From positions 141,785-205,784 of the forward strand of contig OMXS01000002.1 in NCBI GenBank assembly GCA_900315095.1: a stretch of DNA of 64,000 bases. The letters are read 5' to 3'. The notes under the pieces were generated by a model. The model saw nothing but the letters and a program-made list of their open reading frames with translations. It did no database searches and was not told where the DNA came from. Both the position numbers and the translations under genes were made by a program. Origin of the DNA: an uncultured Prevotellaceae bacterium (GTDB lineage Bacteria > Bacteroidota > Bacteroidia > Bacteroidales > Bacteroidaceae). Positions 1 through 64,000 of this stretch are shown here, piece by piece; the first letter of the stretch is position 1; every line of letters begins with the position of its first letter.

Positions 1-509
1 TTGTTCACTTCGATGGTCTCGTTGCTATAAATAATCTGCACATAGAGTTGAACAATCTGCTCTTGAATGTTATTAGCTGTAATGGCAGAGTCAAGTTCTG
101 CCAACTCCTCATTCATCTTGTTCAGTTTGATGGTGTTTGTGTTACGTCCTCCGTTCCAAACGGTCCAGTTTGCATTCACGCCATAAGAGCCGTTATAGAA
201 CACCCTGTCAATAGAAGTCTGCACATATCCGTTAGTAACTGTTGCACTTCCCGTTTCTGGCCACGGGCGATAGGTCACACTTTGTGATGTCGAAGCACTT
301 AGCGATGGCAGAAGGTCAGCTTGCGACTGTAGCACGTCTTCGTGAGAACTTTGTTTCTTTATGCTGTTTTTCTTTAACTGTATGTTGTTCTCCAGAGCAT
401 AGTCTATGCATTCTTGAAGAGTCCATTGCTTTGTTTCTTGTGCCCATGTGGTGACGAAGGTGCCACAACAGCATATTAATAGAGCAAAAAGATTAATTTT
501 CAGTTTCAT
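1..509 (-). CDS. TolC-family outer membrane efflux protein, N-terminal part
   Basis: The reading frame is open from an ATG at 507-509 to the left window edge, giving about 169 residues with the C-terminus outside the window. It begins with a typical signal peptide (MKLKINLFALL, cleavage near TWA-QE) followed by WTLQECIDYALENN, the usual opening of TolC-like outer membrane factors. A second stretch, NWTVWNGGR, resembles the family's beta-strand segment. TolC-family proteins form trimeric outer membrane channels for RND or ABC efflux pumps or type I export. No pump partner is visible, so the exported substrate is unknown. A consensus Bacteroidetes promoter lies 28 bp upstream. Confidence 0.85.
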   Translation of the reverse strand, partial: MKLKINLFALLICCCGTFVTTWAQETKQWTLQECIDYALENNIQLKKNSIKKQSSHEDVLQSQADLLPSLSASTSQSVTYRPWPETGSATVTNGYVQTSIDRVFYNGSYGVNANWTVWNGGRNTNTIKLNKMNEELAELDSAITANNIQEQIVQLYVQIIYSNETIEVN

Positions 510-536
510 TTTGTTTTATTTACTATAAACCGTTTA

Positions 537-568
537 CAAAGGTAGCAAAAAAACTTGTGGAATCCAAA
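537..568 (-). promoter_or_regulatory. Promoter of the TolC-family gene
   Basis: On the minus strand TTTG (565-568) is followed by a 20-bp spacer and TACCTTTG (537-544). This matches the Bacteroidetes primary sigma factor consensus TTTG / TAnnTTTG. The start codon is 28 bp downstream. Confidence 0.7.
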
Positions 569-656
569 TTAAATAGATAACCTTCTTTTGTTAACATAGA
601 CGAAAAGCGAATTGTCGATAAAAATCATTTGTTTTTACAAATAATTATACATTATA

Positions 657-681
657 AAAGGTCGAACAAAGTTCAACCTTT
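657..681 (-). terminator. Hairpin after ribE
   Basis: An 11-bp stem (657-667 with 671-681, one G-T pair on the minus strand) has a 3-base loop and is followed by TATAA-rich sequence. It lies about 30 bp past the ribE stop codon. There is no long T-run, so termination is likely but not certain. Confidence 0.55.
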
Positions 682-712
682 ATTATTCATTGATGCTCTA
701 TGCCATTTCGTT

Positions 713-1318
713 TTATTGCTCCAATGACCTCATTCTTGCAATGTATTTTCCTAAGATGTCAAATTCCAAATTAACTACCGTGCCAACTTTTATGTCACAG
801 AAGTTCGTGTGCTCCATTGTGTATGGAATAATCGCCACTTGGAATGTGTCTTCCGTGGGGTTGCATACTGTGAGAGAAACTCCGTTAACAGTAACGCTTC
901 CTTTATCAACAGTAAAATAACCTCTGCTTACCATCTCCTTGGAACTTTCATGGCGGAATGTGAAATAGGTGCTTCCCTGAGCATCTTCCATGCTGATACA
1001 TGTTGCCGTGGTATCTACATGTCCCTGTACGATATGCCCATCAAGCCTGCCGTTAATCATCATTGAACGTTCCACGTTTACTTTGTCTCCCACTTTCAAG
1101 AGTCCGAGGTTAGAGCGGTCGAGGGTTTCTTTCATGGCAGTCACAACATAGTTGTCGCCTTCAATTTCAACTACAGTAAGACAAACTCCGTTGTGGGCAA
1201 CGCTTTGGTCTATTTTCAGTTCGCTGACGAAAGGGCAAGTTAGTGTCAGATTGACATTCTCCTTGTCCTTTTCTATTGCCACAACGGTGGCGAATGCTTC
1301 AATTATTCCACTAAACAT
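713..1318 (-). CDS. ribE: Riboflavin synthase, alpha subunit
   Basis: This 201-residue protein has the family's usual size. It converts two molecules of 6,7-dimethyl-8-ribityllumazine to riboflavin plus the pyrimidine precursor. It starts MFSGIIEAFATV, a variant of the family signature MFTGIIE. It contains the expected two tandem lumazine-binding repeats, the first covering roughly residues 1-95 and the second 96-195; the motifs NGRLDGHIVQGHVD and NGVSLTV are visible. It stands alone, with no other rib gene nearby. No FMN riboswitch was recognised upstream. Instead a structured RNA candidate ends about 30 bp before the start, so ribE may be transcribed by readthrough from that RNA's promoter. 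Confidence 0.93.
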   Translation of the reverse strand: MFSGIIEAFATVVAIEKDKENVNLTLTCPFVSELKIDQSVAHNGVCLTVVEIEGDNYVVTAMKETLDRSNLGLLKVGDKVNVERSMMINGRLDGHIVQGHVDTTATCISMEDAQGSTYFTFRHESSKEMVSRGYFTVDKGSVTVNGVSLTVCNPTEDTFQVAIIPYTMEHTNFCDIKVGTVVNLEFDILGKYIARMRSLEQ

Positions 1319-1345
1319 AATGATATTCTTATGGTCACAAAAAAA

Positions 1346-1552
1346 GGAAAAAAGGCCGTACCGATGATGTGATGAAACTCCGAGCTGAAATGATTTGAGA
1401 ACTCTCCGTCTTTGTAATCCACCGGCTTTACAGCTTAGGTTCTTTAAAACTTTATATGGCCCGCCATCAACAAGAGAAGTCTTCTCGGTTTTCTGTATTA
1501 TTTGATGAGTATCCCGATCTATACGATACGGCCACCATTTTTCCCTTATTCT
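1346..1552 (-). ncRNA. Putative structured RNA closed by a long terminal stem (6S-like candidate)
   Basis: The 316-bp gap between thrC and ribE has no credible gene. On the minus strand, 1524-1533 pairs with 1354-1363 over 10 bp, closing about 180 nt. One pair is G-U on the minus strand but would be an A-C mismatch on the plus strand, which favours minus-strand transcription. The closing stem is followed at once by T-runs, and a consensus promoter sits just upstream of the 5' end. Inside, CCGAG/CTCGG and GAGAA/TTCTC elements allow either a long interrupted hairpin with a central bubble, as in 6S RNA, or several local hairpins. The 6S assignment is a guess from size and shape only. The RNA could also be a long ribE leader. 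Confidence 0.55.
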
Positions 1553-1556
1553 TTTG

Positions 1557-1588
1557 CAAAAATAGTTCTTTATCCCTTAACTTCCAAA
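1557..1588 (-). promoter_or_regulatory. Promoter of the structured RNA upstream of ribE
   Basis: Minus-strand TTTG (1585-1588), a 20-bp spacer and TATTTTTG (1557-1564) form a full Bacteroidetes promoter. It lies in the thrC-ribE gap and predicts a transcript starting near 1552, just before the long closing stem. Confidence 0.7.
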
Positions 1589-1634
1589 TAATTTAAGAAT
1601 TATTTTGTTTGTTGATATTAACTTGACTGCCCGT

Positions 1635-2939
1635 TTACTTTTCAATTAAATAACTCTTGAAATCAGCAAAATCTTTCGTCATGCTGACACTCTGCTTCTT
1701 ACCTTTCATGAAAGCAGCCAAACGAGCGGGAATTTCCACTTCCGCATTAATTGCTGATTCTACAGTTTCCTTGAACTTAGCAGGATGGGCTGTCTCACAG
1801 AACACACCTGACTCTCCTTCTTGGAGCAAGTCTTTGAGTGCCTGATATCCGCATGCACCATGTGGGTCGAGAATGTAGTTGTTCTCCTCATAGCATTGTT
1901 TCATGGTGTTACGAATCTCATCGTCGGTGTACGTTGCTCCTGACATGTGGGCGGAGATACGTTCATGACTGTTGCCATACAAGTCAAGGATTCGTGCGAA
2001 GTTAGACGGGTCACCCACATCCATGGCATTAGCAATTGTCTGTATGCTTGGTCTTGGATTATAGTCGCCAGTCTTCAAGTAGTTATAGACGATGTCATTG
2101 GCATTGTTTGCAGCAATGAAACGCTTTACTGGTAATCCCATTCGGGCGCCGAACAAGGCTGCTGTGATGTTGCCGAAATTGCCGCTTGGAACACATATAA
2201 CAAAGTTGTCTGCCTTGCCTATGGCTTTCATTCGTGCGTATGCGTTGAAGTAGTAGAATGCCTGCGGGAGGAATCTTGCTACGTTAATGCTGTTGGCAGA
2301 CGTTAATTTCATCTTGCTATTGAGTTCTTTGTCCATGAAAGCACTCTTTACTAATGCCTGGCAGTCGTCAAACACTCCGTCAACCTCGATGGCGGTAATA
2401 TTCTTCCCGAGGGTAGTGAATTGACTTTCCTGTATCTTGCTTACCTTTCCCTTTGGGTAGAGCACGTATACATGTATTCCGTCAACGCCGAGGAAACCAT
2501 TGGCAACAGCTGATCCTGTATCTCCGCTAGTAGCGACAAGAACGTTAACCTCTTTTGTTGTATTCTCCTTCTTAAGGAAATACTGCAACAGACGAGCCAT
2601 GAATCTTGCGCCTACATCCTTGAATGCAAGAGTTGGACCATGAAAGAGTTCGAGAGAGTAGATGTTTTCTGTTACATTAACTACGGGACAGTCAAATGCC
2701 AAGGTGTCATAAACAATCTTGCGAAGTGACTCCGCCTCAACATCTTCTCCGAAGAATGCATCAGCAACTGCATATGCTATTTCTTGGAATGACATCTTGT
2801 CGATGTTGTCAAAAAACTCTTGTGGCAGTTGTTTTATGCGCTCGGGCATATAGAGTCCTCGGTCTTCTGCCAGTCCTTTTACCACAGCTTTCTCTAATGT
2901 TGCAAGTGGCGCTTTCTTATTTGTACTGTAATATTTCAT
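1635..2939 (-). CDS. thrC: Threonine synthase
   Basis: This 434-residue PLP enzyme converts O-phosphohomoserine to threonine. The start MKYYSTNKKAPLATLEKAVV is typical of the bacterial family. The segment FHGPTLAFKDVGARF carries the PLP-binding lysine (K107), and ATSGDTGSAVANGF is the phosphate-binding loop. Length and ending match the full family. It is the last gene of a minus-strand operon, thrA - homoserine-kinase-like - thrC, with a 19-bp gap to the gene before it. Confidence 0.95.
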   Translation of the reverse strand: MKYYSTNKKAPLATLEKAVVKGLAEDRGLYMPERIKQLPQEFFDNIDKMSFQEIAYAVADAFFGEDVEAESLRKIVYDTLAFDCPVVNVTENIYSLELFHGPTLAFKDVGARFMARLLQYFLKKENTTKEVNVLVATSGDTGSAVANGFLGVDGIHVYVLYPKGKVSKIQESQFTTLGKNITAIEVDGVFDDCQALVKSAFMDKELNSKMKLTSANSINVARFLPQAFYYFNAYARMKAIGKADNFVICVPSGNFGNITAALFGARMGLPVKRFIAANNANDIVYNYLKTGDYNPRPSIQTIANAMDVGDPSNFARILDLYGNSHERISAHMSGATYTDDEIRNTMKQCYEENNYILDPHGACGYQALKDLLQEGESGVFCETAHPAKFKETVESAINAEVEIPARLAAFMKGKKQSVSMTKDFADFKSYLIEK

Positions 2940-2958
2940 GTCTTTTGGATGTTAGGTG

Positions 2959-4209
2959 TTAGTTTATGCCCATAAGGGTTTCCATAAATTGGTTGAGGCG
3001 TAACAAACCGTATTCTCCGCCTACGGCACTCACCTCATCGTAACTCTGAACATTGTCCGGTTCTATACCTTTATAATATATAATAAAAGGTACAGGCTCA
3101 TTAACGTGAATGCGCATCTCCACAGGTGTGGGGTGGTCGGGCAGTATTGCTATGCAAACTGGTTCGTCCCATGTACGCACTTCATTATAAATAGGTTCTA
3201 TGAGTCTGTGGTCGAGATAATTGATGGCACGGAGTTTCAGTTCAAGGTCTCCGTCGTGACCTGCCTCGTCGGTTGCTTCAACATGAACAAAAACAAAGTC
3301 TTGTTTCTTCAATGCTTCGATGGCTGCCGCAGCCTTGCCTTCATAGTTGGTGTTAGCAAGTCCTGTTGCACCTTCCACCTCGATAATATCAAGTCCTGCA
3401 TAGTGTCCTATGCCACGAATGAGGTCAACAGCTGATATTACAGAACCGGTCTTTACCTGTGGATATAACTGCATTAGCGTTTGCATGGATGGGCGATAGC
3501 CGCCGCTCCAAGGCCATATGCTGTTGGCCTGGCGTTTTCCCTCAGCTGCTTTTTTCAGGTTATATGGATGTTTCGCCAGCAGTTCTTGTGATTTCAGAAT
3601 GAGGTCGTTGATAAGGTCGGCAGTCTCCTGTCCTGTCATTCTGTTGGTGCCTTCTTCACTCTTGTTCTCCCATCCTGGCTCGGCCGTAACGAGCAATGGT
3701 CTCCATTCCTCGTTGGGATGGTCGTGAGGGGGATTGCAAACGATATGCTTGTTTCCACCTTTAATTACAAGCAGATGACGGTATTGTATTCCTGTAATGA
3801 ACTTCACCTTGTCAGAACCGAGATGTTCGTCAAGATACTTGATAAGCACATCGGCATCGGCAGTTTCCAGATTGCCTCCGTTATGCGTGATTATCTTTCC
3901 GTCCTCGAGAGTTATTATATTGCATCGAATGGCAAAGTCGTCCTCTGTCATCTCATATCCTATGCTGGCAGCTTCTAATGGACCTCGTCCCTCGTAAACT
4001 TTGTTGAGGTCATAGCCCATGATAGCGGTGTTGGCAACTTCGCTTCCAGGAGGAAATCCTTCAGGAACGGTGATTAGTCGTCCTGTCTTTCCCTTGCGCG
4101 CAAGCATATCCATGTAAGGCTTGTCTGCATATTGCAACAAGGTCTTGCCACCAATCCTCTCTACAGGGTGGTCAGCCATTCCGTCACCTAATATTATAAT
4201 GTGTTTCAT
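2959..4209 (-). CDS. Phosphoglycerate-mutase-like protein, proposed homoserine kinase
   Basis: The 416-residue protein belongs to the archaeal-type cofactor-independent phosphoglycerate mutase family of the alkaline phosphatase superfamily. Metal-site motifs are visible: LGDGMAD near the N-terminus, PPGSEVANTAIMGYD around residues 53-67, HVEATDEAGHDGD around 320, and LPDHPTPVE near 360. A branch of this family (TIGR02535) has been proposed to act as homoserine kinase where classical ThrB is missing. Here the gene sits exactly where thrB would be, 3 bp after thrA and 19 bp before thrC, and no GHMP-type homoserine kinase is present. I infer homoserine phosphorylation from this context; glycolytic mutase activity is the alternative. 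Confidence 0.85.
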   Translation of the reverse strand: MKHIIILGDGMADHPVERIGGKTLLQYADKPYMDMLARKGKTGRLITVPEGFPPGSEVANTAIMGYDLNKVYEGRGPLEAASIGYEMTEDDFAIRCNIITLEDGKIITHNGGNLETADADVLIKYLDEHLGSDKVKFITGIQYRHLLVIKGGNKHIVCNPPHDHPNEEWRPLLVTAEPGWENKSEEGTNRMTGQETADLINDLILKSQELLAKHPYNLKKAAEGKRQANSIWPWSGGYRPSMQTLMQLYPQVKTGSVISAVDLIRGIGHYAGLDIIEVEGATGLANTNYEGKAAAAIEALKKQDFVFVHVEATDEAGHDGDLELKLRAINYLDHRLIEPIYNEVRTWDEPVCIAILPDHPTPVEMRIHVNEPVPFIIYYKGIEPDNVQSYDEVSAVGGEYGLLRLNQFMETLMGIN

Positions 4210-4212
4210 ATT

Positions 4213-6645
4213 CTAAATATTGGCAATCGACATAATATTAGCGAACACGCCAGCAGCAGTTACACTTGCGCCAGCTCCATAACCCTGAATGAGCATGGGG
4301 TACTCACGATATCGCTCGGTAGTAAGCATCACTATGTTGTTTGAACCCTCGAGACCATAGAAAGGATGCTGCCGTTCAATCTCCTGAAGTTCAACACGTG
4401 CCTTGCCGTTTTCCATCGTCGCAACGAAGCGCCAGCGCTTGCCTTCTGACTCAAGCTTTGCACGACGCTTCTCGAAATCTGCGTCAAGTTCTGGCAGGTG
4501 TGTCCAGAAACTCTCTATGCTTCCTTCGAAGTATTTGTCGGGAACAAAGAGATGCTTCTCTACATCGTCCTGCTCTATCTTATATCCTGCTTCACGCGTT
4601 AGGATAACCAGTTTTCTAACTACATCCATACCGCTGAGGTCTATTCTTGGGTCTGGTTCAGAGTAACCTTCCTCTTTCGCCTTGCGTACAGTTTCAGAGA
4701 AAGGCACATCCTTAGATATTGTATTGAAGATGAAGTTGAGTGTTCCACTCAGCACAGCCTCAATCTTCAGAATCTTATCACCAGAATTGCGCAAGTCGTT
4801 GATGGTTCCTATGATAGGAAGTCCGGCGCCGACATTCGTCTCGAAGCGGAACTTCACTCCGCGTTGGAGTGCCGTTGCCTTAAGCCTTTCATAGTTTTCA
4901 TATTCCGAAGAGGCCGCAATCTTGTTGGCTGCGATGACACTTATGTTGTGCTCAAGGAATGTCTGATAGAGTGAAGCAACCTCGCGGCTTGCTGTACAGT
5001 CAACAAATACCGAGTTGAAGATGTTCATTCCAAGGACCTCTTCTCTTATTTGCTCCATCGTCGCAGGGTGTTTCTTTAGTTCTTCGCGGTAGTTCTCAAG
5101 GTCGATGCCGTCGCGGGTAAACATTCCGTATTTAGAACTCATAATGCCAACAACGTTCAGTTTCAAGCGTCTCGTGCGCTTCAGTTCTTCTTGTTGCAGA
5201 CGTATCTGCTCAAGCAGTTTGCCTCCTACAGTTCCTGTTCCGCAAATAAAGAGGTTGAGCACCGTATATTCTGAAAGGAAGAAGGAGTCGTGCAGCACGT
5301 TAAGACTCTTGCGAAGGAATCGTCCATCCACAACAAACGAGATGTTTGTCTCAGATGCACCTTGCGCACAAGCAATAACTGAGATACCGCTACGTCCGAG
5401 TGTGCCGAACAGTTTTCCTGCAATACCTGGCGTGTGCTTCATGTTCTCGCCCACGATTGCTATTGTCGCAAGCCCGCTTTCGGCGTGCATTGGGAACATC
5501 GCGCCAGTTGCAATCTCCTTAGCGAACTCCTCGTTGAGTACGTTAACTGCCGAGTCAACATCATCGTCACGAACACCGATGCTCGTAGAGTTTTCTGATG
5601 AAGCCTGTGAAACGATGAACACAGAGATTCCGTTGTCTGCAAGGGCGGTGAAGATGCGGCGGTTCACGCCGATAACACCCACCATCGAGAGACCAGATAC
5701 CGTAATCAGCGATGTGCCTGATATACTCGAAATACCTTTAATCGGCTTTCGGTCGTTCTCTATCTTGTCTTTTATCAGAGTGCCTGCAAACGAGGGGTTG
5801 AATGTGTTCTTTACCCTGATAGGTATATTCTTAACACATACAGGATAAATAGTAGGAGGATAGATTACCTTTGCACCGAAGTTGCAAAGCTCCATTGCCT
5901 CGGTATAACTCAGTTCGTTTATGGTGTAAGCGGTTTTTATGACTCTCGGGTCGGCAGTCATAAAGCCGTCAACGTCCGTCCATATCTCAAGTATCTCGGC
6001 ATCCATCGCTGCTGCTATGATGGCAGCGGTATAGTCGCTTCCTCCTCTGCCGAGATTGGTGGTCTCGCCTGTTGCTATGTCACTACTGATGAAGCCTGGA
6101 ACGACAGCCACTCGCGGCATGTCTTCAAGAGTCGTCTTAACAAGTTGCTCAGTCTTTTGTGCCATCAGCGTGTGGCGTCCATTCTTATGCTCGGTAAGAA
6201 TGAACTTACGCGAGTTGTAACGCTTTGCCCCTTTTATGAGTGCTGCAACGATGTGAGAACTCAACCGCTCGCCATAAGACACGATAGCGTTCTGAGTCTT
6301 CTCGCTCAGGTCGCGTATCAGGAACACACCTTTATAAATAGACTCCAGCTGCTCGAGCAGCGAGTCAACGGTGTTGAATAAGTCTTCGCGGGTCTTAGGG
6401 TCGTTGATAATTGTATCAATCATCTGGTGATGCCGGTCAGCAATAGCCTTCATCTCGCTCTTATAGCGCTCGTCACCATCGAGGGCCATCTGGGCTGTTT
6501 GCAACAACTTGTCGGTAATGCCGCCAAGCGCGCTAACTACAACAACTACTGGCTGACGCCTTGCCTCTCTTTCCACAATATTCCGGAGGCTCAGAATGCT
6601 TTTCACGGAACCTACAGACGTTCCGCCAAATTTCATTACTTTCAT
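4213..6645 (-). CDS. thrA: Bifunctional aspartokinase / homoserine dehydrogenase
   Basis: The 810-residue fusion performs the first and third steps of threonine and methionine synthesis. The kinase domain (about 1-290) opens with MKFGGTSVGS and has VSYGERLSSH and GRGGSDYTAA. An ACT regulatory region (about 310-455) follows, with VSGLSMVGVIGV and a second repeat ending SFVVDGR. The dehydrogenase domain (about 460-810) carries the NAD-binding stretch FICGTGTVGGKLL and the catalytic region ETNVGAGLPIIGT. Length equals that of E. coli ThrA. Feedback inhibition through the ACT domains is likely but not shown by sequence alone. It leads the thr operon and has its own promoter about 68 bp upstream. 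Confidence 0.96.
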   Translation of the reverse strand: MKVMKFGGTSVGSVKSILSLRNIVEREARRQPVVVVVSALGGITDKLLQTAQMALDGDERYKSEMKAIADRHHQMIDTIINDPKTREDLFNTVDSLLEQLESIYKGVFLIRDLSEKTQNAIVSYGERLSSHIVAALIKGAKRYNSRKFILTEHKNGRHTLMAQKTEQLVKTTLEDMPRVAVVPGFISSDIATGETTNLGRGGSDYTAAIIAAAMDAEILEIWTDVDGFMTADPRVIKTAYTINELSYTEAMELCNFGAKVIYPPTIYPVCVKNIPIRVKNTFNPSFAGTLIKDKIENDRKPIKGISSISGTSLITVSGLSMVGVIGVNRRIFTALADNGISVFIVSQASSENSTSIGVRDDDVDSAVNVLNEEFAKEIATGAMFPMHAESGLATIAIVGENMKHTPGIAGKLFGTLGRSGISVIACAQGASETNISFVVDGRFLRKSLNVLHDSFFLSEYTVLNLFICGTGTVGGKLLEQIRLQQEELKRTRRLKLNVVGIMSSKYGMFTRDGIDLENYREELKKHPATMEQIREEVLGMNIFNSVFVDCTASREVASLYQTFLEHNISVIAANKIAASSEYENYERLKATALQRGVKFRFETNVGAGLPIIGTINDLRNSGDKILKIEAVLSGTLNFIFNTISKDVPFSETVRKAKEEGYSEPDPRIDLSGMDVVRKLVILTREAGYKIEQDDVEKHLFVPDKYFEGSIESFWTHLPELDADFEKRRAKLESEGKRWRFVATMENGKARVELQEIERQHPFYGLEGSNNIVMLTTERYREYPMLIQGYGAGASVTAAGVFANIMSIANI

Positions 6646-6712
6646 TTCTTTGTTTACTCCATTAAGTCGGGGCCCTCTAACGGATGAGGGTTCTCCACAG
6701 TTAAATCGCCGA

Positions 6713-6743
6713 CAAAGTTACGTAAAAACGAGTGAATAACAAA
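6713..6743 (-). promoter_or_regulatory. Promoter of the thr operon, with short leader
   Basis: Minus-strand TTTG (6740-6743), a 19-bp spacer and TAACTTTG (6713-6720) precede thrA. The leader of about 60 nt contains a small CCCTC/GAGGG hairpin around 6673-6690. I see no threonine-rich leader peptide, so attenuation is not supported. Confidence 0.75.
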
Positions 6744-6851
6744 ACAAACTCGAATGTTTTTTATTCCGAGTGCAAGTAACTTCGGCATCTATGATGTCAA
6801 AGTTACATCTTTTCTTTCACATTACAATGTTTTTAGCAGAAAAGTTTAGGT

Positions 6852-7100
6852 CTATTTACATATATTACCCACCTTTCCGCCCAATACCAATGCAATAGTA
6901 AATGACATTCTACCTAACTCAGTTACATACTCTAAGCCCAGACTGGGATGTATTTCATATATCTCTATAATCTGACGAACAAAAAACAAGGCTTTGTCTG
7001 CATTGCCAGAGCACTTGTCTATAATATACCGATGATGTCCCCAGGGCACCATGAATAATTCTGCCGCAACTTGTGGCAAATTCTCAATTAATCCGAAGAA
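6852..7100 (-). pseudogene. DUF1016 (YhcG-like) fragment
   Basis: An open frame with no good ATG encodes about 80 residues, including NLPQVAAELFMVPWGHHR and a stretch ending ALFFVRQIIE. These resemble the part of DUF1016/YhcG-type PD-(D/E)XK proteins that precedes the nuclease domain. Full-length relatives are several hundred residues, so this is a remnant. After that stretch the sequence no longer looks like the family, suggesting a frameshift or a deletion junction. It lies at the edge of the AT-rich accessory island. Confidence 0.45.
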
Positions 7101-7258
7101 TTAACATAATAAAAGGATGAGAATGATTCTCTTTTATGATATTCTTTATATTGGAGAACATCATGATTTAAAATCTCCTCTGTTCTAACATCTTTGGGAA
7201 GAAGCGCCTGTACCGCAAAGCTCCCCCACCGTTTTATCTCTGTATCAGGTTTGTTCAT
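7088..7258 (-). CDS. Small unrecognised ORF
   Basis: A 56-residue frame starts at an ATG (7256-7258) only 7 bp after the BspA-like gene stops. It begins MNKPDTEIKRWGSFAVQAL and is charged and soluble, with no membrane segment or signal peptide. I do not recognise a family. It might be a small conserved partner of the upstream genes, part of a decayed gene together with the DUF1016 fragment, or chance. The overlap with low-quality flanking sequence keeps confidence low. Confidence 0.3.
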   Translation of the reverse strand: MNKPDTEIKRWGSFAVQALLPKDVRTEEILNHDVLQYKEYHKRESFSSFYYVNSSD

Positions 7259-7265
7259 TGCAAAA

Positions 7266-9878
7266 CTACCATTTGAAAAATAGGAATTGATGGTCATATA
7301 TCTTCTTAACCTTTATTTTTTGTTCTTTCGGTATTAATGGAAGGATTTGTTCATAGGCATTTACATGTATTCTAATTCTTCGTAGGCGTTTACAGGCTCT
7401 TATCCATCCTTCTTCAATCACTATGTCTTTTGATACTATTGTGATTTCTTTCAAGTTTATACAATTTACGATGCATTCTTTTTCAATACGTTGTACGTTA
7501 TTAGGTATAACTAAAGTTTCTATTACAGAATTATTGCACAGAAAGTTCTTGGGTAACACCTTAACGTAGGAGCCAATTGTTAATTTATTAATGCCCTGAG
7601 GCAAGCCTGTTATTTCTGCTTCTCTTGCATCGTAGATAACATCTTTTAGATTCTTGCAATCTTTAAAACAATAGCCATAACCATCTCCAATTTTCTCTAT
7701 TGACTCAGGAATGCTCAATGATACTAAATTTGTACATTCCTCAAATGCTCGATTCTCAATAATCTTAAGCCCTTTGTTTAAATTAATTGTATGAAGGCTT
7801 GTGCATTTATAAAATGCACCTGACTCAATAACTTTTATGCACTCAGGTACATTGAATGATGTAAGAGATGAGCAGCATGCGAAAATAGAATTAGGTAGTC
7901 TCTCTATTGTACAATCAAGTTGAACACTTGATAAGACCTTGCAATTCCAGAATACCCCACTACCCATTTCTTTTACAGAAGAAGGAATCGTTATTGATTC
8001 AATGTCTGTATGTATAAAAGCATTATCCCTTACCTTGGTTATGCATTCTGGTATAGAAACGTCTTTAACAGTAGAATCAACGAGTTGAATTAACTCGTTA
8101 GTTACAGAATCGATTAATAATGAATTTATAATAACAAAACGAGAGGATTCCGAAGTTATATTATTTGAATTCTTGGAGAAAGGATCTTTCCCGATTTCTT
8201 TTATACACTTTGGGATTTTTATACTATTAATTATACACCACTGAAACGCAGAATCTCCAATATGAGAAAGATTCTTTGGCAAATGATTTATGTGAAGAGC
8301 TTTGCAATTGAAGAATGCACTTGCTGAAATAGTTTCAATAGAATCAGGTAGGTTTATGCTACATAGCATTTCACAATGACGAAATGCGTTTTCTCCAATT
8401 CTCCGCATTGACTTCGGCAAAGAAACGCTTTGCAATACGCTACAGTTGACAAAGGCATATTCTCCAATTTCTTCAATAGGTTCATATATTTCGATTTTTT
8501 GAATATAACGATTAAGACACTTAACCACACACTTCTTTCTTGTATCAATGAGCAGTTCGTTAATTATACTATAATTGGGACTCAAAGATTCCATCGCACA
8601 ACCTTCAGAAACAGCTGATGTCGGAAAATATAGAAGTGTTGATGGAAGAATAATTTTTTCAAGCGTTTTCTTTTTTTTGTTAAATAAGCCTTCCCATAAT
8701 CCTGTGCTAAATGCACCATTACATACGAACTCGGTTCCTTCCTTAATTTTGTAAGTTTTGCAATCACAATGACTCCCTTCTAAAAGCCTTTTCCCATCCA
8801 AACTATAAATAACGCCATGTTCGTCTCTATGAATCTTATCTTCATCAAAACAAATGCCACCAAATAGAGGAATTCTGTTCTGTTTCTTCTCTTCTTCGCG
8901 TATTACACATTGATCCTGATAGTATTTATAATCAAATTCTGTGTCTGCAAGGAGAGATTCTTCTTCCAAAATTTGGTCATATGCATTCTTTGTCTCTGCT
9001 ATTTTCTGCATATCGGACATTGCTCTTGTAACTGTTGTATAAATAGGTCTTATACCGAACAAACAGCGACAAGCCGTTGCACACCATATTTCAGCAGGTA
9101 GTTTGCAATTCTCTCCAAATCTCAAATCATTTGCGCTTTCACTCCCATGATGTGGAGTTGATGTCCAGTAATGTCCTGATAAGTATTTCCCTGATGTGAA
9201 ACTCTTTTGGTTAAAAGGAAGGAATATACTATTCCCATTAGGCCCTGTAACTAATCTGCCCTCAATGCCATCAATAACTTTTGTCTCCCATTTACACCTA
9301 TTTAAGAGTTCCTGACATTCTCCATCTGTTGGTAAACGCCAATTTCTACCCAGCATGTTTGTAGCTGCATCATATTTATCATCGCCTGCTATATCACCAA
9401 TCACATCAACCTTAACTTTACTATATTTTGGATACCCTTTAGTCGAAGGCTGATTTTCTGCCCAGTAAAACATACTTCCCATATCAGATGGTTTATAAGC
9501 ACCCAAATTGAATGATGCCCACTTTACAGATAGACCTAGATCAACAGCATTAGGAGAAGCATTTTCTCTTTGCTCTTTTACATATTCTTCATGTTTCCTT
9601 TCCTGCTCTTGTTTTGCCAAAAGCCTCTTATAGTCTGGGTCTGCCTTTGGGTAAAACCAATAATAGACATTTAATAGACCACCTACAACAAATAATAACA
9701 CAATCGCTGCAATCACAAGGACAGCAATAATTATTATGCCATTTAGTGCTCTATTCGCACCTCCGGCTACTGTGTCATCATCATAATAATCATATTGAGT
9801 TTGAGCAAACAAAAGCGTTTGAACAAATATGGTTAAAATAATAGCGCAAAATCGCTTAACAAAAGTCTTTGTTTTCAT
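7266..9878 (-). CDS. BspA-like leucine-rich repeat protein with Fib_succ_major-type domain
   Basis: The 870-residue protein has an N-terminal signal-like segment (about 1-25), a second strong hydrophobic segment (about 47-72), and a charged coiled linker. The domain at about 110-275 begins AVDLGLSVKWASFNLGAY, the hallmark of the Fibrobacter succinogenes major paralogous domain family. From about 410 to 860 it has many BspA-type LRR_5 units (patterns such as IGENAFRHCEML and IPESIEKIG). Such proteins are usually surface or envelope proteins involved in adhesion or binding. The ligand is unknown. The gene is AT-rich compared with its neighbours and overlaps the upstream membrane-protein gene by 4 bp, indicating co-translation. 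Confidence 0.85.
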   Translation of the reverse strand: MKTKTFVKRFCAIILTIFVQTLLFAQTQYDYYDDDTVAGGANRALNGIIIIAVLVIAAIVLLFVVGGLLNVYYWFYPKADPDYKRLLAKQEQERKHEEYVKEQRENASPNAVDLGLSVKWASFNLGAYKPSDMGSMFYWAENQPSTKGYPKYSKVKVDVIGDIAGDDKYDAATNMLGRNWRLPTDGECQELLNRCKWETKVIDGIEGRLVTGPNGNSIFLPFNQKSFTSGKYLSGHYWTSTPHHGSESANDLRFGENCKLPAEIWCATACRCLFGIRPIYTTVTRAMSDMQKIAETKNAYDQILEEESLLADTEFDYKYYQDQCVIREEEKKQNRIPLFGGICFDEDKIHRDEHGVIYSLDGKRLLEGSHCDCKTYKIKEGTEFVCNGAFSTGLWEGLFNKKKKTLEKIILPSTLLYFPTSAVSEGCAMESLSPNYSIINELLIDTRKKCVVKCLNRYIQKIEIYEPIEEIGEYAFVNCSVLQSVSLPKSMRRIGENAFRHCEMLCSINLPDSIETISASAFFNCKALHINHLPKNLSHIGDSAFQWCIINSIKIPKCIKEIGKDPFSKNSNNITSESSRFVIINSLLIDSVTNELIQLVDSTVKDVSIPECITKVRDNAFIHTDIESITIPSSVKEMGSGVFWNCKVLSSVQLDCTIERLPNSIFACCSSLTSFNVPECIKVIESGAFYKCTSLHTINLNKGLKIIENRAFEECTNLVSLSIPESIEKIGDGYGYCFKDCKNLKDVIYDAREAEITGLPQGINKLTIGSYVKVLPKNFLCNNSVIETLVIPNNVQRIEKECIVNCINLKEITIVSKDIVIEEGWIRACKRLRRIRIHVNAYEQILPLIPKEQKIKVKKIYDHQFLFFKW

Positions 9879-10690
9879 TCTTTATTCTCTTTTTTATTTA
9901 ATCTTAAATAAGTTTCTGAAAAAAGTTCATATTGATAGTCTTCCAAAAATATGTCTTCAACATTTATCTCCTGTACGGGTCTGTCGGGTGGACATTTTGT
10001 AGTACAAACATAGGTGATTATGTCCTCTAAAAAACTGTAGTTATTATCATTGAGTGAAAATATACCATATGGATAAAATTCTTTCAAATCTGTTCTACTA
10101 TTTTGGGTTAACCAAAAGAAAAGGATAATTCTTACAGATTCTGGAATGATACAGGTCAATTCCGTCAACCTAAGATGTTTGCTCTCGTTTGATAATGACT
10201 TATCATGAATGATAAAATCTATGCTAAGATGCGTATATTGAATAAGATATTTTAAGTTATCGATATCTTCTTCAGCAATGGTCGAGTAATAATATATACA
10301 GACTTTTACGATACTTTCATACTGGTAATCGCTTATACTAGGAAATGGTTCCTTAAAATGTTCACATATTTTTGTGTAAATAGACTCGAGTTGTGTTCGT
10401 TTGCCTTCGGATAATGAAAGTATTGTATTTACCATTATAGCAACATGCTGCTCGGTTCTGGCTATCTCATTTGTGTTTCTTTGCTCACGATACGTTACAT
10501 AAATGAAAGCAATAGATAGTATGCTCACACATATGGCAGCATAATTGCCAAATGCTCCCCAGTCAGCAGATTCTTTTGAAACATCTGTTCCCCAAAAACA
10601 AGCAAAATAGAATAGTAAAAGAATAATTACTATCCCAACGGCTGTAAATATTATTTTTCTATCAGACATATTGTTACTTACTTTGTGCAA
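9875..10690 (-). CDS. Two-TM membrane protein, possibly AbiC-like (putative phage abortive infection)
   Basis: The 271-residue protein has two hydrophobic segments near the N-terminus (about 13-34 and 47-67), separated by WGAFGNYAA, and then a long soluble helical domain. The layout (TM, short W-G-FG loop, TM, then YREQRNTNE and a helical cytoplasmic part) resembles the family annotated as putative phage abortive infection protein (PF16872), a weak match by eye. It overlaps the following BspA-like gene by 4 bp, so the two are probably one transcript. The better start may be the internal ATG at residue 8 (MSDRK). An antiphage role is speculation from the family name. Confidence 0.6.
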   Translation of the reverse strand: MHKVSNNMSDRKIIFTAVGIVIILLLFYFACFWGTDVSKESADWGAFGNYAAICVSILSIAFIYVTYREQRNTNEIARTEQHVAIMVNTILSLSEGKRTQLESIYTKICEHFKEPFPSISDYQYESIVKVCIYYYSTIAEEDIDNLKYLIQYTHLSIDFIIHDKSLSNESKHLRLTELTCIIPESVRIILFFWLTQNSRTDLKEFYPYGIFSLNDNNYSFLEDIITYVCTTKCPPDRPVQEINVEDIFLEDYQYELFSETYLRLNKKENKE

Positions 10691-10830
10691 AATATTGATG
10701 TTACACTTTTAACTCTCATACACAATTATAGACTCAAAACCTCACCATTTCTGAACTCAAACTGGAATATGATGATTATCTATCCAACATCCTTTGACTC
10801 TTGCTGTTGAAATGTAGGGCATAATCTGCA

Positions 10831-10902
10831 TCAGTATCCCCTCTTAGTTCCATCTAGGAATACATTCTTCAGATTTATGCAGTTCTTTATGTAAATTGCC
10901 AT
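10831..10902 (-). pseudogene. LRR gene relic (23 codons) behind a promoter
   Basis: A 23-codon frame starts at 10902 and reads MAIYIKNCINLKNVFLDG before a stop codon. It resembles one BspA LRR unit; the neighbouring large protein has NCINLKEI in its last repeats. A TATCTTTG box (10913-10920) with an ATTG 19 bp upstream lies just before it. I read this as the remains of an LRR gene whose body was deleted, leaving a promoter that may now drive the membrane-protein gene at 9875-10690 with a long leader. A genuine short leader peptide is less likely. Confidence 0.4.
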
Positions 10903-11095
10903 ATTCTGACCACAAAGATAACAAAATAGTTTCAAACAACAATAAGTTTGTGCCAACAACTACAACATTTTATGATAATTTCAGGATGCGTTTTTATTAT
11001 TCCGAGGCACAGGTTCTATGGTTTCTCGTGATAAGGAATGCTGACAAGGAGGGCGTTTTGTATCTTGTTGGTTTTCAGGGATATATATATGGTGG

Positions 11096-11245
11096 AACAA
11101 AGTTAATAACTTTGTTAGACAATGTTATTAACTTTGTTGAACAATCTTATTAACTTTGTTCGACTATCTTATTAACTTTGTTCCGTCACTTGATATGTTT
11201 GGGAAGGTCACTTGATATAAGTGAGGCTACAAGAAGTGGCTTTTG
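11096..11245. repeat. 22-bp-period tandem array 1
   Basis: Between the LRR relic and the DUF4861 gene lie consecutive 22-bp units. Three read like GTTGAACAATCTTATTAACT with small changes. Two further units begin GTCACTTGATAT. The first block also forms AACAAAGTT-AAT-AACTTTGTT palindromes. Period 22 is not a multiple of 3 and no good reading frame covers it, so it is non-coding. The same two unit types recur at 38.64-38.78 kb. The rest of the 10.7-11.27 kb gap shows nothing I can name. Confidence 0.8.
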
Positions 11246-11272
11246 AGGGTGCGGAAAGACGTTAGTGGTGCG

Positions 11273-12523
11273 TTATCTTACGGTCTTTTTCCACTCCTCA
11301 AGATAGCGGTACCACTCTTCATCGGACTTAAAGCCCCAACTTTCGTTGGCACTACAGAAGGTGATGAAGTAGCGGAGGCGGTTCTTGACGGGCTTAACGA
11401 CGATGGGGTAGTTGTCCTTGTTGGCTGGCAGTTGGCGCACCACGTATTCCTCGGGGATATATATGCCAAGACCAACTGTCTCGCGTTTGTGTCCTACAGA
11501 GTCTTTTGCAGATACAGGCCAGTCGGTTCCCCAGCAGGCACGAAGCCCTTTGCCGTCGCTATGTTCTGTGGAGTTCTTCACGTTGATGAGGCCTGTTACG
11601 AACTCACGGCTATCGGCATTGCCCTCGAATGTTACGTCGACGGTGCAATGGCGGTCGCCAGCGTTAAGGGTATAAAGGGCAATCATAGTTATACCCCCTC
11701 TCTTATCCCCCCGTGGGGGGAAGATTTTATTGGCAGAACTAGTGTTGTTTGCGTTATCTGTGGTTGTTGTTGGTATTACGGTCCATCCCTCATCTTTCAC
11801 TTCGACGATAGTGCGGAGAGGTCCACGGGCAACTATTCGTTGCGAGCGATGTGCCACATCGGTAAGCATGAGGGGTTTGCTGCCGTCCCAGCCGCGAAGA
11901 GTTCCGAGGCCAAGTGTTTGTCCCACCCACAGCACATCGTCGCCGAAGCCGTTTGCCTTCTGCTCGGCATCGGGATAGAATTGCGTTTGTTGTAGTTCCA
12001 GACCTTTGTTATATTTTCCGTAGATGTCAACTGTTTGGCGATGGTCGAAGTAGATGCGGTAGGCCACTTGCTCGTTCTCGAACGCCGTGCCGTGATGATG
12101 CAGCATCCAGTAGGGGTTCGTTCCGTTGTCAACAGTTAGTTGCGAGATGTACAAGTCCTGCTTGTTCTCCTCCTTAATCTTTTTGTTTGTAAGCATCAGT
12201 TCGGCATAAACCTGTGGCTCGTAGGTGTCTTGCGGTAAGTCCTTGCTTAGCGTAATTGTGTGCTTCTTTCCTGCTTCGCCAAAGAAAAAGACCACATCAG
12301 GTGTGCCGTCACCATTGAAGTCGTCGAGTTGGCAGGGCACTATCTGACCGTCAGGTGTGGTCACTCGTGCCGAGCGCCATCCGCTTTTGATGCTTACTTC
12401 GGTAGCAACCTTTGTCTCTGTGCCTTTCGCCTTCGGCGTAATCTCTATTCTGTTGCCTCGCTTCTGGGCGTTCAAGCCTAATGCGAAAAGGCAAATGGCT
12501 GCAATTATAGATACTCTTTTCAT
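11273..12523 (-). CDS. DUF4861-family secreted protein
   Basis: The 416-residue protein begins with a clear signal peptide (MKRVSIIAAICLFALGLNA-Q). The segments YWMLHHHGTAFENE, YRIYFDHRQTVDIYGK and VLWVGQTLGLGTLRGWDG are typical of DUF4861 proteins, common in gut Bacteroidetes near polysaccharide-degradation genes. Their biochemical role is not established. Around residues 267-277 the protein contains KIFPPRGDKRGG, which is encoded by a GC-rich interspersed repeat (about 11692-11722) of the kind found in intergenic regions elsewhere in the window. That repeat has inserted in frame without breaking the gene. Confidence 0.82.
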   Translation of the reverse strand: MKRVSIIAAICLFALGLNAQKRGNRIEITPKAKGTETKVATEVSIKSGWRSARVTTPDGQIVPCQLDDFNGDGTPDVVFFFGEAGKKHTITLSKDLPQDTYEPQVYAELMLTNKKIKEENKQDLYISQLTVDNGTNPYWMLHHHGTAFENEQVAYRIYFDHRQTVDIYGKYNKGLELQQTQFYPDAEQKANGFGDDVLWVGQTLGLGTLRGWDGSKPLMLTDVAHRSQRIVARGPLRTIVEVKDEGWTVIPTTTTDNANNTSSANKIFPPRGDKRGGITMIALYTLNAGDRHCTVDVTFEGNADSREFVTGLINVKNSTEHSDGKGLRACWGTDWPVSAKDSVGHKRETVGLGIYIPEEYVVRQLPANKDNYPIVVKPVKNRLRYFITFCSANESWGFKSDEEWYRYLEEWKKTVR

Positions 12524-12608
12524 TATTAGTTAGTTTTTAGTAGTTTGCGGTTAGTGCTTTTTGGGGGAGCCGCGACGGCGTCGCGACATACGGGGCGGGG
12601 AGGTCTGG

Positions 12609-13262
12609 TTAAGCGTTCTCCTTCTTCTCTCCGCCTTCCTCTTTCTTCTTTACAACATATTTCTTTATGATGAAATAGGCAATAGCGATGAGGACGAGGG
12701 CGATGATGCCCCATTTGATGTAGTCGCCATATTCTATTATCTTGTCGTGGAGTTGGTCTTCAGGAACGATAGTGTGCAGATACCATCCGAGGGCGGCAAG
12801 AATGCAGTTCCAAGCGCCAGCACCTATCGTGGTGTAAAGCAAGAACTTCCAGTAGTTCATCTTTGCAAGTCCTGCGGGGATTGATATCAAGTGGCGGATG
12901 CCTGGTATCAGACGGCCGGTTATAGTGGCAACCATACCGTGGTCATAGAAATACTTCTCGCTTTTCTCCACCTTCTGCTGGTTGAGCAGGCATAGATGTC
13001 CCAACTTGCTGTTGGCGAACTTATATATAATAGGTCTGCCGAGATAATAACCTGCAACATAGTTGATTGTAGCACCAAGGTCGGCACCTAAGGTAGCGAA
13101 AAGTATCACCAGAATCATGTTGAGGTTGCCTCCTGCGGCATGATAAGCGGCAGGCGACACCACCAGTTCTGATGGAACAGGCACCACGGTGCTCTCCAGC
13201 ATCATCAGGAAGAAGATGGTGGGGTAGTTGAGGTTGTTAAGTAACGATGTAATCCAAGTCAT
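12609..13262 (-). CDS. DedA-family membrane protein
   Basis: The 217-residue protein has the family's size and several membrane helices. The DedA/SNARE-associated signature parts are present: ESTVVPVPSE at about 24-33 and GRLIPGIRHLISIPAG at about 114-129, with the conserved arginines and prolines. DedA proteins sit in the inner membrane and are linked to undecaprenyl-phosphate or phospholipid translocation and membrane homeostasis. The lysine/glutamate-rich tail is cytoplasmic. It lies 25 bp after the TPR gene, probably in one transcript with glnS and the TPR gene. The 85-bp gap to the DUF4861 gene contains a GCGAC/GTCGC hairpin that may end that transcript. Confidence 0.88.
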   Translation of the reverse strand: MTWITSLLNNLNYPTIFFLMMLESTVVPVPSELVVSPAAYHAAGGNLNMILVILFATLGADLGATINYVAGYYLGRPIIYKFANSKLGHLCLLNQQKVEKSEKYFYDHGMVATITGRLIPGIRHLISIPAGLAKMNYWKFLLYTTIGAGAWNCILAALGWYLHTIVPEDQLHDKIIEYGDYIKWGIIALVLIAIAYFIIKKYVVKKKEEGGEKKENA

Positions 13263-13287
13263 TATGTAATGTTGTTTTTTGTCTTTG

Positions 13288-14649
13288 TTATAGTGTTATC
13301 TCCCCGAGCACCATCTCGGCAAGCTTCGGGTCTTTCTCGTATGCAATCTTTCTGTACTCCAAATACTCGTCATCCTTCCTGACATAATAGCAGAACAGAG
13401 CGTGATATGCATAGGCCTCAACCATCTCTTCGGGGCATATTTCGAGGAGAGATTTCGTAGTCATATATGCTGCTGTATATAAGCGGTTCTCGTAGAGAGC
13501 CATACCTATCTTCAGATATATCATCGGCGCGTATCCCGAATCGCTGAGTGCTTGCTGGTAACACTCCCTTCCGCCTTCGAAATCGCCTTTATTCATGAGC
13601 ACATATCCTTGCAAAACCTTCATCTCGTTGTGCTCGCAATCAGCGCTTTCGCTTCTCTTTATATACATCAAAGCTTCGTCGAAGCGGTTCAGTTTGCAAA
13701 GAGCAATCACCAGCTCTTGATAGATTTCGTTGTTGTGAGTGGAGTCAATGGAAATGTTCTTCTCTGCTTTCTTCAGGTATTCCACGCCTTCCTGCACTCT
13801 GTTTTGCGCAATCAAACTCACTCCAATCATCATGTCGCCGCTCTCTTCGTCGGGTCTTAGGCGCATGAAACGCTTGTAGTAGTCGATGGCATCTTCATAA
13901 TTCCCCAACTTATAGAGTCCGTTTGCTTTGTTGAGAATAGCCTCTTCATCGTTAGGATTGATAGCGAGGCTATATTCACTACTTGTTATCGCGTCCTCGA
14001 TGTTGTCGCTCATGTATTGCGTTGTGGAAAGAAGGTTCCAGTATAACGTGTTGTATGGGTCGTCGTCAATTAGTTCGTTGAGAATTTTCTGACTCTCTTC
14101 GATGTTGCCTTCGCTTATGAGTATCCTCACCTCCAGTTCCTTCTTTGACGTAAAATCATCGTTGCCGCTACGCTCGAACCATTTCTTTGCCAAAGCCATG
14201 TTGTTGTAGTCGATATATATCTTCGATATTTCTTCGGCAATCTCTTCTGGCTCTTCGTCGTCTGCTTCATCATAAACCTTCTGGAGAAGTGCCTCCGCTT
14301 CCTCTCCCATACCGCGTGAAAGCAGGATCTCGGCTTTAAGATATGCATAGTCGACATCATGCTTGTCGCTCACCATTTCGGCAACATTGTCAGCCTTATC
14401 GGGGTCGTGGTCGTAGGTGAGAAACATTCTCGACTTCATCAGCAGGGCGTCATTTGAGTCGGGAAACATCTCTAGCACCTTGTCCACTATTGCTCTTGCT
14501 TGTGGCACTTTGCCGTGAAGGCAGTAGTAGTCGGCAATGTTCAACAAGTCGTCAGAGTCGAAGAAGCGGTTCTCGCCTGCCTTCTCCGACTCTTCATATG
14601 ACTTGAGGATGTTCCTGAAATCCTCACTATCATAATAGTTGTCTGCCAT
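13288..14649 (-). CDS. Tetratricopeptide repeat protein
   Basis: The 453-residue protein is soluble and acidic and has repeated helix pairs of TPR type throughout (for example YWNLLSTTQYMSDNIEDAI, LNKANGLYKLGNYEDAIDYY and EIYQELVIALCKLNRFDEAL). There is no signal peptide or membrane segment, so it is cytoplasmic. TPRs mediate protein-protein contacts; the partner is unknown. It lies between glnS (59-bp gap) and dedA (25-bp gap), a layout suggesting co-transcription but giving no direct functional clue. Confidence 0.85.
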   Translation of the reverse strand: MADNYYDSEDFRNILKSYEESEKAGENRFFDSDDLLNIADYYCLHGKVPQARAIVDKVLEMFPDSNDALLMKSRMFLTYDHDPDKADNVAEMVSDKHDVDYAYLKAEILLSRGMGEEAEALLQKVYDEADDEEPEEIAEEISKIYIDYNNMALAKKWFERSGNDDFTSKKELEVRILISEGNIEESQKILNELIDDDPYNTLYWNLLSTTQYMSDNIEDAITSSEYSLAINPNDEEAILNKANGLYKLGNYEDAIDYYKRFMRLRPDEESGDMMIGVSLIAQNRVQEGVEYLKKAEKNISIDSTHNNEIYQELVIALCKLNRFDEALMYIKRSESADCEHNEMKVLQGYVLMNKGDFEGGRECYQQALSDSGYAPMIYLKIGMALYENRLYTAAYMTTKSLLEICPEEMVEAYAYHALFCYYVRKDDEYLEYRKIAYEKDPKLAEMVLGEITL

Positions 14650-14708
14650 TTATCGACTTTAAGTTGTGTAATAATGTGCCTTCGGAGGGCAATTATGAAT
14701 TGCTGCCT

Positions 14709-16415
14709 TTAGGCTTTTGCAATCTTCGCCCAGTTGTCTTTCAATCCCACGGTCTTGTTGAACACAATGTGATCGGGCGTGGAGTCGAGGTCGGCCATGA
14801 AGTAACCGATGCGCTGGAACTGCAGGTACTCGCCTGGCTTGCGCTCTGCTGCGAATGGCTCTACATAGCATTCGGTGAGCACATTGAGTGATGTGGGGTT
14901 CAGCAGTTCGCGGAAGTCACGTTCGTCTGCGCTTGGATTCTCCACGTTGAACAAACGGTCATATTGGCGCACCTCTGCTTTCACGCAATGGTCGGCGCTA
15001 ACCCAATGGAGCGTTCCTTTCACCTTGCGGTTGGCTCCCTCCATTCCGCTCTTGCTCTGTGGGTCGTATTCTGCCTGAATCTCTATGATGTTGCCGTCAG
15101 CATCCTTAGTGCAGCCGGTACACATCACGATGTATGCATTCTTCAGACGTACCTCCTTACCTGGTGTCATGCGGAAGAACTTCTTCGGAGCATCCTCCAT
15201 GAAGTCGTCGCGTTCTATCCAAAGGTTGCGGCTGAAGGTAATTGTGTGTGTGCCGTCTGCCTCGTTCTCGGGGTTGTTAACAGCCACCATCTCTTCTGTT
15301 TCGCCTTCGGGATAGTTGGTAATGACAAGTTTAACGGGGTTGACTACTGCGCTCACTCTCAATGCTTTAGCATTAAGGTCTTCGCGAACGGCGGCCTCCA
15401 GCAAAGCCATATCGTTGAGGGCATCGAACTTGGTGTAACCAATGGAGTCGATGAACTTACGGATGCTCTCTGGCGAATAGCCTCGACGGCGCATTCCGCA
15501 CACAGTAGGCATTCGCGGATCGTCCCATCCTGCGACGAGATGTTCATCTACCAGCGCCTTCAGTTTTCGCTTCGACATTACCGTATAGGTAAGGTTGAGA
15601 CGGTTAAACTCTATCTGGCGCGGGCGATAGTCGTGCTGGTTCTCCATCGACTGCAGTTCATCCACGAAGTGATCGTAGAGCGGACGGTGAGGAACAAACT
15701 CGAGAGTACAGATGGAATGGGTAACACCCTCGAAGTAATCGCTTTGTCCATGAGCGAAGTCATACATCGGGTAAGCGTGCCACTTGGTACCTGTACGATG
15801 ATGAGGCGTATGAATTATGCGGTAGATAATAGGGTCGCGGAAGTGCATGTTGGGGTTGCTCATATCGAGTTTTGCCCTCAACACCATAGAGCCCTCTACT
15901 GCTTCAGGGGTGTTCATCATGCGGAACAGGCGCAGGTTTTCTTCTATTGGACGGTCGCGATAGGGTGAGGGAGTGCCCGGTTGTGTGGGAGTTCCCTTCT
16001 GCTCTGCTATCTGTTCGCTTGTCTGTTCATCAACATACGCCTTGCCTTGCTCTATCATCCATATTGCAAAGTCCCACAGTTTCTCGAAGTAATCGGAGGC
16101 ATAATAGACATTGCCCCACTTGAATCCGAGCCACTTGATGTCCTGGAGTATAGAGTCAACGTATTCTGTATCTTCTTTTGAAGGGTTGGTATCGTCGAAT
16201 CGGAGGTTGCAAACGCCATTATAGTTCTCTGCCACTCCGAAGTCCATGCAGATTGCTTTCGCATGCCCGATGTGCAGATATCCGTTAGGCTCTGGCGGGA
16301 AGCGAGTCTGTATTCTGCCTCCGTTCTTGCCTTCGGCGAGGTCTTGTTCCACCATTTGTTCTACGAAACTAAGGCTCTTTTTCTCTTCGTTAGAGTTCTC
16401 TTGTAGCGTTGTCAT
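14709..16415 (-). CDS. glnS: Glutamine--tRNA ligase
   Basis: The 568-residue class I aminoacyl-tRNA synthetase charges tRNA-Gln. The HIGH-type motif lies in PPEPNGYLHIGHAKAI (about 41-56) and the KMSKS-type motif in TVMSKRKL (about 270). The C-terminal anticodon-binding beta-barrels run to the end. Length matches bacterial GlnRS. A TAACTTTG box (minus strand, 16473-16480) lies about 60 bp upstream and is the probable promoter element. The downstream TPR and DedA genes may share the transcript. Confidence 0.96.
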   Translation of the reverse strand: MTTLQENSNEEKKSLSFVEQMVEQDLAEGKNGGRIQTRFPPEPNGYLHIGHAKAICMDFGVAENYNGVCNLRFDDTNPSKEDTEYVDSILQDIKWLGFKWGNVYYASDYFEKLWDFAIWMIEQGKAYVDEQTSEQIAEQKGTPTQPGTPSPYRDRPIEENLRLFRMMNTPEAVEGSMVLRAKLDMSNPNMHFRDPIIYRIIHTPHHRTGTKWHAYPMYDFAHGQSDYFEGVTHSICTLEFVPHRPLYDHFVDELQSMENQHDYRPRQIEFNRLNLTYTVMSKRKLKALVDEHLVAGWDDPRMPTVCGMRRRGYSPESIRKFIDSIGYTKFDALNDMALLEAAVREDLNAKALRVSAVVNPVKLVITNYPEGETEEMVAVNNPENEADGTHTITFSRNLWIERDDFMEDAPKKFFRMTPGKEVRLKNAYIVMCTGCTKDADGNIIEIQAEYDPQSKSGMEGANRKVKGTLHWVSADHCVKAEVRQYDRLFNVENPSADERDFRELLNPTSLNVLTECYVEPFAAERKPGEYLQFQRIGYFMADLDSTPDHIVFNKTVGLKDNWAKIAKA

Positions 16416-16583
16416 ATAATCTGTATGTTTTGGTTTTCGTTCCTGTTATTGCACTTTGTGCTAAAATCGACGCAAAGTTACATATTTTATTTTTAATAAT
16501 CGAAAGATTTGAATTTAAATCGCTCATTATTAACTCATCTTTATGATGCTTTTAGATTTATGTTTTAGAAACATCAGGAAAAA

Positions 16584-16615
16584 TTTGTTTATAAAATAAA
16601 AAATCCTTATCTTTG
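16584..16615 (+). promoter_or_regulatory. Orphan plus-strand promoter
   Basis: TTTG (16584-16587), a 20-bp spacer and TATCTTTG (16608-16615) give a full consensus promoter pointing away from glnS. No plus-strand gene follows for 1.4 kb, and a strong terminator lies about 55 bp downstream. Confidence 0.7.
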
Positions 16616-16619
16616 CACT

Positions 16620-16711
16620 CGTTATCCTAAATACAATCTTTTTACCTTAAAAAACTTAAACCTATTGAGATTAGTGCTCCCCTCTGAGAAGAGCGGAGCG
16701 CTTGTTATTTT
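16620..16711 (+). ncRNA. Candidate small RNA with intrinsic terminator
   Basis: About 90 nt are bounded by a consensus promoter and a strong hairpin (16673-16702: 12 pairs, one mismatch, GAGA loop) followed by TGTTATTTT on the plus strand only. The body has no ATG-initiated frame of any length. Both flanking genes (glnS and mltG) are on the opposite strand, so the unit cannot be a leader of either. I do not recognise a known RNA family. Confidence 0.55.
16673..16711 (+). terminator. Intrinsic terminator of the small RNA
   Basis: The stem 16673-16685 pairs with 16690-16702 (one C-C mismatch, one T-G pair) around a GAGA loop. The T-rich tract follows on the plus strand; on the minus strand the sequence after the stem is not T-rich. 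Confidence 0.75.
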
Positions 16712-16754
16712 ATAATGACTGAATGTACGAATGATATGCTTCGGAGTGCGATTG

Positions 16755-16876
16755 ATGTCCTTTCGCCTTCCCAAAGATGCCTTTTGACACCCTCAAAGGT
16801 ATACAACTGAGAGCCGAAAGGTATACAACTGAGGGCTTCAAAGGTATACAATCGGGAGCCGAAAGGTGTGCTTCTG
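16755..16876. repeat. 22-bp-period tandem array 2
   Basis: Immediately downstream of the mltG stop codon are about five units of 22-23 bp. Each starts near AAAGGTATAC or AAAGATGCC and ends near GAGCCG or ACCCTC. The sequence differs from arrays 1 and 4 but the period is the same. It is non-coding. Confidence 0.8.
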
Positions 16877-16877
16877 A

Positions 16878-17903
16878 TTACTTGATGCCTCTCATGTTCA
16901 GCGCATCGGCATATTTCTTGGCATTTTGCATATGCTCTTCGTATGTCTTTGCGAAGTTATGCGTGCCGCTGAAGTCTTCCTTTGCGCACATGTAGAGATA
17001 ATCGTGGTTGGCATGATTGAGCACAGCATCGATTCCGGCAACGGTCGGAATGCGGATAGGACCTGGAGGAAGGCCCTTGTTGCGGTATGTGTTGAACGGG
17101 CTGTTCACCGATAAATGCTCGTGATATATGCGCTTAAGTTCAAAGCGTTTCAGGGCGAACTTCACCGTAGGGTCTGCCTGCAGGGGCATGTCTTTGGCAA
17201 GTCTGTTAAGATACATCTCCGCTATCATGGGTTTCTCCGCATTGTTTGAGGTCTCCTCGTCGATAATGCTTGCAAGCGTGATAATCTGTTCTTTAGTCAT
17301 TCCCAATGCTTCGGCTTTCTGCTGGCGTTCGTTGTTCCAGAACGCGCGGCTCTCCTTTTGCATGCGGTCGAGCAGTTCTTTGGTCGTGATTGTCCAATAA
17401 ACATCGTATGTGTTAGGAATAAACATGCAACCAATGGTGAGCGTGTCAAGTCCGTAGCGCGAGCAAGTGGCGGGATCGGAGAATGCTTTCTGAAGTTCAA
17501 GAGAGTCAACTAGCAACTTCTTTCCCAACACCTCAGCCATCTTGTCCATAGTCCTAACCGATGGAATGGTGAGGTGTAAAGGTGTCTCTGCTCCTTTCTT
17601 CAGGTTCCTAAGGAATCTAAAGGCTCCCATTCCCGACTCCAGCGCATATCTTCCAGGTATGATGTTGTCGGCATAGTCGCTATGTCTTGCAAGCATAGAG
17701 AATGCCGCCATTCCCGAGGAAGTTGTGATGGTGTCGAGTTTCTCGTAAATGGAGTCGATGTTATCATCGTTGTCTATATAAAGACAATGTGTCTTCCCGC
17801 CTTTCGCAATAGATGAGAAAAGATAGAAATAGCCCACACCCAGGATGAGCGCTACACATATAATAAAAGGTATAATGAACCTTTTGGATGTTATCTTCTT
17901 CAT
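16878..17903 (-). CDS. mltG: Endolytic murein transglycosylase
   Basis: The 341-residue inner membrane protein has one N-terminal membrane anchor (about residues 10-30) and a periplasmic YceG domain. The segment IITLASIIDEETSN carries the conserved catalytic glutamate. The motif LQADPTVKFAL and the ending NPANH-like VLNHANHDYLYMCA are typical of the family. MltG cleaves nascent peptidoglycan glycan strands and is thought to set chain length. It stands alone; the upstream gene is divergent. Confidence 0.94.
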   Translation of the reverse strand: MKKITSKRFIIPFIICVALILGVGYFYLFSSIAKGGKTHCLYIDNDDNIDSIYEKLDTITTSSGMAAFSMLARHSDYADNIIPGRYALESGMGAFRFLRNLKKGAETPLHLTIPSVRTMDKMAEVLGKKLLVDSLELQKAFSDPATCSRYGLDTLTIGCMFIPNTYDVYWTITTKELLDRMQKESRAFWNNERQQKAEALGMTKEQIITLASIIDEETSNNAEKPMIAEMYLNRLAKDMPLQADPTVKFALKRFELKRIYHEHLSVNSPFNTYRNKGLPPGPIRIPTVAGIDAVLNHANHDYLYMCAKEDFSGTHNFAKTYEEHMQNAKKYADALNMRGIK

Positions 17904-17985
17904 AAGTATATTCTTAAGTTGTAATCATTTTCGTCTGCAAAATTACTAAATACAAGTGTCAATTCTTTAAAAATCGTTAGTTTTT

Positions 17986-18017
17986 TTTGTAAATATGCTT
18001 TTTATTTTCTAACTTTG
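17986..18017 (+). promoter_or_regulatory. Promoter of the priming glycosyltransferase gene
   Basis: TTTG (17986-17989), a 20-bp spacer and TAACTTTG (18010-18017) lie 35 bp before the start codon at 18053. Confidence 0.75.
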
Positions 18018-18052
18018 CAAAAATTATGTCGATATAATTTCAAGAGAAAACC

Positions 18053-19438
18053 ATGAAGTCTGCATATAATAGAGTATTCTTGCTGACGAGCATCGTGACG
18101 CTTGTTGACTGGCTTATGTTCAATGCTGTGCTTTTGCTGTGCTATGTGCTGGACATTTGGCCTTATGTAGACACTCACATAATTGTATTTTCCGACTGGC
18201 TTATAGCTAATATATCATATGTTGTCGCACAGGCGTTTGCAAGGATTACGCTTCACAAACGTACTTCAACACCAGCTTCGGTGCTTCGCAATGCATCAAG
18301 AGCGGCGGTGCTCTTTGTAATTGTCAATGCCGCAATTCTTGGTATGGCCCACATGACGGTGCCTGGTTTCTGGCGTTCGTTGTTGGTTGCTGCGATGGTC
18401 TTTGCGTTCACGAGTGTTGAGCGTTTGACAATGAGAAACGTGATAAAGAAGTTCAGAAGTACTGGCCGTAACAACATGCGAACCATCATTATCGGATATG
18501 GATATATGGTGAGGAAGGTGGCCAATGTGATGCTCGACCCTTGGAACGGATATAAACTCCTTGGAATTTTCGCTATGGACGGCATAGACGAGAAATACAA
18601 GAGACTCGGTGATTACGGGGATGTTATGAAGTGGTTGTCCAAGAACCGTGTTGACGAAATATATATTGCTATAAACACCGACGATGACGATGAACTGAAG
18701 CCGTTGCTGAAGTTATGTCAGCAGAGGATGATAAGGGTTTATTACGTTCCTAGAAGTCACTCTACGGCAAAACACAAGACCAAAATTGTGGAGATGGGCG
18801 ACACTTATGTGATGGCGCAATATAACGAGCCGTTGATGAGTGCTACGCAACGACTGAAGAAAAGGGTTTTTGACGTTCTTGTGTCGGGAACATTCCTGCT
18901 GTTCTTCTTCCCTTGGATATACTTCATCGTTGCCATCATAACGAAGATAACTATGCCTGGGCCGGTATTCTTCAAGCAGAAGAGAACAGGATATGACGGT
19001 AAGGACTTCTATTGCTATAAGTTCCGCTCGATGAAGGTCAACGAAGACTCCGACAAAGTGCAGGCAACGAAGGACGATCCGAGAGTTACAAAGTGGGGAC
19101 GGTTTATGCGCCATACTAATATTGATGAGCTTCCGCAGTTCATCAATGTGTTCTTCGGAGATATGAGCGTCGTAGGACCGCGTCCGCACATGCTCGCACA
19201 TACTGAGTATTACTCAGAGAAGATAGGCGACTATATGATTCGCCACTTCGTTAAGCCAGGAATCACAGGATGGGCTCAGACACATGGCGAGCGTGGAGAG
19301 ACAAAAACTGTTGATGATATGGCACGAAGAGTGGAGAAAGACATCTGGTATATCGAGCATTGGAGTTTCTGGCTTGACATTCAGATTCTATTCAAGACCA
19401 TACGTGACGTCATCATTGGCGACGCCAAGGCTTATTAA
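18053..19438 (+). CDS. Exopolysaccharide priming glycosyltransferase (polyprenyl glycosylphosphotransferase)
   Basis: The 461-residue protein has an N-terminal block of about four membrane helices, a central Rossmann-like CoA-binding-type region (TIIIGYGYMVRKVANVML near 140), and a C-terminal bacterial sugar transferase domain. The signature parts RVFDVLVSGTFLLFF, GPVFFKQKRTGYDGK, YKFRSMKVN and KPGITGWAQ are present. Such enzymes transfer a sugar-1-phosphate to undecaprenyl phosphate to start exopolysaccharide or capsule repeat units. The sugar cannot be told from sequence. The tyrosine autokinase and rfbA lie next door on the opposite strand, supporting a polysaccharide role. Confidence 0.92.
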   Translation: MKSAYNRVFLLTSIVTLVDWLMFNAVLLLCYVLDIWPYVDTHIIVFSDWLIANISYVVAQAFARITLHKRTSTPASVLRNASRAAVLFVIVNAAILGMAHMTVPGFWRSLLVAAMVFAFTSVERLTMRNVIKKFRSTGRNNMRTIIIGYGYMVRKVANVMLDPWNGYKLLGIFAMDGIDEKYKRLGDYGDVMKWLSKNRVDEIYIAINTDDDDELKPLLKLCQQRMIRVYYVPRSHSTAKHKTKIVEMGDTYVMAQYNEPLMSATQRLKKRVFDVLVSGTFLLFFFPWIYFIVAIITKITMPGPVFFKQKRTGYDGKDFYCYKFRSMKVNEDSDKVQATKDDPRVTKWGRFMRHTNIDELPQFINVFFGDMSVVGPRPHMLAHTEYYSEKIGDYMIRHFVKPGITGWAQTHGERGETKTVDDMARRVEKDIWYIEHWSFWLDIQILFKTIRDVIIGDAKAY

Positions 19439-19471
19439 TAAAAGGTACATCATATTTAATTATTTATAATA

Positions 19472-19903
19472 ATGACAATAGCAGTTGATTTTGACGGCAC
19501 TATAGTGGAGCACAGATATCCTGAAATAGGACCTGAAATTCCATTTGCCACCGAGACGTTGAAGATGTTGATAAAGGAACAGCATAAGTTGATATTATGG
19601 AGTGTGCGTGAAGGCAAGCTTCTTGATGACGCAGTAGAGTGGTGCAGGCAAAGGGGCGTAGAGTTCTATGCTATTAACCGCGACTATCCCGAGGAAAGTT
19701 TAGAGAACAACAACCATTTCAGTAGAAAACTGAAGGCGGATTTGTTCATTGACGACCGCAACATTGGAGGACTCCCTGACTGGGGAACAATGTACCAGAT
19801 GATAAAATACAACAAGTCGCTTACTGATATTCTGAGGGAGCGTCTTGGTCATATATCAGAGGATGACAAACCAAAGAAAAAGCATTGGTGGCAGATAGGC
19901 TAG
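19472..19903 (+). CDS. Small HAD-superfamily hydrolase (BT_0820-like)
   Basis: The 143-residue protein starts MTIAVDFDGTIVEHRYPEIG, containing the HAD nucleophile motif DxD. A later LFIDDRNIGG supplies the acidic motif IV. There is no cap domain. It resembles the compact Bacteroides HAD protein BT_0820 of unknown substrate. It lies 33 bp after the glycosyltransferase, so is likely co-transcribed, and ends in a strong bidirectional terminator shared with the convergent autokinase gene. Confidence 0.85.
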   Translation: MTIAVDFDGTIVEHRYPEIGPEIPFATETLKMLIKEQHKLILWSVREGKLLDDAVEWCRQRGVEFYAINRDYPEESLENNNHFSRKLKADLFIDDRNIGGLPDWGTMYQMIKYNKSLTDILRERLGHISEDDKPKKKHWWQIG

Positions 19904-19925
19904 TACTATAATGTAAATCATAATA

Positions 19926-19956
19926 AAAGGGCACGCTGTTGATGAGCGTGCCCTTT
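19926..19956. terminator. Bidirectional terminator
   Basis: A 12-bp perfect stem (19926-19937 with 19945-19956) lies between convergent genes. T-rich or A-rich flanks give it a short T tract on either strand. Confidence 0.8.
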
Positions 19957-19975
19957 GTTATTTGACAATCAACTG

Positions 19976-22480
19976 TTATTTCTTCAGTTTGATTGAAGTA
20001 TCGTTCTTGTTTGCATAATGGCTGTTGCCATACTGGCCATAACCATAACTGCCATAGTGACCGTAATGTCCGTAAGAACCATAACGTCCGTACTTGCCAT
20101 AACTTCCATAGCGTCCGTAACGACCATACTTGCCGTACTTGCCATATCCGTAGTAGTAACCATACTTCTTCTTGGACATGTCAATACCGTTAATAACGAT
20201 GGCCATGTTAGGCAGTTTGCCTTCGTTTGCAAGACCGTTGATGAGGTCGAAACTTGCCTTCGGTGTGTAATCGGCACGGCACATGTATACAGTTGCGTCA
20301 GAAACGCGGCCAATTTGCAATGTATCAGTAACAAGTCCTACAGGCGCGGTATCGATGATAACAAAGTCATATTTCTCACGCAGCAGGTTAATAACCTTGT
20401 CCAAAGAGTCACGGGTAAGCAACTCTGCAGGGTTTGGAGGGATAGGTCCTGCAAGCAGAAGTTCAAGATTGTCATTAACTCCAGAAGGAAGAATCTGTTC
20501 TTTTACCATATCCCACGTTGGGTCATCGTGCGTCAGCAATGGTGTGATACCGTGATGGTGGTCTTTCAACTCGAACAACTCAGCCAAACGAGGCTTACGA
20601 ATATCAAGACCAACCAATATTACCTTCTTGCCCAGAAGAGCGAAACTAACAGCGAGGTTGGCGGCGTTGAATGTCTTACCCTCACCAGATGTAGATGATG
20701 TAAACATTACAACCTTCTGACCTTCCTTCAGCATGAATTGCAAGTTAGTACGCATCGAGCGGAAGATTTCCTCCATCTGGTTGTTCTGGTTCTCATGCAC
20801 AACGATGTCGGCCTTGGTCTTGGCTGTTTCACTTGCAACAGCAACATCTGCGATGATTGGCAGTTTGGTGAGCTTGGCAACATCATCGTGACCTTCAATC
20901 TTATAGCGGAAGATGCTGATGAGGAAGAGAATCAACGCAGGAAGACCAATGGCAATGGCAAGTGCGATAAGGAAAATCATGTTAGACTTCGGGCTTATCA
21001 TGCCTGCAAATGCTGGGTCGTCAATCAGTTTACCCTTGTCGGCAGTAGCTGCAAGAGAAATAGAGTTCTCCTCGCGCTTCTGCAAAAGCATCAGGTAAAG
21101 ACCTGACTTAACCTCTTGCTGACGTCCGATTTGAGTAAGCATGCGTTCCTGCTCAGGTGTCTGCTGTATCTGACCTGTGTAACGGCTGAACTGAGATGCA
21201 ATAGAGTTGCGCTGTATTTCCAAAGAGCGGCGTTGCTGGTTAAGTGCCTGTTGGATGCTCGTTGAAAGTCCGTCGAGTTCCTCGGTAAGTGGAGTTACTG
21301 CAGGGCTTGACTCGCTAGCAGTCTTAAGCAGTCGGTTGCGTTCCATTGCCACTTGGTTATATCTGCTGATGAGCTGTGTAGAAGCACCGTCGGCAAGACC
21401 TATGTTAGACGGAATAACTTGATACTTGTTAACCGGCTCTCTTACATAAGAACTGAGCTCGTTAAGCAGTTGTACTTGTGTGTTTGCTGATGCAAGTTTC
21501 TGCTCAAACTCGTTGCTGTTACCAAAAGCAGTAGAACCGCTCATGCTCAGATTGACCATGTTGTTGCGCTTCTTGTATGCTTCCAGTTCACCTTCGGTGT
21601 TGTTTAGCTCGGCATTGATTTTCTCAAGACGACTGTTGATGAACTCTTCAGTTCTGTTTGCAACTTCGTTCTTGTCGTCGTTTGCTTGTCTGTTATAGCA
21701 AACTACAATTTGTCTTAGGTAGTCGGCAGCGCGGCTTGGACTTTCGTCTTGAAGAGAAAGTATAGCAATTGACGTTCCCTCCATTGTTGAAGTTCCTAAC
21801 GAACCAGCATATTTTGCGCAGGCGTTCTTAGGAGAACTGATGGTAACGGTCATCGTGTTGCCGTCTTTCAGAGATGCATTAGGGTTGGCGGTGAACGAAA
21901 GTGTGCCGACACTTGTCTTGATTGATGCTGGCAACGACTTCAAAGTCTGGTTGATAGTTGTCCTACCTGCCACGCCTTCCACCTTAAACGCGTTCTTCTC
22001 TCTTGACACTTCAAGAACAACGGTGCCTGGGAGGTTGTTAAGACTTGCAGGGTCGATGTCAACATTAAGGTAATTATCCTTATACATCATCACGTCGTTC
22101 ACACGTCCGTGCTTAACATAGTTGACGTATAACTTCAAATCCTTAACGGCCTCCTCTGCAAGTTTCTTGGAACGGAGGATCTGAATCTCGTTAGAAAGTC
22201 CTTCGTTCTGATTGATGACACCGGTAGTAAGCGAACTTCTAAGACTCGCGTTAGAACTGTAACCCTTATCCGAACCTTTTATAAGAAGTTTAGCATTAGT
22301 TTGGTAGATAGGTGTAGTGTATCTCAGATATATGGCTGCCAATCCGAGGCAAATAATCAGAGACAACACGAACCATTTCCAGTTTAGAATGAAAGCGGCA
22401 TAAATAGAGGCAAAACTAAACGAAGACTGCTCCTCTTCCTCTATAGCATTAGCTACTTCGTAATTCTTTTTCTCTTCCAT
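19976..22480 (-). CDS. Polysaccharide biosynthesis tyrosine autokinase (Wzc/Ptk type)
   Basis: The 834-residue protein combines a Wzz chain-length domain (membrane helices near 34-52 and about 510-530, a long coiled-coil periplasmic part between) with a cytoplasmic BY-kinase domain. Walker A is in SSTSGEGKTFNAAN (about 597-610), Walker A' in VGLDIRKP, and Walker B in FVIIDTAPVGLVTD. The C-terminal tail from about 775 has 19 tyrosines, mostly in Y-G-[KRSH] steps, and is the autophosphorylation cluster. These kinases control export and chain length of capsule or EPS with a Wza-like channel, which is not in the window. The tail is unusually long and regular. Confidence 0.94.
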   Translation of the reverse strand: MEEKKNYEVANAIEEEEQSSFSFASIYAAFILNWKWFVLSLIICLGLAAIYLRYTTPIYQTNAKLLIKGSDKGYSSNASLRSSLTTGVINQNEGLSNEIQILRSKKLAEEAVKDLKLYVNYVKHGRVNDVMMYKDNYLNVDIDPASLNNLPGTVVLEVSREKNAFKVEGVAGRTTINQTLKSLPASIKTSVGTLSFTANPNASLKDGNTMTVTISSPKNACAKYAGSLGTSTMEGTSIAILSLQDESPSRAADYLRQIVVCYNRQANDDKNEVANRTEEFINSRLEKINAELNNTEGELEAYKKRNNMVNLSMSGSTAFGNSNEFEQKLASANTQVQLLNELSSYVREPVNKYQVIPSNIGLADGASTQLISRYNQVAMERNRLLKTASESSPAVTPLTEELDGLSTSIQQALNQQRRSLEIQRNSIASQFSRYTGQIQQTPEQERMLTQIGRQQEVKSGLYLMLLQKREENSISLAATADKGKLIDDPAFAGMISPKSNMIFLIALAIAIGLPALILFLISIFRYKIEGHDDVAKLTKLPIIADVAVASETAKTKADIVVHENQNNQMEEIFRSMRTNLQFMLKEGQKVVMFTSSTSGEGKTFNAANLAVSFALLGKKVILVGLDIRKPRLAELFELKDHHHGITPLLTHDDPTWDMVKEQILPSGVNDNLELLLAGPIPPNPAELLTRDSLDKVINLLREKYDFVIIDTAPVGLVTDTLQIGRVSDATVYMCRADYTPKASFDLINGLANEGKLPNMAIVINGIDMSKKKYGYYYGYGKYGKYGRYGRYGSYGKYGRYGSYGHYGHYGSYGYGQYGNSHYANKNDTSIKLKK

Positions 22481-22510
22481 ATTTCGTTTCCTTATTTATT
22501 ATCTTATAAC

Positions 22511-23389
22511 TTATTTTTCGTTTACAAGACGTGTCAGATACTGACCATAGTCGTTTTTTAGCATTGGTTGGGCAAGTTTAAGTACTTGTTCAGCGTTTAT
22601 CCACCCGTTAATGTAAGCTATCTCCTCAAGACAAGCAATCTTAAGTCCTTGACGTTTCTCGATAACTTCGATGAAAGTGCTTGCTTCAGAGAGACTGTCA
22701 TGTGTTCCGGTGTCAAGCCATGCAAAACCACGCTGAAGCGTCTGTACCTTAAGACTCTTCTGCTTCAAGTACTCTTGGTTAACGGTGGTGATTTCAAGTT
22801 CTCCACGAGCACTCGGTTTAATATTCTTAGCAATTTCCACAACACTATTGGGGTAGAAATACAATCCCACAACAGCATAATTACTCTTTGGGTTCTGCGG
22901 CTTCTCCTCAATAGAAAGGCAGTTGCCCTCGGAGTCAAATTCAGCTACGCCATACCTTTCAGGGTCGTTGACATAATAACCGAACACCGTGGCGTTACCA
23001 TTCTTCTCAGCATCAATAACGCTCTGCTTAAGCAAATCGGTAAAACCGACTCCGTGGAAGATGTTGTCTCCAAGTACGAGGCATACACAATCATCTCCAA
23101 TAAACTCCTCCCCGATGATAAATGCTTGTGCCAATCCGTCAGGAGAAGGCTGTTCTGCATATTCGAAATGCACACCGATGTCGCTTCCATCGCCAAACAA
23201 ACGACGGAAACCAGGCAGGTCATGTGGGGTAGAGATGATAAGTATATCTCTGATTCCTGCCTGCATCAATGCCGATATTGGATAATAAATCATCGGCTTG
23301 TCAAAGATAGGAATCAACTGTTTACTTATGCCTTTCGTGATGGGGTAAAGGCGTGTACCGCTACCACCTGCAAGAACTATTCCTTTCAT
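22511..23389 (-). CDS. rfbA: Glucose-1-phosphate thymidylyltransferase
   Basis: The 292-residue nucleotidyltransferase makes dTDP-glucose from dTTP and glucose-1-phosphate, the first step to dTDP-rhamnose. It begins [18 protein letters not shown], the signature loop, followed by [26 protein letters not shown] is the Mg/substrate motif. Length is as expected. rfbB, rfbC and rfbD are absent here. It lies 30 bp before the autokinase gene and is probably co-transcribed with it. Confidence 0.95.
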
Positions 23390-23492
23390 TTAATAATTGT
23401 TGTTATCTAAAACTCTTTTTGCAAAAATCGCTGCAAAGGTAATAATTAAATTGTTAGATAGCAACTGTAAATCGAGAAATATGAAAAAATAT

Positions 23493-23523
23493 TTTGATTT
23501 TTCACAAATATGGAGTACTTTTG
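23493..23523 (+). promoter_or_regulatory. Promoter of the unknown 208-residue protein gene
   Basis: TTTG (23493-23496), a 19-bp spacer and TACTTTTG (23516-23523) lie 20 bp before the ATG at 23544. The position fixes the start there and rules out the longer upstream frame that would begin at 23397. Confidence 0.8.
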
Positions 23524-23543
23524 CACAAAAATTTGTAAATATT

Positions 23544-24170
23544 ATGAGCTTTTTCAGTAAAATATTTGGCCGAAAGAAAAGTGACGAGACAAAAATAGGT
23601 GGCATGGAAGACTATATGACTCTCGTGCGAGTTTACTTCCAGGCATCTATGGCCTCAAGTTTAGGCATCACTAATCTTGCATGGCTTCCGGACCTTCGTA
23701 CTTTCAAGACAACGTTGAAGGTACCCACAGTAAATAACAAATTAGGAGTGGGGGAGAAGAACCAATGCCGCAAGATGATGAAGGAGATGTATGGTACAAG
23801 CGATGACTTTTTCAAGGAGATAGATGCAAGCTTGAAAAAGAACTGCCGTAAGTTGCAGGATGTACAGGTGTATATGGTGCAGTTCCAGGGATTCTCGCAG
23901 GACCTTATGATGCTCATGGGTAACCTTATGAAGTTCAAACTTCGTGTTCCCTCTTTCTTCAAGAAGGCCATCTATGGCATGACAGAAAAGACTGTCAATG
24001 ACATTTTCACGAAGAATGATTATAAAGATGCAGGTGTCGTTAAGGCAGTAATGGCAGTTCGTCAGTACAACAAGCGACTTGGTTTCTCCCAGAAATGGGT
24101 TACAGATTTCGTTTATCAGGTGGTTATGCTTGCAAAGAAAGAACCCGCTAAGAAAGACGACAATCAGTAA
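23544..24170 (+). CDS. Conserved-looking protein of unknown function
   Basis: The 208-residue basic protein starts MSFFSKIFGRKK and has no signal peptide or clear membrane segment. It contains EDYMTLVRVYFQASMA, NQCRKMMKEMYG and a lysine-rich end. I do not recognise a family. The start at 23544 is chosen because a consensus promoter ends 20 bp upstream. It precedes the coiled-coil protein, zapA and rny on the same strand but each of the first two has its own promoter, so it need not share a function. Confidence 0.7.
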   Translation: MSFFSKIFGRKKSDETKIGGMEDYMTLVRVYFQASMASSLGITNLAWLPDLRTFKTTLKVPTVNNKLGVGEKNQCRKMMKEMYGTSDDFFKEIDASLKKNCRKLQDVQVYMVQFQGFSQDLMMLMGNLMKFKLRVPSFFKKAIYGMTEKTVNDIFTKNDYKDAGVVKAVMAVRQYNKRLGFSQKWVTDFVYQVVMLAKKEPAKKDDNQ

Positions 24171-24240
24171 TTATCTATACTTTCAGAAAGTCTCTTAATC
24201 ATCAGAAATATAAAAAAATACGAAATTTCGTTCTAGAAAT

Positions 24241-24271
24241 TTTGTAATATGATAAAAAAATGCTACTTTTG
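24241..24271 (+). promoter_or_regulatory. Promoter of the coiled-coil/zapA/rny cluster
   Basis: TTTG (24241-24244), a 19-bp spacer and TACTTTTG (24264-24271) precede the ATG at 24289 by 17 bp. Confidence 0.8.
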
Positions 24272-24288
24272 TCGAAAATTGTAGATAC

Positions 24289-24588
24289 ATGGCTGCAAAT
24301 GAGAAAACCATAACGCTCTTCACCACGCGTGTAAGACAGATGATTCTCCAGTTCAAGCAATTGAAAAAGGAGAATGAAGAACTGTATGCAATGGTGGACG
24401 ATCGTGATGCCAAAATACGTAAGTTGGAGGCGCAGGTTCAACAGGCGCAGCGTGACTATAATTCGCTGAAGATGGCAAAGATGCTTGAAGTTACAGACGG
24501 CGACCTTGAAGGTGCCAAGAAGCGCGTGGCTAGTCTCATCAGAGACGTCAACAGTTGCATAACGTTGCTTAGTGGCAGCGAGGAATGA
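24289..24588 (+). CDS. Small coiled-coil protein preceding zapA
   Basis: The 99-residue protein is largely a coiled coil from about residue 18 to 65 (FKQLKKENEELYAMVDDRD). It then has a short segment EGAKKRVASLIRDVNSCI and ends in acidic residues. Size and shape resemble ZapB-type division proteins, but sequence identity cannot be judged by eye. It is 16 bp before zapA and likely translated with it, so a division-related role is a reasonable inference. Confidence 0.72.
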   Translation: MAANEKTITLFTTRVRQMILQFKQLKKENEELYAMVDDRDAKIRKLEAQVQQAQRDYNSLKMAKMLEVTDGDLEGAKKRVASLIRDVNSCITLLSGSEE

Positions 24589-24604
24589 CCTAAAACCGAA
24601 GCAA

Positions 24605-24910
24605 ATGGCAGAAGACAATAATAAATTACACATAAGATTGCACGTTTACGACACGGAACTTCCCGTTACTATTGTTCGCGAGGAAGAAGAGTTCTATCGT
24701 AATGCTGCAAAACTTATAACGGAGACGGTAAACAATTACGCACAGTATTTCAAGGGGCGTAAAAGCGACAAAGAGCTGTTGTATATGGCTCTTATTGATA
24801 TTGCTTTGCGCTATGTGAAAAACAAAGACCGTAATGATACCACTCCTTATGATGATATTCTCGCCAAGATTACTTCGGAATTGGAAGAAGCCCTTGGAGA
24901 AAAGAAATGA
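24605..24910 (+). CDS. zapA: Cell division protein ZapA
   Basis: The 101-residue protein reads MAEDNNKLHIRLHVYDTELP at the start, matching the N-terminal beta-hairpin of ZapA. The amphipathic helix YRNAAKLITETVNNY and the C-terminal coiled coil with LLYMALIDIALRY follow. ZapA binds FtsZ and bundles its filaments. I prefer the ATG at 24605; the longer frame from 24572 would overlap the upstream gene by 17 bp and add residues unlike the family. Confidence 0.88.
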   Translation: MAEDNNKLHIRLHVYDTELPVTIVREEEEFYRNAAKLITETVNNYAQYFKGRKSDKELLYMALIDIALRYVKNKDRNDTTPYDDILAKITSELEEALGEKK

Positions 24911-24952
24911 CGAGAATATTAACATAGTAATTTAACAACAAACTTATAATTT

Positions 24953-26485
24953 ATGATTTACGCAATAATAGCCGTGGCCGCCCTCGTAGTGGGAGGTGTC
25001 ATTGGATATTTCGTTTTCCGATATGTCATAAAAGGAAAATACAATGAGATGGTGGCAACGGCAGAGAAAGAGGCTGAAGTGCTCAAAGAGAAAAAACTTT
25101 TAGAGGTCAAGGAGACATTCCTCAATAAGAAAAACGAACTTGAGAAAGAGGTTCGTACTCGTACACAGCGCATTCAGCAGAGTGAGAACAAACTGAAACA
25201 AAGAGAGATAGGGCTTAACCAAAGACAAGAAGAAATCGCTAAGCGTAGGCAGGATATAGAACAGCAGCAGCAGCGTCTCGACAACGAGAAGAAACTCCTT
25301 GCCGTTAAGCAGGAAGACCTGGAGAAGATGAAACTTCAGGAGCGCGAGAAACTCGAGGAACTTTCCGGGCTAAGTGCTGAAGAGGCGAAGAACCGCCTTG
25401 TCGAGAGTCTTAAGGACGAGGCTCGTACCGATGCAGCTTCTTACATCAACGAGATAATGGATGAGGCAAAACTCAACGCCAACCAACAAGCTAAGAAGAT
25501 AGTAATTCAGACCATTCAGAGAACAGCTACAGAAACGGCAATAGAGAATTCTGTCAGCGTGTTCCATATTGATAACGATGAAGTGAAAGGCCGCATCATC
25601 GGTCGTGAAGGACGAAACATCCGTGCACTTGAGGCTGCATGCGGAGTGGAAATCGTTGTTGACGACACCCCAGAGGCAATCGTAATTTCTGCTTTCGACC
25701 CAATACGCCGCGAGGTGTGCCGCTTGGCACTCCACCAATTGGTGAGTGACGGACGTATCCATCCTGCACGCATTGAGGAGGTTGTGGCAAAGGTAAAGAA
25801 ACAGCTCGACAATGAAATCATTGAGACGGGAAAACGTACAGCCATAGACCTCGGTATTCATGGCTTGCACCCAGAGTTGATTAGAATAGTGGGTAAGATG
25901 AAATATCGTTCATCTTATGGACAAAACCTCCTGCAGCATGCACGCGAGACTGCAAACCTTTGTGCTGTGATGGCAAGTGAGCTAGGACTGAACCCTAAGA
26001 AGGCAAAGCGTGCCGGACTGCTTCATGACATCGGAAAGGTGCCTGACGAGGAGAGTGAATTGCCACACGCACTCTATGGAGCGAAAATAGCAGAGAAATA
26101 TAAGGAGAAACCTGACATCTGTAATGCCATCGGTGCTCACCACGACGAGATGGAGATGCAGACATTGCTTGCGCCGATTGTTCAGGTGTGTGATGCCATC
26201 AGCGGTGCACGTCCAGGTGCACGTCGTGAGATTGTAGAGGCTTACATCAAGCGACTCAACGACCTTGAGGCAATAGCAATGAGTTATCCAGGTGTCACAA
26301 AGACCTATGCAATTCAGGCTGGTCGCGAACTGCGTGTAATCGTAGGTGCAGACAAGATGGACGATAAGGACACCGAGAAACTCTCTGGCGAGATAGCAAC
26401 AAAGATACAGAACGAGATGACCTACCCAGGACAGGTTAAGATAACGGTTATCCGCGAGACACGTTCTGTAGCATATGCGAAATAA
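24953..26485 (+). CDS. rny: Ribonuclease Y
   Basis: The 510-residue endoribonuclease initiates mRNA decay. It has an N-terminal membrane anchor (about 2-22), a long charged coiled coil (about 30-165), a KH domain with [16 protein letters not shown] (about 212-227), and an HD domain with [13 protein letters not shown] and AGLLHDIGK. Length is standard. It follows zapA by 42 bp and ends at a strong intrinsic terminator. Confidence 0.96.
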
Positions 26486-26495
26486 AAACCCATTG

Positions 26496-26529
26496 AGCAT
26501 GGATTGCTGACAAGCAGTCCATGCTTTTT
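26496..26529 (+). terminator. Intrinsic terminator of rny
   Basis: A 13-bp stem (26496-26508 with 26513-26525) with a GACA loop is followed by a T-run. Confidence 0.85.
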
Positions 26530-26552
26530 ATTAATATTAAGAATGTAGTATC

Positions 26553-27509
26553 ATGCGTAATCAGAAAATGTACGAAGCCGACGATAAGATGATTACACTC
26601 ATCGCCGACAATTACAACATCCTTGAGAGTCTGGGACGCTTTGGCATTAACCTGGGCTTTGGAGACAAAACGGTGAAGGAGGTGTGTGAGGACCAGAACG
26701 TGGACACCTACACATTCCTTGCTATAGTGAATTTCTCTATCAACGGTTATCGAGAGAGCGATGAGAACGGGCGTATATCTGTGCCCACGTTGCTGCATTA
26801 TCTTAAGGCTTCGCACGAGTATTTTCTCGATTACCAGCTGCCGTCTATCAGGAAGGAACTTTTAGAGGCACTCGACGAGAATGATAATCTCGCCCGTCTC
26901 ATCATGAAACTATACGATTCTTATTCGCGCGAAATAAGGATGCACATGAAGTATGAGGAGCAGAACGTCTTCCCGTACGTCGACAAACTGCTGAAGGGCG
27001 AACCAGAGGATGACTATGATATTGAAACATTCTCCAAGCATCACGGACAAACAACCCTCAAACTTCGAGAACTGAAGAACATCATCATCAAGTATCTGCC
27101 CTCCGATTCCATGCACAACAACAAGTTGATGGCAGTTCTTACCGACTTATATAAGTGTGAGTTATGGCTCGGGCAGCATGCTGAGGTTGAGGACTATATC
27201 TTTGTGCCTGCTATTCGTCGTCTGGAGAGACTGCAGAAGCAGAGCGACGTAAGCGTTAAAATCTCACGCATGATAAGCCAGAACCCAGACAATGGTGAGG
27301 CTTTAAGTGAGCGTGAGCGCGATGTCATCATCAGCGTGGTGCAAGGGATGTCGAATAAGGAGATTGCCGACCATCTCTGCATCTCTATCAACACCGTGAT
27401 AACCCATCGCCGCAACATCGCCCGTAAACTGCAGATACATAGTGCAGCGGGCCTTACCATCTATGCTATCGTCAACAACCTCGTTGACATAAGTGCCGTG
27501 AAACTCTAA
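26553..27509 (+). CDS. Hemerythrin-domain LuxR-type regulator
   Basis: The 318-residue protein has three parts. Residues about 1-65 resemble the N-terminal region of iron-sulfur-repair (RIC/ScdA) proteins. Residues about 75-235 form a hemerythrin-like four-helix domain with His/Glu ligands in KASHEYFLDY, KYEEQNVFPY, SKHHGQTTL and GQHAEVEDYIF. The C-terminus (about 250-315) is a LuxR/FixJ HTH, LSERERDVIISVVQGMSNKE. A di-iron site would let it sense oxygen, NO or iron. A second LuxR protein with a very similar HTH lies 1.4 kb away. The combination suggests a redox- or nitrosative-stress regulator; targets are unknown. Confidence 0.85.
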   Translation: MRNQKMYEADDKMITLIADNYNILESLGRFGINLGFGDKTVKEVCEDQNVDTYTFLAIVNFSINGYRESDENGRISVPTLLHYLKASHEYFLDYQLPSIRKELLEALDENDNLARLIMKLYDSYSREIRMHMKYEEQNVFPYVDKLLKGEPEDDYDIETFSKHHGQTTLKLRELKNIIIKYLPSDSMHNNKLMAVLTDLYKCELWLGQHAEVEDYIFVPAIRRLERLQKQSDVSVKISRMISQNPDNGEALSERERDVIISVVQGMSNKEIADHLCISINTVITHRRNIARKLQIHSAAGLTIYAIVNNLVDISAVKL

Positions 27510-27530
27510 GTCGTGTTTATGAAGAAATAA

Positions 27531-27597
27531 ACATAAATAACCATGCGCTCGACATCCCGAAGTGATGCAAGAAAGTTGAGCGCATGGTTATTTGTGT
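27531..27597. terminator. Long inverted repeat between convergent genes
   Basis: The stem 27531-27550 pairs with 27578-27597 over 20 bp (one G-T pair), with a 27-base loop. It lies between the convergent LuxR regulator and methyltransferase genes. It is a probable bidirectional terminator, although the stem is unusually long, the loop large and no long T-run follows. Confidence 0.65.
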
Positions 27598-27657
27598 AGA
27601 GTCCATTGAATGACGTGAATGAAACCTTAGACCTTTGATTCCCTGTTCTGTTTATTT

Positions 27658-28320
27658 CTATTTCTTCTTTGCCCTGTAGTAAAGCATGGCTCCCTCTACG
27701 TGGAAGTCGAGGATGTCGTAGTATGGCTCCAGCCGCTGGCGGACGTCGCTGACTGTATCGAATGGCGGCGTAAACCATCCCATGCGTGTCATCACGGTCT
27801 TGGCAAGCCAGTCTGCCGTCTTCTGCTCACCGGCCACATAGAAACAAGCAAGCAGTTCGCCACTAGGTTTCAATGTGCGCAAAATCTCTGCGTATGCCTT
27901 GTCTTTGTCAGGAAACACATGAAGACCATTCATGCAGAGTATGTAGTCAAAGTGCTGGTCCTCGAAGGGCATGCTGCCTACATCGCCTTGCAGGGTGCGG
28001 CAATTGGTAATGCCTGCCTCGCGGAATCTGTATTCGGCACGGTCCAGCATGTCCTGGCTATAGTCCAGACAGGTGATGTCAGCCTGCTTCATCCGTTTGT
28101 ATTTCTCTGTTGTAAACACGGCGGTGCCCACGGGAACGTCGAGCAACTTGCCGTTGAAATCATCTGGAATCCAATCAAGCACTCTGCGGGCAATCTCGTT
28201 GTCGTCCACTCCGCCCCAAAGTAATTTGAAATACACCCGGCTCCACCACTTGCCCTGCGTGATAGCATCGTCATAAAAACTTTTACTAAATCTGTACGAT
28301 CTTTTAATTCTGTCTGCCAT
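27658..28320 (-). CDS. Class I SAM-dependent methyltransferase
   Basis: The 220-residue protein has the Rossmann methyltransferase motifs: motif I LLDVPVGTAVFT (about 58-69), the acidic strand CLDYSQDMLDRAEYRF, and motif IV HFDYILCMNGLHVFPD. It is of the UbiE/Methyltransf_11 type. The substrate is not recognisable from sequence or neighbours. It is monocistronic and convergent with the LuxR gene. Confidence 0.85.
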   Translation of the reverse strand: MADRIKRSYRFSKSFYDDAITQGKWWSRVYFKLLWGGVDDNEIARRVLDWIPDDFNGKLLDVPVGTAVFTTEKYKRMKQADITCLDYSQDMLDRAEYRFREAGITNCRTLQGDVGSMPFEDQHFDYILCMNGLHVFPDKDKAYAEILRTLKPSGELLACFYVAGEQKTADWLAKTVMTRMGWFTPPFDTVSDVRQRLEPYYDILDFHVEGAMLYYRAKKK

Positions 28321-28429
28321 AATTGCTTTTCTTTACCTGTGAAATCCTAATTCGCCTGCAAAATTACTGAAAGAGTAGCGCAACTGGGTTGCAAAGTAAT
28401 ATTTGCTGATTCTAAATCAGTCGAATACA

Positions 28430-28900
28430 TAGTATTTGTAATCAAAATACAAGAATTTCACATAGGTTAAATTGGCGGAAAGTGCAGGGATTTACATCGG
28501 AATAAGCGTCTCAAGCATGTCTTTTGAGGCCTTTTAGGGAAGAAAAATGCAGCTATTTGTGACCTTAGAAGACTTAGGTGTTACCACAAATAATGTTGTA
28601 ATGTGTTGATTTACAATGTTTTGCATCATTACTTATTGTTTCTAAGCGTCTCCGTCTCAGCGTCTCAGTTGTTTTTTAAGGTACCCCTTAACTCGTCTCC
28701 TATACTATTTATATTATATATATTATATATATTATTGATTATCAATAAGTTATAAGTATTATAACAAGAGACTATGATGTAGAATGTACCTTTTTTTTAA
28801 TTGAGACGCTGAGACGCTGAGACGGTCGGTTGTTTACTCGCTTTCCTCTACTAGGCCATCAAGTGTCTAGAGAAGTTCGTTGCTCACGGATGGCGTGTCG
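28430..28900 (-). pseudogene. Relic of the gene X / inverted-repeat / DUF3987 module
   Basis: This 626-bp gap holds a decayed copy of the module at 63.4-63.9 kb. At 28437-28512 the sequence matches the start of the DUF3987 gene (63412-63486), but the start codon is followed directly by TAA. At 28843-28890 it matches the end of gene X (VSNELL, then a stop codon where the intact copy has W). Between them is an AT-rich core with inverted arms, as in the intact copy. A 130-nt segment (28513-28642) flanked by the 10-bp direct repeat TAAGCGTCTC interrupts it. The direct repeat could be a target-site duplication, or simply part of the arm repeats. Confidence 0.75.
28643..28825. repeat. Inverted short-repeat arms around an AT-rich core, copy B
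   Basis: The left arm 28652-28667 is the exact complement of 28810-28825. Arms are built of 7-8-base units, GTCTCAGC on the left and TGAGACGC repeated three times on the right. Inside, GTTGTTTTTTAAGG and TTTTTTTTAATTG flank a core rich in TATATAT. Copy A at 63.5 kb has the same inner flanks but different arm units. Confidence 0.85.
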
Positions 28901-28946
28901 CTTTTTGCTGACGCAAGGAAAATGAAAGAGGAATGCAAAAAGCAGT

Positions 28947-29531
28947 TTAGATGTCGTTGATGTCAACGTATCCGTGCATGACGGCATAGATGGTGAGGGC
29001 AGAAACGCTCTTCATGCCGAGTTTATCCATGATGTTGCGACGGTGGGTGATGACTGTTGCAAGCCCTATGTTCAGTTTGTCTGCAATCTCCTTGTTGATA
29101 TTTCCCTGCACGATAAGTGAAAGCACCTCGAGTTCGCGGTTGCTAAGTATCTGCCTGTTCAGCGTTTCTGGCAATGGCGGGAGATTGCGGCCGTGGGGGT
29201 GACCGCCTTGTTGCATCATGAGAATGGAGCGCACGAGGTCTTTCTCCGGCACGTTGATGCACAGGCACTTGAAGCCTCCCATCTGCGTGTCCTGCGATGT
29301 GGTGAGCACGATGGTCTTTCGCACGTGGTCAAGGAAGAACTGGCGATTGTCGAGAACGACACTCATGGCTGCGAAGTAATGCACATATTGCTTGGGATTG
29401 CTTGCCTGCAGTTCATCGAAGGAGCCAAAGGCATGCACGTCGATGATAGGCATCACGTTTTGCAGTATCTGCTTCAGTCCGAGCACCGACAAGGTGTTGG
29501 GGTCGATTATCGCAATTTTGGGTCGTTCCAT
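28947..29531 (-). CDS. LuxR-type response-regulator-like transcription factor
   Basis: The 194-residue protein has a receiver-like N-terminal half (starting PKIAIIDPNTLSVLGLKQIL) and a LuxR/FixJ HTH at about 125-190 (LSNRELEVLSLIVQGNINKE). The usual phosphoacceptor aspartate region of receivers is not clearly preserved (I see VLDNRQFFLDHV), so it may be a pseudo-receiver. The HTH ends HRRNIMDKLGMKSVSALTIY, very like that of the hemerythrin-LuxR protein at 26.6-27.5 kb. The two may act on the same sites or form a pair. No histidine kinase is nearby. Confidence 0.82.
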   Translation of the reverse strand: MERPKIAIIDPNTLSVLGLKQILQNVMPIIDVHAFGSFDELQASNPKQYVHYFAAMSVVLDNRQFFLDHVRKTIVLTTSQDTQMGGFKCLCINVPEKDLVRSILMMQQGGHPHGRNLPPLPETLNRQILSNRELEVLSLIVQGNINKEIADKLNIGLATVITHRRNIMDKLGMKSVSALTIYAVMHGYVDINDI

Positions 29532-29600
29532 ACTTTATAAAAAGAGTTTAGGAATGCAGGAGTTTATCCATACTCCAACATTCCTAAACTATGAGATAAT

Positions 29601-30758
29601 TTACTGTAAGAATCCAAGAAGGGCACCTGCGGCAACGGCAGAGCCGATGACACCGGCTACATTCGGGCCCATAGCATGCATGAGCAGGAAGTTGTGACGG
29701 TCGTACTCCAGTCCCATGTTGTTGGAGATACGGGCTGCCATAGGCACGGCAGACACTCCGGCGTTACCGATGAGCGGGTTAATCTTCTTGTCTTTCGGCA
29801 GGAATAGGTTCAACAGTTTCACGAATCCCACACCGCTGGCGGTAGCAACGACGAATGCGCATGCGCCGATGAAGAAGATGAAGATAGTGTTCATAGTGAG
29901 GAACTCGCTTGCCTGTGTAGAGCAACCCACGGTGAGACCGAGGAGCATCACAACGATGTCGTTGAGTGCCGAGCCTGCAGTCTTTGCCAGACGTGTGGTC
30001 TTTCCTGACTCTTTCAGCAAGTTACCGAAGAACAGCATGCCGAGCAACGGAAGACCAGAAGGCACGATGAACGTGGTGAGGAGCAGTCCGATGATAGGGA
30101 AGAGGATACGCTCAGTCTGCGAGACGTGGCGTGGTGTCTTCATCCTTATCAGTCGCTCTTTCTTCGTTGTCATTAACTTCATGATGAAAGGCTGTATCAC
30201 CGGCACGAGCGCCATGTATGAGTAGGCGCACACGGCGATTGCTCCCATGAGGTTAGGTGCAGTCTTCGACGAAAGGAAGATAGCCGTAGGACCGTCAGCG
30301 CCACCGATGATGGCAATACCTGCAGCCTGATTTGGCTCAAAGCCTAGTGCGAGGGCGGTCATGTAAGCGCCGAAGATACCGAACTGAGCTGCGGCTCCGA
30401 TGAGAATGAGTTTTGGGTTGGCGATGAGCGACGAGAAGTCGGTCATTGCGCCAATGCCAAGGAACACAAGTGGCGGATACCATCCTTGACGCACACCTTG
30501 GTAGAAGATGTTGAGCACAGAGTTGTCCTCGTAGAGTCCTATTTCAAGACCTGCGTCACCACGGAAAGGTATATTGCCGAGGATGATGCCCAGTCCGATG
30601 GGCACAAGGAGCAGCGGCTCAAAGTCTTTCTTTATTGCGAGCCAGATAAAGAATGCTCCCACGGCAATCATAATGAGATTAGGTATCGTAGCATTGGCAA
30701 AGCCAGTATACGACAGGAACTCATTAAAGTTGTTTGCTATGAAATCTGTAAATCCCAT
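29601..30758 (-). CDS. Na+-translocating decarboxylase, beta subunit (OadB/MmdB family)
   Basis: The 385-residue integral membrane protein has about nine hydrophobic segments. Characteristic parts are GIAIIGGADGPTAIFLSS, in the region for Na+ coupling, and GNAGVSAVPMAARI near the end. It couples decarboxylation of the carboxybiotin carrier to Na+ export. It follows the biotin carrier and gamma subunit genes, all minus strand. Whether the substrate is methylmalonyl-CoA or oxaloacetate depends on the alpha subunit, which is not here; the adjacent mutAB genes favour methylmalonyl-CoA. Confidence 0.93.
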   Translation of the reverse strand: MGFTDFIANNFNEFLSYTGFANATIPNLIMIAVGAFFIWLAIKKDFEPLLLVPIGLGIILGNIPFRGDAGLEIGLYEDNSVLNIFYQGVRQGWYPPLVFLGIGAMTDFSSLIANPKLILIGAAAQFGIFGAYMTALALGFEPNQAAGIAIIGGADGPTAIFLSSKTAPNLMGAIAVCAYSYMALVPVIQPFIMKLMTTKKERLIRMKTPRHVSQTERILFPIIGLLLTTFIVPSGLPLLGMLFFGNLLKESGKTTRLAKTAGSALNDIVVMLLGLTVGCSTQASEFLTMNTIFIFFIGACAFVVATASGVGFVKLLNLFLPKDKKINPLIGNAGVSAVPMAARISNNMGLEYDRHNFLLMHAMGPNVAGVIGSAVAAGALLGFLQ

Positions 30759-30827
30759 ATTTGGTGTTTAGGGTTTAGAGTTTAGTGTTTATAGCTTATT
30801 GTTTGATGCTTGATGCTATCGTTTAGA

Positions 30828-31277
30828 TTAACCGATGGTTACGAGAGGTGTGCCTTCCATCACGGTGTCGCCCTTGCCCACGTGAATCTCTGTGATTGTT
30901 CCGTCGGCCTCAGCCTCGATGTTGTTCTGCATCTTCATTGCTTCGAGGATGACAACGGTGTCGCCTGTCTTAACGGTATCGCCAAGGGCAACCTTCACGT
31001 CGGTAATTGTTCCAGGCAGCGGAGCCACTACTTTGGTACCCTTTCCTGAAGGTTTTGCTGCTGGTTTTGGCTCGCTTGCTGGTTTTGGAGCGGCTGCTGC
31101 AGGCTTCTGCTCAACCGGCTTAACCTCTTTCTTCACGGCCACTGGTGTCTTAATTGTCTCAGGCATCTCGATTTCAAACACTTTTCCGTTTACTGAAACA
31201 TGTGCGATATTGTTCTCAATATCTTGTATCTCAACGTTATAATCTACTCCGTTTACTTTATACTGATAGTTGCTCAT
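30828..31277 (-). CDS. Biotin carrier subunit of the Na+-pump decarboxylase
   Basis: The 149-residue protein has an N-terminal segment (NYQYKVNGVDYNVEIQDIEN), an Ala/Pro/Lys-rich flexible linker (about 50-75) and a C-terminal biotinyl domain. EAMKMQNNI carries the biotinylated lysine. The size matches the delta/biotin subunits of methylmalonyl-CoA decarboxylase. Gaps of 30 bp and 69 bp to its neighbours support one operon. Confidence 0.93.
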   Translation of the reverse strand: MSNYQYKVNGVDYNVEIQDIENNIAHVSVNGKVFEIEMPETIKTPVAVKKEVKPVEQKPAAAAPKPASEPKPAAKPSGKGTKVVAPLPGTITDVKVALGDTVKTGDTVVILEAMKMQNNIEAEADGTITEIHVGKGDTVMEGTPLVTIG

Positions 31278-31307
31278 AATATTATTGTTTTTTAATTGTT
31301 ATTTCTT

Positions 31308-32264
31308 TTATAAGTTATTGAATGTGTTGTGCCACAATGTCTCGTGCGGCTTGATGGTGATGATGTCAGACTCAACATCGTGAACATCGTCTTGATACTG
31401 CCTAAGCGCAAGCGCGATGACTGCTGCATAGGTCGCCATTTCTTCGTTTAGCGCAAGCGCAGCAACAGCAATGGCGGTCTCGTCGGGAGTAGCCTCGCCT
31501 GCAGTCTTGTTTTCCTTGATGGCAACAGTTGGGTACTCGCTGATCTTTTGTCTTGCTTTCTTCTCTTTCTTGGCTGCGATGACATACCTGCCGAAGAGAG
31601 TGAAGAACACATAAAGCAGAGCAAGACAGGCGAAGACGATACCCATAGAGAGTACGGTGATACCGAATCCGTGTGGGTCTTCTCTCTTTAACTTGTCGAT
31701 TTTCGACTCATTGATTTCGATGTAGTTGCCGATGCCTGGAGTAACTGCCTCTGCTGGCTTGATGTCCCACTTGAGCGCGCCGTCTTTAATACGTGCATAC
31801 GACTTGTTCTCGTCAAGTGCCGGCACCGAAACCGAGTCGATAAGGTCGATACCGTTACCGTCATAGAGTGCAATCCAGAGGGGTTCTCCGGCATTCACCT
31901 TTGCGGTTAGGTGCAAAGAACTGTTAGAAGGGGATGAGTTGAGGAAGAAGACGAGATGCTGCCTTCCGGACATTTGCGTCCTCTCTTCTCCGCTTGGAAT
32001 AGGGCTCATCAGCGCTATTCGCTCTGGTGCAGAAAGGTTTTTGTCGAGCGCTTTCTTGTTGGTGGTGATGAACATGCCGCGCACATTGTATGTAGAATAC
32101 GATGTGTTGGCAAGTTCCACCCAAGGAAGCCTTTGGCCTAATCCGTCCTGCAAACTGGCAGTATTGTTGGTCAGCACCTCGTTTATCTTGATGTTCTTGG
32201 CCCCTTGGGCGAACATCGTGGTGCTTGCTATCGACACTGCCAGCGTCAAAAGGATTTTTTTCAT
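31308..32264 (-). CDS. OadG-family gamma subunit with N-terminal lamin-tail-like domain
   Basis: The start is the ATG at 32262-32264, giving 318 residues with a signal peptide (MKKILLTLAVSIASTTMFAQ). A frame extending to 32342 would only add non-signal residues and overlap the upstream gene. After the signal come about 130 residues resembling a lamin-tail domain (KINEVLTNN, LPWVELANTS). Next is a membrane helix near 195-220 (GITVLSMGIVFACLALL) typical of OadG, and a cytoplasmic tail. Ordinary OadG proteins are about 80-100 residues, so this is an extended, envelope-exposed version known from Bacteroidetes. It anchors the decarboxylase complex. Confidence 0.8.
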   Translation of the reverse strand: MKKILLTLAVSIASTTMFAQGAKNIKINEVLTNNTASLQDGLGQRLPWVELANTSYSTYNVRGMFITTNKKALDKNLSAPERIALMSPIPSGEERTQMSGRQHLVFFLNSSPSNSSLHLTAKVNAGEPLWIALYDGNGIDLIDSVSVPALDENKSYARIKDGALKWDIKPAEAVTPGIGNYIEINESKIDKLKREDPHGFGITVLSMGIVFACLALLYVFFTLFGRYVIAAKKEKKARQKISEYPTVAIKENKTAGEATPDETAIAVAALALNEEMATYAAVIALALRQYQDDVHDVESDIITIKPHETLWHNTFNNL

Positions 32265-32334
32265 TGCGTTAATATTGTTATATAAGTTTTTACTATCGTC
32301 GAAAGGATTGTTGTTTTCATTGCTTTGGCTCTTC

Positions 32335-34023
32335 CTATGCACTACAACAGAACAGCACTATGGTTTGTGCGGTGAATATTCTGAGGAACATGCTCAGCGG
32401 GTAGACCGTGGAGTAACCCACCGCAGGAGCCTCCTTTGAGCACACGGAGTTGGCGTATGCTAGAGCTGGAGGGTCGGTGTAGAATCCCGCAATCATACCC
32501 ATTATAGTGAAATAGTTGAACTTGAAGCGCATTCGTGCTATAGGTCCCACTATTAATATAGGTATAACGGTTATCAAGAAACCGGTGAGCACATAGAGCA
32601 AACCGTCGCCTTGCACCACGGTATTCCAGAAACCGTCACCCGCCTTTATGCCGACGCTGGCGAGGAACAGCACGAGTCCGATTTCTCGTAGCATCATGTT
32701 GGCTGATGTTGTGGTGTAGGTAACGAGGTGAATTTTATATCCGTAGCGTCCTATAAGTATTGCCATAATCAGCGGACCGCCGGCGATACCAAGTTTCAGG
32801 GGCACAGGCATGCCTGGTATTGCTATTGGAATTGAGCCGAACACTATACCTATTATAATACCAATGAATATAGTGGCGATGTTTGGAGCGTTGAGTCGAC
32901 GGATGGAATTGCCCATCATGTCTGACACGCGGTTGACTGCATCCTCTGGACCTACCACCATCAAGCGGTCGCCCACACGCAGATGGAGCGATGCGCTGGC
33001 AAAGATGTCCATTCCCTGACGTGTAACTCGGGTAACGTTAACGCCGTGAACTCTTGAGAGGTGCAGGCCTCCGAGCGTCTTTCCATTGATGCTTGGACGA
33101 GTGACAAGTATTCTCTTGCTCACCATTGGCTGGTCTTGTTTCTCCCAGTTCACCTTTATCTCGGGTCCTATGAATGCGATAATCGCCTCGGCATCAGCCT
33201 CAGAGCACACCACAAGCAGTTGGTCGCCAAGATGGAAAATGGTGTTTCGGTTAGGTATGCTTACATGCCCGTCGTGCAGTATACGTGAGCAAACGAAGTC
33301 GCGGTTAAGGAAATCGTGCACTTGAAGCAGCGTCTTACCTTCCAAGTAGGCGTTGGACACCTGTATGTGCATCTTGTGCGGCTTCACGTTTGCATTCTCG
33401 TTGGCCTGTCGTTCAAGGTCTTCCTCCTCCTTGTTCAGCTTTATCTTGCACAGATACCTAACGAGAATGGTTGCTCCGATGATGCCAATCACGCCGAGAG
33501 GGTAGGCACATGCATAACCGCTGGCTATCTGCGGCATGTCGCCATTGCGGAAGACATTGCTCATAGCCTCGTTGGCGGCACCAAGACCTGGTGTGTTTGT
33601 GACGGCTCCATATAGTGTTCCCACCATCATTGGCAGGTTGTGTGAGTTGCTGGTGTCGAAAAATATATAGTAGCATGCAAACATCACGGCGATGTTAAGC
33701 ACGATTCCTGTTGTTGCCAGAGCGTTGAGCTTCACTCCCGCAGCCCCAAAACTCTCAAAGAATCCAGGTCCCACCTGCATACCAATCATGAAGACAAAGA
33801 GCACAAGACCGAAATCCTGAATGAATGTTAGCACGTTGGTGGGGGCGGTGAATCCAATATGTCCGGCAAGGATTCCTGCAAAAAGCACGAATGTGACACC
33901 AAGAGAGATGCCGCCAATCTTTATCTTTCCGAGCAAGACTCCAACAGCAATGACAATAGAGTAGAGCAACACGATGTGTGCTACCGAATCAGTTTTGGTA
34001 AATAATTCTATCAACCAGTCCAT
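32335..34023 (-). CDS. AspT/YidE/YbjL-type transporter with two RCK_C domains
   Basis: The 562-residue membrane protein has the duplicated AspT-type membrane halves (about 1-185 and 385-562), each with several helices. Between them are two TrkA-C/RCK_C-like domains (about 210-290 and 300-375; [17 protein letters not shown] and [17 protein letters not shown]). Relatives exchange aspartate for alanine or move other carboxylates. No substrate can be assigned. It is the first gene of the minus-strand group leading into the Na+-pump subunits, with a 70-bp gap. Confidence 0.87.
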
Positions 34024-34198
34024 AAATGATTATGAAAATTTGGTGCAAAGGTACTAATAAAGTTGCTCAAAAGATAATTTTTGTGCAAATATTTTTGATT
34101 GTCTAATCGCTAAAAACGTGTTTTTTATATTTCTTCACATAAAGCGTTTTGAAACGAAGACGAAACATCCATTTGTATTGTGATGCTCTTCTGTCTCC

Positions 34199-34312
34199 CA
34201 ATGGTATATGTTTGGCATTGCGAAAGGGCACCTTTGACAACGCCAAAAGGCACCTTTGACACCTCGAAAGAGCATCTCTGAGGGTGCGAAAGGTCATCTT
34301 TCGCTTTTCTTC
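34199..34312. repeat. 22-bp-period tandem array 3
   Basis: In the 426-bp gap between the divergent transporter gene and mutA there are about five units of 22-23 bp, each opening AAAGGGCACC-like and closing near GACACCTCG. The last unit ends AAAGGTCATCTTTCGC. Only the period links it to the other arrays; the opening AAAG and the TTTGA core resemble array 2. The remaining gap holds the mutA leader. Confidence 0.8.
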
Positions 34313-34377
34313 TTGCTATAAAACGGCTTATAAGAATTATTTTTCCATTTTCTTGCGGTATATCGGGAAAAAAATAC

Positions 34378-34385
34378 TACCTTTG
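34378..34385 (+). promoter_or_regulatory. Probable -7 element of the mutA promoter
   Basis: TACCTTTG lies 64 bp before the mutA start. A -33 element is imperfect (TCTTG, 22 bp upstream). The leader is AT-rich and shows no cobalamin riboswitch that I can recognise. Confidence 0.55.
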
Positions 34386-34449
34386 CATCGAATAAGAATA
34401 ATTATAAGAACAATTATTTATTTTAAACTTATATTTTAATACAAACACT

Positions 34450-36312
34450 ATGTCAAACATTAAGGAAAAGCTCTTTACCGAGTTTGAAGTGCCTACCACT
34501 CAACAGTGGCTCGACAAGATTGAGGTCGATCTGAAGGGTGCTGACTTTAACAAACGACTGGTATGGAGAACTAATGAAGGTTTCAATGTGCAGCCTTTCT
34601 ATCGCCGCGAGGACGTGCTGAAGATGAAAACACCCGACGCATTGCCCGGAGAATTCCCCTTTGTACGCGGTAACAAGAAGAAAGACAATGCATGGTATGT
34701 GCGCCAAAACATTCTTGTAACAGATGCAAAGGAGGCAAATGCAAAGGCGCTTGACATCCTTAACAAGGGTGTCGACTCGCTGGGATTCAAGATTCCACGC
34801 GACCTTGTGAGTGCAGATTTTATCGAGGCATTGCTCAAGGACATTCGTTGCGACATCGTTGAAGTGAACTTCAAGACTTGTCCTTGCCGTTCTTTAGAGT
34901 TGGCAAAGATTCTTGTTGAATACTTCGAGAAGCAGGGTTATGACAAGAACTTTATTGTTGGTTCCATCGGTTGGGACCCAATTAAGAAGATGGTAATGAA
35001 GGGCAAGGACGCCACTTCAATCCTTGAGATTGCCCCGAAACTTGTTGAAGTGTTCAAGGATTATCCTCATTTCCGTTGCATCTCAGTAAGTACGGTTGCT
35101 CTGAACAACGCCGGAGCATATATCGTTCAGGAGTTGGGATACGCTCTCGCATGGGGTAATGAGTATCTGCAGCAGCTCGTTGACGCTGGCGTTGACGTTG
35201 ATCTCGCAGCCTCAAAGATTAAGTTCAACATGGGAGTGAGCGAAAACTACTTCATGGAACTTGCCAAGTTCCGTGCTGCCCGCATGCTTTGGGCGCAGAT
35301 AGTGAAGCAGTATGAGCCTAAGAATGATTACTCTTGCATGATGTGCGTAAATGCCATTACATCAAAGTATAACCAAACTTTGTTCGACAGTTACGTAAAC
35401 ATGCTCCGCTCTCAGACAGAAGCCATGAGTGCAGCTCTTGGAGGTGTTCATTCAATGGTTGTCACTCCGTTCGATGCTCCGTATGAGAAGCCAACCGATT
35501 TCTCTGAGCGTATCGCCCGCAATCAGCAGCTCCTTATTAAAGAGGAGAGTCATTTCGACAAGGTGGTTGACCCAGGTGCTGGTTCATATTACATCGAGCA
35601 CCTCACCGACTCACTTGCAGTTGAAGGCTGGAAGATATTCCTCAAGGTTGAGGAAGAAGGTGGATTCCTCGCTGCTGTCAAAGCTGGAACTATCCAGGAT
35701 GACATCAATGCAACCAACGTTAAGCGTCACGGAGACGCTGCCAAGCGCAAGGAGTTCCTGCTCGGAACCAACCAGTTCCCTAACTTCACAGAGAAGAGCG
35801 AAGGTAAGAGGGCAGCATCTAAGAAGTGCTGTTGTGCAAAAGATGGTGAGGAACCATGCGAGCCAGCCTTCAAGACAATAGAAAGCACACGTCTTTCTGC
35901 CGATTTCGAGGATCTCCGCATCCATACAGAGGAGACACGAGTGCCTGTTGCATTCATGCTTACTATTGGTAATCTCGCTATGCGTCAGGCTCGTGCGCAG
36001 TTCTCTTGTAACTTCTTAGCCACCGCAGGCTATAAGGTTATTGACAACTTGGGTTTCAAGACGGTCGAGGAAGGTGTTGATGCTGCACTTAAGGCAGGCG
36101 CCGACATCGTCGTTCTTTGTTCTTCTGATGATGAGTATGCAGAATATGCAATACCTGCATTCAAGTATCTTGACGGCCGTGCTATGTTCGTTGTTGCTGG
36201 TGCTCCTGCCTGCATGGAAGACCTGAAGGCAGCAGGCATAGAGAATTTCGTGCATGTTCGTTGCAACGTACTTGAGACTATGAAGGAATATAATGCAAAA
36301 TTGGGAATCTAA
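34450..36312 (+). CDS. mutA: Methylmalonyl-CoA mutase, small (alpha-like) subunit
   Basis: The 620-residue protein pairs with MutB to interconvert succinyl-CoA and (R)-methylmalonyl-CoA. It begins with the expected [20 protein letters not shown] and has a TIM-barrel region. The C-terminal flavodoxin-like fold lacks the DxHxxG cobalamin-binding motif, as expected for this non-B12-binding subunit. An unusual cysteine cluster (C460-C462 and C470, [15 protein letters not shown]) sits in the linker between the two domains. It is followed 11 bp later by mutB. Confidence 0.95.
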
Positions 36313-36323
36313 GTTTTATCATT

Positions 36324-38486
36324 ATGCGTAAACAATTTAATAATGTAGATATATACGCTGGCATCAAGGCAAAAGATGGTGCACAGTGGATAAAGGACAA
36401 TAACATCGAGTATAACTGGAAGACTCCAGAGCATATAGAAGTTCGTCCTGTATATACTAAGGAAGATCTTGAAGGCATGGAGCATCTGGACTTTACCGCT
36501 GGTATTCCTCCTTTCCTTCGTGGTCCTTATTCAATGATGTATCCTTTCCGTCCGTGGACAATCCGTCAGTATGCCGGATTCTCAACGGCTGAGGAGTCAA
36601 ATGCGTTCTATCGCCGTAACCTCGCCAGCGGTCAGAAAGGTCTGTCAGTTGCTTTCGACCTTCCTACTCACCGCGGTTATGACCCAGACAACGCTCGTGT
36701 TGTTGGTGATGTGGGTAAGGCAGGTGTGAGCATCTGTAACGAGGAGAACATGAAGGTGCTCTTCTCAGGCATTCCTCTCAACAAGATGTCTGTGTCAATG
36801 ACGATGAACGGTGCCGTGCTTCCTATTCTCGCATTCTATATTGTGGCAGGTTTGGAGCAGGGCGCGAAGCTCGAGGAGATGGCTGGAACTATCCAGAACG
36901 ATATTCTGAAGGAGTTCATGGTGCGTAACACATATATTTACCCGCCAGCATTCTCAATGAAGATTATCGCCGACATCTTTGAGTATACATCGCAGAACAT
37001 GCCTAAGTTCAACTCGATTTCTATCTCTGGTTACCACATGCAGGAAGCAGGTGCAACAGCAGACATCGAGCTTGCATACACACTTGCTGACGGTATGGAC
37101 TATCTGCGTACTGGTGTAAATGCCGGAATCCCTGTTGATAAGTTCGCGCCTCGCCTCAGTTTCTTCTGGGCTATCGGTATGAACCACTTCATGGAGATTG
37201 CAAAGATGCGTGCCGGTCGTCTGCTTTGGGCAAAGATTGTGAAGAGTTTCGGCGCAAAAGATCCTAAGTCTATGGCTCTGCGTACTCACTCCCAGACATC
37301 TGGTTGGTCACTTACAGAGCAAGATCCGTTCAACAACGTGGGCCGTACATGTATCGAGGCTATGGCTGCTGTGCTTGGTCATACCCAGTCACTCCATACT
37401 AACGCCCTCGACGAGGCAATCGCTCTGCCTACCGACTTCTCTGCTCGTATCGCGCGTAACACGCAGATTTATATCCAGAACGAGACCAAGGTGTGCAAGC
37501 AAATCGACCCGTGGGCAGGTTCATATTATGTGGAGACCCTGACCAATGAGCTTGTTCACAAAGCATGGGAGCATATCCAGGAGATTGAGAAACTTGGCGG
37601 TATGGCTAAGGCTATCGAGACAGGTGTGCCTAAGATGCGCATCGAGGAGGCTGCTGCCCGTACTCAGGCACGCATCGACTCTGGCGTTCAGACCATCGTT
37701 GGAACTAACAAGTATCGTCTTGAGCATGAAGATCCAATCGACATTCTTGAGGTTGACAACACCGCAGTACGCAAGCAGCAGGAAGAAAGTCTTGCACAGG
37801 TGCGCTCAACTCGCGACGAGGCAGCATGCAAGGCGGCTCTGAAGGAAATCACAGAGTGTGTTCGCGACTTCGCAGAAGGCCGCAAGAGCGAGAACAACTT
37901 GCTTGCTCTGGCAGTCAAGGCAGCACAGTTGCGTTGTACGCTTGGTGAGATAAGTGATGCTTGCGAGGAAATCGTAGGCCGTTATAAAGCTGTAATTAGA
38001 ACAATTTCTGGCGTGTATAGTAGTGAAAGTAAGAACGACTCCGACTTTGAGAAAGCCTGTGAGTTGACAGACGAGTTTGCTAAGAGAGAAGGTCGCCGCC
38101 CACGTATCTTTGTTGCAAAGATGGGTCAGGACGGTCACGACCGTGGTGCTAAGGTTGTAGCAACAGGTTATGCTGACTGTGGTTTCGACGTAGACATGGG
38201 CCCATTGTTCCAGACTCCAGCCGAGGCTGCACGTGAGGCTGTGGAGAACGACGTACATATCGTAGGCGCTTCTTCATTGGCTGCAGGTCATAAGACCCTT
38301 ATCCCGCAGCTCATTGAGGAACTCCATAAGCTCGGACGCGATGACATCATGGTGATTGCCGGCGGTGTTATCCCAGCTCAGGACTATGACTTCCTCTACA
38401 AGGCAGGCGTTGCAGCAATCTTCGGTCCTGGTACCTCGGTTGCAAAGGCAGCTTGCGAGATGATGAACCTGTTACTTGAGAAATAA
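36324..38486 (+). CDS. mutB: Methylmalonyl-CoA mutase, large (catalytic, B12-binding) subunit
   Basis: The 720-residue protein has the family's usual length. The N-terminal barrel includes [18 protein letters not shown] and [11 protein letters not shown]. The C-terminal B12 domain has [17 protein letters not shown] with the DxHxxG motif supplying the cobalt ligand histidine, plus the later [12 protein letters not shown]. Together with MutA it makes methylmalonyl-CoA for propionate formation. It ends at an intrinsic terminator. Confidence 0.97.
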
Positions 38487-38516
38487 TCAAAAGTAAGCAG
38501 ACATTTCATAAAAGAA

Positions 38517-38547
38517 GGACATTGGAGTCGTTTCCAATGCCCTTTTT
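38517..38547 (+). terminator. Intrinsic terminator of mutAB
   Basis: A stem of about 10 bp with one mismatch (38517-38526 with 38533-38542) is followed by five T. Confidence 0.8.
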
Positions 38548-38638
38548 CATTGTATTAAGCACCAATTATGAGTGCCCCCAATGTCCTGTTATAGTACCAC
38601 TTGTATCTGTATGGTTTTCAGATGTATACAAATGAGGT

Positions 38639-38776
38639 AACAAAGTTAATAACATAGTCGAACAAAGTTAATAACTTTGTTGAACAATCTTATTAACTTT
38701 GTCTCGGCACTTGATACCTCTTGCATCCTCACTTGATGCTTCTTGTATCCTCACTTGACACTTCTTGTACTATAAG
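38639..38776. repeat. 22-bp-period tandem array 4
   Basis: The 465-bp gap between mutB and pgk contains six consecutive units. Two are AACAAAGTTAATAAC-type (22 bp each), one is 25 bp, and three are CACTTGAT-type (22 bp each). The last three show an inner 11-bp period (CACTTGATACC, TCTTGCATCCT). The two unit types are the same as in array 1, 27 kb away, which also lies between genes. It is non-coding. Confidence 0.82.
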
Positions 38777-38902
38777 AAGATATTTATTGGTCGGCAAACA
38801 TCTGAATGGTTGGATACATAACATGTCTTTCTCTTCTATACATGATGACTTCTTGCAGATGTTTTTGTGTTTGATTTCATAGTTGCATTTGGTTAAAACA
38901 AA

Positions 38903-38945
38903 AATAGCGCAGCCGCTGTTGCGAACTGCGCTATTATATAATAAG
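38903..38945 (-). terminator. Intrinsic terminator of pgk
   Basis: The stem 38903-38912 pairs with 38936-38945 over 10 bp. A T-rich tract follows on the minus strand, just past the pgk stop codon. Confidence 0.8.
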
Positions 38946-38951
38946 GTGTTA

Positions 38952-40220
38952 TTAAGCCTCCATAGCAGCCACACCTGGGAGAACTTTGCCCTCGATAGCC
39001 TCGAGCAGAGCGCCACCACCAGTAGAGATGTAGCTTACTTTGTCAGCAAGACCGAACTTGTTTACACAAGCTACAGAGTCGCCACCGCCGATGAGAGAGA
39101 ATGCACCCTCAGCAGTTGCCTCTGCAATAGCCTCACCAATGGCGCGGCTACCTGCTGTGAAGTCGTCGCACTCGAACACACCTGCAGGACCATTCCACAG
39201 AATTGTCTTTGCACCCTTGATTGCCTCAGCAAATGCCTTCTGGCTCTCAACGCCTGCATCAACGCCCTCGAATCCTTCTGGAACCTTGTTTGCAGGGCAT
39301 GTGATGATTTCAGAACCTGGCTTAACAGTCATTGTTCCGAAGTCGAGACCGTTGGTAGCGGTACAGTCAGAACCAAGAACGAGTTGCACGCCGTTCTTCT
39401 TTGCCAGTTCCTCAACGCCAAGAGCAACGTCCAGTTTGTCGAGCTCAACGATTGAGTTACCAATCTCGCCGTTGTGAGCCTTAGCGAATGTGTAGGTCAT
39501 ACCACCGCAGAGGATGAGCTTGTCAACCTTACCGAGCAGGTTCTCGATGATACCTATCTTAGAAGATACCTTCGAACCACCCATGATTGCTACGAACGGG
39601 CGCTTGATGTTGCCAAGAACTGCATCAACAGCCTTAACCTCTTTCTCCATCAGATAGCCCAGCATGCGGCTGTCCTTGTCGAAGAATTCATCGATAACAG
39701 CTGTAGAAGCGTGCTTGCGGTGAGCTGTTCCGAATGCGTCCATAACATAAGCGTCAGCATAAGAAGCAAGTTTCTTAGCGAACTCCTTCTGTGAAACCTT
39801 CATTGCCTTCTTAGCCTCGTCATACTCAGGAGTGCCCTTTTCAACGCCTACTGGCTTGCCCTCTTCCTCTGGATAGTAGCGGAGGTTCTCAAGAAGCAGA
39901 GCCTCGCCCATCTTCAGCGCTGCAGCCTCCTCAGATGCATTGGCACAGTCAGCAGCGAACTTAACGTCAACGCCCAGAGCCTTGCTTACTGCAGGAACGA
40001 TCTGCTTCAGCGAAAGCTTAGGATTAACTTTGCCCTTTGGCTTGCCCATGTGTGACATCATGATAACGGCACCGCCGTCAGCGAGAATCTTCTTCAATGT
40101 GGGAAGAGCGCCGCGGATACGGGTGTCGTCAGTTACATTACCATTTTCATCGAGTGGAACGTTGAAGTCCACGCGTACAATTGCCTTCTTACCGGCAAAG
40201 TTAAATTGATCGATTGTCAT
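38952..40220 (-). CDS. pgk: Phosphoglycerate kinase
   Basis: The 422-residue enzyme transfers phosphate from 1,3-bisphosphoglycerate to ADP. It opens [20 protein letters not shown], the family signature, with [11 protein letters not shown] and later [21 protein letters not shown] and GGGDSVA loops. Size is normal for Bacteroidetes. It is transcribed alone, with a TACTTTTG element at 40268-40275. Confidence 0.97.
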
Positions 40221-40433
40221 AGTGCTTAATTTATTTATGATTGTTGTAAGAATCTCTTTACCAACTGCAAAAGTACATAAATAAATTGAAAATACTTGAT
40301 ATAGAAATGATTATTTTTATCTTTTTTGCAATTGAAGCAATGATATGCAATATGAGCATGACAAAACTAATGGTGAAATAATTATGTTTTCTCGCCGAAA
40401 AAGCATAACTTTGCAGACAGAAAAAAAAAACAG

Positions 40434-41084
40434 ATGAAAGACAGCATAATAATTGTGAGCGGAGGCATGGACAGCGTCACTCTGCTTTATGATTTCAAGG
40501 ACCGCATAGCGCTTGGAATCTCGTTCGACTATGGCAGCAATCATAACGCGAAGGAGATTCCCTTTGCACGCTGGCATTGTGAGCAACTGGGCATAGAACA
40601 TATCACTATCGACCTCGCTTTTATGCCTCAGTATTTCAAGAGTTCGTTACTTGAGGGCGCAGACGCCATCCCCGAAGGTCATTATGCTGACGAGAACATG
40701 AAGTCAACGGTTGTTCCATTCCGTAACGGCATCATGCTTTCCATCGCGGCGGGCATCGCCGAGAGCCGCGGCCTGAAGTATGTGATGATGGCAAATCACG
40801 GTGGCGACCATACCATCTATCCCGACTGTCGCGCAGAGTTCGTTGAGGCGATGAGCGAGGCGACGAAGGCAGGCACTTTCCCAGGTATCGAAATACTTGC
40901 TCCTTACACAAACATCACTAAGGCAGACATCGCCCGTAAGGGTAAGGAACTGGGCATCGACTACTCCAAGACGTGGAGTTGCTATAAGGGAGAAGATGTT
41001 CATTGCGGCAAGTGCGGCACCTGTGTGGAACGCAAGGAAGCACTCCGCGATGCCGGAATAGAAGACACTACCATTTACGAATAA
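40434..41084 (+). CDS. queC: 7-cyano-7-deazaguanine synthase
   Basis: The 216-residue enzyme converts 7-carboxy-7-deazaguanine to preQ0 in queuosine biosynthesis. It starts MKDSIIIVSGGMDSVTLLYD with the PP-loop SGGMDS. The C-terminal zinc site is seen in CYKGEDVHCGKCGTC, with four cysteines. queD, queE and queF are not adjacent. A TAACTTTG element (about 40408-40415) precedes the gene closely. Its end overlaps the convergent lipoprotein gene by 17 bp. Confidence 0.95.
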   Translation: MKDSIIIVSGGMDSVTLLYDFKDRIALGISFDYGSNHNAKEIPFARWHCEQLGIEHITIDLAFMPQYFKSSLLEGADAIPEGHYADENMKSTVVPFRNGIMLSIAAGIAESRGLKYVMMANHGGDHTIYPDCRAEFVEAMSEATKAGTFPGIEILAPYTNITKADIARKGKELGIDYSKTWSCYKGEDVHCGKCGTCVERKEALRDAGIEDTTIYE

Positions 41085-41658
41085 TCCTAACACACTCACG
41101 ACGGGACAACTCTCCGGGGTTGCTTCCTGGCCATCCTTCGGGAACCTCCATGCCTCTTTGCTTGTAAAAGTCAATCCAGAATGGCGTGATGGTTCCCGAA
41201 GCGTCGTGAAAGGACATCGGGATAGGCGTGAAAATTAGCGTTGAGTCAGGCTTCACAAAACTCTTCTGTACCAATTCCGAGCAATACATGGCGCGATCGT
41301 CGGGCATGAAGAGCGTGTCGTATGGCAGTCCTTTATACTTCAACGCATTCTCTATCGACTGCTTAACGTCAGCATTATCCACGCGTCCGATAATCACTCT
41401 TCTGCCGTTATTGCTGATGAAGGAGTCTATTGGCGTAATGCACACGCCTCGACTCTTGGTCGCTTCTATTACATTTTTATTATAGAAGATGCCCACATGT
41501 TCAATCTTCATTCCGTCAATGCCTTGAGTCACGTCGGTTATTGCATTGTCCTCGTCGGCTATGCAGAAAAGAAGGTCGCCGTCGGCAACAACATCTGCCT
41601 GTCTGCAAGACATGAGCATTGCAGACAGACAGATAATTGCGATTAGATAAATCCTCAT
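41068..41658 (-). CDS. YiiX/YebB-like permuted papain-fold lipoprotein
   Basis: The 196-residue protein starts with a lipoprotein signal (MRIYLIAIICLSAMLMSC, lipobox MSC). It has the permuted NlpC/P60-type (DUF830/YiiX) motifs: the GDLLFCI segment, KIEHVGIFY with the catalytic histidine, and RAMYCSELVQKSF with the catalytic cysteine. Members hydrolyse amide bonds in peptidoglycan or other substrates; the substrate is unknown here. It starts 3 bp after the BtuB-like receptor stops, implying an operon. Confidence 0.82.
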   Translation of the reverse strand: MRIYLIAIICLSAMLMSCRQADVVADGDLLFCIADEDNAITDVTQGIDGMKIEHVGIFYNKNVIEATKSRGVCITPIDSFISNNGRRVIIGRVDNADVKQSIENALKYKGLPYDTLFMPDDRAMYCSELVQKSFVKPDSTLIFTPIPMSFHDASGTITPFWIDFYKQRGMEVPEGWPGSNPGELSRRECVRIIRKW

Positions 41659-41661
41659 TAT

Positions 41662-43728
41662 TTAATAATTAAGATGCAGTTTCGCTCCCACTACAATCCA
41701 TGCTCCTGGCTGCTTGAGGTTGCCGAAATCCACGTAGTTTTTATGGTTCAGCAGGTTGTTCACCTGTGCATAAAGGGTGTAGGAAGACTCTTTCCATGTA
41801 AGGCGAGCGTCCAGAAGAGAGTAGGGATGGTACTTGCTGGTGTTGCCGTCTCTGTCGATGTAGTTACCGTTCCTTTTCTGGAAACGGTAGTTTATGCCAA
41901 AATCGAGTTTTGCGATGATGTGCGTTTGCAATTCCGCCACTAGTTTATGGCGCAGATACTCTAGTTTGCTCTCTGTCTCAATGCCGTCATCATCGCGCTT
42001 GTTTTGGTTGATGTAGTTGTAGCTGATGTTAAGCGATTTCAGCACGTTCTGATGCGGAAGAAGTTCCTGAAGTGCAAACCTCACGTTGCTTTCCACGCCG
42101 ATGGTGTTCACGCGAGTGAAGTTAACGCTGCGCCAAACGTGCTTTCCGTCAACATAATCGCCTATCCAGTCAATCATGTTTTTATAGCGGTTGTGATATA
42201 CACTCACGCTTCCGTAAATGCCGTTCGACGTGTATTTCACTCCACCTTCTATCGCGCTGAGTTCCTCGGGATTTAATGCGGGGTTGGCGATGTGACCTCC
42301 TACATTATAGTATAGTTCGGTGAACGAGGGCGTTCTCAATGAAGTGCTCCATGAAGCATAGAGTTTCAGATGGTTGTTCAGGCGGTAACTGGCGTCCACT
42401 CCCGGATAGAATCCGAAGCGGCGCTTGTTCCATGTGTTCTTCAGAACAACGAAGCCAGCCGATAGGGTGAAGTCTTTGAGCAGAATATTGTGCTCCAAGT
42501 GGAAACTGATGTCAGAGCGATTAAGGCCGTACTTGTATCTGTCGGTATCGTTTCCGCTGCCCTTCGGGTGGTCGAGAGGCTCGCCGAGGTTGCCGCTGAT
42601 GATGTCCTCGTTGCGGTAGTCGGCGCCAAATGCCGTTCTTCCTAACGAGGTGTCAAAGTAGAAGTTAGCCTTTGCACCGAAAACATTGGTGCGGTGATGG
42701 TTGAAGGGAACATACTCTTCCGAGCCCTTGAAATACTCGAAGCGGTCGTAGGTGTGGTTCCAGTAAACGGCGGGTTTTATGTGCAGCCACAATGTTTTGG
42801 TCTCTCCTTGCAGGGCGGTGAACACCTTTGCTACATGCTCAAACTGCGTGTCGCTACCCGCACCATAGAAAGAGTTGGAGCCAAAGTCCTTCATGCTCAT
42901 TCCCGCATGCCACTTGACGTTGATGTTGCGGTCGTCGTAAACACCTTGATAGAATGCCTTTCCACCTTCGTAGTCGGTGTTCAGCGCACCCGACTTGGCG
43001 CGGTTGTAGCCGTCGCTTCTTTTATAACTTCCGCTTATCTGATTGTTCCAGTTGCCTGTTTTTATGTTGGTGCGGCCGCCGATGGTGAAATATCCGAAAC
43101 TGCCTCCTTCGGTGTTGAGGTCGAGGCTGCTCTTGTCGGCGGTCTTCGTCACTATGTTTATCGCTCCCACAAGACTCGATGTGCCGAACAGTCGACTTGC
43201 AGGTCCTTCGATAATCTCTATTCTTTCAATCTCACTTAGGTCAACAGGATACTCCACCGAGTTATGTCCTGTCTGCGGGTCGGTAATGTCGATGCCGTTC
43301 AGCAGCACCGCCACCTGCTCTTGTGTGCCTCCTCTGATGCCGATGTCTGTCTGTGCTCCTAGTGCCCCTCGTTGTCTGACATCCACGCCAACGGCATATT
43401 TCAGCAGGTCGTTAATACTTTGTACCGGCGCCGCTTGAATCTCCTCGCGACTCAGTACAGTTACCATTCTCGCCGCCTTACCTAAGGTAAGCGGCGCAAG
43501 GGAGCCCGTCACTTCGACGTTTTCAAGCATTACCTCCTTGTCATCGTCCACAGGGTCGATGCTGGTTGTGCGTGTGCTGATGCCGTCGGCTTTGGCGTAA
43601 GTGAGCGTGGAGACACTAAGCGTGCCCACAATCACCACCTTTCCGAGGCAAGAGAACAACGCATAACCCTTGTTCAAGAAGCGCTTGAACTTGATTGGCT
43701 CGCGTTTGTTAAATAAATTACTGTACAT
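41662..43728 (-). CDS. TonB-dependent receptor, BtuB-like
   Basis: The preferred start at 43728 gives 688 residues (MYSNLFNKREP), with a hydrophobic signal-like stretch ending near SVSTLTYA-KA. A frame from 43755 is also open. The plug has EEIQAAPVQSINDLLKYAVG and later RIEIIEGPASRLFGTSSLVGAINIVTK, and the barrel ends GAWIVVGAKLHLNY with a terminal aromatic. The overall length and plug resemble BtuB/CirA receptors for cobalamin or siderophores. B12-dependent mutAB lies 3 kb away, so cobalamin is plausible, but no cobalamin riboswitch is visible upstream. Confidence 0.85.
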   Translation of the reverse strand: MYSNLFNKREPIKFKRFLNKGYALFSCLGKVVIVGTLSVSTLTYAKADGISTRTTSIDPVDDDKEVMLENVEVTGSLAPLTLGKAARMVTVLSREEIQAAPVQSINDLLKYAVGVDVRQRGALGAQTDIGIRGGTQEQVAVLLNGIDITDPQTGHNSVEYPVDLSEIERIEIIEGPASRLFGTSSLVGAINIVTKTADKSSLDLNTEGGSFGYFTIGGRTNIKTGNWNNQISGSYKRSDGYNRAKSGALNTDYEGGKAFYQGVYDDRNINVKWHAGMSMKDFGSNSFYGAGSDTQFEHVAKVFTALQGETKTLWLHIKPAVYWNHTYDRFEYFKGSEEYVPFNHHRTNVFGAKANFYFDTSLGRTAFGADYRNEDIISGNLGEPLDHPKGSGNDTDRYKYGLNRSDISFHLEHNILLKDFTLSAGFVVLKNTWNKRRFGFYPGVDASYRLNNHLKLYASWSTSLRTPSFTELYYNVGGHIANPALNPEELSAIEGGVKYTSNGIYGSVSVYHNRYKNMIDWIGDYVDGKHVWRSVNFTRVNTIGVESNVRFALQELLPHQNVLKSLNISYNYINQNKRDDDGIETESKLEYLRHKLVAELQTHIIAKLDFGINYRFQKRNGNYIDRDGNTSKYHPYSLLDARLTWKESSYTLYAQVNNLLNHKNYVDFGNLKQPGAWIVVGAKLHLNY

Positions 43729-43819
43729 TATTATATTATTTATGCCTTGCATCATGGCAAAGCGACTGCAAAGGTAGCAAAAAAAAGTAATATTCGCTCC
43801 TTAATTGGAAATAAAAGCG

Positions 43820-43827
43820 TACCTTTG
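43820..43827 (+). promoter_or_regulatory. -7 element of panE promoter, near-leaderless
   Basis: TACCTTTG ends 8 bp before the panE ATG at 43836. The -33 region is weak. If the usual spacing holds, transcription starts about 4 nt before the ATG. Confidence 0.6.
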
Positions 43828-43835
43828 CCCGTGTT

Positions 43836-44753
43836 ATGACATATTCAATTATTGGTACTGGGGCAATTGGCGGATATTATGGAGGCCGCTTGATGAAGGC
43901 AGGAAGACAGGTGCGTTTCCTGCTTCACAGCGATTATGACTATGTAAAGCAGAACGGACTTCAGATAGATTCTTGCGACGGTTCGTTCCATCTGGATAAT
44001 GTCGAGGCATATTGCGACACGCAAGAGATGCCCAAGTCAGATGTGGTTATAGTGTGTTTGAAGACAACAAACAATCACTTGCTGAAGCAGATGCTTGCGC
44101 CTATTGTCGGCAAAGACACTATAGTGGTGTTGATTCAGAACGGAATAGGGGTGGAGGCTGACCTGCAAGAGCAGTTCCCCGCGTTGCATATTGTGGCAGG
44201 ACTCGCGTTCATTTGCTCGGGAAAGGTAGGTCCTGGCCATGTGTCTCATCAATGCTACGGTAGCATAAACTTAGGAAACTTCTCCTGTCCAGATGCAGAT
44301 TTCAAGGCATTGCTCGGCGATATGCAACAGGCGGGCATTGAGGCGGCTGCCGTTCCGTATGCCGAAGCACGATGGAAAAAGGCCGTTTGGAACATGCCGT
44401 TCAACGGAATGACCGTGGCGCTGAACACGTCCACCGACCTTCTGCTTAAGAATCCCGCCACCCGTCAACTCATTTACGACCAAATGATGGAGGTTATTGG
44501 TGCGGCACAGGCGCTTGGAGTGACAGGCCTCGATGCTTCTTTTGCCGACAAGATGATGATAACCACCGATGCGATGGTACCCTATAGTCCTTCGATGAAG
44601 CTCGATTTCGACTTTCATAGGCCGATGGAGATAGAGTATCTTTACCTTCGTCCGATAAGAGAAGCGGCAAAGGCAGGTTTCAGCATGCCTAAACTCACGA
44701 TGCTCGCTGCTCAGTTGCAGTTCATTCAAGAGAGGAATGTCAAGAGCAAGTGA
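43836..44753 (+). CDS. panE: 2-dehydropantoate 2-reductase (ApbA/PanE family)
   Basis: The 305-residue NADPH-dependent reductase starts MTYSIIGTGAIGGYYGGRL, the nucleotide-binding fingerprint. The motif KTTNNHLLKQML and later NMPFNGMTVALN and EIEYLYLRPI follow the family pattern. It makes pantoate for pantothenate synthesis, although paralogues with other substrates exist. It is monocistronic and its mRNA may be nearly leaderless. Confidence 0.88.
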   Translation: MTYSIIGTGAIGGYYGGRLMKAGRQVRFLLHSDYDYVKQNGLQIDSCDGSFHLDNVEAYCDTQEMPKSDVVIVCLKTTNNHLLKQMLAPIVGKDTIVVLIQNGIGVEADLQEQFPALHIVAGLAFICSGKVGPGHVSHQCYGSINLGNFSCPDADFKALLGDMQQAGIEAAAVPYAEARWKKAVWNMPFNGMTVALNTSTDLLLKNPATRQLIYDQMMEVIGAAQALGVTGLDASFADKMMITTDAMVPYSPSMKLDFDFHRPMEIEYLYLRPIREAAKAGFSMPKLTMLAAQLQFIQERNVKSK

Positions 44754-44774
44754 TATGTCTTGAACTCCCGTTTA

Positions 44775-44880
44775 TATACCTTTTAGATACTCAAAGACCC
44801 TTTTTCATCATGCGAAAAAGGGTCTTTGGGCATGTCAAACATGCTCTTTGGGAAGCCGAAGCATAATGTTTGGCATTATG
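44775..44880. repeat. 22-bp-period tandem array 5, with terminator
   Basis: After panE there are about four units of 22-23 bp (starting CAAAGACCC, AAAAAGGGTC, AAACATGCTC and AAGCATAATG). Two of them form a perfect 15-bp hairpin (44792-44806 with 44814-44828), which is the likely panE terminator and also faces the convergent channel gene. Confidence 0.78.
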
Positions 44881-44883
44881 ATG

Positions 44884-45699
44884 TTATAACTTCTCTCCGC
44901 AATGTGAGCAGTAACGGTCCTTGCTCCGCACCTTTCCGCCGCATCGTGGACATAGTCCTTTCTCCACTTTCTTGTTTGTTTCGTCTATGAATGTTGCAGA
45001 AACGATGCCCGTGGGTACGGCGATGATAGTGTAACCGAGCAGCATGATGAATGCTGAAAGGATTCTTCCGAGAGGCGTGACAGGCGTGATGTCGCCATAT
45101 CCCACGGTGGTCATAGTCACTATTGCCCAATAGACGCTGGTGCCTATGTCGGTGAACTCTGTGCCAGGCTGTCCGTTCTCAATCATATACATCAACGTTC
45201 CGAGACAGGTGACGAGGATGAGCACGAACATGAAATACACCATTATCTTGTTGAGGCTCTTGCGGAGCGAGTGCATGAGCAGGTAACCCTCGTTGAGAAA
45301 GCTGAACAGTTTGAAGATGCGGAACACGCGGATGAAACGGAACGAACGCAACAGTATCATGTAGCGCGCGCTCGGGAAGAAGAACGAGAGGTAGGGTGGC
45401 AGGGTGGCGAGAAGGTCGATGACACCGAAGAAACTCAATGCATAGTCGCGAGGACGTGGCGAGCAGTAGAGTCGTGCGATATATTCTATCGTGAAGAAAC
45501 CTGTGAGTATGTATTCAAGAATTTCGAGAATGGTCTTGAATGTGCGTGCCATAGTCGGCACACTCTCGATGAACGAGACAATGAGACTGAGGGAAATGGC
45601 AATGATGAGCACGATGTCGAACATCTTGCCTGCCGGGGTGTCAGCCTCGAAGATGATGTTGTAGAGATTCTCTTTCTCTAACCAAGACGGTTTCTTCAT
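44884..45699 (-). CDS. Voltage-gated K+ channel-like protein with C-terminal zinc ribbon
   Basis: The 271-residue membrane protein has six hydrophobic segments and a pore with TVGYGDITP (about 199-207), the K+ selectivity signature. The arginine-bearing segment RSFRFIRVFRIFKLF (about 118-132) looks like an S4 voltage sensor. The tail ends in a small zinc ribbon with CPRCGGK and CSHCGEKL, unusual on a channel of this size. It is likely an inner-membrane ion channel; the ribbon could be a redox or metal sensor or an assembly element. Confidence 0.87.
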   Translation of the reverse strand: MKKPSWLEKENLYNIIFEADTPAGKMFDIVLIIAISLSLIVSFIESVPTMARTFKTILEILEYILTGFFTIEYIARLYCSPRPRDYALSFFGVIDLLATLPPYLSFFFPSARYMILLRSFRFIRVFRIFKLFSFLNEGYLLMHSLRKSLNKIMVYFMFVLILVTCLGTLMYMIENGQPGTEFTDIGTSVYWAIVTMTTVGYGDITPVTPLGRILSAFIMLLGYTIIAVPTGIVSATFIDETNKKVEKGLCPRCGGKVRSKDRYCSHCGEKL

Positions 45700-45828
45700 A
45701 ATTATACCTCCTCTTTAACTTTCTTTCTTTTAAAGTATTGCTTCACTCGCTTGTCTTCCAGTTATTTCTCTGTTCCCAGTTTTCTTTTTCTTTCTCTGAA
45801 TATAACCTATAGAATAATCATTCGGCGC

Positions 45829-48027
45829 TTATTCTGCCACGAGGCGATATATGCAACTGTAATAGTCTTTGTCCAACGGCAGTTCAAGTCCGTTCTCCAT
45901 GAGCAGTCGTCCGCTCATTGTCTTGCCATTAAGTGTCGTAGGCTGTTGTCCGACGCGCACGTTCAGTTCGGTGATGCGGTAGTTGGTGTCGGGGTTAAGC
46001 CCTGCCAATCGTACTCGCGGAACAGGCTGATTGTAAAGGAATTGCAGACGATAGCCAAAAAGCACAGCCTCGTTCTTTTGGTCGTTTGTGTACATCAGCG
46101 ATGCGATTCCCTTGTTATCGTATGGCGACACCAGGCGATAGAGATTGCCGAGTTGCACGATGTCGCGAACGCCCTTGTAGTCGTTGATGGCACGGCGGCA
46201 TTGTTCGCGCTCTTCGTCGCTCATCTTGCTTGGCTGCAACTCTATTCCGAGACGCCCCGACATTGCAACATCGGTGCGGAACTTAATAGGAGTTGTGCGG
46301 CCGGTGTTCCAGTAGGGAGAATGACCTATGTGCTGGGCCATAGCGTTTGAGGGGAAGAAATAACTTGTTCCCCATTGTATGAAAACGCGCTGGTATGGGT
46401 CGTTATTGTCGCTTGTCCAGAACTCCTCGAAGTAGGGCAGAAGTCCATAGTTTACTCGTCCGCCACCGCTTGAGCAGTCTTGAATCACGAGGTTAGGATA
46501 CTTTGCGCGTATGCGCTCAAGCGTTTTTATAAGACCGCGATGATACTCGATGTAGAGGTGGCTCTGCTTATTGGCAGGCAGATAGGACGAACCGAAGTTC
46601 TGAAGAGAGCAGTTGGCGTCCCATTTTATGTATGCGATTTCAGGATTTTCGGTCATCAAGTCGTCGACAATGCGGAAAACGAAGTCCTGCACCTTTGGGT
46701 TGGTCATGTCGAGAAGCATCTGAGTGCCTCCGCGTCCCAGTTTCAGGTCGCGTCCCTTCTCTTGAAGCACCCAGTCGGGATGTTTCTCGAAGAACTCGCT
46801 CTTGGTGTTGCTGCTCTCAGGCTCAATCCAGATGCCGAAGTCGATGCCCAGGCTCTTTGCCTTCTTCACTAGTGTTGCTATGCCGTTGGGCAGTTTCTTC
46901 TTGTCAACCATCCAGTCGCCGAGTGTTGTCACGTCGTCGTTGCGCTGGTATTTGTCGCCAAACCATCCGTCGTCCATAACGAATAGTTCGCCACCCATGT
47001 CTTTGATGTCTTCCATCATCTGGAACATGCCGTCTTCCTTGATGTCGAAATAAACGCCTTCCCAAGAGTTGAGCAGAATCTTGCGGGTCTTGTCTCCTTG
47101 ATGCAGCCATCCTTCATGGCGCGCCCAGCGGTGGAAGTTACGGCTTACGCCGCCCATTCCCTCGTCAGACATGGTGATGGCAAGTTTCGGAGTGGTGAAC
47201 ACCTCGCGTGGTTCCAGAATGTATTCTGTTGTCTGCGGGTCGATGCCGGCATAGAAGTGATGCAGTTTGTTTCCTGTGGTGTTCACGCGGAGTTCGTAAT
47301 TACCGCTCCAGCAAAGTGCAGCACCTATTACTCGCCCTGTGTTTTCCTGCGGTTTGCCGTCGAGAGAGAACATCACTTCAGGTGCGTCGCAATGTGCATT
47401 GCGTGCTCCGTCGCTGTTGCGTATTATCTGTTCGCCAATGGTGAGCGGTTCCTCTACAGGCCAGGTCTCTGCACTCCAGTCGCCATGCATGTGAGTGAAC
47501 CACACGTTGCCCTGACGCATAACGAGATGTCCTGAGTCGTATCGTTTAAGTGTTATGGCTTTCTTCTCCGAATGCTGTATCTCCGTCCATGTCTCGATCA
47601 TGTCGAGGTTGTTATATGCCTTATAGAAGATTTTGAGGGTTACAGGATAAACCTTGTCTTTCATGGTGATCGTGGTGACGGTGGCATTTCCCTCGGTGCT
47701 GGTTGACACATTGTCAACGGTGGGGTAGAGTGTCCAGTTGCCGTCGGCGTGAAGCACCTGCAATGCAGGCAGCGCCAGCATGTCGTTTTCGCCGAATGAG
47801 GGGTATGCGAGAGAGTTGAACGCAGAACCCGATTCTGACAGTTGCTTGATTTCAGAATCGCTTAGGCGCGGACCATAGTAGTCCATAAATAGCTGACCTC
47901 CGTCATTGGCATGCATTACGATAGATGTTTTTGGGGTTTTCACTACAATGTCGCCTTCCCATGCCATTACAGGCATTGCAAGCGATAGAAGTGCAATAAC
48001 TACAATAGTTAAAGTTTTCTTTTTCAT
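45829..48027 (-). CDS. Alpha-galactosidase, GH36 family
   Basis: The 732-residue secreted enzyme has a signal peptide (MKKKTLTIVVIALLSLAMPVMA). The catalytic barrel has DDGWFGDKY (about 332), the nucleophile region YIKWDANCS and the acid/base region IQDCSSGGGRVNYG, all typical of GH36. It cleaves terminal alpha-galactosides such as raffinose or galactomannan side chains. It lies downstream of the GH28 gene on the same strand but has its own promoter overlapping the terminator. Confidence 0.92.
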   Translation of the reverse strand: MKKKTLTIVVIALLSLAMPVMAWEGDIVVKTPKTSIVMHANDGGQLFMDYYGPRLSDSEIKQLSESGSAFNSLAYPSFGENDMLALPALQVLHADGNWTLYPTVDNVSTSTEGNATVTTITMKDKVYPVTLKIFYKAYNNLDMIETWTEIQHSEKKAITLKRYDSGHLVMRQGNVWFTHMHGDWSAETWPVEEPLTIGEQIIRNSDGARNAHCDAPEVMFSLDGKPQENTGRVIGAALCWSGNYELRVNTTGNKLHHFYAGIDPQTTEYILEPREVFTTPKLAITMSDEGMGGVSRNFHRWARHEGWLHQGDKTRKILLNSWEGVYFDIKEDGMFQMMEDIKDMGGELFVMDDGWFGDKYQRNDDVTTLGDWMVDKKKLPNGIATLVKKAKSLGIDFGIWIEPESSNTKSEFFEKHPDWVLQEKGRDLKLGRGGTQMLLDMTNPKVQDFVFRIVDDLMTENPEIAYIKWDANCSLQNFGSSYLPANKQSHLYIEYHRGLIKTLERIRAKYPNLVIQDCSSGGGRVNYGLLPYFEEFWTSDNNDPYQRVFIQWGTSYFFPSNAMAQHIGHSPYWNTGRTTPIKFRTDVAMSGRLGIELQPSKMSDEEREQCRRAINDYKGVRDIVQLGNLYRLVSPYDNKGIASLMYTNDQKNEAVLFGYRLQFLYNQPVPRVRLAGLNPDTNYRITELNVRVGQQPTTLNGKTMSGRLLMENGLELPLDKDYYSCIYRLVAE

Positions 48028-48065
48028 ACAGGATAAGTTTTTTCAAAGGTTATGTTTCCGAAATA

Positions 48066-48096
48066 CAAAGGTATAAAAAATAAGCGAAACGTCAAA
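48066..48096 (-). promoter_or_regulatory. Promoter of the GH36 gene
   Basis: Minus-strand TTTG (48093-48096), a 19-bp spacer and TACCTTTG (48066-48073). The -33 element lies in the loop of the terminator hairpin at 48082-48107, so the two signals overlap. Confidence 0.75.
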
Positions 48097-48107
48097 ACGT
48101 TTCGCTT
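48082..48107. terminator. Hairpin terminator of GH28, usable on both strands
   Basis: A perfect 10-bp stem (48082-48091 with 48098-48107) with a 6-base loop has T-runs on both sides. It lies 20 bp after the GH28 frame. Confidence 0.8.
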
Positions 48108-48126
48108 GTTTTTTGATTATTGCTAT

Positions 48127-49510
48127 TTACCTCTTATAAGTCTCGAACTTACATCCTGTGATGTTTACATCAACAAAGTTGTCCTTGTCGATATCTTTCT
48201 TGGTGTAGAAGAATGACGCACTTCAGGCCTTCAAGTCCATGAGCGGAGATGGCGGTCTTGGAGTTGTGGCTCGTCACGCGGGTTATGTCTATGTCCTGGA
48301 AATCGGGGGCGAACTCCACTTTCTGGTTCTTCTGCTCCGAGCCTTCCTTGTAGTTGTATTTCTTGTCGATGTAGGTACACTCGAAGATGATAGCCTCTTC
48401 CTTGATGTCTGTCATCGTGATGTCACTTATCCTGATGCCCTCGGTCTTGCCGCCTCTGCCGACGCCGCTCTTGAAGCGCAGGCCGGTGTCTGTTCCGGAG
48501 AAAGTGCAACGGCGAACAACGATGTTCTTCATGCCGCCCGAAACATCAGAACCTATAACGAAACCGCCATGTGCATGGAATACTGTGTTGTCTTGAATGA
48601 GAATATCCTCGCAAGGGCCAGCCTTAACGCCAGATGCTCCTGTGCCTCCCTTCATGCATATGCCGTCGTCGCCAGCATCAACAACCGAGTTGATGAGGAG
48701 CACGGTGCGGCAGTTGCTCAGGTCGATGGCGTCTCCGTTCTGCGCATTCCACGGGCAGCGTACCGTAACGCCGTCAATTATCACATTCTCGCAACGTACA
48801 GGATGGAGGTGGAATCGCGGGGAGTTCTGTATCGTGACACCTTCAACCTTCACGTTCTTACAGTCGGTCAATCTGATGAGGTCGGCGCGCATCTTCTCTT
48901 GTGTCTCGCCGTCAGAAGCGATATTATCATAGTGCTTCAGCCCGTAAGGAAGCCAGATGCTGCCATCAGAAGAGATAGTTCCTCCCATGCTGGTGAACTC
49001 TTTCCATTCCACATCGCTCACCTTGTTGCGTTTCACAGGTCTCCATTGCGCGCCGTTTCCGTCGATTATTCCTTCGCCGGTGATGCAAATGTTAGTGCGT
49101 TTGCTTGCATTGATGAGTGGGGTGGCCTTGTCCTCTTTCACTCCGTTGTTCTCTTTCACGTGAAGAGTCTTGTCTGGCGATGCCATGATTATGGCGTTGC
49201 GCTCCAGATGAAGGTCGATGTTGTCCTTTAGGGAAATAAGTCCGGTGAGATAAACACCTTGCGGAACAACGAGTCTGCCGCCGCCTTTCTTCTCAAGTGC
49301 GCTAATGGCTTTTTTGAAAGCCTCTGTGTTTAGCGACAAACCATCGCCTACGCCTCCGAAGTCCTTGATATTCACTTCGTTGGCGGGAATCACGGGCTCC
49401 GTTACTTTAGTCATTGGCGAAGCCAGATTAGCATAGCAACCCGTGTAGTCTTTTGCTTCGGCAGAGACGAGAGCCAACAGTCCTGCCACAAAAACGATAA
49501 ACCTTTTCAT
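48127..49510 (-). pseudogene. GH28 polygalacturonase-like gene with a C-terminal frameshift
   Basis: The ATG at 49508-49510 gives a signal peptide (MKRFIVFVAGLLALVSAEA). The pectinase-type beta-helix carries the GH28 catalytic motifs NGDAIDL, DAGDDGICMKGG, GGFVIGSD and RFKSGVGRGG. The open frame stops at 48170 after AHGLEGLKCVILL, a tail unlike the family. Shifting the frame by one base around 48200 restores FFYTKKDIDKDN and a natural end, ETYKR, with a stop at 48127. So about 33 C-terminal residues are frameshifted. Catalytic residues are upstream of the break, so the short form may still work. A sequencing error is possible. Confidence 0.85.
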
Positions 49511-49713
49511 TGTTTTAGTCTTGTTTGTTATAGTTTGTTTTAGTAGAATTGTCTTGCGAGTGCAAAGATATGAATTAAAAAACAAATAAATGCAATTGTA
49601 ACAACATTTATCACAAAACGTAACAAAAATTTAATAACTCCTCACTCCTAACTAAAAAAGGAATGCCCCTGCAATGAGCGAACTCAAATACAGGGGCGGG
49701 TGAAAGGAGGAGG

Positions 49714-49786
<73 letters not shown>

Positions 49787-49924
49787 ATTGGTTTTGTTTG
49801 CGGGTGCAAAGGTACAACTTTTTATTTTATTATTTCGACACCAGTCGTTATTTTTGTCTTGTGTTATTGTTTTTTAACAAATGGCGATTGCTTTCTCTGT
49901 TTCTTCCGTTTGGACGTGAAAAGA

Positions 49925-49958
49925 ATAATCCCGTGGTCGGGAAGAACCACGGGATTAT
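49925..49958 (-). terminator. Intrinsic terminator of rpsA
   Basis: A perfect 13-bp stem (49925-49937 with 49946-49958) lies 29 bp past the rpsA stop codon, followed by a T-rich tract on the minus strand. Confidence 0.8.
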
Positions 49959-49986
49959 ACATTATTATATTATAGGGAGTTTCTGA

Positions 49987-51762
49987 TTACTCGCCCTTCT
50001 CAAGTTTAGCCTTGAGTTCTGCAAGACCAGCGATGTCGCCGAGAGTGGTGCTTGCTGCAACATTGTTGATTGCAGGTGCTTCCTCTTTCTTAGCAGCGCG
50101 TGGCTTGCGAGCAGCCTTCTTAGGCTCTTCCTTCGCGTCCTCGAAGGTACGGCTGTGTGAAAGGATGATACGCTTTGTCTCCTTTACGAACTCGATTACC
50201 TTGAAGTCGAGTTCCTCGCCAAGCTGTGCCTGTGAACCGTCTTCCTTGATGAGGTGCTTTGGAGTAGCGAAGCCTTCGCCACCTTCGTTGAGAGCGATAA
50301 CGGCACCCTTGTCGATAACCTCAGTAATCTTGCCCTGGTGAACAGAACCTGGAGTGTAGAGTGTCTCGTAAGTGTCCCAAGGATTGTCCTCAAGCTGCTT
50401 GTGGCCGAGAGAGAGACGGCGGTTCTCCTTGTCTATTTCGAGAACAACAACGTCGATTTCTGCGCCAACCTGAGTGAACTCTGATGGGTGCTTAACCTTC
50501 TTTGTCCAAGAGAGGTCGCTGATGTGGATAAGTCCGTCAACACCTTCCTCGAGTTCAACGAAGATACCGAAGTTAGTGAAGTTGCGAACCTTAGCGGTGT
50601 GCTTGCTGCCAACAGGATACTTAACCTCGATTGTCTCCCATGGGTCTTCCTTAAGCTGCTTGATGCCGAGAGACATCTTGCGCTCCTCGCGGTCGAGAGT
50701 AAGGATAACTGCCTCTACCTCGTCGCCAACGTGCATGAATTCCTGTGCGCTGCGGAGATGCTGGCTCCAAGACATTTCTGAAACGTGGATAAGTCCTTCA
50801 ACGCCCGGTGCAATCTCAACGAATGCGCCGTAGTCAGCGATAACGACAACCTTACCCTTAACGTGGTCACCAACCTGAAGGTCTGCGCTGAGAGCATCCC
50901 ATGGGTGTGGGGTGAGCTGCTTCAGACCGAGAGCGATACGCTTCTTCTCGTCGTCAAAGTCGAGAATAACAACGTTGATCTTCTGGTCGAGAGCAACAAC
51001 TTCGTGTGGATCGCTTACGCGGCCCCAAGAAAGGTCTGTGATGTGGATGAGTCCGTCAACACCGCCGAGGTCAACGAATACACCGTAAGAAGTGATGTTC
51101 TTAACGGTACCTTCGAGAATCTGACCCTTTTCGAGCTTGCCGATAATCTCCTTCTTCTGTGCCTCGAGTTCTGCCTCGATGAGAGCCTTGTGAGAAACGA
51201 CAACGTTGCGGTATTCCTGGTTGATTTTTACAACCTTGAACTCCATTGTCTTGCCTACGAATACATCGTAGTCGCGTATTGGGTGAACGTCGATCTGGCT
51301 GCCTGGCAAGAATGCCTCGATGCCAAATACATCTACGATCATACCGCCCTTTGTGCGGCACTTCACGTAACCCTGGATAACCTCATTGTTCTCAAGAGCA
51401 GCGTTAACACGCTCCCAGCTCTTGCTTACGCGAGCCTTCTTGTGAGAAAGCAACAGCTGACCTTTGCGGTCTTCCTGATTCTCAACGTAAACCTCAACGA
51501 TGTCGCCAACCTTAAGGTCTGGGTTGTAGCGGAACTCGCTTGCAGGAATGATACCATCACTCTTGTAGCCGATGTTTACGATGACTTCTTTCTTGTCAAC
51601 GGAGATAACCTTACCGTCAACAACTTGATGCTCTGAAACCTTGTTAAGGGTTTCGTCGTAAGCCTTTTCAAGTTCTTCTTTGCTTACGCTTGCGCTGCTG
51701 CCATTCTCGAATTCTTCCCAGTTGAAGTCTTCCAGTGGCTGAACGTTCTTTAAATCTGACAT
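49987..51762 (-). CDS. rpsA: 30S ribosomal protein S1
   Basis: The 591-residue protein holds six S1-type RNA-binding repeats. The clearest are the last four, each with G(V/I)F(V)-type and DGLIH(I/V)S(D/E) stretches (GVDGLIHITDLSW, GVEGLIHVSEMSW, GVDGLIHISDLSW). A lysine/alanine-rich tail (KKAARKPRAAKKEE) follows. S1 binds mRNA on the small subunit. It is monocistronic. The roughly 70-nt leader has small CCGC/GCGG and GCC/GGC hairpins that might allow autoregulation. Confidence 0.96.
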   Translation of the reverse strand: MSDLKNVQPLEDFNWEEFENGSSASVSKEELEKAYDETLNKVSEHQVVDGKVISVDKKEVIVNIGYKSDGIIPASEFRYNPDLKVGDIVEVYVENQEDRKGQLLLSHKKARVSKSWERVNAALENNEVIQGYVKCRTKGGMIVDVFGIEAFLPGSQIDVHPIRDYDVFVGKTMEFKVVKINQEYRNVVVSHKALIEAELEAQKKEIIGKLEKGQILEGTVKNITSYGVFVDLGGVDGLIHITDLSWGRVSDPHEVVALDQKINVVILDFDDEKKRIALGLKQLTPHPWDALSADLQVGDHVKGKVVVIADYGAFVEIAPGVEGLIHVSEMSWSQHLRSAQEFMHVGDEVEAVILTLDREERKMSLGIKQLKEDPWETIEVKYPVGSKHTAKVRNFTNFGIFVELEEGVDGLIHISDLSWTKKVKHPSEFTQVGAEIDVVVLEIDKENRRLSLGHKQLEDNPWDTYETLYTPGSVHQGKITEVIDKGAVIALNEGGEGFATPKHLIKEDGSQAQLGEELDFKVIEFVKETKRIILSHSRTFEDAKEEPKKAARKPRAAKKEEAPAINNVAASTTLGDIAGLAELKAKLEKGE

Positions 51763-51965
51763 AAAATAATTAATTAAAATTGTTATTAATAAAGTTAGAC
51801 TTTATGTGAATTAACTCGTGCCATGCGGCAGAAAACCGCAAAGCGGGTGCAAAATTACAAAAAATATTTCAAATAGCGGTTATCTTGTTGAAAATCTTTG
51901 CTTTACAAGGCCGTTATTGTCATTGTTTTTAATTATTATTAACTAACCGCTAACCTTAATGCAAA

Positions 51966-51995
51966 AGAAAACCGCCAAACTCTGAGAGTCTGGCG
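51966..51995 (-). terminator. Intrinsic terminator of the small lipoprotein gene
   Basis: A GCCGCCAGACTC/GAGTTTGGCGG-type stem reads on the minus strand and is followed by TTTTCTTTT. It lies about 35 bp past the stop codon at 52028. Confidence 0.75.
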
Positions 51996-52027
51996 GCAAT
52001 TTTCTTTGCTTTTCTGTTCGAGCTAAA

Positions 52028-52201
52028 TTATTTAGCTGAGTCAGCAGCAGCGCTATCTACTGGAGTAGCAACTGAGTCAGCAGCGCTGTCAGCAACAACT
52101 GTAGAATCAGTTGTCTGAGCGTCGTTGTTTGCCTTCTGCTCTGTGCAAGATGCGAATGAGATAGCTGCGATAGCTACGAACATTAAAACTAACTTTTTCA
52201 T
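52028..52201 (-). CDS. Small acidic lipoprotein
   Basis: The 57-residue frame is short but has a clear lipoprotein signal: MKKLVLMFVAIAAISFASC with lipobox FASC. The mature part is rich in Ala, Asp, Ser and Thr (DSTVVADSAADS and PVDSAAADS) with no recognisable domain. It ends at a good terminator and has AT-rich sequence upstream. Similar short Ser/Ala/Asp lipoproteins are common in Bacteroidales; function unknown. Confidence 0.75.
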   Translation of the reverse strand: MKKLVLMFVAIAAISFASCTEQKANNDAQTTDSTVVADSAADSVATPVDSAAADSAK

Positions 52202-52485
52202 TTTCTTTGCTTTTTAAATCTGTAAAACAATCATTTGTTTATTAAAACGGTGCAAAGGTAAGCATTTTTTTGATACGTTGTTCTTTTTTTTGAGTTTTTT
52301 TTTAGGTGTTTTTGTAACTTTTTTGCAACGTGCTGAATATCAGTCGTTTATAAATGTTTAAATACTGTTAAAATTTTAGTTAATCGTAAGTTGTGTGCCC
52401 AAACAGCGTTTTTTTCAACTTTATTTTGTACCTTTGCAGTCGTTATAACATGCGTGCTCTTGCGCGCGTATATATAATAAGGTAT

Positions 52486-53829
52486 ATGATAGACACTTCA
52501 GTATTCCAGAACAAGACTGCAAAGTATGTCACATTAGGCTGTAAGTTGAATTTCTCCGAGACTTCCACTTTCGGCAAGATGTTGCAGGAGATGGGCGTTC
52601 GCACCGTTGACAAGGGTGAGAAGGCCGACCTTTGCATGATTAACACTTGTAGCGTTACTGAAGTGGCCGACCACAAATGCCGTCAGGCGATACACAAACT
52701 TGTGAGGGAGAACCCCGGTGCTTTCGTGGTGGTGACCGGCTGCTATGCTCAGCTTGAGGCTCAGACGGTTGCCGAGATACCAGGCGTGAGTCTTGTGCTT
52801 GGAAGCAATGAGAAGGCTACCCTGATACAGTTCCTCTCGGAAGAGTGGGGCAGGGCGATGCAGGGCAGCGCTGAACAGGGAGTCTATCATGTGGTTAAGA
52901 CAAAAGACATCAAGTCGTTTGCTCCATCATGTTCGCGCGGCAACCGCACAAGATATTTCCTCAAGGTGCAAGACGGGTGCGACTATTTCTGCACATATTG
53001 CACCATTCCCTATGCGCGAGGCTTCAGCCGGAATCCCTCTATCAGTTCTTTGGTGAAGCAGGCAGAGCAGACGGCGCTGGAAGGCGGCAAGGAGATAGTG
53101 CTTACGGGAGTGAACATCGGAGACTTTGGCAAGACAACGGGCGACTCGTTCATCGACTTGCTCAGGGCTTTGGATGATGTCGAGGGAATCAAAAGATATC
53201 GCATCAGCAGCATAGAACCTGATTTGCTGACCGACGAGATAATATCTTTCTGTGCTGGAAGTCGCAGCTTCATGCCGCATTTCCACATCCCTTTGCAGAG
53301 TGGAAGCGATGAGGTGCTCCGGCTGATGCACCGCCGTTACGACTCGGCGTTGTTCGCTCATAAGATAAACCTCATAAAGGAAGCGATGCCCGATGCCTTC
53401 ATCGGCGTCGATGTAATGGTGGGAACGCGTGGCGAGACACCCGAGCGTTTCGAGGAATGCTACGACTTGCTTGAACGGCTCGACGTCACTCAACTGCATG
53501 TGTTCCCTTACTCCGAGCGCCCGGGTACGGCGGCATTGAAGATTCCGTATGTGGTAAGCGACAAGGACAAGAAAGCGCGCTCGCACAGGCTTTTGGAACT
53601 CTCAGACAGGAAGACACGCTCTTTCTATAAGAGGTACATCGGCACAGAGGCGGAAGTGCTCTTCGAGAAGGCAGCAAGGGGGCGTTCCATGCATGGCTTC
53701 ACCCGCAATTACATTCGTGTGGAACTCCCCGCACGACTCGCAAGCGACGAACTTGACAACCAGCTTGTAATGGTCCGTCTCGGCGATTTCAATCATGACG
53801 GCTCTGCTTTGAGGTGCGAAATAATATAA
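52486..53829 (+). CDS. mtaB: tRNA t6A37 methylthiotransferase MtaB
   Basis: The 447-residue radical SAM enzyme adds the methylthio group to t6A37 of tRNA. It starts MIDTSVFQNKTAKYVTLGCK, with the N-terminal UPF0004 cysteines in TLGCKLNFSE, INTCSVTE and VTGCYAQ. The radical-SAM CxxxCxxC is in DGCDYFCTYCTIPYARG, and a TRAM domain closes the protein. A frame open to 52393 would add a hydrophobic stretch unlike the family. A TACCTTTG element at 52429-52436 supports a start at 52450 or 52486, and family alignment favours 52486. Confidence 0.9.
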   Translation: MIDTSVFQNKTAKYVTLGCKLNFSETSTFGKMLQEMGVRTVDKGEKADLCMINTCSVTEVADHKCRQAIHKLVRENPGAFVVVTGCYAQLEAQTVAEIPGVSLVLGSNEKATLIQFLSEEWGRAMQGSAEQGVYHVVKTKDIKSFAPSCSRGNRTRYFLKVQDGCDYFCTYCTIPYARGFSRNPSISSLVKQAEQTALEGGKEIVLTGVNIGDFGKTTGDSFIDLLRALDDVEGIKRYRISSIEPDLLTDEIISFCAGSRSFMPHFHIPLQSGSDEVLRLMHRRYDSALFAHKINLIKEAMPDAFIGVDVMVGTRGETPERFEECYDLLERLDVTQLHVFPYSERPGTAALKIPYVVSDKDKKARSHRLLELSDRKTRSFYKRYIGTEAEVLFEKAARGRSMHGFTRNYIRVELPARLASDELDNQLVMVRLGDFNHDGSALRCEII

Positions 53830-53840
53830 TTCAAACAGAA

Positions 53841-54860
53841 ATGGACAAGGTTGCAATAGTTATCCTGAATTGGAACGGCGAGAAGATGTTGCGCAAGTTC
53901 TTGCCTTCTGTGATTGAGCACTCGTCTCAAGCGCAGGTTTATGTTGCCGACAATGCTTCTACAGACGGTTCCTTGGAGTTGCTGAGAACGCAGTTCCCGA
54001 TGGTGAAAACCATCGTTCTCGACCGCAACTGGGGCTTTGCCGAAGGCTACAACAAGGCTCTGGCGCAGGTTGATGCAGAGTATTACGTCCTGTTGAATAG
54101 CGATGTGGAAGCCACTCCGCAATGGCTCGATCTGCTTGTTGATTTCATGGATTCCAACAAGGATGTTGCTGCTTGCCAACCAACGTTGATGTCCGATGCC
54201 ATGCGCGACATGTTTGAATATGCAGGAGCAGACGGCGGTTTCATCGACCGCTACGGTTACCCGTTCTGCCGAGGCAGGATTTTCGATGTGGTGGAGCAAG
54301 ACGAAGGCCAGTATGACGACATTTGCGACGTGTTCTGGGCTACGGGAGCGTGCCTGCTGATTAGGTCTGAAGACTATTGGAAGGCAGGCGGTCTTGACGG
54401 CCGTTTCTTCGCGCACAACGAGGAGATAGACCTCTGCTGGCGTCTCCGCCTTCTTGGGCGCCGCATCTGCTGCAATCCCATGAGTTATGTCTATCATGTG
54501 GGCGGCGGCACCCTTCCCAAGGGCAATCCCCGCAAGACCTTCCTCAATTTCCGCAACAACCTCACGATGCTCTATAAGAACCTTCCCCAAGAAGAGCTGG
54601 GCAAGGTGATGCGTGTGCGTTGGCTGCTCGACTATGTAGCCGCATGGCAGACGCTTGTCTTTAAGGGTAATTTTGGCGACTTCAAGGCAATCTACAAGGC
54701 TCGCCGTGCATTCAAGAAATGGAGGCATGAGTTTGATGCCGACCGCGAAAGAATACATTCTACGGCTGTTAATCCGCATATTCCAGAACGCCGCAATTTC
54801 AGCATTGTGTGGCAGTATTATGTAAAAAAACATAAAACATTTGCCGATTTGCCCAAATAA
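53841..54860 (+). CDS. Family 2 glycosyltransferase
   Basis: The 339-residue protein starts MDKVAIVILNWNGEKMLRKF, the GT2 opening. The nucleotide-sugar motifs YVADNASTDGS and LLNSDVEATP follow, and later AHNEEIDLCWRL and GGGTLPKGNPRKTF match rhamnosyltransferase-like GT2 proteins. It probably extends a surface polysaccharide. The ATG at 53841 is preferred over one at 53814, which would overlap the mtaB end. The 12-bp gap to mtaB suggests co-transcription. Confidence 0.88.
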   Translation: MDKVAIVILNWNGEKMLRKFLPSVIEHSSQAQVYVADNASTDGSLELLRTQFPMVKTIVLDRNWGFAEGYNKALAQVDAEYYVLLNSDVEATPQWLDLLVDFMDSNKDVAACQPTLMSDAMRDMFEYAGADGGFIDRYGYPFCRGRIFDVVEQDEGQYDDICDVFWATGACLLIRSEDYWKAGGLDGRFFAHNEEIDLCWRLRLLGRRICCNPMSYVYHVGGGTLPKGNPRKTFLNFRNNLTMLYKNLPQEELGKVMRVRWLLDYVAAWQTLVFKGNFGDFKAIYKARRAFKKWRHEFDADRERIHSTAVNPHIPERRNFSIVWQYYVKKHKTFADLPK

Positions 54861-54950
54861 ATCTTAACATATGAATGCCGTTTTAAACCACATCTGAAGT
54901 TTGGTGTCATAGAATTGAATCAAATAAATTATGGTTTAAAACAATAAGTT

Positions 54951-55481
54951 ATGAAAAAAATTATTTTGAGTATTGTTGCCGCAATGGCAATGAATTGCGC
55001 AATGGCGCAGGAAGCGCCTGCAGGGGATAACAAGTGTAAGTGTGAGCAATGTGATTGCAAAGGCAAGTGCGAGAACTGCGACAAGAAGCAGCAGCGTCCC
55101 GACCGCACCGAGATGATGACTCGCATGTTGAACCTCACTCCAGAACAGGCTGAAAAGGTGAAAGCGCTCAACGAGAAGTATCCAGAGCTGATGCGCATGC
55201 ATCGCGGAGGTCATCGTGGCGGACACGGAATGCGCGGTGGCTTTGGTCCTCGTCAGGACAAGAAACAGGATGTTGACGGCACAACAGGAGCAACGGCTCA
55301 GCAGCCGAGACAACGCCCTTCAAGAGAGGATATGGAGAAGCGGATGCAGGAGATGAAGAAGCAGAGAGAGGCTTACGATGTAGAGCTCAAGGACATCCTC
55401 ACCAAGGAGCAGTTTGAGAAATACGAGAAGAACAGGCCACAGCCGGGACAATTCAGAAATGGTCGCGGACCGCGTCGATAA
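54951..55481 (+). CDS. Secreted DUF4890-like protein with a cysteine-rich segment
   Basis: The 176-residue protein has a signal peptide (MKKIILSIVAAMAMNCAMA). A Cys-rich segment follows (CKCEQCDCKGKCENC, about 31-45). Then comes a helical region of Spy/LTXXQ or DUF4890 type (MLNLTPEQAEKVKALNEKYP and KDILTKEQFEKYEK). A His/Gly/Arg stretch (MRMHRGGHRGGHGMRGG) lies between. Related periplasmic proteins act as chaperones or metal-stress sensors. The closely spaced cysteines and histidines suggest metal binding, an inference. It ends near a GC-rich hairpin terminator. Confidence 0.72.
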   Translation: MKKIILSIVAAMAMNCAMAQEAPAGDNKCKCEQCDCKGKCENCDKKQQRPDRTEMMTRMLNLTPEQAEKVKALNEKYPELMRMHRGGHRGGHGMRGGFGPRQDKKQDVDGTTGATAQQPRQRPSREDMEKRMQEMKKQREAYDVELKDILTKEQFEKYEKNRPQPGQFRNGRGPRR

Positions 55482-55494
55482 GATATAGAAACCC

Positions 55495-55860
55495 CCTCCG
55501 TACCTCCCCGAGGGGAGGCTGAGGCCCCACTCGCTCGGCTTTGGCTTTGTACAGCAAAGAAACCTCCCCCAAAAGGGGAGGCTTTTTTATCACTATTGTT
55601 GTGAATTCTATCTCCCCTCCCTGTGGGGGGGGCGACCAGGAGAGGGATTGTTTTTTGGCACAGATTATGCGGATTGACACGGAATATTTCCGCCCCCTAG
55701 CAGGGGGAGGTCAGGAGGGGATTGTCTACCCCATAGGGAGGAAAACAAAAACACCACACCCCCAAAAGGAAGAGGCATTTTGAAAGTCCATAAGATTCAG
55801 TATCTTATTTTGTTATTCAACCCCTCCCTACATGGGAGTGGTTGGGGGAGAGGCTTTACC
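55495..55860. repeat. GC-rich interspersed repeats, one serving as terminator
   Basis: This 448-bp gap has several copies of CCCCTCC/GGGGAGG-type elements. One forms a CCTCCCC-AAAA-GGGGAGG hairpin with a T-run (55563-55588), a good terminator for the DUF4890-like gene. Others occur near 55612-55650, 55690-55730 and 55828-55855. Similar elements recur at 59.83-59.95 kb and 61.0-61.3 kb. No gene is seen. Confidence 0.7.
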
Positions 55861-55871
55861 TTATAAAAAAA

Positions 55872-55910
55872 CATCCGCAATGTCTCCCCGGGCATTGCGG
55901 ATGAATTATG
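55872..55910 (-). terminator. Intrinsic terminator of glyA
   Basis: A perfect 11-bp stem (55872-55882 with 55893-55903) is followed on the minus strand by a T-run, about 27 bp past the glyA stop codon. Confidence 0.85.
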
Positions 55911-55929
55911 ATTGAAAAAGCTGAATTCT

Positions 55930-57210
55930 TTAGTAAGCGAACAGAGGATAGTCCTTCATCGTTTCGTTCACGCGGGCGCGAACGCTAGCAATAACCTCCT
56001 CGTTCTCGGGGTCGTTAAGAACGGTCTCGATGAGTTCTGCGATGAGAACCATGAGGTCTTCCTTAGCGCCGCGTGTGGTGATGGCTGGAGTGCCGAGACG
56101 CAGACCTGATGTCTGGAATGCCGAACGGCTGTCGAACGGCACCATGTTCTTGTTCACCGTGATATCGGCTGCCACGAGAGCGTTCTCTGCCACCTTACCC
56201 GTCAGGTCAGGATACTTAGAGCGTAGGTCAACGAGCATAGAGTGGTTGTCTGTGCCGCCGCTTACGATGTGGAAGCCGCGCTTGATGAGTTCCTCTGCAA
56301 GCACCTTGGCGTTCTTCTGCACCTGCTTTGCCCACTCCTTGAACTCTGGCTGCAATGCCTCGCCGAAGGCAACTGCCTTTGCTGCTATGACATGCTCCAG
56401 CGGACCGCCCTGCTGTCCTGGGAACACGGCGCTGTTGAGCAACTGGCTCATCATCTTTGTAACACCCTTTGGAGTCTTCAGGCCCCAAGGATTCTCGAAG
56501 TCCTTGCCCATGAGGATGATACCACCGCGCGGACCGCGAAGTGTCTTGTGTGTGGTAGAAGTCACGATGTGAGCATATTTCACAGGGTTGTCAAGCAGTC
56601 CGGCAGCGATGAGACCTGCTGGGTGAGCCATATCTATCATGAGCAGCGCACCTACCTTGTCGGCAATCTCGCGCATGCGCTTGTAGTCCCACTCACGGCT
56701 GTATGCCGAGCCGCCGCCGATAATCAGCTTCGGCTTGTGCTCCAGAGCCAGAGCCTCCATCTCGTCATAGTCAACGCGGCCAGTTTCCTTGTTGAGGTTA
56801 TAGCCTATAGGATGATACAGAATACCGCTGGTGTTCACGAGCGAGCCGTGAGAAAGGTGGCCGCCGTGGTCGAGGTTCATGCCCATGAAGGTGTCGCCCG
56901 GCTTCAGCACAGCCAGCAGCACGGCGGCGTTGGCCTGTGCTCCCGAGTGGGGCTGCACGTTGGCATATTCTGCTCCGAATAGTTTGCACACACGGTCGAT
57001 GGCCAACTGCTCAACTTGGTCCACCACTTGGCATCCGCCGTAATAGCGTTTGCCAGGATATCCCTCGGCATACTTGTTTGTAAGGTACGAGCCCATGGCC
57101 TCCATTACCTGGTCACTAACAAAGTTTTCTGAAGCAATCAGCTCCATGCCTTTCAGTTGGCGCTGGTGTTCTTTCTCGATCAACTCGAAAATCTGGTCGT
57201 CTCTTTTCAT
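55930..57210 (-). CDS. glyA: Serine hydroxymethyltransferase
   Basis: The 426-residue PLP enzyme interconverts serine and glycine using tetrahydrofolate. It starts [30 protein letters not shown] and the PLP-lysine region [14 protein letters not shown] are present, with VAFGEALQ and [14 protein letters not shown] near the end. The ATG at 57208-57210 is chosen; an extension to 57282 adds residues unlike the family and would cover the promoter. Length is standard. Confidence 0.96.
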
Positions 57211-57251
57211 TACTTTTTTACTAATATAAATAAGGTGATTGATTTTCTGTG

Positions 57252-57283
57252 CAAAGGTAGTGCAAGAAGTGGAGACTACCAAA
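57252..57283 (-). promoter_or_regulatory. Promoter of glyA
   Basis: Minus-strand TTTG (57280-57283), a 20-bp spacer and TACCTTTG (57252-57259) lie 41 bp before the start. Confidence 0.75.
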
Positions 57284-57480
57284 TTTTTACTTCTCTTTTT
57301 TCACAACCGTGCGCACATCCCTTCAACCGCGGCGGATATTTTTTGCATAGTCATCGCAGATTGCAATTAAAAAGATGAAAAAAAGATAAAACAGATATAA
57401 CTATATTGCATATTTTGCACAAAATGACGTACTTTTGCAAGCAAAGAATGTAATTACTTAAGACTAAAAAACGTGTATTT

Positions 57481-57849
57481 ATGATGAAAAGACTAATTTT
57501 TGCCATCCTGCTGACGGGCGGGGCTATGGTGGCGACAGCTGACAACTACGATTATCCGTATCTCACGTTTGAGAACAACGACGGCAGCGCAACATCCGTT
57601 AGCGTGGAGTCGCTGACAATTACCATTTCCGACGGGAAACTCGTAGCCGGCGACAAGACTTTCACGCTGGCAAGTCTCTCAAAGATGTACTTCTCTACCG
57701 AGGCAACCGGGATAGAGAACGTCAACGACGCATCGCAACAGGGCGAGGCACGCTATTACGACCTGCAGGGCCGCATGGTCGAGAACCCTGCTCACGGAGT
57801 GTTTATTAAGAAGGTAAACGGAAAAACCACTAAAGTCGTACTGAAATGA
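57481..57849 (+). CDS. Small secreted protein paired with a beta-helix protein
   Basis: The 122-residue protein has a signal peptide (MMKRLIFAILLTGGAMVATA). It ends with a segment ARYYDLQGRMVENPAHG and KKVNGKTTKVVLK, like the C-terminal sorting-type domains of Bacteroidetes secreted proteins. A middle part, VSVESLTITISDGKL, resembles its downstream neighbour's N-terminus. The stop overlaps the next start (ATGA) by 4 bp, so the two are coupled. A TACTTTTG element (about 57430) precedes it. Function is unknown. Confidence 0.7.
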   Translation: MMKRLIFAILLTGGAMVATADNYDYPYLTFENNDGSATSVSVESLTITISDGKLVAGDKTFTLASLSKMYFSTEATGIENVNDASQQGEARYYDLQGRMVENPAHGVFIKKVNGKTTKVVLK

Positions 57850-59822
57850 AAAAGACACTTGCCATTATCAGCGCCCTCATACTGACGATAGCAGCAGGGG
57901 CGCAGACGCTGAATGTGAAGGTGGGAAGCGTCATCTATCAGTTCCCGGCCACACAAACAGGCGATATGACCTATAGCGACGGAACATCGCTCACCATTAT
58001 GGGCAAGACGTTCACGCTGACCGATATCGACAACATGACCATCGACAACACTCAGGTGACCGACGGCGCCATAAGCGTGGAGTACAACGGCACCCAGGCA
58101 ACCGTGAAGGTGGCGGGCAACGTGGCTCAGTACGTCACGCCAACCGTAAGCGGAGCGCACGTCTCGATAGAGCAGGGGAGCGACCTGGCAGAAGAGATAA
58201 CCTACACGCTCTCAGGCACATCCACCGACGGAGAGTTCTACATGTCAGGCTCGTACAAGGCCACCGTGGAACTCGACGGACTGACACTTACCAACGCCAA
58301 TCCCGTGTTTAGCGGGGCTGCCGTGCATATCCAGAACGGCAAGCGAATAAAGATAAAACCGCTCACAGGAACAACCAGCACCCTCGTAGATGCTGCTGGC
58401 GGCTCGCAGAAGGGCTGCCTCTACATCAAGGGCCACGCCGAGTTCGCTCAGAAAGGCACACTCAACGTCACGGGCAACGTGAAGCACGCCATCAAGGCGG
58501 GCGAGTATATCAGCCTGAAGAATGCCACCCTCAACGTGCTCGGAGCCGTGGGCGACGGCATCTCGTGCAACCAGTTCTTCCTCATGGAGAGCGGTACCGT
58601 TAACATCAGCGGCACGGGCGACGACGGAATACAATGCGACCTCGAAGGCACCGAGTCAACAGGCGAGACAACCGACCATGAGGACGAAGACACCGGAAAC
58701 ATCTACATCAGCGGCGGAACAATAACCATCAACGCCGACGCCATAGCGGCAAAGGGCATAAAGAGTGCCGGCGACATGAACATCAGCGGCGGAACATTCA
58801 ACATCACCACCACAGGCAAGGGAATGTGGGACACCGAGGACCTCGAGACAAAGGCCGCATGCTGCCTCAGCGCCGACGGCAACATGAACATCAGCGGCGG
58901 AACGATGACTCTCAAGTCAACAGGCTCGGGAGGCAAGGGAATGAAGTGCGACAACATGCTCACCATCACCGACGGAACAATCAACGTCACCACAACAGGC
59001 GCGCTCTACTACAACAACGGAACCACCGAGAACACCAACTACACAGGAAACACCGACCAGGTGAGCAGCCAGTACTACTCGTCGCCAAAGGGCATCAAGG
59101 CGGGAACAAAGACCGAGGCAGGCACCACATGGCAGAACGGACGATACGTCACCACATATAACTACAGCGGAGGAATCGTTATCAGCGGAGGCACCATAAC
59201 CGTTACCACCAGCGGCAGAAACGGCGAAGGCATAGAGAGCAAAAACACCCTCGTGATTAACGGCGGACACATCACCGTGAACGCATACGACGACGCCATA
59301 AACGCAGCGCAAGACCTCACCATCAACGCAGGATATGTTCATGCGCACGCCACGAACAACGACGGCATCGACTCCAACGGCAACCTATACATCAAGGGCG
59401 GCGTGGTGTATGCCATCGGAGCCACAAACCCCGAACTGGCCATCGACGCCAATAGCGAGGAGCAGAAGAAACTCTACTTCACAGGAGGCACACTCGTGGC
59501 CATCGGCGGACTTGAGTCGGGCAGCAGCCTGTCACAGTCGTGCTACAGCTCTTCTTCATGGAACAAGAACACATGGTACGCCCTCTACAACGGCGGCACC
59601 CTCGCCCTGGCGTTCAAGACACCCGCAAGCGGAGGCAGCCGTCTGGTAGTGTCCACCTCAGGCACCACCTCGCTCAAGTCGGGAGTCAGCGTCTCGGGCG
59701 GCACCGAGTATTTCGGCGGCGAAGCCAACATCGGAGGCACCGTCTCGGGCGGCAGCACCGTAAGCCTCTCCTCATATACCGGTGGCGGTGGCGGTCCCGG
59801 CGGTGGTCCTGGCGGTTGGTAA
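57846..59822 (+). CDS. Secreted carbohydrate-binding beta-helix protein (Cthe_2159-like)
   Basis: The 658-residue protein has a signal peptide (MKKTLAIISALILTIAAGA-Q). From about 95 it carries a repetitive parallel beta-helix with motifs such as NISGGTFNIT and GDGISCNQFF, of the carbohydrate-binding (Cthe_2159/DUF4353) type. It ends in GGGGGPGGGPGGW, a glycine-rich tail. Family members bind cellulose or pectin-like acidic sugars with calcium. The gene is markedly richer in G+C than its neighbours, with strong codon bias to C-ending codons, suggesting a different history. It is translationally coupled to the preceding gene. Confidence 0.82.
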   Translation: MKKTLAIISALILTIAAGAQTLNVKVGSVIYQFPATQTGDMTYSDGTSLTIMGKTFTLTDIDNMTIDNTQVTDGAISVEYNGTQATVKVAGNVAQYVTPTVSGAHVSIEQGSDLAEEITYTLSGTSTDGEFYMSGSYKATVELDGLTLTNANPVFSGAAVHIQNGKRIKIKPLTGTTSTLVDAAGGSQKGCLYIKGHAEFAQKGTLNVTGNVKHAIKAGEYISLKNATLNVLGAVGDGISCNQFFLMESGTVNISGTGDDGIQCDLEGTESTGETTDHEDEDTGNIYISGGTITINADAIAAKGIKSAGDMNISGGTFNITTTGKGMWDTEDLETKAACCLSADGNMNISGGTMTLKSTGSGGKGMKCDNMLTITDGTINVTTTGALYYNNGTTENTNYTGNTDQVSSQYYSSPKGIKAGTKTEAGTTWQNGRYVTTYNYSGGIVISGGTITVTTSGRNGEGIESKNTLVINGGHITVNAYDDAINAAQDLTINAGYVHAHATNNDGIDSNGNLYIKGGVVYAIGATNPELAIDANSEEQKKLYFTGGTLVAIGGLESGSSLSQSCYSSSSWNKNTWYALYNGGTLALAFKTPASGGSRLVVSTSGTTSLKSGVSVSGGTEYFGGEANIGGTVSGGSTVSLSSYTGGGGGPGGGPGGW

Positions 59823-59829
59823 GAATTCA

Positions 59830-60110
59830 CCCCTCCTCTAGCCCCTCTAGCCCCCTGAGTCAGGGGGCTGGGGGTCTGAACATCAACATTTGCCCATACA
59901 TTTCCTCACGTTTCCGCCTCCTAACAGGGGGAGGTTAGGAGGGGATTGTTTGTTTCTCGTTCCTTTTTGGCACGGATTTCACAGAAAAACACGGACTAAT
60001 CTCGCCCCTACGCTTATTTGTTAACCATCACAAAGAAAAATCCGTGTTAAATCCGCGTCATCTGTGCCAAAATGCAACATAAAAAGGCACAGATTAATAT
60101 CTTTCAAAAG
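59830..60110. repeat. Interspersed repeats after the beta-helix gene
   Basis: The 298-bp gap holds GC-rich CCCCTC/GGGGAG elements (59830-59945). They are followed by a palindromic-like stretch with CACGGATTTCACAG and AAATCCGCGTCATCTGTGCC (about 59985-60072), which belongs to common intergenic repeats in Bacteroidales. No gene was seen. Confidence 0.6.
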
Positions 60111-60120
60111 AATAACAAGA

Positions 60121-60534
60121 CTATACAACTGACAAAAGTTCGCGTCCTATTTTATGAATCCCCTCCACGATGCGCTGGCGCTGCTGCGGACGTGGTTTCT
60201 TCAGTCCGTTTGCATAATGCGAGAGCAGATGCTGATTAATGCCTGAGGCACGACTGATGGCAGCGAGCGAGACATAAGGCTCGTAGGCACGAAGCATCGT
60301 TGTCACGTCTTTTAGGCAATATTCAAACTCATATTCGCCATCTACTAACCATTGCGGCAATTCGTCTCCATCTTCAAGCATTCCTTCGACATGGAAACGA
60401 AGAGTCTCTGGAATATCCCGAAGGAGTTCCTCGTATGTCTTTGCAGTCAACACAACAGCACCTGGCACATTTTCACCAAAGGTTGCTCCAAAATTCTTGT
60501 TGCACCATGCAACCTCCACTCTAATCTTTTCCAT
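60121..60534 (-). CDS. HicB-like antitoxin or regulator with C-terminal HTH
   Basis: The start at 60534 (ATG, with GAGGAGAAAT upstream) gives 137 residues. The N-terminal half (VEVAWCNKNFGATF and GAVVLTAKTYEELLRDIP) is HicB-like. The C-terminal helix-turn-helix (AISRASGINQHLLSHYANGLK) would bind DNA. HicB normally pairs with a small HicA toxin upstream, but none is recognisable there, and a TACCTTTG element (60574-60581) sits directly in front. It may be a solitary regulator or a remnant of a toxin-antitoxin pair. Confidence 0.7.
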   Translation of the reverse strand: MEKIRVEVAWCNKNFGATFGENVPGAVVLTAKTYEELLRDIPETLRFHVEGMLEDGDELPQWLVDGEYEFEYCLKDVTTMLRAYEPYVSLAAISRASGINQHLLSHYANGLKKPRPQQRQRIVEGIHKIGRELLSVV

Positions 60535-61283
60535 CTTATTTCTCCTCAATTGTAATTAAATAGTTTGACTGTGCAAAGGTAATAAAAATGATACTATTCT
60601 ACAAGTAAAACGACAACAAAGTATTATTATTAATACTAATTAACTGCATGAAGTGAGAACACTTTCTGACGAAAAACGTCGAGGAAGGAAAAAACAACTT
60701 GCCAGTCCGTTGCCAGACTAAAAGCAAAATGGGTATATTGGATTGGGGAGGATTTAAACCATTATTATGCTGCCTAAAAAGGATGTCGTACTCAAGAAAA
60801 GAATCAGATAATCGCTCCAATGTTGGGTTAGATATTCCTCCTTATGGGCGGCGAAAACCTGATTCTGAGTGCAAAGATAAACAAATTAATCTATAGTATG
60901 CAATCTTCAGCGGGATTTAACATAATATTGTCAGAAAACATTCCTGAGGCGGTCAGGAGACACTCCCAAGACGGTCAGAAAGCACATGTGAAGATTCCGC
61001 CCCTTAGTCGCTCGGCTCTGCCGCTTTTATAGCGAAGCGGAGAAAGAACTGGGGAGGCCAGGAGGGGATACAATTCATAATTCATAATTCATAATGCATA
61101 ATTCATAATAGCCCGCTCGACCTGTAGGGGCGTTCCCCCGTGTGCGCCCGTCTCGAAGAGTGTTGCAGATAATAAACAAAAACACCCCTCCCAAAGGAAG
61201 AGGCATTTTGTGATTTCAACCTCCCCTATGGGGGGAGGTATGGTGGGGGCTTTGAGAGACTTTTGGAAAGGTGGAAGGTGGAA
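60535..61283. repeat. Gene-free stretch with interspersed repeats
   Basis: About 750 bp without a convincing gene. There are two TAnnTTTG boxes on the minus strand (60574-60581 and about 60873-60880). A stretch around 60980-61060 has GC-rich elements. 61072-61109 is a run of AATTCATAAT units. 61125-61180 and 61185-61260 hold further GC-rich repeats. A plus-strand frame at 60699-60896 looks like chance. Confidence 0.6.
61072..61109. repeat. AATTCATAAT tandem repeat, left side of primase gene
   Basis: Four to five units of AATTCATAAT lie about 175 bp past the 3' end of the primase gene. An inverted version (62269-62290) covers its start codon, so the gene is bracketed by inverted repeats. Confidence 0.75.
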
Positions 61284-62270
61284 TTACGAAGGTTGGGAAC
61301 TCCCCCCCTCGCCCTTTGGAGAGGGGTCGGGGGTGAGGCTCCCATAGTACTCCCCAAAGTCCTTGTAGCCCTCGGGCAGTTGATGATGCACCAGCGAGGG
61401 AAGGACCTGCTGCAGCTGTAGGAAGAGGCGCTCGCCAGGCGCGTCACGGTCGGGATACATGTGGAAGGAAAACGATAACGATAACGATGACGATAACGAT
61501 AACGATGACAGCAGTTCCTTATCCTTTTTCGTGAGCAGCGTGGCGGAGGGGATGGCGATGGCCTTGTGACCGGCAGAGAGCATGGCCCAGCAGTCGGAGC
61601 AGCCCTCTGTTATCCACAGCTCGTCGCCCGGGCGCAGCAGGTTAAGCACAGGCAGGTTGTAAATGCCACATTCCGAGCCTTGTGGGAAGCGGAAGCGAGG
61701 TGGTTTGGTCGTTTGGGAGATTGGTGGTTTGGTCGTTTGAGGCTGGCTGCTCCAACTGAGGTTACGGTTCTGAACGCCCACCAGACGGCCCTCACGGTCG
61801 TAATAAGGAATCTGCAGCCACGGCACCTCCCTCTTGTCCTTCCACGAGGTCAGACGGCACCAGCGCACCACACGAGGGTCAATCCGACGCTCATCATACA
61901 GGAACCGCCGTGCCTCAGGCAGAAGCCAAGGGCGTTCAAAAAACCTTTCATAACGGGAAGCATCAAACGGCTTCGGCTCCGTTTCCTTTGGCCTGTACTC
62001 CGTCAGAATGATGTTGCTCTCGTCTGCCAGCCAATGGCAAGCCTCGGTGAATGTCTTATTCAAAAAACGCATCACCAGGTCTATCACATCCCCATGAGCA
62101 TCGCATACGAAACACCTGTAATGATTCCTCCTTCCCAGCGCCATCGACGGATGATGGTCATCGTGAAATGGGCACAAGCACATCCGGCGGCTGTTCACCC
62201 GTAGCCCAAGTCGCTCCGCGACCCCTACGATAGAGAGGTCGCGCAGCTTTTGAATCTCATATTTTTCCAT
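61284..62270 (-). CDS. CHC2 zinc finger / toprim primase-like protein
   Basis: The 328-residue protein has a DnaG-type zinc finger (CPFHDDHHPSM and YRCFVCDAHGDVIDL), a core around 100-170, and a toprim-like domain with LWITEGCSDCWAMLSAG and HMYPDRDAPG. Such primases belong to mobile elements and phages. It shows three repeat-derived oddities: a 24-bp in-frame duplication (61699-61739) encoding TTKPP twice, an S-L-S hexanucleotide repeat (61471-61509), and a tail LTPDPSPKGEGG from a GC-rich interspersed repeat (61301-61338). It is 16 bp after the DUF3987 gene. Confidence 0.83.
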   Translation of the reverse strand: MEKYEIQKLRDLSIVGVAERLGLRVNSRRMCLCPFHDDHHPSMALGRRNHYRCFVCDAHGDVIDLVMRFLNKTFTEACHWLADESNIILTEYRPKETEPKPFDASRYERFFERPWLLPEARRFLYDERRIDPRVVRWCRLTSWKDKREVPWLQIPYYDREGRLVGVQNRNLSWSSQPQTTKPPISQTTKPPRFRFPQGSECGIYNLPVLNLLRPGDELWITEGCSDCWAMLSAGHKAIAIPSATLLTKKDKELLSSLSLSSSLSLSFSFHMYPDRDAPGERLFLQLQQVLPSLVHHQLPEGYKDFGEYYGSLTPDPSPKGEGGSSQPS

Positions 62271-62290
62271 AATTATGAATTATGAATTAC
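62269..62290. repeat. AATTATGAATTATG repeat spanning a stop and a start codon
   Basis: This repeat, the reverse complement of the unit at 61072-61109, covers both the stop codon of the DUF3987 gene and the start region of the primase gene. Confidence 0.7.
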
Positions 62291-63471
62291 GCATTCCCCA
62301 GGAACTGAGCCGTTTTTGAATACAGTCCCGTTTCTGCAGAGTAGGTGATGAACCCTCGTTGCACCCATTTGTAGAGCTGATTCTTCGTTCCCTCAGCGCT
62401 CTTGCCTAGACTGGTGCGTAGTGCCTCCAATTGTGCCTCGTTGAAGGTGTCAGGCAAGTCTTCGAGCATGTTTTTCGGCCCTGCTTTTCTTGTCTCATCG
62501 GTCAGAGCGTCGCCACCCTTGAACATGTCGCCAAACACTTTTACCTTCGACCACAGGTCGTAATAGCAAAACCAAATCATGAACTCTCCGATGGAGCGAC
62601 TCCATTTCTGGTCGTTCAATATCCATAGTGTAGCGGCTTTCTTCCATGCAGCGAAGATGCTGCGGTGTGACAGTTCGAAGAGCGTGTCGTCGTCGGCAAG
62701 GTCGGCCAGACGGGCCATCTCCTCTGCCAGTTGGTCGGCAACCTTGTTCAACGGCTTCACCACGAAAGTGCCCTTGCAGTTGTCCAAGCGCAAGATGTAT
62801 TTGTCGAGTTTTTTCAGGAACTCCTCGTCGTACTGTCCTTGGCGAGGTATTTTTCCGCTGCGCTCACCGCGTGCCTTGTAGACGAAAGGAATACGGCCGA
62901 AGAACCCGTTAGTCATGTCCTTCTTATAGAACGTGCGTGCTGCGTCGGGAGTAGAACTGAACGTGATGTTCACTCGTAGTATCGGGTTGCCCGTCACGCC
63001 GTCTGCCGTTGCCCTTAACGCACCCGCCCTTTGGCAGTCATAAATGTTGCGGATGGTCTGGCTCACCTGTCGGTGACCTCCGCACATGCGGTCGGCCATC
63101 TCTATCTCGGGCAGGTTCAAGTACTGCGTGCGGCCTCCCTTTTTCTCTAGCGCCATAGCGTTCTGAATGAATGCCGGGTTAGTCAGGTCGGCAGGCGGGA
63201 ACCAGAATGTCACGTCAGGACGTTCGGGCTTCTCCTTGTTCGCCCCTTTGGTTTTCACCTGGCGCTGCCAGTCCACCAGTTTCTCGTATTCCATCTCGTC
63301 ATGAACACGGAACGGTCTCATTATTGCCTCTATAAGATGAGACAACTGTGCTTTTCCTACACCCGAAGGACCTATCAAGTGACCCATTTGGCCGCACAAT
63401 TCATAGTATTTGTTATCAGAATACAAGAATTTAACATTAGTTAAATGGGCGGCAAGTGCAGGAATTGCCAT
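62287..63471 (-). CDS. DUF3987-like protein (C-terminal part)
   Basis: The 394-residue protein starts MAIPALAAHLTNVKF, followed by GQMGHLIGPSGVGKAQLSHL (about 31-50), a Walker-A-like loop. It continues with FWFPPADLTNPAF and later SRSIGEFMIWFCYYDLW. This matches the ATPase/helicase-like part of DUF3987/VirE-type proteins of Bacteroidetes elements. Those relatives often carry a longer N-terminal primase or VirE-N region, so this gene starts late compared with them. An in-frame stop lies upstream inside the inverted-repeat region. The decayed copy at 28.4 kb begins at the same point, suggesting the short form is its normal state. Confidence 0.75.
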   Translation of the reverse strand: MAIPALAAHLTNVKFLYSDNKYYELCGQMGHLIGPSGVGKAQLSHLIEAIMRPFRVHDEMEYEKLVDWQRQVKTKGANKEKPERPDVTFWFPPADLTNPAFIQNAMALEKKGGRTQYLNLPEIEMADRMCGGHRQVSQTIRNIYDCQRAGALRATADGVTGNPILRVNITFSSTPDAARTFYKKDMTNGFFGRIPFVYKARGERSGKIPRQGQYDEEFLKKLDKYILRLDNCKGTFVVKPLNKVADQLAEEMARLADLADDDTLFELSHRSIFAAWKKAATLWILNDQKWSRSIGEFMIWFCYYDLWSKVKVFGDMFKGGDALTDETRKAGPKNMLEDLPDTFNEAQLEALRTSLGKSAEGTKNQLYKWVQRGFITYSAETGLYSKTAQFLGNA

Positions 63472-63487
63472 CGGAACAAGCGGTTCT

Positions 63488-63630
63488 TGACAGCTGACAG
63501 TTCTGACAGTTGTTTTTTAAGGGTATTGCCTCCCTTGTATTTATATATAACTATCTATATATCAATTAGTTATATAATCTTTAGAAGGGGGTTATGTCTT
63601 TTTTTTTAATTGTCAGACTGTCAGCTGTCA
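63488..63630. repeat. Inverted short-repeat arms around an AT-rich core, copy A
   Basis: 63488-63508 and 63611-63630 are complementary over 20 bp with one bulged base. Arms are built of CTGACAG-type units. The 102-bp core is AT-rich with TATATAT tracts and is flanked by GTTGTTTTTTAAGG and TTTTTTTTTAATTG. It lies between gene X and the DUF3987 gene. Confidence 0.85.
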
Positions 63631-63644
63631 GATTAATCCCTAGG

Positions 63645-64000
63645 TTATATTTCCTCTACCAGGCCATCGAGTGCCCAGAGAAGTTCGTTGCTCACGGCCA
63701 TAGCGTAGCGCACCACGTCGAAGCCCTTTCCTGTCTTTATAGGCTTGAAGTTAGGGCGCAGCGAGCCGTCGTCGCGGCGCGTCACGGTGATATACTCCCC
63801 GTTGAACACGCGCGGGTTGCGCTTCTCGGGAACAGCCGGCTGCGTCTCCACGAAGGTGTAGTGAGCGTCCTTGCAGATGAACTCGTCCACGATGCTGTCG
63901 TTGTCGCGGCGCAGCACGCCCTGGTACTCCTTGCCCGTCTGCATGCTCGTGTCGCTACTGAGAATAGTCTTGAGGTCACAGCCCAAGTCTGTGTTGCGGT
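63645..64000 (-). CDS. Gene X, unrecognised protein, 5' end outside window
   Basis: The frame is open from the right window edge to a stop codon at 63645, giving at least 118 residues. It contains EYQGVLRRDNDSIVDEF, NPRVFNGEYITVTRRDDG and ends VSNELLWALDGLVEEI. It has no signal peptide or membrane segment in the visible part and I do not recognise a family. A decayed copy of its last residues occurs at 28.84-28.89 kb next to the other inverted-repeat element, so it belongs to the same module as the DUF3987 gene. Confidence 0.7.
   Translation of the reverse strand, partial: RNTDLGCDLKTILSSDTSMQTGKEYQGVLRRDNDSIVDEFICKDAHYTFVETQPAVPEKRNPRVFNGEYITVTRRDDGSLRPNFKPIKTGKGFDVVRYAMAVSNELLWALDGLVEEI

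What the first reader, a model, noticed from the sequence alone, without database searches (positions are those of the whole stretch)
28643..28825. AT-rich core with inverted iteron-like arms, present twice with different arm sequences
At 28.65-28.83 kb and 63.49-63.63 kb an AT-rich core (about 100-140 bp, TATATAT-rich) is enclosed by inverted arms made of short tandem units. Units are GTCTCAGC-type in copy B and CTGACAG-type in copy A. The units differ, yet complementarity between the left and right arms is kept within each copy, and the inner flanks (GTTGTTTTTTAAGG and TTTTTTTTAATTG) are shared. Both sit between gene X and a DUF3987 gene. Coordinated change of both arms points to a selected inverted structure, such as an iteron-type replication origin, a protein-binding hairpin or a transfer site for an element that encodes its own primase. 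The function is inference.
Basis: partly seen in the sequence, partly recalled or inferred. Interest (0 to 1): 0.78.

Follow-up and report, generated by a model that had tools for sequence, protein, structure and literature searches.

The report
Replication origin matched to its reader
A short DNA signal scattered through this gut bacterium's genome is most likely the start site from which small mobile elements copy themselves, and its repeated six-letter word changes in step with a few amino acids of the element's own DNA-reading protein, which amounts to a natural code for protein-DNA recognition.

Summary
Copies A and B belong to a family: 19 two-armed copies in this genome and about 90 distinct intact loci in Prevotella and relatives. 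Each arm usually holds three copies of a locus-specific word (xNNNCA). The other arm holds the same word inverted, around a roughly 105-bp AT-rich core. Intact loci read gene X - arms/core - protein D - CHC2/Toprim primase.

D models confidently as an MCM-type AAA+ protein with a C-terminal winged helix. Residues on its recognition helix track the word: Arg/Tyr/(Asn,Ser,Ala)407 with G/C/A at letter 1; Lys/Gln/Val408 with C/A/T at letter 4. Clade-held-out prediction was right for 53 of 89 loci, against 14 of 89 by overall D similarity. On loci outside the training set it was right for 18 of 25, against 11 of 25.

So the arms are very probably iterons bound by D, most likely the replication origin of a mobile primase element, working like SaPI/SCCmec origins. 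In about half the loci the arm spacings do not fit a full hairpin. Copy B is an orphan remnant. Replication is inferred, autoregulation is not excluded, and D lacks the usual Mg-binding ATPase residues.

The parts
28646..28668 (+). copy B, left arm: three units of the GTCTCA word (one is GTCTCC)
28669..28801 (.). copy B, AT-rich core with inner flanks
   Evidence: family core statistics
28802..28825 (-). copy B, right arm: three inverted units of the GTCTCA word
28424..28508 (-). remnant of the 5' part of a D gene beside copy B
   Evidence: 85.9% to 63398-63482
28842..28889 (-). remnant of the 3' end of gene X beside copy B
   Evidence: 91.7% to 63650-63697
63487..63509 (+). copy A, left arm: units of the CTGACA word
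63510..63609 (.). copy A, AT-rich core with inner flanks
63610..63634 (-). copy A, right arm: three inverted units of the CTGACA word
63645..63998 (-). gene X, 3' part (the contig ends with the window); function unknown
   Evidence: no Pfam family; relatives beside the arms at other loci
62287..63471 (-). protein D, MCM-type AAA+ fold plus winged helix; shortened at its start compared with relatives
   Evidence: fold from relative L096
62359..62397 (-). recognition helix of D (L096 residues 399-411); Tyr, Lys, Gln at the positions equal to 407, 408, 411
   Evidence: row L277
61284..62270 (-). DnaG-type primase (CHC2 zinc finger, Toprim motifs)

Best explanation
The arms are iterons, that is specific binding sites for the winged helix of protein D. 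Arms plus AT core are the replication origin of a small mobile replicon: gene X, the origin, D and a DnaG-type primase. D subunits bind three direct units on one side and three inverted units on the other, so that two assemblies face each other across the AT-rich core; they help to open it and bring in the element's primase and, probably, host replication proteins. When D's recognition helix changes, all the units change with it. Shown by calculation: architecture, family, D fold, and the coupling of residues to letters with an out-of-sample test. Inferred: binding itself, opening of the core, replication, two facing assemblies. Copy B is an orphan origin left by a deleted element. Copy A is the origin of an element whose D gene is shortened at its start.
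Against: No experiment shows binding or replication. D has lost both usual Mg-binding residues: Walker A Ser/Thr in 0 of 96, Walker B Asp replaced by Pro in 91 of 96, so it may not unwind DNA. No match to D among plasmids or phages and no circular or extrachromosomal form seen (11 short loci had no terminal overlap). The origin lies upstream of the initiator, not downstream as in SaPIs. One strong column lies outside the winged helix (279, z 15.3). The code has exceptions (L116, L254, L264, L273, L274, L336). The column z values come from related sequences and rank columns only. Units so close to the D start (arm usually ends about 34 bp before it) could also regulate the operon.
Confidence: 0.75

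Rival explanations
1. The arms are an operator: D binds them only to repress its own operon, the core holds the promoter, and no replication starts there.
For: The D-side arm usually ends about 34 bp before the D start codon. Iteron initiators often also regulate themselves (recalled). The coupling of D residues to the word fits an operator equally well.
Against: Two facing sets of units around a symmetric AT core and a primase in the operon suit an origin better. No match to one Bacteroidetes-type promoter pattern in the 230 bases before D in the loci tested (one simple pattern only).
Confidence: 0.15
2. Transposon sites: the arms are bound by a transposase that moves the element and its miniature copies.
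For: Remnants are scattered in this genome. Two of 19 stretches examined end in inverted repeats of type ATATACTATTNGNCC at both sides, a motif found 43 times against 1 for the reversed control.
Against: The arms are internal, not at the ends. The same end repeats also bound elements without arms. No such repeats were found around intact modules of relatives; of 19 loci one (L096) has a 19-bp inverted repeat, far from the module. D has an MCM fold, not one that I know of in transposases.
Confidence: 0.04
3. Neutral concerted change: slippage makes the units alike within an arm and template switching copies one arm onto the other, without any selected function.
For: Units are identical within a locus, and mixed loci exist (L169, L184, L188).
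Against: Such a process gives no reason for the word to follow residues 407, 408 and 411 of D, nor for spacings to differ between arms while words agree.
Confidence: 0.03
4. A hairpin in DNA or RNA, or a transfer origin, whose stem is the two arms.
For: The arms are inverted and change together.
Against: Spacings agree between arms in 35 of 72 loci only. No relaxase gene was noticed by eye in the ORFs of L094, L096 and L098 (not searched for systematically).
Confidence: 0.03

Closest known systems
SaPI (staphylococcal pathogenicity island) Rep-ori replication module
   Same: Initiator whose C-terminal domain binds several short iterons, with a primase in the same element (passages of PMC7581432). 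Iterons on both sides of an AT-rich stretch and Rep-specific iterons are recalled (Ubeda 2007, 2012; not held).
   Different: Here the origin lies upstream of the initiator, not directly downstream; the initiator is MCM/DUF3987-like with altered ATPase motifs; no integrase was noticed; the units are strictly inverted around the core.
SCCmec Cch2 / CCPol-MP replication operon
   Same: MCM-like initiator plus element-coded primase; binding to a few 5-nt iterons by the C-terminal domain (passages of PMC7581432).
   Different: Cch2 is an active helicase that needs its Walker A Lys; the primase there is an A-family polymerase pair; here it is DnaG-type and D lacks the usual Mg-binding residues.
DUF3987 proteins of mobile elements (predicted helicases)
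   Same: Short D is a relative of 750-860 aa proteins in the same genomes, 2 of 6 tested being DUF3987 plus BT4734-like_N. DUF3987 was predicted to be a helicase family of mobile elements (passages of PMC5862659).
   Different: Short D lacks the N-terminal domain and stands beside a two-armed origin. No two-armed origin was found at 9 of 10 long-form loci by the strict scan.
Begomovirus Rep and its iterons
   Same: Initiator residues and lineage-specific short iterons vary together (recalled; only search listings seen).
   Different: Unrelated rolling-circle initiator; no MCM fold, primase gene or facing arms.

Membership tests
Iteron-type replication origin | Several short repeats beside an AT-rich region | tested here: met
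   107 of 115 loci with at least two units in each arm; core 75% A+T
Iteron-type replication origin | Repeats are bound by the element's own initiator | tested here: inconclusive
   Strong residue-word coupling and out-of-sample prediction; no binding assay possible
Iteron-type replication origin | Drives replication of linked DNA | not testable with these tools
   needs a plasmid test
SaPI-type replication module | Origin directly downstream of the initiator gene | tested here: not met
   arms lie upstream of D, usually ending about 34 bp before its start codon
SaPI-type replication module | Initiator related to SaPI Rep | tested here: inconclusive
   profile search of PDB sequences gave one irrelevant hit; Foldseek never ran
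SaPI-type island | Integrase and packaging genes | not tested
   ORFs of L094, L096, L098 looked at by eye only
MCM family | MCM AAA+ fold with C-terminal winged helix | tested here: met
MCM family | Working Walker A and Walker B motifs | tested here: not met
   0 of 96 with GxxxxGK[ST]; Walker B Asp is Pro in 91 of 96; Lys80 and Glu162 invariant
DUF3987 (PF13148) | Match to the Pfam model | tested here: inconclusive
   2 of 18 short D, best E 0.012; long relatives match in 2 of 6
MITE | Terminal inverted repeats with target duplication | tested here: inconclusive
   both ends in 2 of 19 stretches, no clear duplication for those two; 8 bp and 11 bp at two relatives without arms inside (L225, L029)

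The most novel reading that the evidence does not exclude
A widespread class of chromosomal replicons in Bacteroidales uses an MCM-fold initiator that has given up the canonical Mg-binding ATPase residues and reads its origin through a nearly modular winged-helix code: a few residues on one helix each set one base, so origin and reader can move together to a new specificity by few substitutions. The rule may extend to the whole DUF3987 family, some long members of which have word-like repeats upstream. Deleted elements leave orphan origins that a fitting D could use in trans.
Probability: 0.4. Interest if true: 0.88.

Novelty: new variant of a known kind. Interest (0 to 1): 0.8.

Why it matters
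DUF3987-like genes are common and their function is not known. This gives one branch a concrete job, with its DNA target readable from the genome. The natural set (89 D proteins, about 23 words) is an unusually clean case of a protein and its DNA sites changing together. It makes two questions directly testable with natural pairs such as L094/L095 or L126/L162: how a winged helix reads bases, and how a replicon changes specificity without losing its origin. It also explains part of the intergenic repeats of these genomes.

Tried and rejected
Hairpin as the cause of the arm match: not supported by the spacings. Terminal inverted repeats around intact modules: nothing convincing in 19 loci; the one strong pair, 19 bp in L096 (6815-6833 and 15333-15351), lies far outside the module. 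Avoidance of equal words within one genome: the first pairs suggested it (12 rows, one genome listed twice, so 11 pairs, 0 equal), but one search added 15 new pairs (19 rows, 4 repeats) with 3 equal. So 3 of 26 are equal, and I make no claim of incompatibility groups; one of the 26 (L126/L162) is a pair of alleles. Two-armed origins at long-form DUF3987-like genes: 1 of 10 loci in the strict scan (L340); repeats seen by eye at L339, L342, L343 and L344 were not tested. Fold of gene X: model too weak (pLDDT 66, pTM 0.37). Foldseek searches never ran.

Papers: PMC7581432, PMC5862659, PMC4755523, PMC7145576 and PMC10434189 were seen as passages only; all others only in listings; Ubeda 2007 and 2012 are not held and are cited from recall. 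In the listings I saw no paper on this origin family or code. Those lists are partly cut short, and the library lacks most subscription journals.

Choices that bear on counts. One search gave a word for 115 loci, 8 of them weak (fewer than two exact units in one arm). Words for L137, L103 and L109 were set by hand; L137 was mis-called, so 24 called words become 23. For the column test L140, L169, L184 and L188 were dropped (mixed or doubtful arms; L145 had too little upstream DNA already) and three identical D removed: 96 to 89. The three-residue score uses columns chosen on the same data; chooses them on training clades only, where the third column was 404, 279, 279, 279 and 413 in the five folds; 35 new D, 25 scored. 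Six of the 25 (L066, L078, L082, L084, L087, L089) I had seen before building the table; 5 of these 6 and 13 of the other 19 were right. One of the 25 is the window's own D (predicted CT?CCA, observed CTGACA, counted as a miss). Ten were not scored: L241, L242 and L295 look like misses, L276 is mixed, L090 and L243 look like hits, and four had a cut D or no readable arms. The shuffled control for the core palindrome used a slightly narrower pattern than the observed count.

Full report
WHAT IS THERE. Each arm is made of about three short units. Copy B uses the word GTCTCA (28646-28668 and 28802-28825), copy A the word CTGACA (63487-63509 and 63610-63634). A strict scan of the window (three exact units against three inverted) finds copy B only, and five shuffled windows give none. 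Copy A has 3 and 2 exact units. The same rule catches the arms in 11 of 20 relatives' loci and gives one unrelated hit, so it is strict but not free of chance hits.

A FAMILY, NOT A PAIR. The DNA around copy A matches 29 places in this genome. I fetched stretches around them and read them. Nineteen copies, A and B included, have both arms, with many different words. Most, B among them, are remnants: a piece of the 5' part of a D gene, the arms and core, and a piece of the 3' end of gene X. Copy B lies between a methyltransferase gene and a LuxR-type gene, so only copy A stands beside the genes. Some remnants border on inverted repeats of type ATATACTATTNGNCC, a motif found 43 times in the genome against 1 for the reversed pattern. 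Two of 19 stretches have it at both ends (L022, L035), but it also bounds elements without arms.

THE INTACT MODULE. Relatives of D occur in 82 of 151 genomes of the genus and, with another query, in 187 of 399 of the genus and 123 of 400 of the family, in 16 of 30 genera. All three counts include longer, more distant proteins. Intact loci read gene X (about 130 aa), arms and core, D (about 435 aa), primase (about 310 aa). The primase has the CHC2 zinc finger; zinc and Toprim motifs are found in 86 to 93 of 99 members, by motif. A scan of named genomes kept the best 80 of 244 relatives, from Prevotella and other Bacteroidales, many from ruminants, one being Xylanibacter ruminicola. Gene X was not recognised in 21 of 81 of these loci (the 80 and L194), some of which are cut short. 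D had no match among plasmids and phages and one among viral contigs.

THE ARMS ARE GENERAL. A word was called in 115 loci: 96 with enough DNA upstream of D (three of them later removed as repeats) and the 19 copies here. In 107 there are at least two exact units in each arm; the 8 weaker ones are listed. There are 23 words after one correction by hand. With windows fixed only by distance to the D start codon and each arm called on its own, both arms could be called in 81 of 88 loci and agreed in 76. Shuffled pairing gave a mean of 11.8 and a maximum of 22 in 2000 trials; pairing with the other arm of the nearest relative gave 37. Among units within one mismatch of the locus word, letter 1 departs in 6.5% and letters 2 to 4 in under 1% (CA was required). 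Spacings are looser: both arms have the same spacings in 35 of 72 loci, with 13.4 expected if independent. The word is kept, the pairing register often is not. The core is about 105 bp (71-145), 75% A+T, with a central palindrome of type ATAACT-N-AGTTA in 56 of 108 cores, against 1.6 in shuffles with a slightly narrower pattern.

Loci with similar D share the word: 2% of pairs at 50-60% identity, 46% at 80-90%, 89% above 90%. For gene X the share lies between 14 and 44% with no clear trend, and for the primase it stays at or below 27%. I then asked, column by column within bins of overall identity, whether equal residues go with equal words. In D, columns 408 and 407 (L096 numbering) stand far above the rest (z 27.2 and 25.1). 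Next are 413 (15.5), 279 (15.3, outside the winged helix) and 411 (11.6). The best columns of X and primase reach 9.9 and 8.4. Pairs share ancestry, so z ranks columns and is not a probability. An AlphaFold model of D (pLDDT 84, pTM 0.85) ends in a winged helix whose second helix spans 399-411; 404, 407, 408 and 411 lie on one face of that recognition helix by their spacing.

THE CODE. For a word N1-T-N3-N4-C-A: Arg407 goes with N1 = G (47 of 50), Tyr407 with C (18 of 19), Asn/Ser/Ala407 with A (13 of 18). Lys408 goes with N4 = C (43 of 46), Gln408 with A (16 of 16), Val408 with T (14 of 17), Asn or Leu408 with T (7 of 7). Phe411 goes with N3 = T (46 of 47); Asn411 with C in 6 of 10. Arg-G, Lys opposite C, Gln-A and Val-T are familiar contacts (recalled). 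The rules are incomplete: Lys408 with Ser or Gln at 411 goes with GA (CTGACA), and L116, L254, L264, L273, L274 and L336 do not fit.

TESTS OF THE CODE. Leaving out the locus itself, three residues give 62 of 89 words right, the nearest D 41 of 89, and 200 random column triplets at most 45 (columns chosen on the same data). With clades held out and columns chosen on the training part, 408 and 407 were the two best in all five folds, and the word was right in 53 of 89 against 14 of 89 for the nearest D. Of 35 new D outside training, 25 could be scored: 18 words right against 11 by nearest D. Per letter the score was 0.92, 0.84 and 0.88 for N1, N3 and N4, against 0.64, 0.76 and 0.60. Six of the 25 I had seen before; of the other 19, 13 were right. 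Some hits had residue triplets absent from training (L268, L275, L293). For L078 and L272 the triplet had been seen once, with another word, and the letter tables still gave the right one. Of the ten not scored, three look like misses, one is mixed and two look like hits.

MECHANISM. Best reading: D binds three units on each side of the core through its winged helix; the two sets point at each other, as expected for two assemblies set head to head; the AT-rich core opens; the element's primase and host proteins start replication. SaPI Rep and SCCmec Cch2 are thought to work in a similar way (passages of PMC7581432), except that here the origin lies upstream of the initiator. DUF3987 had been predicted to be a helicase family of mobile elements (passages of PMC5862659). 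An operator role is not excluded and may coexist. The window's own D has Tyr-Lys at the two main positions and CTGACA arms, as have L135 and L183 (L174 has Tyr-Gln), although the simple letter table misses it. From its first ATG it lacks about 40 N-terminal residues, and the frame stays open for only some 15 codons more, so element A may be decaying. The only other nearly full-length match in this genome is a distant 755-aa protein (23% identity), so copy B has no recognised partner. D fragments at contig ends mean that an intact copy could be missed.

MOVEMENT. This is shown indirectly: remnants at many sites of one genome, and modules alike inside but with different surroundings in one genome (12 pairs compared). 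There are also two contigs of one metagenome assembly, L126 and L162, with identical first and last 141 bases and different contents: 61-83% alike per block from the end of gene X through D, partly more alike in the primase. They carry ATTCCA with Asn-Lys and GTTCCA with Arg-Lys, so origin and reader differ together; I take them for two alleles of one locus. What moves the modules is not known.

VERDICT. The finding is real, and its boldest suggestion, an iteron-type origin of an element with its own primase, is the best explanation. Untested is replication itself.

Noticed in passing
L339, L340, L342, L343, L344, within 420 bp upstream of the long DUF3987-like ORF: Short word-like repeats by eye before long-form genes, in L340 two facing sets (GAAGTT and AACTTC); perhaps cognate iterons too.
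   Followed up: partly
L126 and L162, whole contigs: Two alternative modules with identical 141-bp ends in one metagenome assembly, with different words and matching helix residues.
   Followed up: yes
own genome, 43 sites of ATATACTATTNGNCC; e.g. L225:3938-4060, L022:4092-4783: A MITE-like repeat family with terminal inverted repeats; apparent target duplications of 8 bp (L225) and 11 bp (L029); two members contain an arms/core remnant (L022, L035).
   Followed up: partly
L226:3822-4085 (contig C37 end): Tandem copies of a unit of several tens of bases between an inverted-repeat end and a D fragment.
   Followed up: no
L096:6815-6833 and 15333-15351: A perfect 19-bp inverted repeat pair far outside the module.
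   Followed up: no
window 60121-60549: Small gene downstream of the primase with weak HicB-like antitoxin similarity.
   Followed up: no
L096:6931-7362: HU-HIG DNA-binding gene downstream of the module; a similar gene follows the module in L094 by eye.
   Followed up: no
L169, L184, L188: Loci with mixed words (GTTACA in one arm, GTGACA with GTTACA in the other): perhaps caught in the middle of a change.
   Followed up: no
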